Source of the DNA: Patescibacteria group bacterium
GTDB lineage: Bacteria; Patescibacteriota; Minisyncoccia; UBA6257; 2-01-FULL-56-20
Direction of reading: 5' to 3'
Assembly (NCBI GenBank): GCA_028865305.1
Contig: JAGWKM010000013.1
Location: forward strand, 1 to 33,018
DNA length: 33,018 nt
A model generated the notes under the pieces. It was not told where the DNA came from. It saw nothing but the letters and a program-made list of their open reading frames with translations, and did not search any database. Below, piece by piece: positions 1 to 33,018 of this stretch. The translations under genes and the position numbers were made by a program. How positions within the stretch are numbered: the stretch's first letter is position 1; each line of letters starts with the position of its first letter.

Positions 1-57
1 AATAAAAGAGGTGGTAATGTAGTGGTGTTGGGAGGGAATGAACCTTTCCAAAAAATA
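1..57. repeat. 57-bp exact direct repeat, copy 1 (window edge)
   Basis: These 57 bases are identical to 9010-9066. If the single mismatch at 58 (T here, G at 9067) is allowed, similarity runs to 61, directly before the TG at 62 that may be the end of the phage. The second copy holds the -10 region and leader of the promoter in front of the gene at 9077. Here the -35 part would lie outside the window. The copy could be flanking DNA from a related phage, an assembly-graph artefact or a genuine second promoter. Confidence 0.9.
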
Positions 58-61
58 TAAA

Positions 62-170
62 TGTACAAAGAAGAAAAAAATGGAAGTCTGGACAAAAAGT
101 GAAGTTTTGTCCGGGTTTGGGGGAATCAGATTTAGAGAAAAATTGAAGGGCAGAAAGGAATCAGAATTAG
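62..170. repeat. left end of the transposable phage (transposase-binding end)
   Basis: This stretch matches the reverse complement of the right-hand end in three places at near-constant spacing: AGTCTGGACA at 85-94, CAGATTTAGAGAA at 127-139 (offset 42) and GAATTAG at 164-170 (offset 79). The right end has the same motifs at offsets 0, 41 and 78. An A-rich tract and a TG dinucleotide (62-63) lie outside the first motif, and Mu-family elements start with TG. GGACAAAA (90-97) and TTTTGTCC (105-112) form an inverted repeat inside it. Family knowledge: MuA binds several roughly 22-bp sites at each end. The exact terminal base is inferred. Confidence 0.7.
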
Positions 171-628
171 TGATTTTTGGCGGCAATGGTGCGGCGGAGG
201 GCGGCGAGGTAGTGGCGGGGGTTGGTGATTCGCCGGCGAATGGCGGCGTAATAGGCTGAGGAATAGCCGGAGGAGATTAAGGCGGATTCGGTGGCTTGGA
301 TGTCTTGGGTGAGTTGGGAGGCGGTGAAGCGGTCGCGGCTGGTTTCTTGGCGGGTGTTTTTAGCGGCCCAATAACCTGGTTGCCGGAAGATTGCGGTGGG
401 GTTGCAATGGGTCTGCACTTCAGGTTTAAAACGCACCATGTCCCAATACAGGAACTCGAAAAAGGCGAGGAGACGGTCCAAATGGCAATCCGTGAGGCGC
501 GGATCGGTGGAACTATGGAGATCAGGCATCGCGGTTACATGTGCAAGGAGATCGCGGTATTCAGCGTCCGGGATTTGGGCTTGGGCCTGGGCGCGCTTGA
601 GGAGGATTTGTTGGGGACGGCTGAGCAT
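167..628 (-). CDS. GemA-like protein (DUF1018, Mu gp16 family)
   Basis: This 153-aa protein begins MLSRPQQILLKRAQAQ and continues with the pattern YRDLLAHVTAMPDL...LTDCHLDRLLAFFEFLYW. That is the DUF1018 layout of a basic helix, a 'YR.LL' segment and an 'L.D.ELD.LL..F' helix, seen in Mu gp16/GemA. GemA in Mu modulates host gene expression and DNA topology; the same role here is inferred. The reading frame continues upstream to a TTG at 673, but the ATG at 628 starts the conserved part and was chosen, although no SD precedes it. It is the last gene of the leftward early operon, and its stop codon lies inside the innermost motif of the left phage end. In Mu a Mor activator follows GemA; none is present here. 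Confidence 0.75.
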   Translation of the reverse strand: MLSRPQQILLKRAQAQAQIPDAEYRDLLAHVTAMPDLHSSTDPRLTDCHLDRLLAFFEFLYWDMVRFKPEVQTHCNPTAIFRQPGYWAAKNTRQETSRDRFTASQLTQDIQATESALISSGYSSAYYAAIRRRITNPRHYLAALRRTIAAKNH

Positions 629-644
629 GGGAAAGGGATAAAAT

Positions 645-1250
645 TTAAAAAGGAATATCGTCATCTCCAACAATCGGGAAAAGGTCGAGCTTATTGCGAA
701 TCCGCATGAGGCAAAAATGGCGTTTAATGCGCCAAGCCGAGCTTTTTTGACGAATACAACTCTTTACATATTCCCAGAAAGTCAACGGTTCATAGCGCAC
801 CAGAAGCCGAATAAATGCCCAGTGAGCTTCCTGTGACGATGGAACAACCCGCTCCCTACCTTCATAATCCGCGCCAATAACGACGCATTCGATTCCTTTT
901 TGGATGATCCCATAAATCTCATTTTTTGGTTCCGGGTATTTTCTGCCATTTTCATGATAAACTTCTCCATGATCGCGAGGAACGTGATAAACGGTCCCTT
1001 GCAAGTTCCAGCGCTCCAACCAATGCTCGTTCGTGTGATGAATCCCCGACCCTCCGCATGACCGGCATTCCTCATGGGCCGTGTACATGCCAGACCCATC
1101 GCATTTCCAGCACATTTTATTAACGCGTTGCAAGTCATAACCATCCCGCAATGCAAACCGCTTCAAGAATCGCGTTTTGAAAGGGTAGAACCCAAATTGC
1201 GGGTTTGCATTCGCAATAGCGAACCAGCGCAGCTCTTTGGAATGGATCAT
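645..1250 (-). CDS. early protein with DnaJ-type zinc-finger motifs
   Basis: This 201-aa protein carries CWKCDGSG (about residues 47-54) and CRSCGGSG (about 62-69). These are two CxxCxGxG repeats as in the cysteine-rich region of DnaJ chaperones, and four cysteines spaced this way should bind one zinc ion. There is no J-domain (no HPD motif), so it is not a DnaJ. The C-terminal half is basic and rich in aromatic residues (WAFIRLLVRYEPLTFWEYVKS). The gene starts one base after the stop of the HTH gene upstream, and its 3' end overlaps the upstream extension of the GemA frame. The position next to GemA fits an early regulatory or host-takeover factor, but no specific function can be given. Confidence 0.7.
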   Translation of the reverse strand: MIHSKELRWFAIANANPQFGFYPFKTRFLKRFALRDGYDLQRVNKMCWKCDGSGMYTAHEECRSCGGSGIHHTNEHWLERWNLQGTVYHVPRDHGEVYHENGRKYPEPKNEIYGIIQKGIECVVIGADYEGRERVVPSSQEAHWAFIRLLVRYEPLTFWEYVKSCIRQKSSAWRIKRHFCLMRIRNKLDLFPIVGDDDIPF

Positions 1251-1251
1251 A

Positions 1252-1503
1252 TCAATGGTGCGGGATGAGACTGCTGCAAGCGGGGCAGCGTTTGATGGGG
1301 GCGCGGAGCATGACGCCGGAGTTGTCGCGGGTGATGGGGAGGAGCCAGCGGTTTTGCAAGAAATCCAGGTCGCGGGAAATGGTCTTGTAGCTGACTCCCA
1401 GATCAGTGGCGATGGCTTGGATGGTGGTGGGGCGGCCCACAGGCAGCGCGCGCAAGATCAGGTGGAACCTATCCAAAATTGGTCGGTTGTGGATGGCGGT
1501 CAT
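1252..1503 (-). CDS. small helix-turn-helix regulator (HTH_11/DeoR-like)
   Basis: This is an 83-aa protein. Residues about 10-52 (LDRFHLILRALPVGRPTTIQ and IATDLGVSYKTISRDLDFLQ) form a winged-helix DNA-binding domain of the type at the N terminus of DeoR and WYL regulators. A CPAC motif lies near the C terminus. The frame is open up to 1740, but the upstream part is the shadow of the neighbouring gene. The ATG at 1503 overlaps the neighbour's stop (ATGA), which implies translational coupling. Because no Mor or C homologue is visible, this is one candidate for the activator of the next expression phase; that role is inference. Confidence 0.75.
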   Translation of the reverse strand: MTAIHNRPILDRFHLILRALPVGRPTTIQAIATDLGVSYKTISRDLDFLQNRWLLPITRDNSGVMLRAPIKRCPACSSLIPHH

Positions 1504-1964
1504 ATCAGGTTGAGTTGTTTGCCGGAGGGTTTGCGGGAGGCTCGACGGCGAGTGTTCTTCAGTTGGCGATAAAGGGTGGAGAGGATTTCGACGTCCGTGG
1601 CCTGGATCAGGACGACGGGTTTGAGGGTGTCTGAGATTTTGGGGCAAATATTTTCGATCCGTTTGGCTTTTTCGTTGAGGTGATCCGCGCGTTCGCGGAT
1701 GGATTGATCCACGGCACTTTCGAGGTAGCGCGGGAGCCACGCAATGGATGCTTTTTTTTCGCGAATGCTGCGGAGGATGCGCAGGATTTCAGTGCGGATA
1801 TGGCACACGTCAAAATGCCAATTGCGGGTATTGCACTCATGTCCGTACCGGGCGATGGCTTTTTTCAGGGCGGTTTGATCGCGGAAAAAATCGCGGGGGC
1901 GATCCGCGTAGAATTCACGCGAAATCGTCCCCAGCAAATTTTGGATCAGGTCCGCGACGTTCAC
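1500..1964 (-). CDS. hypothetical early protein
   Basis: This 154-aa protein is not recognised. It is basic and mainly alpha-helical by appearance, with two cysteine/histidine-containing stretches (YGHECNTRNWHFDVCHIRTE) around residues 40-59 that might bind metal, and a lysine/arginine-rich C terminus. The start is a GTG at 1964 that overlaps the stop codon of the preceding gene (GTGA). The end overlaps the next start by four bases. These tight overlaps on both sides are the main evidence that the frame is translated. Confidence 0.65.
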   Translation of the reverse strand: MNVADLIQNLLGTISREFYADRPRDFFRDQTALKKAIARYGHECNTRNWHFDVCHIRTEILRILRSIREKKASIAWLPRYLESAVDQSIRERADHLNEKAKRIENICPKISDTLKPVVLIQATDVEILSTLYRQLKNTRRRASRKPSGKQLNLI

Positions 1965-2272
1965 TTTGTGCTTTGGGTGACTTCGGGCATTTTGACGTTG
2001 CGGTATTGCTTGAGGTTATGGTGCATGGCAATACGGTTAAGCAATGCTTTGCGAAGGCCCAGCGCGGCATTGCTGGGGAATTCCATTTCGCATAAGGCTC
2101 GGTTGAGCCGCCGGACATGAGGCATTATCAAATTGGGCAATTCGGCGAAGGCCTTGCGGAAAAGGGCATCGCGGAAATTGCGCTCAGTGTCATCCGCGCA
2201 GGCGCAGCCGCACCAGTCTTCGATGTCGCGGACGAGGCCGGCGTCTTCTGTGAGTTCTTCTTTGGTTTTCAT
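1961..2272 (-). CDS. hypothetical early protein
   Basis: This 103-aa protein is not recognised. It has an acidic N terminus (MKTKEELTEDAGLVRDIEDW), a short CGCAC cluster at about residues 21-25, and a basic helical C-terminal half. An AAAGGA sequence lies at good distance in front of the ATG at 2272, one of the clearer ribosome-binding sites of the early block. The last codons overlap the GTG start of the next gene, so it belongs to the same transcript. Confidence 0.65.
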   Translation of the reverse strand: MKTKEELTEDAGLVRDIEDWCGCACADDTERNFRDALFRKAFAELPNLIMPHVRRLNRALCEMEFPSNAALGLRKALLNRIAMHHNLKQYRNVKMPEVTQSTK

Positions 2273-2294
2273 TGGTCCTTTTGGTTGGTTTAGT

Positions 2295-2471
2295 TTAAAT
2301 GCTGGCGATAAAGAAAATGGCAGTCGTCGCGATCATGCCTACACAAACTCCCCAGAAAAAAATCAAAATGAAGTCTAGCTCAATGCGGGCGCGTTGGCGT
2401 GTTGCGCGGTCGAAGTTGGCAATGCCGCTGGTGGTATCGTGGAGGGGAATTTCGCGGATGGTTTTGATCAT
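2295..2471 (-). CDS. small single-span membrane protein
   Basis: A 58-aa frame begins MIKTIREIPLHDTTSG and ends with a hydrophobic segment (FILIFFWGVCVGMIATTAIF, about residues 34-53) that reads as one transmembrane helix. A basic stretch just before it (RATRQRARIE) fits a cytoplasmic N terminus. It fills the gap between the genes at 2478 and 2272, starts seven bases after the upstream stop, and has the strand and codon use of the operon. No SD is obvious. Function is unknown; small early membrane proteins in phages often affect superinfection or membrane physiology, but nothing here shows that. Confidence 0.6.
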   Translation of the reverse strand: MIKTIREIPLHDTTSGIANFDRATRQRARIELDFILIFFWGVCVGMIATTAIFFIASI

Positions 2472-2477
2472 AATGTT

Positions 2478-2735
2478 CTAGGGTTTAGGGGGGTTTAATT
2501 CCAATGGGCCTTTATGCTTCATTTCTTCCCTGGGATTGAAGGCTTTTATTTGATGCGGTTGAATAACCGACATTGTCAACTCACCCGGTTCCTCCGATGG
2601 AAAATAAATATCCTTGTTGGCGTACCAATCACGGTCCATCTGGCAAGCAGAAGCTAAAAGGGATAAAACCCTGGCTGCATCAGAATCCCTTTTGAAAAGA
2701 AAATCAGTGTATTTTATACGCAAAATTGTGGCCAT
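2478..2735 (-). CDS. hypothetical early protein
   Basis: This 85-aa protein, beginning MATILRIKYTDFLFKRDSDA, is not recognised. The N terminus could form a beta strand followed by a helix (DAARVLSLLASACQM), and the C terminus is proline-rich (GPLELNPPKP). A purine-rich AAAGGATG sequence precedes the ATG at 2735. It starts four bases after the end of the preceding gene and is part of the leftward early operon. Confidence 0.65.
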   Translation of the reverse strand: MATILRIKYTDFLFKRDSDAARVLSLLASACQMDRDWYANKDIYFPSEEPGELTMSVIQPHQIKAFNPREEMKHKGPLELNPPKP

Positions 2736-2739
2736 AGAA

Positions 2740-2925
2740 TCATCCTTTCCTTTGTTTTCGGAGCTGCATAATCCGGCGTTTGATCAAGATAAATTTGGAT
2801 TTCATGTTGCGTTTAACGGCTTCGGTTCCCGCCAAATTAAGCATCTCGATGGATGAAATGTGGGGCAGTGTGGATTTACAGTCTTCCACGCTGGAATAGA
2901 GGAGATTTTTGATGGAGTCGTTCAT
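2740..2925 (-). CDS. hypothetical early protein
   Basis: This 61-aa protein begins MNDSIKNLLYSSVEDCKSTL and ends in a strongly basic helix (FILIKRRIMQLRKQRKG). The frame is open further upstream, but the ATG at 2925 has a GGAAGGA ribosome-binding site and overlaps the stop of the preceding gene (ATGA), which decides the start. The basic tail suggests contact with nucleic acid or an acidic partner; no family is recognised. Confidence 0.65.
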   Translation of the reverse strand: MNDSIKNLLYSSVEDCKSTLPHISSIEMLNLAGTEAVKRNMKSKFILIKRRIMQLRKQRKG

Positions 2926-3137
2926 TTTAATCCTTCCTTTGATTTGGCTATAATTTCTCCGATTCGCTTTATTTGCATGCGTTGGGTTTCGTACCACTGG
3001 GGGTTGAATAAGGTGTCGGTAAAAACGTCCAATGCCTCATTTAATTTGACCATTAAGGCCAATGTTTCCTCCATATTGGAAATTCCTTTTTGGAAATTTT
3101 TCAGTTGTTCCTTTTTGATTCTTCGGCGGCTTTTCAT
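2922..3137 (-). CDS. small basic coiled-coil protein
   Basis: This 71-aa protein starts MKSRRRIKKEQLKNFQKGIS and continues as a long charged helix with heptad-like hydrophobic spacing (MEETLALMVKLNEALDVF). Two in-frame ATGs compete: the one at 3137 overlaps the MuB stop (ATGA) and lies seven bases after AAGGAGG, so it is preferred to the one at 3143, which is too close to the SD. Placement directly after the MuB-type ATPase suggests a partner in transposition or host takeover, without direct proof. Confidence 0.65.
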   Translation of the reverse strand: MKSRRRIKKEQLKNFQKGISNMEETLALMVKLNEALDVFTDTLFNPQWYETQRMQIKRIGEIIAKSKEGLK

Positions 3138-4312
3138 ATCCATTCCTCCTTCGGTTGGGATTGTTTCACGATGCGAAGATGCGCATCGATAAAGTGGGAC
3201 CAATTCAGGGGTATCCCCGACTTGCGGGCGATATTTCCGGCGTAGCGCAGGCGTTCCGTGATTGCCAGGAGTGCTTCGTTTTTGGCGAGTTGGCGAAGGA
3301 CTTCGCGGGGCTTTTCTTCGATGGTTTGCAGGCGGTTTGAAGAATCGCGGAAACGGATTTGCACTTCGAGATCACTGGCAGGGAACTCCAGTCCGTTGTG
3401 CTTGAGGATCGCGGTGAGGTCATTGATAGTGGGCATGTTTGGAAGTGTCAATTTATGGACAGAACGGCGCCAGACCTGTTGGAGCTCTTTTTGGCTGGCT
3501 GCACGAACTTCATCCAAATTTGTAAAGCACCAGACCATTCCACATTTCGTTACGTCATGAATTTCCCGGATGGCTTCGACACAAGCAAAAAAACTTCCCT
3601 TACGATATGTATTCGCTAGAAGGTGCAGCTCATCTAGAATGATGAGCATGTCGGGCGTGATGGCTTTTTTGATCCGCCGGGTGAGATCCGCTGTGTTCGA
3701 TTTTTCGCTGATACTGAGCTCCCTGGCTATGGCGCGGACCATTCCACCGAGGCCGCTGGCGGTTTCCATGCGGATATAGGTGGTTTTTCCGTGATTGTTT
3801 TTTGGAGTGTAATATTTTTCGAGAGCCCAAGTTTTCCCGATGTGGGAAGGACCAACGAGGAAACTAATTGTCTGGCTCTCCCTTGCGAGGTCGCAAAGGG
3901 TTTCAATACGCCCAAGCGTCTCGGTTTTGACCAGTTTCGTTTCCCCGGCGAGGAAACGCTTTTTCTCCAAGGCCAAGAAATCCTTGATGGATTTAATCAG
4001 GGCCGGGCTTGGGGACAATGTGGCGTTGGTTTCCGGGTGCCGATATTTGCCGGCCAGGATTTTGTAGATAGTGTTATCCGAACTCCCGACGCGAATGGCA
4101 AAATCCGGTTTCGGCACGGGATGCAGTGGATCGGTACACCAGAGGAAAGCGGAGACGATGGCTTCCTGGGCGTCGGCGGAATAGGGCGCGATGTTGGCGC
4201 GGAGGGTGTCGAGGCTGAATTGCCAGGAGGCCCGGGATTCGTTGCCGACGATGCTTTGCTGTTCGTCCTCCTTTATTTCAGGGCGCGATGGGGGCAGTTT
4301 GATTTGGTCCAT
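3134..4312 (-). CDS. MuB-like AAA+ ATPase, transposition target selector
   Basis: This 392-aa protein has a Walker A motif GPSHIGKT at residues 154-161, a Walker B motif MLIILDELH (D227, E228) and a polar residue (N265 in CFTNLDE) in the sensor-1 place. Residues about 71-92 (FAIRVGSSDNTIYKILAGKY) form a helix-turn-helix, matching the N-terminal DNA-binding domain of MuB-type proteins. MuB polymerises on target DNA with ATP, delivers the target to MuA and protects the element from self-insertion. The gene lies 30 bp after the transposase gene, as in Mu, and has an AAAGGA SD six bases before its ATG. At 392 aa it is longer than Mu MuB (about 312). The C-terminal region after the ATPase core is the less certain part. 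Confidence 0.88.
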   Translation of the reverse strand: MDQIKLPPSRPEIKEDEQQSIVGNESRASWQFSLDTLRANIAPYSADAQEAIVSAFLWCTDPLHPVPKPDFAIRVGSSDNTIYKILAGKYRHPETNATLSPSPALIKSIKDFLALEKKRFLAGETKLVKTETLGRIETLCDLARESQTISFLVGPSHIGKTWALEKYYTPKNNHGKTTYIRMETASGLGGMVRAIARELSISEKSNTADLTRRIKKAITPDMLIILDELHLLANTYRKGSFFACVEAIREIHDVTKCGMVWCFTNLDEVRAASQKELQQVWRRSVHKLTLPNMPTINDLTAILKHNGLEFPASDLEVQIRFRDSSNRLQTIEEKPREVLRQLAKNEALLAITERLRYAGNIARKSGIPLNWSHFIDAHLRIVKQSQPKEEWI

Positions 4313-4342
4313 GATGTTCCTTTTTTTGTTTGTGTTTGATGG

Positions 4343-6475
4343 TCAGGTGAGAAGGTCGTCGATATTGCCGAGGTCGTAGATTTGGTCCTCCTGGCGCGAC
4401 TCGCTCGGGACGGCTTGCGCCATGCGAGATTCGCCTTCCAATTCCTGGGCGGCTTCCGCACCAGGAGGAATGTCTTGGATCAGTTCGCCGGCATCACCTG
4501 CAAACCGCTCGATGTTGGCGCGGGTCTGGGCGGATTGGGCGGCGCGATCGCGGGCTGCTTGGATTTGTGGGCCCACTGTGCCAGCGTCGGCCACGGGGAT
4601 TTGCACAGCCTGGCGCGTGAGGAATGGCGCGAGCGAGGCGCGCTGGGTGCGGGCGTGTTGCAGAGCCAATTTTTTGCGCACGGCATCGGCGCGCATATCC
4701 TCGCCGCTGGCCCCTAGCCGGTCGAGGGTTGCGACACGCGATGCCGTGCAAATGAATTTATCCGGGTTGCCCTTGGAGAGAGAATATACCACCACGTCGG
4801 TGTCGGGATCGTAATCGTTCCAATAAGCGACCACGCGACGGCCTCGGTGATTTTCCAGGGCAGCGGGATTTGAGTAGGTATAATGAGTCTGGTATTTGCC
4901 GCTCCCGACGGTGATGCGGATTCCGTTGCGGGTGACTTGCAAAACGCGATAGGCGGCGCGGTACATCCATTTGTGGGAATCGGGCATGACCGGCATTTGC
5001 GGGGCGTCTTCGGCCCATTTATCCGCAGGCGCGCGGCCTCGCAGGATGGTGCCGTCGTTGCGCTCGTGGTTCAGATTGTTCATCACCTGTTCCAGATGCT
5101 TGGTGTAGTCGGCGATGTGCAGGAAATATTGGCTGGGGTGGGCTTTGCCGGCGCGGACCTGGGCAAGTTGCTGGCGCACCTGTTCGGGGCAATCTTTCAT
5201 TTCCATCCGGCCACAGAATCCTCGCACATGATCAGCGGCATGCTGCAAGCTGTTGAATGCCGTTTCGATGATTTTACCGCGTGGGCTGCGGGTGTGAATG
5301 AGTTTCACCCCCAGGCTTTTCAGCCCACCAAAACGGGCTTCGTCTTCAATGCCTGTTTTGTGGCCGCGCACCAGGTTGCTTTGCCAGGAACCGCCCTCGA
5401 ATATTGCGGTCTGGAAAAGGCCGTAAGTGTCGAAGACATCTCCAACGAGGCCCCAGACGTCATCTTTGGTGTACTGGCCTTTGCTTCGGATCACGGCGCG
5501 GATGTTGAGCCAGGCCATGGAGCCGACGTCCATGGCGGCCAGGATTTGGGGGCGGATCAGGAGCCAGCCGTCTTCGTTGGGCCATTCAGTCCAGACATAA
5601 CAATTCGCGGTCATGTCGTCCGCAGTGAAGGCTTGGCCTGCTTTCAAATTCTCGTAGCTGCATTCTGTGTAGGGGCCGTCGAGTTTGGCCGCTTTCGGGC
5701 CAATCTGGATCAGGCGCGTGGCGAGCGGTGAAACGCGTTCGCGGATGGCAGAGCGAATGCTGGGCGGGACGTAGCTCTTGCTCGCATGGCCACCGTGCAT
5801 CCACATGCGACTGCTTCCTTCGATGGTCGGGTTATTGAGCAAGCTGTCGCGATAGCCGCGTGCGACGTTGAGGCGACCTTTGATGCCGCGTTCGACGGAG
5901 CTTGCGGCAGCGGCGAGGAGATTGGTTTCTTGCAACTGGCTGGCGTAGGATTTGCGGCCCACGCGACCGCGCTTCTGTTCGACCAGGCCGTCGAGGCCGC
6001 TGGCCGCATAACGATCGCACCATTTGCGGAGGCTGGAGACGCTGATCCTAAAGAGGGGATTCTCGCGTTGCATTTGGGCTGCAACGAGGGTTAAAGCGGT
6101 TTCCTTGCCGGTTGCAGGGGCATTTTCCTGGACGAGCTGGACGGCGCGTTCGCGCATCAATACCAAGGCGCGGGCCTGCTCGCTGTGGGCCAGATCGGAG
6201 TAGCGCACGAGCGGGGCGGTTGTTTCGGCCACAGGCGCGGGAGCGGCCACGATGATGCCGGCAATGTGCGCGGGTGGAATGAAGACGAGTTTATTGCCAA
6301 GCATTCGCGCCGGCCAATTTTCGGCGGCAGCGGTGCGCTTGACCATTTTCTTGCCGGCTTCGCCTGGCTGTCCAATGGCCAGGGCAATTTCGGCGGCGGA
6401 ATAATATTGGTGCGGATCGGCGCTGGCTGTCGCCGGCGCGGGTTGGTCCATTGAGACTGGGGGCACAGTGTTCAT
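4343..6475 (-). CDS. MuA-like DDE transposase
   Basis: This 710-aa protein is slightly longer than Mu MuA (663). Residues about 23-66 form a winged-helix Mu-type DNA-binding domain (YYSAAEIALAIGQPGEAGKK). Residues about 145-175 hold further HTH domains (SVSSLRKWCDRYAASGLDGL) that should grip the phage ends. The catalytic RNase H-like core carries D286 (FTADDMTANCYVW), E360 (AIFEGGSWQSN) and E404 (SPRGKIIETAFNSLQ). In MuA the triad is D269-D336-E392, so the second acid appears to be Glu instead of Asp here. A beta-barrel-like region (about 540-600) and a basic helix (MRADAVRKKLALQHARTQRA) follow, the latter similar to the MuB/ClpX-contacting tail. It cuts and joins the phage ends to target DNA for integration and replication. 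No SD is seen before the ATG at 6475. Confidence 0.9.
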   Translation of the reverse strand: MNTVPPVSMDQPAPATASADPHQYYSAAEIALAIGQPGEAGKKMVKRTAAAENWPARMLGNKLVFIPPAHIAGIIVAAPAPVAETTAPLVRYSDLAHSEQARALVLMRERAVQLVQENAPATGKETALTLVAAQMQRENPLFRISVSSLRKWCDRYAASGLDGLVEQKRGRVGRKSYASQLQETNLLAAAASSVERGIKGRLNVARGYRDSLLNNPTIEGSSRMWMHGGHASKSYVPPSIRSAIRERVSPLATRLIQIGPKAAKLDGPYTECSYENLKAGQAFTADDMTANCYVWTEWPNEDGWLLIRPQILAAMDVGSMAWLNIRAVIRSKGQYTKDDVWGLVGDVFDTYGLFQTAIFEGGSWQSNLVRGHKTGIEDEARFGGLKSLGVKLIHTRSPRGKIIETAFNSLQHAADHVRGFCGRMEMKDCPEQVRQQLAQVRAGKAHPSQYFLHIADYTKHLEQVMNNLNHERNDGTILRGRAPADKWAEDAPQMPVMPDSHKWMYRAAYRVLQVTRNGIRITVGSGKYQTHYTYSNPAALENHRGRRVVAYWNDYDPDTDVVVYSLSKGNPDKFICTASRVATLDRLGASGEDMRADAVRKKLALQHARTQRASLAPFLTRQAVQIPVADAGTVGPQIQAARDRAAQSAQTRANIERFAGDAGELIQDIPPGAEAAQELEGESRMAQAVPSESRQEDQIYDLGNIDDLLT

Positions 6476-6481
6476 GGGATG

Positions 6482-6679
6482 TTAGTTTGTTTGACGGGAA
6501 ATTTTGGTGGCCAGGGCGGATTTGACTTCGTTGTTTTCCTGGCCGAGATTTGCAAGGACGCGCATGATATATTGGTAACAGCGCCGGGCATCATCCAGGT
6601 CGCGATCAATGCGCTTGCTACGCTCCTGGAGTTCTGCCAGGGGCAGGCGATTGAGCGGGGATTGAATGGGGGAAGGCAT
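6482..6679 (-). CDS. hypothetical early coiled-coil protein
   Basis: This 65-aa protein begins MPSPIQSPLNRLPLAELQER and is a single charged helix with coiled-coil character (RSKRIDRDLDDARRCYQYIM). The open frame reaches a TTG at 6685 that overlaps the preceding stop; the ATG at 6679, three bases after that stop, is the simpler start. It lies directly upstream of the transposase gene. It is not recognised. Confidence 0.6.
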   Translation of the reverse strand: MPSPIQSPLNRLPLAELQERSKRIDRDLDDARRCYQYIMRVLANLGQENNEVKSALATKISRQTN

Positions 6680-6681
6680 GT

Positions 6682-6936
6682 TCAAGCTTTGTTGAGTAGC
6701 CGGTAATGGCTATTCCGTTTGCGGCTTCCCCGCTCAACTTTATTTTCGATTTTGAAACCGCGATGGCGAAGTTCATCTATCCGGGAGTGGATATTTAAGC
6801 TCCCGCTGAGAGCGACAAGTTCCAACATACTGACCCATTTTCCCCTCGCATTGCGGAGGGAGTTGAGGATGAGAGAGCATTGGCTGGCATCCTGGATGCG
6901 GCCCGCTTTTTTGAGAAGGTCGTCAAAATGGCTCAT
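6682..6936 (-). CDS. winged-helix DNA-binding protein (HTH_39-like)
   Basis: This 84-aa protein has the pattern SQCSLILNSLRNARGKWVSM, LELVALSGSLNIHSRIDELR and GFKIENKVERGSRKRNSHYR. It is a small winged helix in which 'RI.ELR.RGF.IE' forms the recognition helix and wing, typical of HTH_39 phage proteins that normally sit in early or replication operons. It probably binds DNA near the early genes; the target is unknown. It is separated by 6 bp from the upstream gene, and its stop lies 2 bp before the next ATG. Confidence 0.7.
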   Translation of the reverse strand: MSHFDDLLKKAGRIQDASQCSLILNSLRNARGKWVSMLELVALSGSLNIHSRIDELRHRGFKIENKVERGSRKRNSHYRLLNKA

Positions 6937-6942
6937 AAGATT

Positions 6943-7239
6943 TTAAGGGAGGTTTTGCCAGGCTGCATCGGAGAAATTTTTCAGGAGGATTGAAAAACTT
7001 CCAATCTCGGTGGAATTTATCAATTCCCTGATCCTTTCGATTCTCTGGATTAAACGATCGACGGTTTGTTTTTCGGAGGGATGCAAGACATCTGTGGCCT
7101 GTAATTCCCTCAGTGCATTTTCGACGGAAGTTCTGAGAGATACAAAATCGTTGTAGGTTTTCAGGAGGTCCGAAGCCGAACGATTTAAATCAAAAATAGC
7201 CTTTTCGGCTATTTGGATTTGCTCATCGGATGGTCTCAT
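6943..7239 (-). CDS. hypothetical helical early protein
   Basis: This 98-aa, almost entirely helical protein contains a long amphipathic segment (SVENALRELQATDVLHPSEK and QTVDRLIQRIERIRELINST) that may form a coiled coil. The ATG at 7239 overlaps the upstream stop (ATGA), showing translational coupling. No family is recognised. Confidence 0.65.
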   Translation of the reverse strand: MRPSDEQIQIAEKAIFDLNRSASDLLKTYNDFVSLRTSVENALRELQATDVLHPSEKQTVDRLIQRIERIRELINSTEIGSFSILLKNFSDAAWQNLP

Positions 7240-7844
7240 ATTTTTTGGGGGAGTTGGGCGCGGCTGGCGCGGACGCGGTCCAGGGCGGTTTCGAGTTTGG
7301 TTTCAAGGTCCCCGAGGAATTGATCAGGGTCGGAATCTTCCGGCATCACGAAATTGTAGTTCTCCTCGCCCAAATGGGTGAGGGCTTCGATGTGCTTTAC
7401 CGAGTCGGTAAAATTGAATTCGATCTGGGTTGAACCCAGCATTTTGCGCTGGCGGTATTTCACTTCATCGTATTCGCCGAATTTCCTCATTTCCCCAACC
7501 TGGCGGAGTAGTGAAATGTAACCCTTTGGCGACTGCAGAACGAAAGCCTTGGCTTCACGGAGGAGTTGCTCTTCCGACAGGATTTTCGGGTTTTGGCTTT
7601 TGACCCAACCAAGGACCTGGTCAGCAAACTCGATATACCGGCGGATGGTTGTCTCACTTATTTCACCGCAATAGGCCTCCATCATTTCCCCCCAGGCCCC
7701 ATGCTCACATTCAGCCTGGGCTTTGCCGAAGAAAATCCCGGCGAATAAAGCCGCCTCTTTGGAGGCTTGAAAATTTTGTCTGAATTTATTGTGGAGTTTT
7801 ATGGCATCCACCATCCACTTGGAGGCATTATTGGCGATTTTCAT
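7236..7844 (-). CDS. DUF3102-like early protein
   Basis: This 202-aa protein has residues about 27-80 reading ASKEAALFAGIFFGKAQAEC, EHGAWGEMMEAYCGEISETT and IRRYIEFADQVLGWV. This matches the DUF3102 pattern of a helical 'A...G..L..AK....HG.W..W....C..S..TA.RYM..A' domain found in phage and plasmid proteins that resemble ParB/KfrA-type DNA-associated factors. The C-terminal half is acidic and unrecognised. It is the second gene of the leftward operon: its start overlaps the end of the RHH gene and its end overlaps the next start. A DNA-associated role is inferred from the family only. Confidence 0.7.
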   Translation of the reverse strand: MKIANNASKWMVDAIKLHNKFRQNFQASKEAALFAGIFFGKAQAECEHGAWGEMMEAYCGEISETTIRRYIEFADQVLGWVKSQNPKILSEEQLLREAKAFVLQSPKGYISLLRQVGEMRKFGEYDEVKYRQRKMLGSTQIEFNFTDSVKHIEALTHLGEENYNFVMPEDSDPDQFLGDLETKLETALDRVRASRAQLPQKI

Positions 7845-8026
7845 TTGGTTTTCTTGGAAAGAATTTCAACCTGACCTGTCCGTTCCCATTCCTTGAGTTG
7901 GTTTTCCACGGCATTCCTGATGATGAAAGAGCATGTCAGGCCGTATTTCACGCGAATGGCATCAAGCCTCTTTTTGGTCTTGTTTGAGAAGCGAACAGGT
8001 ATGGATGAATCTAACGCAATCTTCAT
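7841..8026 (-). CDS. ribbon-helix-helix regulator, first gene of the early operon
   Basis: This 61-aa protein starts MKIALDSSIPVRFSNKTKKR and continues RLDAIRVKYGLTCSFIIRNA with a charged tail. A short beta strand (SIPVRFS), then helix A (NKTKKRLDAIRVKYG) and helix B (SFIIRNAVENQLKEWER), is the ribbon-helix-helix (CopG/Arc) layout, which binds DNA as a dimer. The longer frame back to 8104 runs through the promoter and was rejected in favour of the ATG at 8026. It is the promoter-proximal gene of the early operon and faces another RHH gene across 83 bp. It may play the part that Ner plays in Mu; this is inference. Confidence 0.72.
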   Translation of the reverse strand: MKIALDSSIPVRFSNKTKKRLDAIRVKYGLTCSFIIRNAVENQLKEWERTGQVEILSKKTK

Positions 8027-8034
8027 TCTGAAGT

Positions 8035-8053
8035 GAATGTAATACAAATGAAT
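8035..8053 (+). promoter_or_regulatory. operator-like site OL, overlapping the leftward early promoter
   Basis: The sequence fits GAATGTAnnACAnnnGAAT (fixed positions: GAATGTA, ACA, GAAT). The same 19-bp pattern occurs in opposite orientation at 8088-8106, with centres 53 bp apart, about five helical turns. The leftward promoter lies across it: on the minus strand ATTACA (8043-8038) preceded by TGT, and TTGCGC (8065-8060) 16 bp upstream. Transcription would begin a few bases before the ATG at 8026. The best candidates to bind here are the two flanking RHH proteins. Confidence 0.5.
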
Positions 8054-8074
8054 CGTTTCGCGCAAGAAAAAAGT

Positions 8075-8103
8075 TTGTTTTTTTTGTATTCGTGTGTTAT
8101 ACA
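8075..8103 (+). promoter_or_regulatory. rightward promoter of the divergent control region
   Basis: TTGTTT (8075-8080) and TATACA (8098-8103) are separated by 17 bp, with an extended -10 TG at 8095-8096, so this is a good sigma-70-type promoter. The expected start of transcription falls at about 8109-8111, on the ATG of the RHH gene (8110), which has no SD. The transcript would therefore be leaderless or nearly so. Confidence 0.55.
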
Positions 8104-8106
8104 TTC
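8088..8106 (-). promoter_or_regulatory. operator-like site OR, overlapping the rightward promoter
   Basis: Read on the minus strand this is GAATGTAnnACAnnnGAAT, the mirror copy of the site at 8035-8053, with all 14 fixed positions conserved. It covers the -10 hexamer of the rightward promoter, so a bound regulator would block it. Confidence 0.5.
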
Positions 8107-8109
8107 CTC

Positions 8110-8391
8110 ATGGCAGTGAATACAACCATGACCGTCCGCTTGAGTCAGGAGTCGTCCGAGCGGCTAAAACTCATTTCCATTCAGAGCGGACTTAGCTTTT
8201 CGGACTTGATCCGAATTGCGACAGAAAAAAATTTGGATGAAGTGGAATCGGCTGGAGGAATTTCCATTCCTTTGCGCGAACCCACTGTCCCTTACCGAAC
8301 GAATTCCGAACCATCCACTCAATCCCAAGCCCAAACAGCCAGCGGCAAACTCCTCAAAAAAGCAACCAGTGGTGTGATAAAAAAACCCTGA
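8110..8391 (+). CDS. ribbon-helix-helix regulator, likely phage repressor
   Basis: This 93-aa protein begins MAVNTTMTVRLSQESSERLK and continues LISIQSGLSFSDLIRIATEK. The strand TMTVRLS, helix A (QESSERLKLISIQSG) and helix B (SFSDLIRIATEKNLDEVE) are the ribbon-helix-helix fold. A low-complexity, Ser/Thr/Gln-rich linker and a basic tail follow. The frame opens at 8092, but the ATG at 8110 coincides with the predicted transcription start and was chosen. Being transcribed away from the early operon, it is the best candidate for the lysogeny repressor (the role of Mu c), although Mu-like repressors are normally of a different fold. Its tail also ends in a basic stretch, KLLKKATSGVIKKP. Confidence 0.72.
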   Translation: MAVNTTMTVRLSQESSERLKLISIQSGLSFSDLIRIATEKNLDEVESAGGISIPLREPTVPYRTNSEPSTQSQAQTASGKLLKKATSGVIKKP

Positions 8392-8403
8392 AAATGGAAA
8401 TTT

Positions 8404-8685
8404 ATGAAAATCACCTGCCCGGATTGCCAGCTACCGATTGAAATTGTCGATTCGCCCAAAATTAAGAAGCTCCAGAGCCAGGGAGATTTTTGGGGGAATT
8501 TCGCCATCCTCTCAGCCATTTTAGGGTTCATTATCCTCATAATCTCCCTTCCCAATCTGGCTGAGGAGAATTTCGGGATGCTTGGATTCTATGCATCTGG
8601 GGGCTTGATTGGATTTTCCCTATTCGCATATCTCCTTTCCCATATCATTTACCTGCGGCTGGATATACTTTCCCAGGCAAAATGA
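8404..8685 (+). CDS. small membrane protein with N-terminal zinc-ribbon half
   Basis: This 93-aa protein has an N-terminal MKITCPDCQLPIEIV with one CxxC knuckle, as at the start of zinc-ribbon proteins. Only one pair is present, so zinc binding may need a dimer. Two transmembrane helices follow (about residues 33-51, FAILSAILGFIILIISLPN, and about 61-82, FYASGGLIGFSLFAYLLSHI). It lies 12 bp after the RHH repressor gene on the same strand, so it is probably lysogenically expressed with it. Genes in that position often give superinfection exclusion; that is inference. Confidence 0.6.
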   Translation: MKITCPDCQLPIEIVDSPKIKKLQSQGDFWGNFAILSAILGFIILIISLPNLAEENFGMLGFYASGGLIGFSLFAYLLSHIIYLRLDILSQAK

Positions 8686-8834
8686 TTTTTACGATCGCCA
8701 TGGTTATTGGGTCAATTGGATGGATTTGGCTGGCTGTAAATACCCTCAAACGCATCCTGGATGAGGAGCTGGAGGAAGAAGCGCGGAGGCCCAGGAGGCG
8801 CAATCGTCGGGGATTCGGTGGGCGCTGGCGGTGA
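8682..8834 (+). CDS. small membrane-anchored basic protein
   Basis: A 50-aa frame starts MIFTIAMVIGSIGWIWLAVN, a single hydrophobic helix, and continues with an acidic patch (DEELEEEA) and an arginine-rich tail (RRPRRRNRRGFGGRWR). The ATG overlaps the stop of the preceding gene by four bases (ATGA), typical of true phage genes. The arginine tail should face the cytoplasm and could hold nucleic acid or lipid head groups. No family is recognised. Confidence 0.55.
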   Translation: MIFTIAMVIGSIGWIWLAVNTLKRILDEELEEEARRPRRRNRRGFGGRWR

Positions 8835-8865
8835 TTGGCCCTCATTTTCTCTCATTTTGACTGCC

Positions 8866-8973
8866 AAATCCGCCACGTGGCGGATTTGATCTTCAAAACC
8901 CCAATAAAAAGGCCGTTTTTTTGATGGCTTTCTCTCATTTTGATTCTTGGCCGGTTTTTCTCTCATTTTGATT
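8866..8973. repeat. 108-bp intergenic repeat, copy A, with 22-bp perfect palindrome
   Basis: The block begins with a perfect 22-bp palindrome (8866-8887, core CCGCCACGTGGCGG). It continues with a 29-bp stretch identical to copy B (containing CCCCAATAAAAAGGCCG and a run of seven T) and two copies of a TTTCTCTnATTnTGATT-like box. Ungapped comparison with 10259-10366 gives about 93 of 108 identical positions. It lies between the small membrane genes and the promoter at 9001. It may be a binding site, a terminator or a recombination seam. Confidence 0.85.
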
Positions 8974-9000
8974 CGGTGCTAAAAAAAGTGAAAATAATTG

Positions 9001-9029
9001 TTGCACAAAAATAAAAGAGGTGGTAATGT
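9001..9029 (+). promoter_or_regulatory. strong promoter in front of the cargo cassette
   Basis: TTGCAC (9001-9006), a 17-bp spacer and TAATGT (9024-9029) with extended -10 TG at 9021-9022 make a good sigma-70-type promoter. Transcription should begin near 9036. The -10 part and leader lie inside the 57-bp repeat that also opens the window. A six-codon leader frame (MNLSKK, 9047-9067) follows; whether it is translated is unclear, because its purine-rich site is only about two bases from the ATG. Confidence 0.6.
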
Positions 9030-9066
9030 AGTGGTGTTGGGAGGGAATGAACCTTTCCAAAAAATA
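9010..9066. repeat. 57-bp exact direct repeat, copy 2
   Basis: Identical to bases 1-57. It contains the -10 box, the transcription start region and a purine-rich GGGAGGG of the promoter that serves the gene at 9077. Confidence 0.9.
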
Positions 9067-9076
9067 GAAAGACAAT

Positions 9077-9490
9077 ATGAAAATCACAAATCAAACTAAT
9101 GCAGGCTGGATAGTCATTAACGGCTCAGGTTGGAACCATCACAAGACGGCCGATGTGCTCAATGGCATTTTGGCTGACTCAGCGGACACCCTCCCCATTG
9201 TTCCAATTGGTTACGCGGTTTTAGTGGCACCGATTAGCGACAAACCATTTGGGCTGCGTTGCGCCTTAGTCAAAGCTCAAGCCCGAAAGGTTGAGGTGAT
9301 TGACGGGGTGGATTACGATGACGGCCCCGCTGAGGGAGCGGGTGAGATGGATCAATGGGCATTCAATGTTTTCGGCTGCGAAGTCGAGCGCATCCACAGC
9401 GTTAAGGAGGAGCAGCAGTCGGAGGATGCCAGCCAATATTTTATTAAAGTTATTTCGGAACAGCTTTTAAAGCTCGCCATTCCTGCCTAA
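9077..9490 (+). CDS. hypothetical cargo protein
   Basis: This 137-aa protein begins MKITNQTNAGWIVINGSGWN. It is acidic, with no membrane segment, and has a Trp/Gly-rich N terminus, a stretch of probable beta structure (YAVLVAPISDKPFGLRCALV) and an acidic loop (DGVDYDDGPAEGAGEMD). No family is recognised. It is the first gene behind the promoter at 9001 and lies inside the segment bracketed by the 108-bp repeats, so it is probably an accessory ('moron') gene. An anti-defence or lysogenic-conversion role is possible but not shown. Confidence 0.65.
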   Translation: MKITNQTNAGWIVINGSGWNHHKTADVLNGILADSADTLPIVPIGYAVLVAPISDKPFGLRCALVKAQARKVEVIDGVDYDDGPAEGAGEMDQWAFNVFGCEVERIHSVKEEQQSEDASQYFIKVISEQLLKLAIPA

Positions 9491-9496
9491 AAAGCA

Positions 9497-9545
9497 ATCC
9501 CAAAAAAATAAACCGGGAGCAGGCCGCCCCCGGGTCAAAAACTAA
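9497..9545. repeat. degenerate copy of the start region of the gene at 10031, with hairpin
   Basis: About 45 bases here match 10037-10081 with a few changes and one gap: both read CCCAAAAAAA-TAAACC, a G-rich hairpin, then TCAAAAAC. The copy follows the end of the gene at 9077 just as the other follows the end of the gene at 9559. CCGGG (9513-9517) can pair with CCCGG (9529-9533). It may be a terminator or a relic of a duplication. Otherwise 9491-9558 holds no gene. Confidence 0.55.
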
Positions 9546-9558
9546 ATAAAGTAAAAAT

Positions 9559-10050
9559 ATGACAAACTTTAAAAGACACCAAGAAGTGAGCGACATCCAA
9601 AGCGAAACCGAATTGCAGAATTGCGCTCTACTCGCAGCTTATATTTTCGGCAAACCCGGAGGATGGTTCTTCCTTTGCAATGGAAGTGTTGATGGATTCA
9701 GTAATGACTACGCGTTAATTCATTCTACGCCAGGAAATATTGAATGCCACTCCGTTCAAGCGGTTTATTTGAACGGGGACGAATTATTTCAATCAGAATT
9801 GAGTGAAATTCTGGAGGATCAAGCAGCCAAAAATGGTGGTGAACGCCCCCCGGTTGAGACATTCACTGATGAGGAAAAGCAAGGTGCCATTGGGGCCCTC
9901 CGCGAAGCTGCCGAAGCTGAAGAAGTGGAAGATTTGGAGGAGTGGCTGGAAACCCTTTGCAATAATAGTCCCTCGGATGTTTCGTTTTGCGATTGGGCTG
10001 CCGTTGCGGCTGAAATAAAGCCCGAGAAAAATGAAGCCCAAAAAAAATAA
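9559..10050 (+). CDS. hypothetical acidic cargo protein
   Basis: This 163-aa protein begins MTNFKRHQEVSDIQSETELQ. The N-terminal half (LLAAYIFGKPGGWFFLCNGS, SNDYALIHSTPGNIECHSVQ) looks like a compact alpha/beta domain. The C-terminal half is a very acidic helix (LREAAEAEEVEDLEEWLETL). No family is recognised. The strong acidity recalls DNA-mimic anti-defence proteins, but that is only a resemblance of charge. Its end overlaps the start of the RHH gene at 10031. Confidence 0.65.
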   Translation: MTNFKRHQEVSDIQSETELQNCALLAAYIFGKPGGWFFLCNGSVDGFSNDYALIHSTPGNIECHSVQAVYLNGDELFQSELSEILEDQAAKNGGERPPVETFTDEEKQGAIGALREAAEAEEVEDLEEWLETLCNNSPSDVSFCDWAAVAAEIKPEKNEAQKK

Positions 10051-10282
10051 ACCCGGGGCAGGTCGTCCCCGCCTCAAAAACCCGGCGAACCTGTACATCA
10101 GCATCCGGGTCACTCCTGAGCGCAAATCCGCATATCAAGCGGCTGCCGCGCCTGACTCCATCACCAAATGGGTCGTGCGCACGCTGGATGCTTCCATCGG
10201 GAAATCCGGACCGTTTGATTCAGGTTCGGACCCTCTTTTTTCTCTCATTCTTTCTCCCAAATCCGCCACGTGGCGGATTTGA
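10031..10282 (+). CDS. third ribbon-helix-helix protein
   Basis: This 83-aa protein begins MKPKKNKPGAGRPRLKNPAN, with an AT-hook-like KPGAGRPR, then a strand and two helices (LYISIRVTPERKSAYQAAAA and SITKWVVRTLDASIGK), as in phage RHH proteins. The last codons (KSATWRI and stop) are written by the 22-bp palindrome of repeat copy B, so the C terminus may have been formed by insertion or duplication of that repeat. It overlaps the end of the upstream gene and probably regulates the cassette. The site it binds is unknown; the palindromes at 8866 and 10259 are plausible. Confidence 0.65.
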   Translation: MKPKKNKPGAGRPRLKNPANLYISIRVTPERKSAYQAAAAPDSITKWVVRTLDASIGKSGPFDSGSDPLFSLILSPKSATWRI

Positions 10283-10366
10283 AACCAAAAACCCCAATAA
10301 AAAGGCCGTTTTTTTGAGTGGTTTCTCTAGTTCTGATTTTTCGCCGGTTTTTCTCTAATTCTGATT
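10259..10366. repeat. 108-bp intergenic repeat, copy B, with 22-bp perfect palindrome
   Basis: Same architecture as copy A: palindrome 10259-10280, conserved 29-bp stretch with seven T, and two TTTCTCT boxes divided by GCCGGTTTTTCTCT. The stop codon of the gene at 10031 lies at the edge of the palindrome. About 15 of 108 positions differ from copy A, mostly in the spacers. Confidence 0.85.
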
Positions 10367-10421
10367 GGACAGGATTTGGCCCAACCCCATGCGATGATGG
10401 GGGCGTGATTTGGACCAATCA
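10362..10421. other. nested inverted repeats upstream of the exported protein
   Basis: TGATTGG (10362-10368) can pair with CCAATCA (10415-10421). Inside it CCCCAT (10385-10390) can pair with ATGGGG (10397-10402). With 10367-10489 lacking any gene other than an unlikely N-terminal extension, this could be the structured leader or control site of the gene at 10490. Confidence 0.4.
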
Positions 10422-10489
10422 TCTTCATGCAGCTTCCTGAAGGATTTGTCCGACCCAAAAAACAACCAACCGAAAATAAGGAGAATAAA

Positions 10490-11065
10490 ATGAAACTGAT
10501 ATTGGCTCTGATGGCGGCAGCAATGGTGGCCGTGGGCGCGCAGGCGCAGACGAATGTGGCTGGTGGCGTGGCAAACCTTTTGACGAACACTCCGTCGGGC
10601 GGCTGGTTCGCGAGCGCGGGGAGCTACCTCTCCAGCAGCAATCCAAATCTGCCGGTCCATGGTCAATTTGAGTTGGGCCTGGGGATGGCTTATCAATCCG
10701 GGGTGAATATTGGAGCTGATCTCAATATCCGCTGGAAGCCGGCCTTCACTGATCTCAGCACCAATTATGGGGTCGGATTTGAGAGCGTGACGCGCAACGC
10801 GGGGATTGCCGGCACCGTGGTGAGCGAGATGGTGGGGCCTTTCCTCTATTATCAGCCCACGTCGTTGCCGGATGCTGAGGTTAGCGCGGGGATTGATGGC
10901 GGGTACAGTCTCCTGGATCGCGGTGCGGCTTGCACTGGATATATCCAGGTCCTCAAGATGGCCACTCCGAACACTTACCTGGCAGCGAGGATTGCGATTG
11001 AGGAGGATGCAGGGGTTGTTTCGCCTGCGCCGGTCCTGACGGCTTACACCGGGGTCACCTTCTGA
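10490..11065 (+). CDS. exported protein, unknown function
   Basis: This 191-aa precursor starts MKLILALMAAAMVAVGAQAQ, a typical Sec signal peptide with probable cleavage after AQA (about residue 20). The mature part is Gly/Ser/Ala-rich with alternating strands (FELGLGMAYQSGVNIGADLN, IAGTVVSEMVGPFLYYQPTS), resembling a small outer-membrane or surface beta protein. The frame is open up to 10427, but the ATG at 10490 is preceded by AAGGAG at good distance and begins the signal. It is the first gene after repeat copy B. It probably changes the host surface; no family is recognised. Confidence 0.7.
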   Translation: MKLILALMAAAMVAVGAQAQTNVAGGVANLLTNTPSGGWFASAGSYLSSSNPNLPVHGQFELGLGMAYQSGVNIGADLNIRWKPAFTDLSTNYGVGFESVTRNAGIAGTVVSEMVGPFLYYQPTSLPDAEVSAGIDGGYSLLDRGAACTGYIQVLKMATPNTYLAARIAIEEDAGVVSPAPVLTAYTGVTF

Positions 11066-11068
11066 TTT

Positions 11069-11139
11069 ATTTCCGCCGACATGCCCCTTCTTTTCCTTTC
11101 AGAAGGGAAGGTGGCGTGATGAACCACCACGGCGGAAAT
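11069..11139 (+). ncRNA. predicted three-way-junction RNA structure
   Basis: Three helices close on each other: an outer stem of 10 bp (11069-11078 with 11130-11139), hairpin 1 of 7 bp (CCCTTCT 11085-11091 with AGAAGGG 11101-11107) and hairpin 2 of 5 bp (GGTGG 11110-11114 with CCACC 11124-11128). It follows the exported-protein gene by three bases and precedes the lipase gene by 32. It could be a processing or termination element or a 5' leader switch. No known RNA family was recognised. Confidence 0.45.
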
Positions 11140-11171
11140 TCCAAATTTTTCAAAACATTCCCCATAACTAC

Positions 11172-11984
11172 ATGTCCACAGACCTACCAGGAGTGAGCGG
11201 GAACGCGCCAGGCGGTAATGGCAGCATTACCAGCGCGTTCCCGCCGCCAGGGATGCCAACAGTGGCATTGGAGATGGCCCGGCTTTGTGCGGAGGCATAT
11301 CAAACCCACACAGTAGAGGACAGGGCCACACAAGCGGCAGCCAGCGTGACCCTCATTCAAGGCCAAATTGGTGTGAAGATCGTGGCGGCCTTCAAGGGGA
11401 GCAGCACTCCGCAGGATTTCATCCAGGACGCGAAGTTCGATTTGCGTATGCTGGGGTATTCCAATGCAGCCCATCCAGTGCGCGTTCATGCCGGGTTCCT
11501 GGAGGATATTTCGGCCATTGATACGGGCGTGACCCAACAAGTGCGGGGATTGATGAATCGGTTTCCAACGGCGAAATTGTGGATCACCGGACATTCCCTG
11601 GGAGGTGCGCTGGCGTTGCTCTATGCGGTTGAGGCGGTGCGGCTGGGCTTGCCGATCGCGTGGGTTTACACCTTTGGCCAGCCCCGCGTGGGCGATGCGG
11701 CTTGGGCTGCCATGTACGGTGGGTTTCTGGGACGCAAGACCGTCCGTGTGGTGGATGAGAATGATATTATCCCGCGCACGCCGCCCTGGTTGATGGGGTA
11801 CCGACATGCCGGCAACCTGGCTCTGATTGAGCCTTGGAATCATCTGGCATGGAATCCCGGGCTGCTTCGCAAATTGGCCAGCGATACCACCGGACTCTAT
11901 GAAGGCGTGATGCAACGCCAGGATGTGCTGATTCGAAACCATTTCATTGAGCAATACATTGCGCGGTTGCGCGTGTTGAATTGA
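11172..11984 (+). CDS. class 3 lipase (alpha/beta hydrolase)
   Basis: This 270-aa protein has the nucleophile elbow GHSLGG at residues 140-145 (Ser142), a following YTFGQPRVGD strand-loop typical of Lipase_3, Asp198 in DENDIIPRTPP, and a C-terminal His257 (RNHFIEQY) that would complete the triad. Fungal-type class 3 lipases hydrolyse acyl esters of lipids. There is no signal peptide, so it acts in the cytoplasm or is released at lysis. It stands where Mu-like phages often keep lysis genes, next to a membrane-anchored coiled-coil protein, so membrane disruption is a reasonable inference. No SD precedes the ATG at 11172. A second ATG at 11253 just before the conserved part is possible, which would place the strong hairpin at 11197-11244 in the leader. 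Confidence 0.82.
   Translation: MSTDLPGVSGNAPGGNGSITSAFPPPGMPTVALEMARLCAEAYQTHTVEDRATQAAASVTLIQGQIGVKIVAAFKGSSTPQDFIQDAKFDLRMLGYSNAAHPVRVHAGFLEDISAIDTGVTQQVRGLMNRFPTAKLWITGHSLGGALALLYAVEAVRLGLPIAWVYTFGQPRVGDAAWAAMYGGFLGRKTVRVVDENDIIPRTPPWLMGYRHAGNLALIEPWNHLAWNPGLLRKLASDTTGLYEGVMQRQDVLIRNHFIEQYIARLRVLN
11197..11244. other. very strong hairpin at the start of the lipase gene
   Basis: GCGGGAACGCGC (11197-11208) pairs perfectly with 11233-11244 (12 bp). Inside, GGTAATG (11214-11220) pairs with CATTACC (11225-11231) around a GCAG loop. The combination gives 19 base pairs in 48 bases, inside codons 9-25 of the annotated frame. It may control translation or mark a later start. Confidence 0.6.
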
Positions 11985-11990
11985 TTTTAC

Positions 11991-12383
11991 ATGACTCCCA
12001 ACATTCCTGAACTCACAACCTGGCATGCTGTGCTGGGGCTGCTCGGCATCATCGCCGTGGCGAATATGGTGCTGTGGTTTGTGTCCCTCACCAAGCAGGT
12101 GTTTGGCCGCAAACCGACGCTGGAAGAGGAGATGAATTCCAGCGCGAAAAGTTTGCGATCGGAAATTTACCAGGCCAAGAATTCAGCGCTCAAGGAAATG
12201 GGCTCGCGTTACGCGGCCATTGAAGCCAGGACGGCCATACTGGAGGCGCGACATGAGGAGATGCAGCTAGATCGTGAGCGCAAATGGAAGGAATTGCAGC
12301 ATGAGATCAGCGAGCTGCGGGAGACGATGGCTTTCATTCGCGGAAGATTTGAAAAAAAGGACCAACATGATTCGACCCGATAA
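11991..12383 (+). CDS. membrane-anchored coiled-coil protein (DUF2730-like, Mu gp25 position)
   Basis: This 130-aa protein has one N-terminal transmembrane helix (about residues 12-33, HAVLGLLGIIAVANMVLWFV) followed by a long charged coiled coil to the end (about 45-120). This is the architecture of DUF2730 proteins, which lie immediately before the winged-helix and small-terminase genes in Mu-like phages. It could also be an inner-membrane spanin or holin-like factor, given the lipase upstream. The order lipase, this gene, wHTH gene, DUF3486, terminase supports the gp25 assignment. Confidence 0.65.
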   Translation: MTPNIPELTTWHAVLGLLGIIAVANMVLWFVSLTKQVFGRKPTLEEEMNSSAKSLRSEIYQAKNSALKEMGSRYAAIEARTAILEARHEEMQLDRERKWKELQHEISELRETMAFIRGRFEKKDQHDSTR

Positions 12384-12624
12384 CATACGCAAAGAAATTT
12401 TGATGCAGCTCTATGCTGCCAGGCCGTTGAGCATCAGCGCGGAGCGGATCGCGCGGGATGCACGCAAGGCCGGCTATGATTTCACTCCGCATGAGATACT
12501 CAATGAATTGATTTTTCTCCAAGATAAAGGGCTTGTGGTCAGCCTCAACAATTCAATAGGGAGCGAGTTGATTTTCAGGATTCACGCGCTAGGGGTGACG
12601 TACTACGAACAAGAATTTCAATGA
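12367..12624 (+). CDS. winged-helix protein (Mu gp26-type)
   Basis: This 85-aa protein begins MIRPDNIRKEILMQLYAARP and continues with a winged-helix pattern (LSISAERIARDARKAGYDFT, HEILNELIFLQDKGLVVSLN). It resembles the roughly 100-aa protein between the DUF2730 and DUF3486 genes of Mu-like phages. The frame is open from 12274, but the ATG at 12367 starts the domain and overlaps the previous gene. Its role is not established; a packaging-associated DNA-binding function is plausible from the neighbours. Confidence 0.65.
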   Translation: MIRPDNIRKEILMQLYAARPLSISAERIARDARKAGYDFTPHEILNELIFLQDKGLVVSLNNSIGSELIFRIHALGVTYYEQEFQ

Positions 12625-13175
12625 GCCAGGCACGCACAGGAAAGATCGCCCGCGCTCCGTACAATGTGCGGATGGCAGTGAACACCATGTTGCGCGATGG
12701 CGCAACAAGCCGACAGATCATCGCACTCCTGGAGGGAGCGGGGATCACCGGGGTGAACGATCAGAATGTGACCAACTGGCGCGAGGGCGGATACCAGGAT
12801 TGGTGCAAGGAACAATCCAGGCTGGACGAGATGGCAGCAAAGCGGGAATTCGCGATCGAGATCGTCAAGCAAAACCAGGGATCACAGATTCATGAGGCAA
12901 CCCTTCATCTGGCGGCGAGCCAGCTTTACGAGGCTCTGACGGATTTTGACTTGGGCAATTTGAAAAATCTTCTGGCCGAAAAGCCGGAGAATTATGCCCA
13001 GATTGTGAACGCGCTGGCGAAGTTGAGCAAAGGTGCGCTGGACGTGCAGAAATACAAGGATTTTGTGCGGGAGCAAAAGGAGAAGATCGAAGCGGCGGTC
13101 GGTGTGGCGAAGACCAAAGGCGGTCTCACACCGGAGACACTCAAGACGATTGAGGAGGCGGCGGCAATGCTATGA
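12621..13175 (+). CDS. terminase small subunit (DUF3486, Mu gp27-like)
   Basis: This 184-aa protein has an N-terminal HTH-like region (VRMAVNTMLRDGATSRQIIA, then GITGVNDQNVTNWREGGYQD) and a long helical middle (LHLAASQLYEALTDFDLGNL) and C-terminal coiled region. This is the DUF3486 pattern. It should recognise phage DNA for packaging and load the large terminase. The start overlaps the preceding stop (ATGA), and its end overlaps the large-terminase ATG by four bases. Confidence 0.8.
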   Translation: MSQARTGKIARAPYNVRMAVNTMLRDGATSRQIIALLEGAGITGVNDQNVTNWREGGYQDWCKEQSRLDEMAAKREFAIEIVKQNQGSQIHEATLHLAASQLYEALTDFDLGNLKNLLAEKPENYAQIVNALAKLSKGALDVQKYKDFVREQKEKIEAAVGVAKTKGGLTPETLKTIEEAAAML

Positions 13176-14602
13176 TCGCACGACGCACCATCCGTTCATC
13201 CAGTGTCAGGCCCTCGTATGTGCCGGAGGATTTCGCCGGTCGCTGCAAGATTTTCCCGGCTCCAACGGCGGATGGTCGTGAACCGATCTTGCTGGCTTAC
13301 CAAGCCGACTGGGTGCTGGACAATTCGCGGCTCAAGATCGCAGAGAAGTCGCGTCAGATCGGTTGGACATGGAGCGAGGGTTACAAAATCGTCAGGGAAA
13401 AATCCCAAATGGAATCACGGCTGGACCATTGGATCAGCAGCCGGGATGACATCCAAGCGAGGTTGTTTCTGGAGGATTGCAAGTCTTTTGCAGGACTGCT
13501 GAATATCGCTGCCAAGGACCTTGGATTGATGGTGATTGATGACAAATGCAGTGCGTATGTTTTGAGTTTCGCGAACGGTTTGAGGGCGCACAGCATGAGC
13601 AGCAACCCCGATGCTCAGGCCGGCAAGCGCGGTGGGCGCACGCTCGATGAATTCGCTCTGCATCCTGATCCGCGCAAGTTGTATTCCATCGCTTATCCTG
13701 GTATCACCTGGGGAGGTTCACTGAGCATTTTCTCGACCCATCGAGGGACGGCCAATTTCTTCAATGAGCTGATCAACGAGGTGAAGCACAAGAATAATCC
13801 GAAACAATTCTCCCTGCACAGCGTGACATTGGAGGCCGCTCTCGCGGATGGCTTCCTTTACAAGCTGCAAAAGAAACTGCCTGCGAATGATCCGCGCCAG
13901 CAAATGGATGAGGGCGAATATTTCAACTTCATCAAAGCCGGATGCGCGGACGAAGAAACTTTTGCCCAGGAATTTTGTTGCATCCCCAGCGATGACAACA
14001 GCGCATTCCTGACCTACGAACTGATAACCGGCTGCCAATATCGTGCGGAAGAAAACTGGCAGACGGATTTAAGCGATGCGAAAGGGAAATTGTTCCTCGG
14101 CGTGGATATTGGCCGGGTGAAGGACCTGACGGTGATCTGGGTTCTGGAGCAGCTCGGCGATGTGATGTTCACGCGGCGGGTGATTGAGATGCGAAACGAG
14201 ACCTTCGATAGCCAGGAGAATATTTTGTATCCGATCCTGGCGCTGCCCCAAGTGCAACGATGCTGCATCGATCAAACCGGCATTGGCCGGCAATTCAGCG
14301 AGCGGGCTCAAAGCCGGCATGGCAAATATAAAGTCGAGGGAGTGACGTTCACCGGCGCGGTCAAAGAAGAACTGGCCTATCCATTGCGGGCGGCGTTTGA
14401 GGATCGCACGCTTCGCATCCCGGACAATGATCATGTGCGCAGTGATTTGCGGGCGATCAAGAAGGAAACCACGGCGAGCGGAAATATCCGGTTCAGCGCC
14501 GATCGCGGGGCGAATGGACATGCGGACCGGTTCTGGGCGCTGGCCCTGGCACTGCATGCGGGCAAAACCAAACAGGAAATGGGTGCAGTGGTTGATATAT
14601 GA
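13172..14602 (+). CDS. terminase large subunit (Mu gp28-like)
   Basis: This 476-aa protein has an ATPase domain with a deviant Walker A (KSRQIGWTWS, residues about 59-68) and Walker B TLDEFA (D159, E160), and a C-terminal RNase H-like nuclease with D312 (FLGVDIGRVKDLTVIW), D367 (CCIDQTGIG) and D452 (GHADRFWALALAL). Together these are the motor and cutting activities that fill the head and cleave DNA. It follows the small subunit with overlap and is followed by the portal with overlap. Mu-like terminases cut beyond the phage ends and so package host flanks; whether this one does is unknown. Confidence 0.9.
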   Translation: MIARRTIRSSSVRPSYVPEDFAGRCKIFPAPTADGREPILLAYQADWVLDNSRLKIAEKSRQIGWTWSEGYKIVREKSQMESRLDHWISSRDDIQARLFLEDCKSFAGLLNIAAKDLGLMVIDDKCSAYVLSFANGLRAHSMSSNPDAQAGKRGGRTLDEFALHPDPRKLYSIAYPGITWGGSLSIFSTHRGTANFFNELINEVKHKNNPKQFSLHSVTLEAALADGFLYKLQKKLPANDPRQQMDEGEYFNFIKAGCADEETFAQEFCCIPSDDNSAFLTYELITGCQYRAEENWQTDLSDAKGKLFLGVDIGRVKDLTVIWVLEQLGDVMFTRRVIEMRNETFDSQENILYPILALPQVQRCCIDQTGIGRQFSERAQSRHGKYKVEGVTFTGAVKEELAYPLRAAFEDRTLRIPDNDHVRSDLRAIKKETTASGNIRFSADRGANGHADRFWALALALHAGKTKQEMGAVVDI

Positions 14603-16974
14603 AACGCGCTCAAAATTTTGACGGTCGTTTTCTGGAGGTGGTTCGCAATGCGAATCCGGCGTTTCGCGGGGCGTTGCCGTCGAGCACAAAGGGAGTCTCC
14701 TCGGACGTGGCGGCTTTCCTGAGCGGGACCGATCTGGAACAAAGCGAGCGCGGGGCGCGCCTGGTGAATCCGTATGCGCAATCGGCGTGGATTTATTCGG
14801 CAGTCAGCATCCTGGCGCAGAGTGTGGCGCAAATCCCCTTTCGCATTTCCCGCGTGGCATCCGGCAATGCGCGGCAGGTGCGCCAATTCCTGGGAAGCCA
14901 GGACCCGCAGCAAAAACGCCAGGTGACCAAGGCTCTGAATGAGAAAATCCAGGAGAGCGGTCCGGTGGTGGATTTGTTTGACCGCCCGCACATCAGCATG
15001 TCGCGGGAATTATTTTGGGAATCGGTGGTGACCTGGATGGCTTTGCGTGGGGAATTTTTCATTTTCCCGGCTGACCTGATGGGCAATGCCGTGGATTTGG
15101 CCCAGGGCAAATCACCGCGCATCAGCAGCATGGTCACGCTCAGTCCTGATTTGTTCTGGCATATCGTGGTTGGCTACGAGCTGGAGGGATGGAGATACAC
15201 GGGATCGCCGTTGATCTCTCCGGTGGAGAGCCAGATGTTGCTGCCCAGCGAGGTTTGCTATTCGCGCAGCCCGAATCCGTATCTTTATTGGCGCGGCTTA
15301 TCGCCGCTGATTGTGGCCCTGGCCCCAGCGCAGACGGATTTTGCCGGCGAACAATTTCAAAAAGGATTGTGGGTGAACAATGCTGACACCGGCGTGATCG
15401 TCACCACAGAGCAGCAAACCACGGCGGAACAGCGAGCGGCGATTCTCCAGGCATTACGCGAGCGCAAGCGCAAGGCCGGCACGGCGGATCGGCCCATGTT
15501 TTTATGGGGCGGCGCGAAGGTGGAGAAGCCAACCTTGTCCATGATGGACATGCAGTTCCTGGAAACGCGCACCTTCTTGCGTCAGGAAATATTCTCCATT
15601 TTCAAAGTTCCGGAAACCCTGGCCGGCTTCACCACGGATGTGAATGACGGAGGGGCCGGAGGAAGCCTGGACGCGATCAAGGGAAGTTTCATTGAAACGA
15701 CGATTGGCGCGATTTGCAGGCGGCTTGAAAGTGCGGTGCAGCCGATCATCCGCACCTTTGGCGATGACTTGGTGGGTTGGTTCGACATTGACAGCCTGCC
15801 GATCATGCAGGCCCAGCGTCGGGCGCGGCTGAGCAGTGCGCAACAACTCTTCGGCATGGGCGTGCCAATGGCGGATATTAATACCCTCCTGGACCTCGGG
15901 CTGCCGGATCGGCCTTGGTACAAGCAAGGATGGATTCCTTTCAGTCTCCAGAATCCCATGCAGCAAGAGGCGATGCCTGGCGAAGAGGACCCGGCAGCAC
16001 AGGATGGCGATGAAGGAAAGGACGGGAAAGAAACCGGCTCAGAGGATGATAACCAGGAGAAGTCCAATCCTTTCAATCGCTTCGCCCGGCTGATGGCTGC
16101 GCCGGCGACGGTGCGCAAGCCGGATTACACCGCGTTATGGGAACAGCACATGGCCGATCGGCGCACAGCCCATAATCAATTCCGAAGCAAGGTCAGCAAA
16201 GTGTTGAATGTATTCCGTGGGCGCGCCCTGTCGAAGCTGGCGGAAATTCACCTTGAAAAATCGGCGGGACGGTTTGGCGAGATTCGGGGGGTGGTGGATT
16301 TGATTTTCAACGCCGGTCAATATGGCCAGCAACTCGGCAGCGAACTTCAACCGCTCTGGATGGCGTATTTGCAGGAAGCATCGGCCAATCTTCTCAAGGA
16401 AATCGGGTCGCCCGATGATGCCTGGAAATATCCGCCCAAAGAAGCCCTGGAATTTATTGCCGGCAGGAAACAAACCATCATGGGCTGCGGCGACACCGTG
16501 CGCAACCAGGTGAATACCACCCTGGAGGAAGGCATCACCGCGGGCGAGACCCACGAGGAACTTGCCGATCGCATCAAGGCGGTTTTCACACAAATGACCA
16601 AAACCGAAGCCAAGCGCGTGGCGATGACAGAGGTGAACATCACCTACAACCACGCGCGGCATGCGGGAATGACCCATGCCGGGATCACCCACAAATCCTG
16701 GCTGAGCAGTCATGGCCCAACCGTTAGGCCCGCGCATGCGGAGGCTGAGGCGGTCTATGAGCGCGCACCGATCCCGCTGGATGATCCTTTCGAGGTGATG
16801 GAAGAGGAGATGCTTTATCCTGGGGACGATTCCCTGGGGGCCAGTCCCGAAAACATCATCAATTGCCAGTGTGTGCAACTTGCTGCCAGGGTGAAGGAGC
16901 AGTCCCAGGGAAAAACCCTCTATACTATATATGGTCTGGGTGTGCGGGAGTACCAAAAGGAGGGAAAATCGTGA
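14599..16974 (+). CDS. portal protein fused to a MuF-type minor head protein
   Basis: This 791-aa protein has an N-terminal half (to about residue 460) that reads as an HK97-family portal (SAWIYSAVSILAQSVAQIPF, FDRPHISMSRELFWESVVTW, LETRTFLRQEIFSIFKVPET). It is followed by an acidic linker (about 460-495). The C-terminal part carries a MuF/SPP1 gp7-like domain (GETHEELADRIKAVFTQMTK, TEAKRVAMTEVNITYNHARH, and ENIINCQCVQLAA near 755-765). Portal and MuF are usually separate genes. The portal ring is the DNA gate, and MuF-type proteins aid head assembly or are ejected. An ATGA overlap with the terminase gives the start. Confidence 0.85.
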   Translation: MKRAQNFDGRFLEVVRNANPAFRGALPSSTKGVSSDVAAFLSGTDLEQSERGARLVNPYAQSAWIYSAVSILAQSVAQIPFRISRVASGNARQVRQFLGSQDPQQKRQVTKALNEKIQESGPVVDLFDRPHISMSRELFWESVVTWMALRGEFFIFPADLMGNAVDLAQGKSPRISSMVTLSPDLFWHIVVGYELEGWRYTGSPLISPVESQMLLPSEVCYSRSPNPYLYWRGLSPLIVALAPAQTDFAGEQFQKGLWVNNADTGVIVTTEQQTTAEQRAAILQALRERKRKAGTADRPMFLWGGAKVEKPTLSMMDMQFLETRTFLRQEIFSIFKVPETLAGFTTDVNDGGAGGSLDAIKGSFIETTIGAICRRLESAVQPIIRTFGDDLVGWFDIDSLPIMQAQRRARLSSAQQLFGMGVPMADINTLLDLGLPDRPWYKQGWIPFSLQNPMQQEAMPGEEDPAAQDGDEGKDGKETGSEDDNQEKSNPFNRFARLMAAPATVRKPDYTALWEQHMADRRTAHNQFRSKVSKVLNVFRGRALSKLAEIHLEKSAGRFGEIRGVVDLIFNAGQYGQQLGSELQPLWMAYLQEASANLLKEIGSPDDAWKYPPKEALEFIAGRKQTIMGCGDTVRNQVNTTLEEGITAGETHEELADRIKAVFTQMTKTEAKRVAMTEVNITYNHARHAGMTHAGITHKSWLSSHGPTVRPAHAEAEAVYERAPIPLDDPFEVMEEEMLYPGDDSLGASPENIINCQCVQLAARVKEQSQGKTLYTIYGLGVREYQKEGKS

Positions 16975-17141
16975 AACGCACACAATTGACTTATAGGCCC
17001 TCGGGAATTCCGACCCACTCAATACCCGGTCCGGCATTTCCGGTCATTGCAAGGGCAGTTGCACAGGTTGCAATACCCATTCCTGCAATCGAGTGTCCAA
17101 ACCCAAAAAAACCATCCGTGAATAATCAAAATGAGATATGA
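16971..17141 (+). CDS. small hypothetical protein between portal and protease
   Basis: This 56-aa frame starts at a GTG that overlaps the portal stop (GTGA) and is preceded by a near-perfect AAGGAGG seven bases upstream, the best SD in the late block. Its end overlaps the protease ATG (ATGA). The peptide (MKRTQLTYRPSGIPTHSIPG, then AFPVIARAVAQVAIPIPAIE) is proline-rich and partly hydrophobic. It is not recognised. The upstream extension of the frame to 16863 overlaps the portal and is not used. Confidence 0.65.
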   Translation: MKRTQLTYRPSGIPTHSIPGPAFPVIARAVAQVAIPIPAIECPNPKKPSVNNQNEI

Positions 17142-17815
17142 AAACGCTTGAAACTGAATTTGGACCACGATTGGTCAAATTGTGTGGTGGAAAACCCGGA
17201 ATCCGCGCCGGTCTGACCTGCGAAGTGAAGGCCCTCACCGGATCGGAGCCGGTCATGGACTTCATCGCCTCCACCAACCAGGTGGATCGCTATAATGAAG
17301 TGATCAACCAGGACGGATGGCAGATGGACAACTTCCTGGCCAACCCTGTCGTCCCGGATTGCCATGATTATTCCAGCGTGAGCAAAATCCTAGGCCGGGA
17401 CATCCTGCCGAAGGATCAACAAGTCCAGGGCGGAAAACTTGGCGCCAGAATCCTTTTCGCCACGGATAATCCCATGGGCAGCCTGGCATTCAAACTTGCC
17501 CAGGGCGGATTCCTGAAATCCATGTCGGTCGGTTTCATTCCACTGACCTGGACAAACGGAGCCGGAGCCGATGCGCCCGATCGCACCTACACCAAATCTG
17601 AACTTTTGGAGAAATCCCTGGTGGTGATCCCGGCCAATCCTGGTGCGACCATTGGAAACCAGATCAAGAGCGTGCTGAGCGCGGGCGAACGCCGCGACCT
17701 CGCTGATTGGCTGAAACAATTTTGCAGTGAACCATCCCCGAGCGCATCTAACGCGCCAGCGCCGGGGATTCCGGGCGCGGCACTGCTAAACCTCGCACGC
17801 ATGCTCCGAGGCTGA
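17138..17815 (+). CDS. HK97-type prohead protease (S78/U35 family)
   Basis: This 225-aa protein has His76 in the VVPDCHDYSS segment and Ser130 in FLKSMSVGF, the His and Ser positions of the HK97 protease family. The SVGF strand is the usual hallmark. It should cleave the scaffold or N-terminal part of the capsid precursor encoded next, then itself. A proline/alanine-rich C terminus (PSPSASNAPAPGIPGA) may be the part that is trimmed. Mu uses the unrelated I/Z system at this place, so the head module is of HK97 origin. Confidence 0.82.
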   Translation: MKTLETEFGPRLVKLCGGKPGIRAGLTCEVKALTGSEPVMDFIASTNQVDRYNEVINQDGWQMDNFLANPVVPDCHDYSSVSKILGRDILPKDQQVQGGKLGARILFATDNPMGSLAFKLAQGGFLKSMSVGFIPLTWTNGAGADAPDRTYTKSELLEKSLVVIPANPGATIGNQIKSVLSAGERRDLADWLKQFCSEPSPSASNAPAPGIPGAALLNLARMLRG

Positions 17816-17855
17816 ACGAGCGGCAGAAACCAAACAAAAACAACTCCAGATTGAT

Positions 17856-19352
17856 ATGAAAAAATTGTCCGAATACAAACAAATCGTAGCCCTTGGCCTT
17901 GTCGCACTTCTGTGCGCCGGCCTGTTCCTCGCCGGCGCGCCCGGTATCGTCGTCTTGGCAACCGTCATTCTCTTCCAACTCCTGGCCTTTGCCATGAGCA
18001 AACCTTTGCCCGGATGTTTCAACACTGTACTGACTCCTGAGCAGCTCAAGGAATTCGAGGACATTTGCAAAGAACTCAAGAGCTACGTTCCGGGCCTGAA
18101 AGATTTGCAGGGGGCGGAAGGCGGATTTGCCGCGATCAAAAATCTGCCCACCCTCCTCAAGGCCGAGAAAGATCGGGCCGATGCCATGGAAGCCGCGCTC
18201 AAGAAGCTCCAGAAACGAGGCATCGCTGCGACTGGCGAGAACAAAGTTCGTTGGGTGGGCCGCACGCCATTCATCAGCGATATTGCCGCTCGCGCGATCG
18301 CCAGCGATCTCATTCTCCAAGCCCATTCGGTTTCCGGGATGTTGCCCAAAATCCTGGGAGACGAAGAGCGTTGCGAGAAATTCCTCAAAGAAGCGCGGGC
18401 CTTCGCCGGCATTGAGCAAAAAGCAGGGGGTGCCTTAAGCCCTGCCGACATTCCGTTGCCCACCATTTACATGCCGCAAGTCGTGGAGTTGGTGTTCGCT
18501 TACGGCCAAGCCCGTCAATATTCCACGGTGTTCCCGTTGGGCGCAGGCACGGTGAAACTCCCGCGACTCCAGGCGGGTGAAGATTCCTTCACCTTCCTTG
18601 GTGCCGGCACGGCTGGAATGAGCGCGGCGATAGGGCAGAAAGAAGTGCAGGCTGACCTGGTCACCTTTACCGCGAACAAAGCTGGTGGATTGATTCGTAT
18701 CCCCTCCGAAATCGAAGAGGACACCTTCATCCAACTGGGCCAATTCCTGGCGCGCTACATTGCCCGTCAATTCGCCCTCCTGGAAGACAAAACCATGTTC
18801 CTGGCAGACGGCTCCGCCGGCTACGCGAATATTACTGGCGTCGGCAACTATTGCGTTGCCAATCCGACTTACCTGGTAAAACCCGCTGCCGGCAACACCG
18901 TGGTCAGCGATGTCACTCTGGCCAATTTCCGGGCCATGCGCGCGCTGGTGAATCCTGCGGTCCTGGCCAACATGGCGCAGGACGGCGAGACCAATGCGGC
19001 GTACTTCATGCATCCTTCGCTGGAATCGTTGCTTGTGACCTTCAATACCGTGGGCGCGCCGCAAATCTACATGCCAGCCCGCAACGGACAACCCGCCACG
19101 CTGGATGGCTGGCCCATCCACTGGATCGGCGTCAGCGCGAACAACAACGGGATCGCCCAACCGAATGCCTTCGTGGCCTTCTTCGGCGACCTGAGCTATT
19201 GGTACCTGGGCGAACGCGGCGAACCCCGCGTGGAAGTCAGCCGCGAAGTTTTCTTCGCAACGGACGAACTGGCTATGCGCGCCCTGGAGCGCATTGATGT
19301 CGAAGCCATGGCCGTTGACGCCATGAGCGCACTCCAATTGCCGGCTGCCTGA
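17856..19352 (+). CDS. major capsid protein, HK97 fold, with hydrophobic N terminus
   Basis: This 498-aa protein has residues about 80-125 forming a helical 'delta' segment (ICKELKSYVPGLKDLQGAEG, LKAEKDRADAMEAALKKLQK) normally removed by the protease. After that comes an HK97-type capsid body (YMPQVVELVFAYGQARQYST, GGLIRIPSEIEEDTF, YFMHPSLESLLVTFNTVGAP). Residues 9-46 are two hydrophobic segments (KQIVALGLVALLCAGLFLAG and APGIVVLATVILFQLLAFAM), unusual for a capsid. A later ATG (17994, MSKPLPGCF) would avoid them but has no SD; the first ATG has none either. Placed directly after the protease, as expected. Confidence 0.85.
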   Translation: MKKLSEYKQIVALGLVALLCAGLFLAGAPGIVVLATVILFQLLAFAMSKPLPGCFNTVLTPEQLKEFEDICKELKSYVPGLKDLQGAEGGFAAIKNLPTLLKAEKDRADAMEAALKKLQKRGIAATGENKVRWVGRTPFISDIAARAIASDLILQAHSVSGMLPKILGDEERCEKFLKEARAFAGIEQKAGGALSPADIPLPTIYMPQVVELVFAYGQARQYSTVFPLGAGTVKLPRLQAGEDSFTFLGAGTAGMSAAIGQKEVQADLVTFTANKAGGLIRIPSEIEEDTFIQLGQFLARYIARQFALLEDKTMFLADGSAGYANITGVGNYCVANPTYLVKPAAGNTVVSDVTLANFRAMRALVNPAVLANMAQDGETNAAYFMHPSLESLLVTFNTVGAPQIYMPARNGQPATLDGWPIHWIGVSANNNGIAQPNAFVAFFGDLSYWYLGERGEPRVEVSREVFFATDELAMRALERIDVEAMAVDAMSALQLPAA

Positions 19353-19384
19353 TCGCGCAATAACAACTGAACCATGATTAATCA

Positions 19385-19410
19385 GGGCCGGGGGCCAAAA
19401 TCCCCGGCCC
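19385..19410 (+). terminator. strong GC hairpin behind the capsid gene
   Basis: GGGCCGGGG (19385-19393) pairs perfectly with CCCCGGCCC (19402-19410) around an eight-base loop. No T-run follows, so it may be an RNA-stabilising or processing element, or a partial terminator that keeps capsid mRNA more abundant than the downstream message. Confidence 0.5.
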
Positions 19411-19428
19411 ATTCCAAAGAAAAAATTT

Positions 19429-20340
19429 ATGGCAAAAGAAATTAAAGATAATTTCACCGCGCCCAAAGTGGGCGACACCGTAAACCACGTCTCCGCCACC
19501 GGCTCAATCACCGAAGCCAAAGTCAAGTCCATCCATCCCAAGCATGGAGGCCGACTTGTCACCCTGGAAATCCCCGGCAAAAAAGACGTCGAAGTCAGCT
19601 ATCGTCCTGTGGAAAAAGCGGCTGGCAACACCTGGCATTTCGCGCTGCTCGCGTTGTGCCTGTGGCTCGCAAGCATGGCATTCGCTCAGGCAGCCATTCC
19701 GCAATTCAGCACCTATTCCGCAGCCGGCAATTCCAGCGGCACGGCCACGGCGCTGATTCCCTGCGGATCACACAGCCAGGCGCGAGTGGTCACAGTCAAC
19801 TATGTGAGTGATACCTCCGGGGCATCGTTGCTCCTGTCCAGCGGAACGACTGCATATAGTTCAATCTGGACAAACACAGCGACCTCAGCCGTCACCAACA
19901 CCATTGATTCCACCAACGGCCTGACCGTCGGTGGAACCCTGGTATTGCAACATAACGGAGTGCTGATTGCAGAGACCATTCAAAGTTACGGCAACACCGG
20001 CAACGCTTCATGGACCAATGCAAACAGCTACGTCTATACCAACCCGGTCACCAGCTACGGCATTTATGGCCAAGGCCCAGCCGGCACGCCTGGCACCAAT
20101 GTTTCATGGGTGGCCACCAGCGCGGCTTACGGTGTGATCCCGAACATCGGCGACAGCTATTACATCATGGGATCGGCCACGAGCATTCCGATCGGCGCAA
20201 CCACGGGCTGGCTGGATGGTGAGGATGTCTATTCAGGCAACTTCGGGCGTCCGCTGGAAGTGAGCATCAGCGCGGTGACGACCACAAACCGGCTGCCGGT
20301 GATCAGCGTGCATTACGACGCCCTGGATACGCCATACTAA
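19429..20340 (+). CDS. SH3-like domain joined to an exported beta-rich domain (decoration/surface protein?)
   Basis: This 303-aa protein has two parts. Residues 1-63 (FTAPKVGDTVNHVSATGSIT, GGRLVTLEIPGKKDVEVSYR) look like a small SH3-type beta barrel. Residues about 66-87 (TWHFALLALCLWLASMAFAQ) read as a signal peptide placed inside the protein. The remainder is a Ser/Thr/Asn-rich beta domain. It resembles a fusion of a small capsid-accessory protein with an exported one. The position directly behind the capsid gene is where decoration proteins lie. The internal hydrophobic segment is hard to reconcile with a cytoplasmic virion protein. Confidence 0.6.
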   Translation: MAKEIKDNFTAPKVGDTVNHVSATGSITEAKVKSIHPKHGGRLVTLEIPGKKDVEVSYRPVEKAAGNTWHFALLALCLWLASMAFAQAAIPQFSTYSAAGNSSGTATALIPCGSHSQARVVTVNYVSDTSGASLLLSSGTTAYSSIWTNTATSAVTNTIDSTNGLTVGGTLVLQHNGVLIAETIQSYGNTGNASWTNANSYVYTNPVTSYGIYGQGPAGTPGTNVSWVATSAAYGVIPNIGDSYYIMGSATSIPIGATTGWLDGEDVYSGNFGRPLEVSISAVTTTNRLPVISVHYDALDTPY

Positions 20341-20389
20341 AGCTGAAACAAACTTTGCCGAGCAGGACTGGTCCCCTGCAAAGCAAACC

Positions 20390-20421
20390 GGCGCGGGTGG
20401 GAAGTTCCACCCATCCGCGCC
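20390..20421 (+). other. GC-rich hairpin in the gap after the decoration-type gene
   Basis: GGCGCGG (20390-20396) pairs with CCGCGCC (20415-20421), with an inner GTGG/CCAC helix and a small bulge. No T-run follows. It stands in the 94-bp gap before the small gene at 20435 and resembles the hairpin behind the capsid gene in position and strength. Confidence 0.4.
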
Positions 20422-20434
20422 GACCTGAAATAAA

Positions 20435-20596
20435 ATGAAACCTGAAATTAAAAATCAAATGATGCACTGCCCGGCAGGAGATCGCATGCTGCGGACAGAG
20501 CGCGAAGGCCGGTTGCGGCCACGCGCCAAAAGCGAGGATGTGCTGCCCAGGGGCAATTCAGCCAATTCAGCCAAGCCCGAAATTAAAACCAAATGA
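20435..20596 (+). CDS. small basic hypothetical protein
   Basis: A 53-aa frame begins MKPEIKNQMMHCPAGDRMLR and continues TEREGRLRPRAKSEDVLPRG with a short repeat (NSANSAKPEIK). The ends share the motif KPEIK, and the coding sequence overlaps the start of the next gene by four bases (ATGA). No SD is obvious. The overlap and the lack of another gene in 20341-20592 support it, but codon use alone is not strong evidence for so short a frame. Confidence 0.5.
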   Translation: MKPEIKNQMMHCPAGDRMLRTEREGRLRPRAKSEDVLPRGNSANSAKPEIKTK

Positions 20597-21267
20597 ACGC
20601 CGGCCTTTCCAATCTTGCATTCATCAAGTCCCAATTGCTTGCAGCCGCCTTGCGCGCGAGCACGGATTACGATGCGCAGATTCAGGCTCTTGGCTTGGGG
20701 ATTACCTCGCAGATGGAACGGTATTGCAACCGCAAATTCATGCGGACCGTCGGGGCCGTGGATGTCTTTCCTGCCGATCGCGTTCAATTCCTTTTGACTT
20801 TCTCCCCGGTGGAAATCGTCACCGGAGCCGCTGTGAAGCAGGATGAAACCGATGGCTTCATCAATCAGCTCAACAATCCTGAACCATTCATACGAATCAT
20901 TGACTACAACAACGGGATGGTGGATTGCGGAAGCACGGACGTGGGGAAAGAATGGCAGCAGGTGCAGTTCTCCTACACTGGCGGATATTTTTGGGAACAG
21001 CAAGAGCCCACGATCAACGGCGTGGCCAATCCTGCATATCCCACCGCCGTCCCGGCCACGGCATTCCTTTTGCCTAACGATTTGCTCCTCGCCTGGATTC
21101 TGCAATGCAAATACGTCTGGCAGATTTTCGATCCGCTGAATACCAAGATCGCCGCCGGCCAGGAAAGCGGGCCGCGCGCGATTGCGCAGCAAGTGATGGG
21201 AGACCTGGACCTTCTTCCGGCGGTCCAAAAAATGATCGCGCAATACGTGCGCTACGGACTGGTATGA
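20593..21267 (+). CDS. head-tail connector protein (gp6-like adaptor)
   Basis: This 224-aa protein contains LGITSQMERYCNRKFMRTVG followed by FPADRVQFLLTFSPVEIVTG, the 'helix, conserved R-F, strand' start of gp6/gp15-type adaptors that form the ring below the portal. The C-terminal helix (LLLAWILQCKYVWQIFDPLN) fits the family's last helix. It is followed by a gpG/gp10-type gene, as in many siphophages. An insert of about 60 residues in the middle makes it longer than HK97 gp6 (about 110 aa). Confidence 0.7.
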   Translation: MNAGLSNLAFIKSQLLAAALRASTDYDAQIQALGLGITSQMERYCNRKFMRTVGAVDVFPADRVQFLLTFSPVEIVTGAAVKQDETDGFINQLNNPEPFIRIIDYNNGMVDCGSTDVGKEWQQVQFSYTGGYFWEQQEPTINGVANPAYPTAVPATAFLLPNDLLLAWILQCKYVWQIFDPLNTKIAAGQESGPRAIAQQVMGDLDLLPAVQKMIAQYVRYGLV

Positions 21268-21746
21268 ATACGGCCAATATTACCATTTCAGGCGATGCAC
21301 AGGCTTACCTGGGCAAACTGAAATCTCCTGGCATTGTCCTGGCGAGCCTGAGCAAGGCGTTGGCCCAGGAGAACCAATTGACGATTGCCCACGTCGTCCG
21401 CAAATACCTTTCCTTTCCGCGCACCGGCCCCACGCAACCCACCGGCTTGCGGGTGATCACTGGCAGGCTTCGCGGAGCCGCACGGGCCACAGAACCGCGC
21501 CTGCTCGACGGCTTGTTGAGCAGCAGCCTGGGCAGTTTTGTGAAATATGCCGAATCCCAGGAATTCGGCGCGGACATTCCCAGCCGGCCCACGCGCAGCA
21601 AACGTCCCAAGTGGGCAAAAAAACATCCCACAACCAAAGCGTTCTCGATCACTGGACGGCATATGTTCTGGCGCGGCTTGCAGGATCGGCTGCCGGATTA
21701 TTCCCAGGCGCTGAGCGCGAGCATTCTAAATTTGAAGGAGAATTGA
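21264..21746 (+). CDS. neck/tail completion protein (HK97 gp10 or Mu gpG type)
   Basis: This 160-aa protein begins MNTANITISGDAQAYLGKLK; the longer frame from 21105 is a shadow of the connector gene. TGRLRGAARAT and YAESQEFGADIPSRPTRSKR match the tail-completion pattern in which a small beta domain carries 'Y...E.G....PARP.'. Such proteins form the stopper or tail-joining ring. The ATG overlaps the connector stop (ATGA), and the gene ends one base before the next ATG. Confidence 0.65.
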   Translation: MNTANITISGDAQAYLGKLKSPGIVLASLSKALAQENQLTIAHVVRKYLSFPRTGPTQPTGLRVITGRLRGAARATEPRLLDGLLSSSLGSFVKYAESQEFGADIPSRPTRSKRPKWAKKHPTTKAFSITGRHMFWRGLQDRLPDYSQALSASILNLKEN

Positions 21747-21747
21747 T

Positions 21748-22476
21748 ATGAGCGATGCCACTTTCCTACGCGATTTGCAAAACCATTGCCAGGCCAAGCT
21801 GCTCAGTGAAGCCGGGCTGTCCAAAGTGGTGATCGTCTGCCAGCGCAACCAGGTGCTCCTCGATGTGGCCAGCCGCCAGGCTCCGCACCTGGGCTTGCGC
21901 AATGGCTACACCGGAGCCGGCATCCAAATCGGCCTGCCCAGCGCGGAGCCGACAGACGACGATATTCCAGGAGCCCAATTCTGGGCCAAGCTCCCGATCA
22001 GCATCCTCGTGAAGGATGATATTTCCCTGGTCGTCAGCAACGGCGCCGGGATCACGGCGGAAGAGATCGTTTATTGGGTCTGGCGATACCTCAGCCAATT
22101 CCTGAACCAATACCTTGGCAGCGGCAATTGGACGGTGGCTGGGTTCGATCCCATCGAAGACCAAGCCGGTGCATACGGCTACATGATGGTACTGCAGGTC
22201 CGGCGCGCCGACGATCAGCCGCCCAAATGCAGCAATGTGACCGGAGCATGGAATGCCGGAAGCATCGTCCTGCAATGCACCACGCCCGGCGCGACCATCT
22301 ATTATACCACGGATGGTTCCTTCCCCGGCCCTTGGGTGGCGCAGGAAGGCATTGCGGCCAATACCAGCCAGCAATATGCGGCGCCGGTGGCCGTGGCCAG
22401 CGGCACGGTCGTCCTGGCGGCAGCCTGGGCCAACGGATTTGACGGCAGCGACGTGTGGGCTTTCACCGCACCATAA
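21748..22476 (+). CDS. tail terminator-like protein with a C-terminal CHB_HEX (Fn3-like) domain
   Basis: This 242-aa protein has an N-terminal part (residues 1-155; FLRDLQNHCQAKLLSEAGLS, AEEIVYWVWRYLSQFLNQYL, GYMMVLQVRR) that fits a tail-terminator or minor neck protein by size and place. Residues about 165-242 (GSIVLQCTTPGATIYYTTDG and the strand pattern after it) are a chitobiase/beta-hexosaminidase C-terminal-type beta-sandwich, marked by 'TPGATIYYTTDGS.P'. Such domains occur on secreted enzymes and may bind sugar. It precedes the tail-tube gene. Confidence 0.68.
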   Translation: MSDATFLRDLQNHCQAKLLSEAGLSKVVIVCQRNQVLLDVASRQAPHLGLRNGYTGAGIQIGLPSAEPTDDDIPGAQFWAKLPISILVKDDISLVVSNGAGITAEEIVYWVWRYLSQFLNQYLGSGNWTVAGFDPIEDQAGAYGYMMVLQVRRADDQPPKCSNVTGAWNAGSIVLQCTTPGATIYYTTDGSFPGPWVAQEGIAANTSQQYAAPVAVASGTVVLAAAWANGFDGSDVWAFTAP

Positions 22477-22497
22477 CCATGAACCAAACAAAAATAA

Positions 22498-23442
22498 ATG
22501 AACTCCTCTAACGTACTTATTGGGCCAGGTTATGCGACCTGGAATGGCGGTAATTTCCGCTTTGCCGATGGCGGGATCAAAGCGCGATTCCTAAAGAATT
22601 TCCGCGAAATTTCAGCGGAAGAATTCGGGCGATTCGACAGCATTGAAACCGGGCGAATGATCGAAGTCACCGGACGACTCTGGTCCGGCTGGGAAAACTT
22701 GAACCTGATCATTCCCGCCGCTGCCACCAGCCCGACCATCGGATCGAAATTGTTCGGCACCGCGCCCCTGGCCCTGGTGATCAACGGCCAGGACGGCAGC
22801 CGCTTGACCGTGGTGAATGCCCAAATCACCAAGATGAGCAATCTCCAACTCAGCGTGAGCAAGGAATTGTTCTCAAGCGATATTACCTTCACCGGCCTGA
22901 TCCTTCCCGGCAACGCGCCCGCGACCGCTGGCAGTTATTATACTTACGCCATCGGCGAGGCCTATGCTCCGCCCGCTTTCACGAAAGCGAATTTTGCCGC
23001 GCCCACCATTGCCGCGACCTGGGCAGCGGTCCTGCCGAATGCCGGCGTCAGCCTCCAGAATTTCAATTTCAAGAACGGCGTGGCCGTGGATTGGAAATGG
23101 GACCTGGACTACGAACCCTGCACCGTGGACGGGTTTGGCGCATTGGATGCCATTGTCACCGGATTCGAGGCCAGCGCAAAAGGCATTCCCATTGGCGCGC
23201 TCGAAGTGGACGTGGCCAGCGCAATGGCCCCGCCGCAAGCGTTGGGCGTCCTTGAAAGCACGAACGGCGGCAACCTGGTGCTCACCTTCGGCGCGCATAG
23301 CGTGACGCTTTATAGCGCCTTCCTGAGCGCGAACGATGGCTTTGCCTGGTCGAGAAAAAACAATCGTATTGGTGACCTCACCTGGCGCACCACGGTGCCA
23401 TTTGCCGCTGGATTGGCCACCGCTCGCGCCGCCGCCGCCTAA
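22498..23442 (+). CDS. major tail tube protein (siphovirus type)
   Basis: This 314-aa, beta-rich protein contains GGIKARFLKNFREISAEEFG, GRMIEVTGRLWSGWENLNLI, GKSVTL-like strands and a regular succession of Gly/Ala-rich turns. No tail-sheath gene occurs beside it, and the neighbours (neck proteins before, tail proteins after) fit. The duplication of two tube-like halves (about 1-150 and 160-300) is possible, since the length is roughly twice a minimal tube domain. The assignment rests mainly on size, composition and synteny, not on a diagnostic motif. Confidence 0.65.
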   Translation: MNSSNVLIGPGYATWNGGNFRFADGGIKARFLKNFREISAEEFGRFDSIETGRMIEVTGRLWSGWENLNLIIPAAATSPTIGSKLFGTAPLALVINGQDGSRLTVVNAQITKMSNLQLSVSKELFSSDITFTGLILPGNAPATAGSYYTYAIGEAYAPPAFTKANFAAPTIAATWAAVLPNAGVSLQNFNFKNGVAVDWKWDLDYEPCTVDGFGALDAIVTGFEASAKGIPIGALEVDVASAMAPPQALGVLESTNGGNLVLTFGAHSVTLYSAFLSANDGFAWSRKNNRIGDLTWRTTVPFAAGLATARAAAA

Positions 23443-23453
23443 GCCGCATCGCC

Positions 23454-23870
23454 ATGGACGTGCAAGCCTACAACTCCGAGTTGACACCGCCCCGGGCCAT
23501 CAGCCTGGGCGCGGTGGCCCTCGGCGTGTGGGCCAGCGGCTTTCGCCGGAGCCAGGAGCGCACCATCCAAGTCAGCAAACCCATCAACGCCCCAGCTCCC
23601 AATCTTTTCGACCGCCTGACCCTCCTGGAAAACTTCCAATTCGCGGCAGCTCAGAGCTTCGGCCTGCTCGGGGATGCCCTTTCAAATATGGGAACCTGGC
23701 CAGGACAAGTCCCCACGCTGGCCCATCTCAGTTTCACCCAGGGGAACCAGACCGTCTGGCTGGGGAACGCCGGCATCAGCAAAATCGAGCTTCACGAAAA
23801 ATCCGGCAACCTGGTGACCTGGTCCTACACCATTATTGGAGGAACCTGGTCGGCAAATAAACCCTTCTAA
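23454..23870 (+). CDS. tail-associated hypothetical protein
   Basis: This 138-aa protein begins MDVQAYNSELTPPRAISLGA. It is beta-rich without a signal peptide, with ISKIELHEKSGNLVTWSYTI resembling a virion beta-sandwich strand pattern. It lies between tail tube and fibre genes, where chaperone or minor tail proteins are found. No family is recognised. Confidence 0.6.
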   Translation: MDVQAYNSELTPPRAISLGAVALGVWASGFRRSQERTIQVSKPINAPAPNLFDRLTLLENFQFAAAQSFGLLGDALSNMGTWPGQVPTLAHLSFTQGNQTVWLGNAGISKIELHEKSGNLVTWSYTIIGGTWSANKPF

Positions 23871-23872
23871 AT

Positions 23873-24607
23873 ATGGCCATCGCACTCACAGCCCAACGCA
23901 TTCGGTTCGCCGTGGATGCCAGCAATCCTTTCGGCGCCAACCCGCTGAACCTGCTCAACAATGGCCCCATTGCCATCCCCAGCGGCAGCAGCGTTCAATT
24001 CGAGCTGCAATTCTATTTCCAGCAACTCGCCGATGCCACCCTCCTGGACCTCACCCAATTTTCCAGCATAGATATTTCCATCCAGGACAATAGCGACCCG
24101 CACAACGCCACCATCTACTTCACCGAATCCGTCGGCTCGGCCAATTTCAACGCCGGAGCAACAACCGCTCAATGGCTCGCCGGGACGGCCCAGCACATCA
24201 CCGCGCCGATCAGTAGCGCGAACAATGTCATCCCGCCAGCGGCCACCAGCTATTGGATCGTGGTCTATGGAATCAGCACCGATGCGAATGCCGACAAAGT
24301 CCTGCTCTTCGCCGCCAACATCCAGGGAAAAGACTCCGGCATACCGACCGCGCTCAACCCGCTCAGCGCCGGTTTCAAGGCTGGAAACAAATTGAGTTTC
24401 GTTTGCGCGGACACCCTCACCCGCGACGTGCAAATTGCCGCAGGCCCGGGCGGTATCTGGGTCACAACCGTGAACCAGGTAGGCTACAACGGCCCCGGCC
24501 AAGCCATATTCAGCCTATATTGCGCTGACGGCCTTTGGCGCGATCTCAGTCTCCAGGCCGAAAATGGCCAGTGGGTTCTGGCCCTCAACCAAAACGGACA
24601 TTCCTGA
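23873..24607 (+). CDS. tail or fibre structural protein
   Basis: This 244-aa protein begins MAIALTAQRIRFAVDASNPF. It is rich in Asn, Ser, Ala and Ile, without a signal peptide, and made of short strands (SSVQFELQFYFQQLADATLL, TYFTESVGS-like segments, SYWIVVYGISTDANADKVLL). The N-terminal half resembles a fibre attachment domain and the C-terminal half (YNGPGQAIFSLYCADGLWRD) a globular tip. It lies 2 bp after the preceding gene and is followed closely by the exported fibre-like protein. A role in the distal tail is inferred from position. Confidence 0.58.
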   Translation: MAIALTAQRIRFAVDASNPFGANPLNLLNNGPIAIPSGSSVQFELQFYFQQLADATLLDLTQFSSIDISIQDNSDPHNATIYFTESVGSANFNAGATTAQWLAGTAQHITAPISSANNVIPPAATSYWIVVYGISTDANADKVLLFAANIQGKDSGIPTALNPLSAGFKAGNKLSFVCADTLTRDVQIAAGPGGIWVTTVNQVGYNGPGQAIFSLYCADGLWRDLSLQAENGQWVLALNQNGHS

Positions 24608-24610
24608 CCT

Positions 24611-25993
24611 ATGAAACTCCCTTTAAACCTTCTTGCAGCCACTTTGCTTGCCTTTGCAGCCAGCGCGCAAACCAACTATTTCGGCGTCTATTCAGATTCC
24701 AACTACAACATCCTGCCCGGCTACACCATCCCCGTGGCCCAAGTGATCGGCGCGACGAATGCCCTCACCAACTACACCACGCTTTCCAGTTTCCAATCCC
24801 TGACCAACGGTGGTATCGCCAGCCTCACCAATGTGACCGCCCTCGGCACCATCCTCACCAATCTGGGCGAGACGGTATTCCCGGCATGGCCCACGCTCTC
24901 CACCGGCAACAACAGCCTGCAATGGGGCGGCCTGAGCAACACCATCGGCCTCAGCACACCGGTGATGGACAATGCGGAGATCGTCGGTGGCAAAAGCAAC
25001 ACCATCACCAGCTATTCCATCGCGCCAGGCATTTTCGGCGGCATCCAAAACACCATCAACGGCGGAAATTGGGCAGCAATCATTGGTGGACAGAACAATT
25101 CACTCCAGGGCTCCGGCGATCTCATTGCAGGCAGCATCTCAAGCCTCATTTTTTCGGGGACAAACTCTTCGATCCTGGGAGGGAGCAATAACATCATCGC
25201 ACTCGGCAGCCAGAGCGTCATCGCCGGAGGGGGTTTCAATACCGTTGGTCAGGAATATGGCTATCGCGGTGTTTACGACGGGCCTTACGAAGCGGATTAT
25301 TCCTTCGCCGCAGGCCGTGGAGCATGGCCGATCTTTGGTGGCAGCTTTATCTGGGCCGACAACGAAGGCACCAACGGAACCATACGCAACACCACCACCA
25401 ACCAATTCATCATCCGCGCCCAAAACGGCGTTGGCATCAACACCAACAATCCCGGCGCCAACGCGCTCCTGGTGAATGGACCCGTGGACATCGAACCCGG
25501 CACACTCACCCTGGGAGGCACCAACGTGATGACCCTGTTCAGCCCCACAATCACCAGCAATGCGCTCAACGCCCAATGGAATGCCAATCTGCAAGCGACC
25601 ACCAACGGCCTGGCGGCGATGATCAATATCAACAGCAACGGCATCACCACGCTGAGTAATGTCTGGCTGGTTGGCTCGAATATCCTCTGGCAATACACCG
25701 AATCCTCCAGCAATTCGCTCTGGTTGAACAGCAAGCCCAGCAAAGCCTTCACTGCAACCCTCCCGGCAACCTACTCAAGCATCGGCATCGCCTTCACCAC
25801 TCCATTGATGCCGGACGCCAATTACAGCGTGAGTTTATTGCCGCAAGACAGCACCACAGCAGGAGCTGCAGCCGCCGGCATGCAATGGTATGTCGGCTCC
25901 AAATCCGCCAGCGGATTCAGCATCTACGTCCCGTTTGCCACGAATACTTTCAACCTGAATTTCGACTGCATCGTCCACGAAAACACCCAATAA
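24611..25993 (+). CDS. exported fibre-like protein with YadA-type head repeats
   Basis: This 460-aa precursor begins MKLPLNLLAATLLAFAASAQ, a clean Sec signal peptide with probable cleavage after ASA. Residues about 118-215 hold repeats of the type 'GG.NN.I...S.. I.GG.NN.I' (GGKSNTITSYSIAPGIFGGI, NTINGGNWAAIIGGQNNSLQ), as in the left-handed beta roll of trimeric autotransporter heads. The C-terminal part is a beta domain (VSLLPQDSTTAGAAAAGMQW). Fibre proteins with this repeat attach to surfaces. A secretion signal on a phage tail fibre is unusual, so a surface role on the infected host is an alternative. Confidence 0.7.
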   Translation: MKLPLNLLAATLLAFAASAQTNYFGVYSDSNYNILPGYTIPVAQVIGATNALTNYTTLSSFQSLTNGGIASLTNVTALGTILTNLGETVFPAWPTLSTGNNSLQWGGLSNTIGLSTPVMDNAEIVGGKSNTITSYSIAPGIFGGIQNTINGGNWAAIIGGQNNSLQGSGDLIAGSISSLIFSGTNSSILGGSNNIIALGSQSVIAGGGFNTVGQEYGYRGVYDGPYEADYSFAAGRGAWPIFGGSFIWADNEGTNGTIRNTTTNQFIIRAQNGVGINTNNPGANALLVNGPVDIEPGTLTLGGTNVMTLFSPTITSNALNAQWNANLQATTNGLAAMININSNGITTLSNVWLVGSNILWQYTESSSNSLWLNSKPSKAFTATLPATYSSIGIAFTTPLMPDANYSVSLLPQDSTTAGAAAAGMQWYVGSKSASGFSIYVPFATNTFNLNFDCIVHENTQ

Positions 25994-25995
25994 CC

Positions 25996-27834
25996 ATGAA
26001 AAAATTTCTCAGCCAGGTCCTTTTCATTTTTTCCTTCATCCTTCTTATTTTTGACTTTACCTGCTCGGGCCAGGTCAACAGCATCACCGTGCTGGCCACC
26101 ACCAACGGAGTCTTGCTCGCGCCGACGAATATTTTCCCCGCCAACATCGCCGCCCTGACCAACGCCCTGAATTCAGCAGGCTATTCCTCCGGCGGAGGGG
26201 GAAGCGGGGGATCGGCCACCAACGTCTATTTGTCGAACGGAGGGACCAACCTTGTCATCGTCACCAACTCCCCCGGAAATTGGACCATCAACACCTCGAC
26301 CAATGTTTCCCTCACCGGCTTATTCACTGGCAATTTCCTCGGCTTCGGAGGCGGCGTCACTGGAATCTATTCCAGCAGCATCGTTGGCTCGGTGGCCAGT
26401 GCGCTTCTCGCAAATACTGCGAGCTATGCAACCAATGCCGGCAGCGCAACGAATATCACCGGAGCGACAGGATCGGGTCTCGATGTTGGTGGAATTTTCT
26501 CTGGATCGTTCGCAGGAACCGGAGGCCAGCTCGTGGGTTTAACCGGGGCCAATGTGGTTGGATCAGTTGGATCGGCCACAAACGCCCAGAACGCCACCAA
26601 CATTTACGGCGCCGGATTGGTGACCATGACCAACGCCGCCTTGACCGTGTTCACAAATTCCATCTTGCCAGGGAACCAGATTTCCGCACCTTTATCTCTT
26701 CAATCCGGGGTCACCTTGTCCATCCAGACGAATGGATCGAATCCTTATTTTATTTCAACAAATTGGTTTGGATTGTTGGAAAGTCAAAACACCGCTGGTG
26801 ATCCTCATGGCATTACAAATTCTAGTTTTGTTTCTCTTTACTGCGGCTACCCAACAAATGTTTTATCCTTCGGTTACCTCAATTCGTATGTGGGGTATAC
26901 GGCAGTCCACACGCCAGGTTATCCTGCGCAAACAGAGGAGGAAAGGATGAGAATCAAAATCTTTGGTCAAAGCCTCGGGTTGTGGATGGAAGATGGCAAT
27001 TTCTGGTATTTGAGCGACCCTGTTTTTGGAACACCGCAGAATTGGGTTCCAGTAAATGAGCCATCATTTGGGAATCAACTTTTTTACACATTTTCTTGGC
27101 CGGTGTCGGGGTTCCATACTTTGTATTTGCACCTGAATGGTGGAAATGTCTGCGGGGTTTTTGTTCCCTCAACCAATTCATTTGTCAATGTCCCGCACCC
27201 GACAATGACGGGCATCATCGTCGGCGATAGCGTCACTGACGGCGCAGCAGGTTATGGGGGCCATCAACTGTGGGGGGCACAGTTGGAAGATAATTTGATC
27301 GATTACGGGATCAACCTTGTACCTCAAGGAGAGGGCGGTACTGGATATATTACCACCAATTTATGGGGTTCTGCCGTGGCTGGTGTCCCTTTCATTCAGC
27401 GGCTCACCAACAATATTGCCGCATTTAATCCGAATTTTGTGATTTGGGCGGGAGGAATCAATGATCCGACCAACGGACTTTTCAGCGCCGCCACCAACTG
27501 CTACGGAAGCCTTAAAGCTCTTTTACCAAACTGCAAACAGCTTGTGATCGCTCCTTGGGGCGATTTCAACAATGCTTGGGACTACACAAATTGGGATCAG
27601 ATCATAAGCAATGCCGCTGCAGTGTATGGTTTACCGGTGATTTACCCAGATTATTCAGCCGCGAGCGCCTGGATTTCAGGCTCCTATAATGTCCCAGGTA
27701 GTGGGAATGCGGTCACTTACGCCAGCGGCAATGGGCCTCACCCCAATGCGCTCGGACACCAGTTTTATGCGAGAATGCTTCAAAATTTTGTTCTGACTAA
27801 CCTTTTGACTAACGCAACGCCAATTCTTTGGTAG
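25996..27834 (+). CDS. exported fibre-like protein with C-terminal SGNH/GDSL esterase
   Basis: This 612-aa precursor starts at the ATG at 25996 with MKKFLSQVLFIFSFILLIFD, a long signal peptide or anchor. Residues about 50-240 are Asn/Thr/Gly-rich repeats with fibre-like periodicity (SATNITGATGSGLDVGGIFS). Residues about 405-600 are an SGNH hydrolase: GDSVTDG with Ser412, GGIND with Asn489, and HPNALGH with His582. The usual Asp three residues before that His is Asn579. SGNH enzymes on tail fibres deacetylate or de-esterify surface polysaccharides. From about 26700 onward the DNA is richer in A and T than before, suggesting the enzyme half was acquired separately. Confidence 0.8.
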   Translation: MKKFLSQVLFIFSFILLIFDFTCSGQVNSITVLATTNGVLLAPTNIFPANIAALTNALNSAGYSSGGGGSGGSATNVYLSNGGTNLVIVTNSPGNWTINTSTNVSLTGLFTGNFLGFGGGVTGIYSSSIVGSVASALLANTASYATNAGSATNITGATGSGLDVGGIFSGSFAGTGGQLVGLTGANVVGSVGSATNAQNATNIYGAGLVTMTNAALTVFTNSILPGNQISAPLSLQSGVTLSIQTNGSNPYFISTNWFGLLESQNTAGDPHGITNSSFVSLYCGYPTNVLSFGYLNSYVGYTAVHTPGYPAQTEEERMRIKIFGQSLGLWMEDGNFWYLSDPVFGTPQNWVPVNEPSFGNQLFYTFSWPVSGFHTLYLHLNGGNVCGVFVPSTNSFVNVPHPTMTGIIVGDSVTDGAAGYGGHQLWGAQLEDNLIDYGINLVPQGEGGTGYITTNLWGSAVAGVPFIQRLTNNIAAFNPNFVIWAGGINDPTNGLFSAATNCYGSLKALLPNCKQLVIAPWGDFNNAWDYTNWDQIISNAAAVYGLPVIYPDYSAASAWISGSYNVPGSGNAVTYASGNGPHPNALGHQFYARMLQNFVLTNLLTNATPILW

Positions 27835-27858
27835 AAAAATCTGGGTGTGATTTAATTT

Positions 27859-28185
27859 ATGAATCTTCCCTTCTTGATCCTCCTTTTGATTTGTGTGGGT
27901 TGCGATGGTCAATCCATTGCCCCACCGGGACAAATTGTTGAACTCACCAATATGGTTCCGGCCCTATTTCCTACGGTTCAACAACCAGTGTCTGGGACAA
28001 TTTCCTGGAGAAACTCAATAGCGCGCACGAATGCTTTCAGTGTGCTTTATCACTCAGAAGATTTGAAAAACTGGACCGCGATCTGGAGCAACCCGATGCA
28101 ACTCCAAATGAGCGTGCAAGTCCTGGATGAAAATTCAAATGACTTTTTCAGGGTGGCAAATGAAATTCCGGGCATGACGCACTGA
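27859..28185 (+). CDS. small lipoprotein-like exported protein
   Basis: This 108-aa protein begins MNLPFLILLLICVGCDGQSI; the Cys15 after a hydrophobic core resembles a lipobox, though the -3 position is not ideal. The mature part has SEDLKNWTAIWSNPM and NDFFRVANE, the 'S.DL.NW ... F.RV' module common in secreted proteins of Verrucomicrobia-like bacteria. It may have been taken from such a host. It is AT-rich like the end of the preceding gene. A role in superinfection exclusion or surface display is possible but unsupported. Confidence 0.62.
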   Translation: MNLPFLILLLICVGCDGQSIAPPGQIVELTNMVPALFPTVQQPVSGTISWRNSIARTNAFSVLYHSEDLKNWTAIWSNPMQLQMSVQVLDENSNDFFRVANEIPGMTH

Positions 28186-28224
28186 CCCTTTTTCCTTTTT
28201 CCTTCAACCTTTTTCCTTTCCTTT
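28186..28224 (+). promoter_or_regulatory. polypyrimidine leader before the tape-measure gene
   Basis: A 39-base stretch contains only two purines (repeats of CCTTTTT) and runs directly into the ATG at 28225. No SD is present. It could act as an unstructured, S1-binding type of ribosome entry region. Confidence 0.4.
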
Positions 28225-29742
28225 ATGAGCGACGACCAAAAAGAACTTCAAATCAAAATCACCACCAGCGCGGACCTGACCGGAGCGCAGCAAACGGCAA
28301 CCGCCGTGGACCGCGCCACGGAGGGAACCAAGGGCCTGGCCGAGAAGACCGAGATGAGCGGCAAAGCGGCCAAGGAAAGCGGCGAGGAATTCGAGAAAAA
28401 CCGGAAGGTGTTTTCTGAGATTGATCGCATTGCGCCGGGCTTGGGCGAGAGTTTGAAATCGGCTTTCGAGGGGCCGATGGGCGCGCTGGTGATCCTGGCG
28501 CTGGCCATCAATGTGGTGCGCGATGCGTTGAGTGAATATTCCAAGGAATTTGACGAGGTCCAAAAGGCTGAACTGGGCGAGCATGAGGACACCATCAAAC
28601 GCCTGGCTAGCGCATGGGACAAGGCCGCCGAACAGAGCGCGAGCTATTACGCCCGGCTTACGGCAGCTCAAAATGATCAGGACCCGATTGCCACCCAGCT
28701 TGCGCGTCTGAAACAATTGACCGACGCCCAAATGGAGGCGAGCAAGAAGCATATTCAGGCATTAGGCGAAGAGGAAGTGGCGCGGATGCGGGCCATGGGC
28801 GCGACCCCGGAACAGATCGCCCAGGCGCAGCGGCAGACGCAGGAACAGATCGCCGGAATTGACCAGCAACGATCGCAAGCGGCTGGATCGGGTTTGCTGG
28901 AGGAAGAACAGCGGCAAAGAGGAGCGGCTGCCGGCGGCTTGATTCAAAAAACCGTGGACGCGCAGCGCGCGAAGGATGAAGCCGATAAAAAGTTTGCGGA
29001 GGACCAGGCGCAACTGGAACGGCTCAGGAAATTAACTGATGAAGGGACGCCGGAGGGTGCGGCTGCCAGGGAGCGCGTGGAAAAAGGGCAACGCGAAGTG
29101 GATCGCGCTCGTGGCGAGAAGGAATTCAATTCAAACCCGATGGACCTGGGAAATAATCCCGGGGCTGATCAGCGTTTGCGGGATGCCCAGGGGGAACTGG
29201 CTTCGGCAAAGAGAGCACTGGATTTATTTCGGCAGGGACGCGCCTCTTTGGAAAATTCCGAACAGGAACGCGCCCGGAAAAAGGATGAAGCAGATGCGGC
29301 TGCCGCAGCCGCCGAGGCCCAAAGCATCCAAAACCAAAAACGGCTTGGTCAATTGCCTGGCGAAATCGGTCAGGCGAAAGCAGTCGAAGGAGCTTCCGCA
29401 GTGGGCGGCAATGCGCAAGGCGCAGCGCAAACGGCCTCGGCGGATTTGGGACTGGGTGAGGCCCTGGCCCAACTTTCCGCACGCGGCCTGGCGAGCGATG
29501 AACAGAATCAGCGGTTGATCCAGATCGCCAATCAAGTGGCCGGTCATGCGGTGAATTTGCAAACGGCAATTCAGATCATGGAGAACGGCGCGGGTAATAT
29601 TAATATTTTCATGAACCAACTCTCCCGCCTGACGGCGATTTTTGAGAGTTGGAATCCGGTCAATTTGTCCCGGATGCAATCGGAGATTGATCGGATCGCC
29701 ATGCTGGCTCAACGGGCGATGAATGCAGCGAACCTGCACTGA
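28225..29742 (+). CDS. tail tape-measure protein (short)
   Basis: This 505-aa protein is mostly charged coiled coil (about residues 110-400; AARERVEKGQREVDRARGEK, EQERARKKDEADAAAAAAEA) with one hydrophobic helix (about 87-98, ALVILALAINVV). By the rough rule of 0.15 nm per residue the tail would be about 75 nm. Tape-measure proteins set tail length and assist DNA ejection. In this genome the gene follows the exported fibre genes instead of the tail tube, and no frameshifted chaperone pair was seen. Confidence 0.75.
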   Translation: MSDDQKELQIKITTSADLTGAQQTATAVDRATEGTKGLAEKTEMSGKAAKESGEEFEKNRKVFSEIDRIAPGLGESLKSAFEGPMGALVILALAINVVRDALSEYSKEFDEVQKAELGEHEDTIKRLASAWDKAAEQSASYYARLTAAQNDQDPIATQLARLKQLTDAQMEASKKHIQALGEEEVARMRAMGATPEQIAQAQRQTQEQIAGIDQQRSQAAGSGLLEEEQRQRGAAAGGLIQKTVDAQRAKDEADKKFAEDQAQLERLRKLTDEGTPEGAAARERVEKGQREVDRARGEKEFNSNPMDLGNNPGADQRLRDAQGELASAKRALDLFRQGRASLENSEQERARKKDEADAAAAAAEAQSIQNQKRLGQLPGEIGQAKAVEGASAVGGNAQGAAQTASADLGLGEALAQLSARGLASDEQNQRLIQIANQVAGHAVNLQTAIQIMENGAGNINIFMNQLSRLTAIFESWNPVNLSRMQSEIDRIAMLAQRAMNAANLH

Positions 29743-29744
29743 TC

Positions 29745-31889
29745 ATGCAAAGCAATTCCTGGAGCATTGCAGTTTTGAATGGTGATGGGTCGCAGAACGG
29801 TGCGGCTCAAACCCTGGCGCAGCTAGGCATCGAGGACGCGGAGTATGATCTCAACAACATGTCAGCGGATGTGCTGACGCTGCGCGTGGGCGGCTTGGAT
29901 TTTGATGCGGCAACGCTGTGGCCATACGGTACTCTTCTGGCTCTTCTCAAACCAAACGGTGTGCGGGCTTTCGTTGGACGTGTGGAACCGTGGTCGCGTG
30001 AAGGAAAGCCGGACAATCAATCGCACATTGGACGATTGGTGAATCCCTGGTGGTATCTGGCCAACCTGATGTATCAGCAGCGGTATAGCATCACTAATTT
30101 TGTGAGCGTGCCGGTGGTGGGACAGCCTAATCCGCCCAGCAACACCGTGACGGTCAACACCAACCGCGTGGTCCTGAATATTCTGTTCGGTGCGCAGGGT
30201 TTTTATTCCTGCACAACGGGCGCGCAAATTGCCGATGCGCTTTCGTGGGCGATCAGCCAGGGCGCGCCGATCGCAATTGGCGAGATGGACCCCAGCACGC
30301 AGCCTTTCAGCGATTTCAACAAGGGCATCCTTTGCAGTGAGGTGGTTGAGAAGATGTTTCGCAAGGAACCAGATTTTGTTGTGGATTGGGATTACACCAC
30401 GCTGCCTTTTCCGACGATGCATTGTCGCAAGATGAAGTCGCTGGTGCCATTGGTGATTGATCTGACGAATGATGCGATCCGCGAAGAGGTGATGATCAAG
30501 GAACGACCGGATTGGCAGCGCAGTTATGTGCGCATTTTTTACGATCAAAAATTTCAAACGTCGGCAGGAGGGTACCTTTATATTTTTGCGGACTGGTATT
30601 CAGCTCGCGGCCAGGGCAACAGCGAAAATGGTGTGGCTGTTCCTGGAAGCGCACCGATGCCGGTTTATGCCGGCGATGCTTATTTCCACGGCGTGGATTT
30701 GTTCGCCGATTTGACCGGATCGAACACGGCCCAGACGACGCAGACGGCGAGCTTTGCCAGCATTCCGTATGATATTACGGACATTCAAACCTGGAAGCGT
30801 TGGGACCCTTCCTTGATGGATAATCAGATCGAGAGCATTACCATTCTCGGGCCGCAAACGATTCCGGCTTCGGATTTGATTTATTACGGTGAGCCGAGCA
30901 TTGCTCCTCTCGAAGAGTATGCGGCGGATGGCAGTCCGGTTCTGTGGGACCCGACGTGCGTTTTCGAGGTAGTGGACGGCGAGTGGGCGGATTGGATTCC
31001 CAATGTGAATGGCCAGCGTCAGCGGGTGACGGCGAATGCGTTTATCGTCACCAAAAAGGGTGAACGGCATTATCGTCCGTTGCATTATGACCTCACGAGT
31101 GTGAGTCTGAATACGGGAGGGATCAGCACGGCCTTCACGAGCAGCAACAACACAACAAAGCAATATGCTGAGCCTGTGCCGGTGGGATTGGCCAAGGCCA
31201 TGTATCAAAGCTGGCAGAACCTGGCGATCGAAGGAAGTTTCTCCAATGTGGAAGCGGTGATCGGGGCGAGCCAGCAGATCACGCGCAGTAATGTGTTGAA
31301 TTTCACGACCGGCCCCGGTGTGAATTGGAGCGCGGTGAATGCGATCGTCCAGCGGATCAGCGGCAATATCGCGAAGGGAACGACGAAGGTCCAGTTTGGT
31401 GCGCCCTTGCACCTGACGGGGAATGAATTAATTGATGCGGTTCGGGCCACGAGGTACCGGCTGACGACGGTGGATTTGTCCTATTTGTTCGGGGGACCTT
31501 TCGGGGGCGGTGGTAGCAATGTCACCATGGGCCGCAAGACGCATGCGCGGCATGGGACGCATGGGATTCCCCATAAACAGGTGGATGCAGTCAGCGGGAA
31601 TGTGGCTCCTGTGGCCGGGGTTGACCCGGTCATTACGCATGACGGGACGACTGGAATCACCTCGTGGATCGCGCCAGGTGGGCCCACACAAACTCCTCCA
31701 GGCGGCCAGCTCCAGTCCCTGCCGACGGTGAGTATTAATCCCGCCAACGCAAAGGGAAGCGATGGGAACTGGCATCCGCTGACGATCCAGGAACAAAAGG
31801 TTTGCGTGAATATCAATGGCGTGCTCAAACAGCGCACTCTTCTGGCGTTGACCAGCCAATATTATCAAGCGCCTGACGACCCCATTTAA
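29745..31889 (+). CDS. tail baseplate hub / tail-associated protein (Tal-like)
   Basis: This 714-aa protein has an N-terminal region (MQSNSWSIAVLNGDGSQNGA, IGRLVNPWWYLANLMYQQRY) and middle (VVEKMFRKEPDFVVDWDYTT) that resemble the hub-like domains of siphophage Tal/gp27-type proteins. Near residues 540-580 stands ISGNIAKGTTKVQFGAPLHL, a tail-hub type segment. The C terminus is Gly/Pro-rich and flexible (GGPFGGGGSNVTMGRKTHAR). It follows the tape measure by two bases, the standard place for the distal tail and hub proteins. No peptidase motif was seen. Confidence 0.65.
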   Translation: MQSNSWSIAVLNGDGSQNGAAQTLAQLGIEDAEYDLNNMSADVLTLRVGGLDFDAATLWPYGTLLALLKPNGVRAFVGRVEPWSREGKPDNQSHIGRLVNPWWYLANLMYQQRYSITNFVSVPVVGQPNPPSNTVTVNTNRVVLNILFGAQGFYSCTTGAQIADALSWAISQGAPIAIGEMDPSTQPFSDFNKGILCSEVVEKMFRKEPDFVVDWDYTTLPFPTMHCRKMKSLVPLVIDLTNDAIREEVMIKERPDWQRSYVRIFYDQKFQTSAGGYLYIFADWYSARGQGNSENGVAVPGSAPMPVYAGDAYFHGVDLFADLTGSNTAQTTQTASFASIPYDITDIQTWKRWDPSLMDNQIESITILGPQTIPASDLIYYGEPSIAPLEEYAADGSPVLWDPTCVFEVVDGEWADWIPNVNGQRQRVTANAFIVTKKGERHYRPLHYDLTSVSLNTGGISTAFTSSNNTTKQYAEPVPVGLAKAMYQSWQNLAIEGSFSNVEAVIGASQQITRSNVLNFTTGPGVNWSAVNAIVQRISGNIAKGTTKVQFGAPLHLTGNELIDAVRATRYRLTTVDLSYLFGGPFGGGGSNVTMGRKTHARHGTHGIPHKQVDAVSGNVAPVAGVDPVITHDGTTGITSWIAPGGPTQTPPGGQLQSLPTVSINPANAKGSDGNWHPLTIQEQKVCVNINGVLKQRTLLALTSQYYQAPDDPI

Positions 31890-31891
31890 TC

Positions 31892-32776
31892 ATGCCTGCA
31901 CCACTCCTTTTCGGCGGCTGCAAATGCGGTCGCAATGCCATTGCAGCGGACTATCAGTTCGTGGAGGCGTTTGTTTATTTTAATGTGGGATTTACTTCGG
32001 TTATTCCAGGGCCGTACCCGCCGGGGAATAGCATTATCTCCGCTGGTGATTTTTTCAGCTTCGGGAATGTCACCAATTTTCCGCCAGTCGTTTACCTTCA
32101 AGGGGTGGGGAAATGTTATGACAATTTGACCGGAGCTTTTGTTGGAACCCAGTACCAAACTTTCGATAAATTTGGGAACATCACCTATTCCAGCGATCCT
32201 TCTCCCATTTCTTCTCCGAATGGTTTTTACGTGATTTGGTCTCTTGCCCAACCTTGGACCTACCAGCAGGCCGTGGCCGACGCTGTCTCTTTGCTTGAGG
32301 CCGTTTCGTTGCTTTCGCCTGGCACCGTTTACCCCGGCGGTCTGCGCCTCGCCTATGGCAGCGAGGCCATCGCCTACCCCGGTGCTCAACAACAACTCTA
32401 CATCGGCTGGACCCCGGCCCAAGCTGTCGTGGTCGGGGGTGCCATCGTCGGCTACGCGGGAGGATCGGCCACACCCATTATTTATTCGGCAGCGGGATGC
32501 CCTGTTATCGTGCGGCCACCGTTCACGAGTGCCTTTGCCGCCAACGGTGCCATTGTGGTGGAAGGGGGCAGCGGTATTATCAACCCGGCGATTTTCGCCA
32601 GCAAGATGGCCACCCGCACTCCAACCGCTCTCCTCAACCAGTCCACAACTATATTTACGCCCGGATCGCCATTTTCCTCCTACACAAACAATGCCCCGAC
32701 AAATGCCTTTCCTCCTGGAGAGTACATTCTGGACCCCGGCACAGTCGGCGGTTACGGCTCGATTTCCATCGCATGA
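31892..32776 (+). CDS. terminal tail/fibre protein, hypothetical
   Basis: This 294-aa protein begins MPAPLLFGGCKCGRNAIAAD, with three Cys or Cys/Arg residues in a short N-terminal CKCGR motif. The rest is Gly/Pro/Tyr-rich with beta character (YPGGLRLAYGSEAIAYPGAQ, AVVVGGAIVGYAGGSATPII). It lies 2 bp behind the hub gene and is the last gene before the right end of the phage, where receptor-binding proteins are common. No specific family was recognised. Confidence 0.6.
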   Translation: MPAPLLFGGCKCGRNAIAADYQFVEAFVYFNVGFTSVIPGPYPPGNSIISAGDFFSFGNVTNFPPVVYLQGVGKCYDNLTGAFVGTQYQTFDKFGNITYSSDPSPISSPNGFYVIWSLAQPWTYQQAVADAVSLLEAVSLLSPGTVYPGGLRLAYGSEAIAYPGAQQQLYIGWTPAQAVVVGGAIVGYAGGSATPIIYSAAGCPVIVRPPFTSAFAANGAIVVEGGSGIINPAIFASKMATRTPTALLNQSTTIFTPGSPFSSYTNNAPTNAFPPGEYILDPGTVGGYGSISIA

Positions 32777-32796
32777 ACTGCAACCTCATTGCATCT

Positions 32797-32904
32797 CTAA
32801 TTCCGACTCATTTTAATGGGATTGAAATTCTCTAAATCTGTCATTTATTTGTCCAGATTCCCGCCAAATCCTGTCCAGACTCCTGTCATTTTTTTGTTTA
32901 AACC
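32797..32904. repeat. right end of the transposable phage (transposase-binding end)
   Basis: The reverse complement repeats the left end: AGTCTGGACA (32881-32872), CAGATTTAGAGAA (32840-32828) and GAATTAG (32803-32797), at offsets 0, 41 and 78. In the + strand, TGTCCAGAYTC occurs at 32850-32860 and 32872-32882, exactly 22 bp apart, the spacing of adjacent R1/R2 sites in Mu. A T-rich stretch follows. The exact terminal CA could not be placed. Confidence 0.72.
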
Positions 32905-33018
32905 GTTCCCCCTTCCAAACCCAAGCTAACCCCATCCAAATCAATCCCTTTCAAGGTAATTCAAGCCAGTCCGGTTCCCCTCAAGTTTTTCTGTTCTCTC
33001 AAAAATCACGATGCTTTT
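32905..33018. other. non-coding sequence to the window edge
   Basis: No gene, promoter or RNA was recognised in these 114 bases. They are C- and T-rich. They may be flanking host DNA, since they lie outside the last end motif. Their last 30 bases show only weak, AT-biased similarity to the sequence preceding repeat copy 2 near 8955-9010. Confidence 0.4.

Follow-up and report, generated by a model that had tools for sequence, protein, structure and literature searches.

In the transposable phages Mu, Fc02/B3 and KS10, a divergent gene pair heads the early operon. A small first gene is followed by the transposition genes A and B, and a repressor occupies the slot on the opposite side. In Fc02/B3, ner comes first among the early genes, and the immunity repressor is encoded by the gene that points away from the early operon (PMC9936078). 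In the Mu switch, c acts as repressor of the early promoter, and Ner in turn represses c. The c and Ner proteins of these phages are HTH proteins; cultured phage KS10 encodes an HTH repressor and an HTH protein annotated as Ner-like. Ribbon-helix-helix (RHH) repressors, whose dimers place a two-stranded sheet in the major groove of specific operators, are known from other switches. In the immI region of phage P22, two homologous RHH repressors are encoded divergently (mnt, 14519-14770, minus strand; arc, 14861-15022, plus strand) across a 90-bp gap that holds both promoters and two operators. Maintenance of lysogeny is annotated for mnt, the gene on the opposite strand, and Arc and Mnt control the antirepressor gene ant. 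The small RHH protein F55 of the virus SSV1 keeps this archaeal virus in a carrier state and acts at tandem repeat sites (PMC9608457, PMC5569661). A search of freely accessible literature found no report of RHH repressors in phages of the Mu type.

The locus studied here lies in a contig of 33,018 bases, which was analyzed over its whole length (the window). Its gene order is that of KS10: two small genes, RHH1 and RHH2, diverge at the head of the operon with the A and B genes. In contrast to the known c/Ner pairs, both products seem to be RHH proteins, paralogous to each other and provided with their own operator-like sites. In this respect the locus resembles P22 immI, with a gap of 83 bp instead of 90 bp and with operators predicted from repeats. 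However, RHH1 is followed by a 202-aa gene and the transposase operon rather than by ant. Membership of the Arc family (PF03869) was rejected, as the window pair gave no match whereas the P22 pair matched with E about 1e-30; hhalign between the window and P22 proteins gave E 0.24, no detectable kinship. The likeness of the window pair to CopG, PutA and ORF56 is one of fold and weak sequence similarity, and the roles of those proteins are plasmid copy control and metabolism, not phage switches. SSV1 F55 also differs, being a single regulator of an archaeal virus without a divergent partner. The locus is best read as the Mu c/Ner immunity switch in an RHH version. A preliminary description of this DNA had proposed a new kind of lysogeny switch, which goes too far: Arc and Mnt of P22 are a known case of homologous RHH repressors encoded divergently, and F55 is an RHH lysogeny regulator.

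The phage and its early operon

Profile searches showed that the contig carries a Mu-like transposable phage, as had been proposed. A MuA-like transposase (4343-6475, minus strand; phrog_310, E 4e-33) and a MuB-like transposition ATPase (3134-4312, minus strand; phrog_296, E 2e-21; TniB/AAA) lie in one operon. Other Mu-type genes encode a Mu gp27-like small terminase, a large terminase and a portal fused to a Mu F-like domain. The nearest cultured phage by transposase is KS10, at only 25% identity. Early genes run leftward from 8026 and late genes rightward, with the two small genes diverging from the region 8027-8109 between them.

RHH1 (7841-8026, minus strand; 61 aa) comes first in the early operon and occupies the Ner slot. 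At its stop codon it overlaps with the start of the following gene (AAATGAAA), which encodes the 202-aa early protein of unknown function (7236-7844, minus strand) that is kept in close relatives. In these relatives the 202-aa protein is found directly before the transposition genes, whatever the type of switch. Downstream follow a 98-aa protein of unknown function (6943-7239, minus strand) and an 84-aa winged-HTH protein (HTH_39; 6682-6936, minus strand), the latter occurring alike in relatives with an RHH switch and in those with an HTH switch. RHH2 (8110-8391, plus strand; 93 aa) is the divergent regulator in the c-repressor slot.

Two further observations concern genes to the right of the pair in the window. 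A class 3 lipase (Lipase_3) is encoded among the late genes both in the window (11172-11984, plus strand; E 8.5e-30) and in a relative, L003 (2289-3290, minus strand; E 1.4e-25). An 83-aa protein (10031-10282, plus strand) has a stretch that looks RHH-like by eye (ISIRVTPERKSAYQAAAAPDSITKWVVRTL) and gave no Pfam or PHROG match.

The RHH pair and its control region

RHH1 and RHH2 are homologous, with 36% identity over 53 aa. When RHH1 was compared as a translated query with the whole bin, RHH2 was the sole other match (E 6e-5). AlphaFold models of both proteins have an extended N-terminal segment followed by two helices (residues 15-28 and 32-50 in RHH1; 13-26 and 30-48 in RHH2). The Foldseek lists were headed by RHH proteins (PutA, CopG, Arc and RHH antitoxins), none below E 0.3; such weak values are expected for single short chains. 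A profile built from six proteins found CopG, ORF56, ParG and PutA (E 0.006-0.015). The RHH2 homolog of one relative, L010, exceeded the RHH_3 cut-off, and for the RHH1 and RHH2 of the window no Pfam or NCBIfam score reached the curated cut-off. Taking homology and fold together, with an N-terminal strand, two helices and a likeness to RHH profiles, both proteins are best read as RHH proteins. This agrees with the preliminary description, which had noted that RHH proteins stand here in place of the HTH-type c and Ner. RHH2 consists of the RHH domain and a C-terminal tail modeled with low confidence (SGKLLKKATSGVIKKP). Searched with the L010 homolog, cultured phages contained no relative of RHH2.

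The start codons are ATG 8026 (RHH1) and ATG 8110 (RHH2), which leaves a divergent control region of 83 bp (8027-8109) with both predicted promoters and the operator-like sites. The two genes had been described as facing each other across this distance, and the coordinates and sequence are right. Longer starts in the list of open reading frames (GTG 8092 and ATG 8104) are not supported, as the homologs start at the equivalents of ATG 8110 and ATG 8026.

Promoters had been proposed for both genes. For RHH2, the predicted promoter TTGTTT-N17-TATACA (8075-8103, plus strand) aligns in position with TTGCTT-N17-TATACA in L008 and TTGCGG-N17-TATACG in L010, the two relatives with a homologous pair. 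The predicted early promoter, TTGCGC-N15-TATTAC (8039-8065, minus strand), is weak and has a short spacer of 15 bp. The distance from its -35 box to the ATG is 39 bp, compared with 39 bp in L010 (TTGACC) and 40 bp in L008 (TTGACG). A strict sigma-70 consensus scan found neither promoter. The -10 boxes end 6 nt (RHH2) and 12 nt (RHH1) before the ATGs. Near-leaderless transcripts from both predicted promoters are therefore plausible, in line with the proposal that transcription starts at or just before the start codons.

The 19-bp pattern GAATGTAnnACAnnnGAAT matches exactly once in each direction, at 8035-8053 (plus strand) and 8088-8106 (minus strand), just as previously described. No other copy with fewer than three mismatches was found in the 33 kb. 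The first (GAATGTAATACAAATGAAT) lies at the RHH1/early promoter and the second (GAATGTATAACACACGAAT) at the RHH2 promoter; both are operator-like, with cores on the minus strand, GTATTACA at 8038-8045 in the first and GTATAACA at 8095-8102 in the second. As an inverted repeat, the two 19-mers are identical at 15 of 19 positions and form the best inverted 19-mer pair of the gap. Such a pair was equalled in 12 of 2000 dinucleotide shuffles (P = 0.006; P = 0.013 on a second run) and in 4 of 819 other 83-bp segments of the contig, for a motif and a length that were picked after the fact. Inverted pairs at lengths 10 and 15 were not significant. The 19-bp inverted pair is real but exceeds chance only modestly, and part of the likeness comes from the -10 hexamers themselves.

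The preliminary description had called these operators mirrored. TGTAnTACA comes close to being a palindrome, so these bases allow a mirrored reading and equally one as direct copies, GTATAACA (8102-8095) and GTATTACA (8045-8038), on one strand. In both L008 and L010, GTAnnGCA occurs three times in direct orientation and in the same layout: a tandem pair with a 10-bp offset lies at the RHH2 promoter, and the third copy immediately precedes the RHH1 start codon. With at most one mismatch, GTAGAGCA was found at gap positions 9, 19 and 88 in L008 and 7, 17 and 100 in L010; none of 200 shuffle sets equalled this. On both strands, GTATAACA had at least two matches in each of the three gaps (0 of 200 shuffle sets). 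The three-phage statistic with two mismatches on one strand gave P = 0.055. There are three exact copies of CCGTATAGCA in L010 and none elsewhere in its 19 kb. The common core, GTATARCA, includes the reverse complement of a -10 box, so the conservation of the sites may partly be promoter conservation. On these comparisons, the relatives favour a direct over a mirrored reading of the window sites. Across the three homologous switches, the two -10 boxes lie 59, 72 and 86 bp apart, so no helical phase is kept.

Apparent exchange of the switch among relatives

Relatives were collected by aligning the transposase, RHH1, RHH2, the 202-aa protein and MuB. The transposase is common to ten loci (L003-L010, L013 and L043), which also have the 202-aa early gene or a gene in its position, and two further loci, L074 and L075, have transposases that are more distant. 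A scan of viral contigs with the MuB protein alone gave no relative. Broader searches of 388 genomes of the phylum and 384 of the class yielded mostly distant orphan transposases with other neighbors, which were left out except L043.

The preliminary description suggested a search for the same RHH pair in other Mu-like phages. It recurs, divergent and in the same slot, in the metagenomic phages L008 and L010. The tree of RHH proteins is small and poorly supported, and the date of the RHH1/RHH2 duplication relative to the divergence of the phages cannot be read from it. L003 also has a divergent RHH pair (RHH_1, E 4e-9 and 4e-4), unrelated to the window pair in the tree. No kinship between the two RHH proteins of L003 was detectable. 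A perfect 25-bp palindrome, GGGTATAATATTGGATATTATACCC, covers the early -10 box of this L003 switch (6921-6945). In L009, two RHH-like genes (7071-7449) stand in tandem on the early strand and are not divergent, an assignment that is weak. Six loci (L004, L005, L006, L007, L013 and L043) have an HTH repressor in the c slot, facing left, and most of them have a small HTH-like gene facing right; the HTH assignment is weak for the repressors of L006 and L013, as it is for these small genes. The two loci with more distant transposases have HTH repressors too.

The transposase tree places the window, L003 and L005 together in a clade (100/100) that holds three different switches. The RHH kin of the window belong to a separate clade of L008 and L010, which is also fully supported. 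RHH pairs have filled the slot at least twice at the same locus, in phages whose transposases are 64-68% identical. Since one transposase clade contains three switches, the simplest account would be that the regulator pair and its operators were exchanged as an entire unit.

The tail of RHH2 (SGKLLKKATSGVI; 8340-8388) resembles SSRLLKKSASAII near the end of the L005 HTH repressor (7278-7883, minus strand). The shared motif is S-x-[KR]-LLKK-xx-S-xx-I (Smith-Waterman score 46; shuffle P = 0.002, with nine pairs tested). The window and L005 belong to the same transposase clade, yet their repressors are RHH and HTH, respectively. If the resemblance is real, the DNA-binding domain may have been replaced while the tail was retained. 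We tentatively suggest, though we lean against regarding it as established, that immunity in this lineage is a plug-in unit. The divergent pair and its operators would be swapped together at one fixed locus, with the DNA-binding fold itself replaced (an HTH pair or either of two unrelated RHH pairs) and, in at least one case (RHH2 versus L005), the C-terminal tail kept on the repressor.

No host flank was identified on the window contig, and the lysogenic state of its phage was not observed. Lysogeny itself is evident in L003 only, whose contig also carries chromosomal genes, including those for a GH57 enzyme and cas1. On that host contig (L063, 10823-15479), near the prophage, a gene for a large HNH protein is followed by cas1, possibly a type II CRISPR locus. 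The bin of the window has 2.0 Mb and 8% contamination, and the listed genomes of the same family have 0.4-1.0 Mb. As the phage relatives are located in Verrucomicrobiota and Planctomycetota MAGs, the host assigned through the bin is doubtful.

A putative immunity switch and its alternatives

The locus probably serves a Mu-like transposable phage as its immunity (lysis-lysogeny) switch and consists of a paralogous pair of RHH repressors, of which RHH2 would be c-like and RHH1 Ner-like. The observed basis is the gene layout, the homology of RHH1 and RHH2, the divergent pair kept in two other phages, the shared operator-like elements and the replacement of the unit in relatives. From this we infer DNA binding, use of both promoters and control of lysogeny. 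RHH2, transcribed away from the early operon, would be the maintenance repressor. Bound as dimers to sites that cover the early promoter and its own, it would block RNA polymerase and in this way keep RHH1, the transposase and MuB off. RHH1, co-expressed with the transposase, would act as the early regulator. It would bind the same or overlapping sites with a different preference, turn off RHH2 and, at a later stage, dampen its own operon. The best supported mechanism seems to be mutual repression, with two paralogous dimeric repressors acting on two promoters; mutual repression had been suggested before and is a sound deduction. The roles of maintenance repressor and early regulator are assigned by gene position in Mu-like phages with known switches.

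This assignment would fail if there were no simple c/Ner division, and RHH1 and RHH2 formed heterodimers or a joint autoregulatory repressor, or RHH1 were the main repressor. RHH1 and RHH2 share homology, proteins of the RHH type are active as dimers (PMC5569661), and the sequence gives no sign of which protein maintains lysogeny. However, the repressor is the gene facing away from the early operon in Fc02/B3 (PMC9936078), KS10 and P22 (mnt), and alignments of homologs show different conserved sequences in RHH1 and RHH2 (LPEWEKxG versus LDEVExSG). We consider a shared or reversed role unlikely.

It is also conceivable, though quite improbable, that the pair is a secondary immI-like module and that the true repressor of the main immunity decision is elsewhere. 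The closest layout, P22 Arc/Mnt, does govern an antirepressor and is itself not the main repressor. However, RHH1 heads the transposase operon itself and there is no ant gene; relatives and KS10 hold an HTH phage repressor in the same slot; and no further phage-repressor-like gene was seen flanking the early operon of the window.

That the two proteins are orphan RHH antitoxins or plasmid-type copy-control proteins with no role in lysogeny is very unlikely. The weak NCBIfam likeness to RelB-like antitoxins (E 1e-3) is far below the cut-off, no toxin gene was recognized beside either gene, there was no PADLOC match, and three phages have the pair placed at the head of their transposition operon. 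Looping of the DNA between the two proteins, over mirrored operators 53 bp apart as initially envisaged, is hardly credible: although the 15/19 inverted repeat (P about 0.01) and a distance of about five helical turns would suit it, the sites of L008 and L010 are direct, the varying -10 spacing keeps no phase, and proteins of 61 and 93 aa have no confident second oligomerization domain in the AlphaFold models.

Mu-type immunity has been known as an HTH system. That RHH pairs occupy this slot at least twice, at one and the same locus, suggests a conserved layout of the switch with an interchangeable DNA-binding protein. With two proteins of 61 and 93 aa and a control region of 83 bp, the locus offers small targets for asking what a lysogeny switch needs. 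The natural swaps among its relatives form a set for testing heteroimmunity in transposable phages, in a lineage without a close cultured member.
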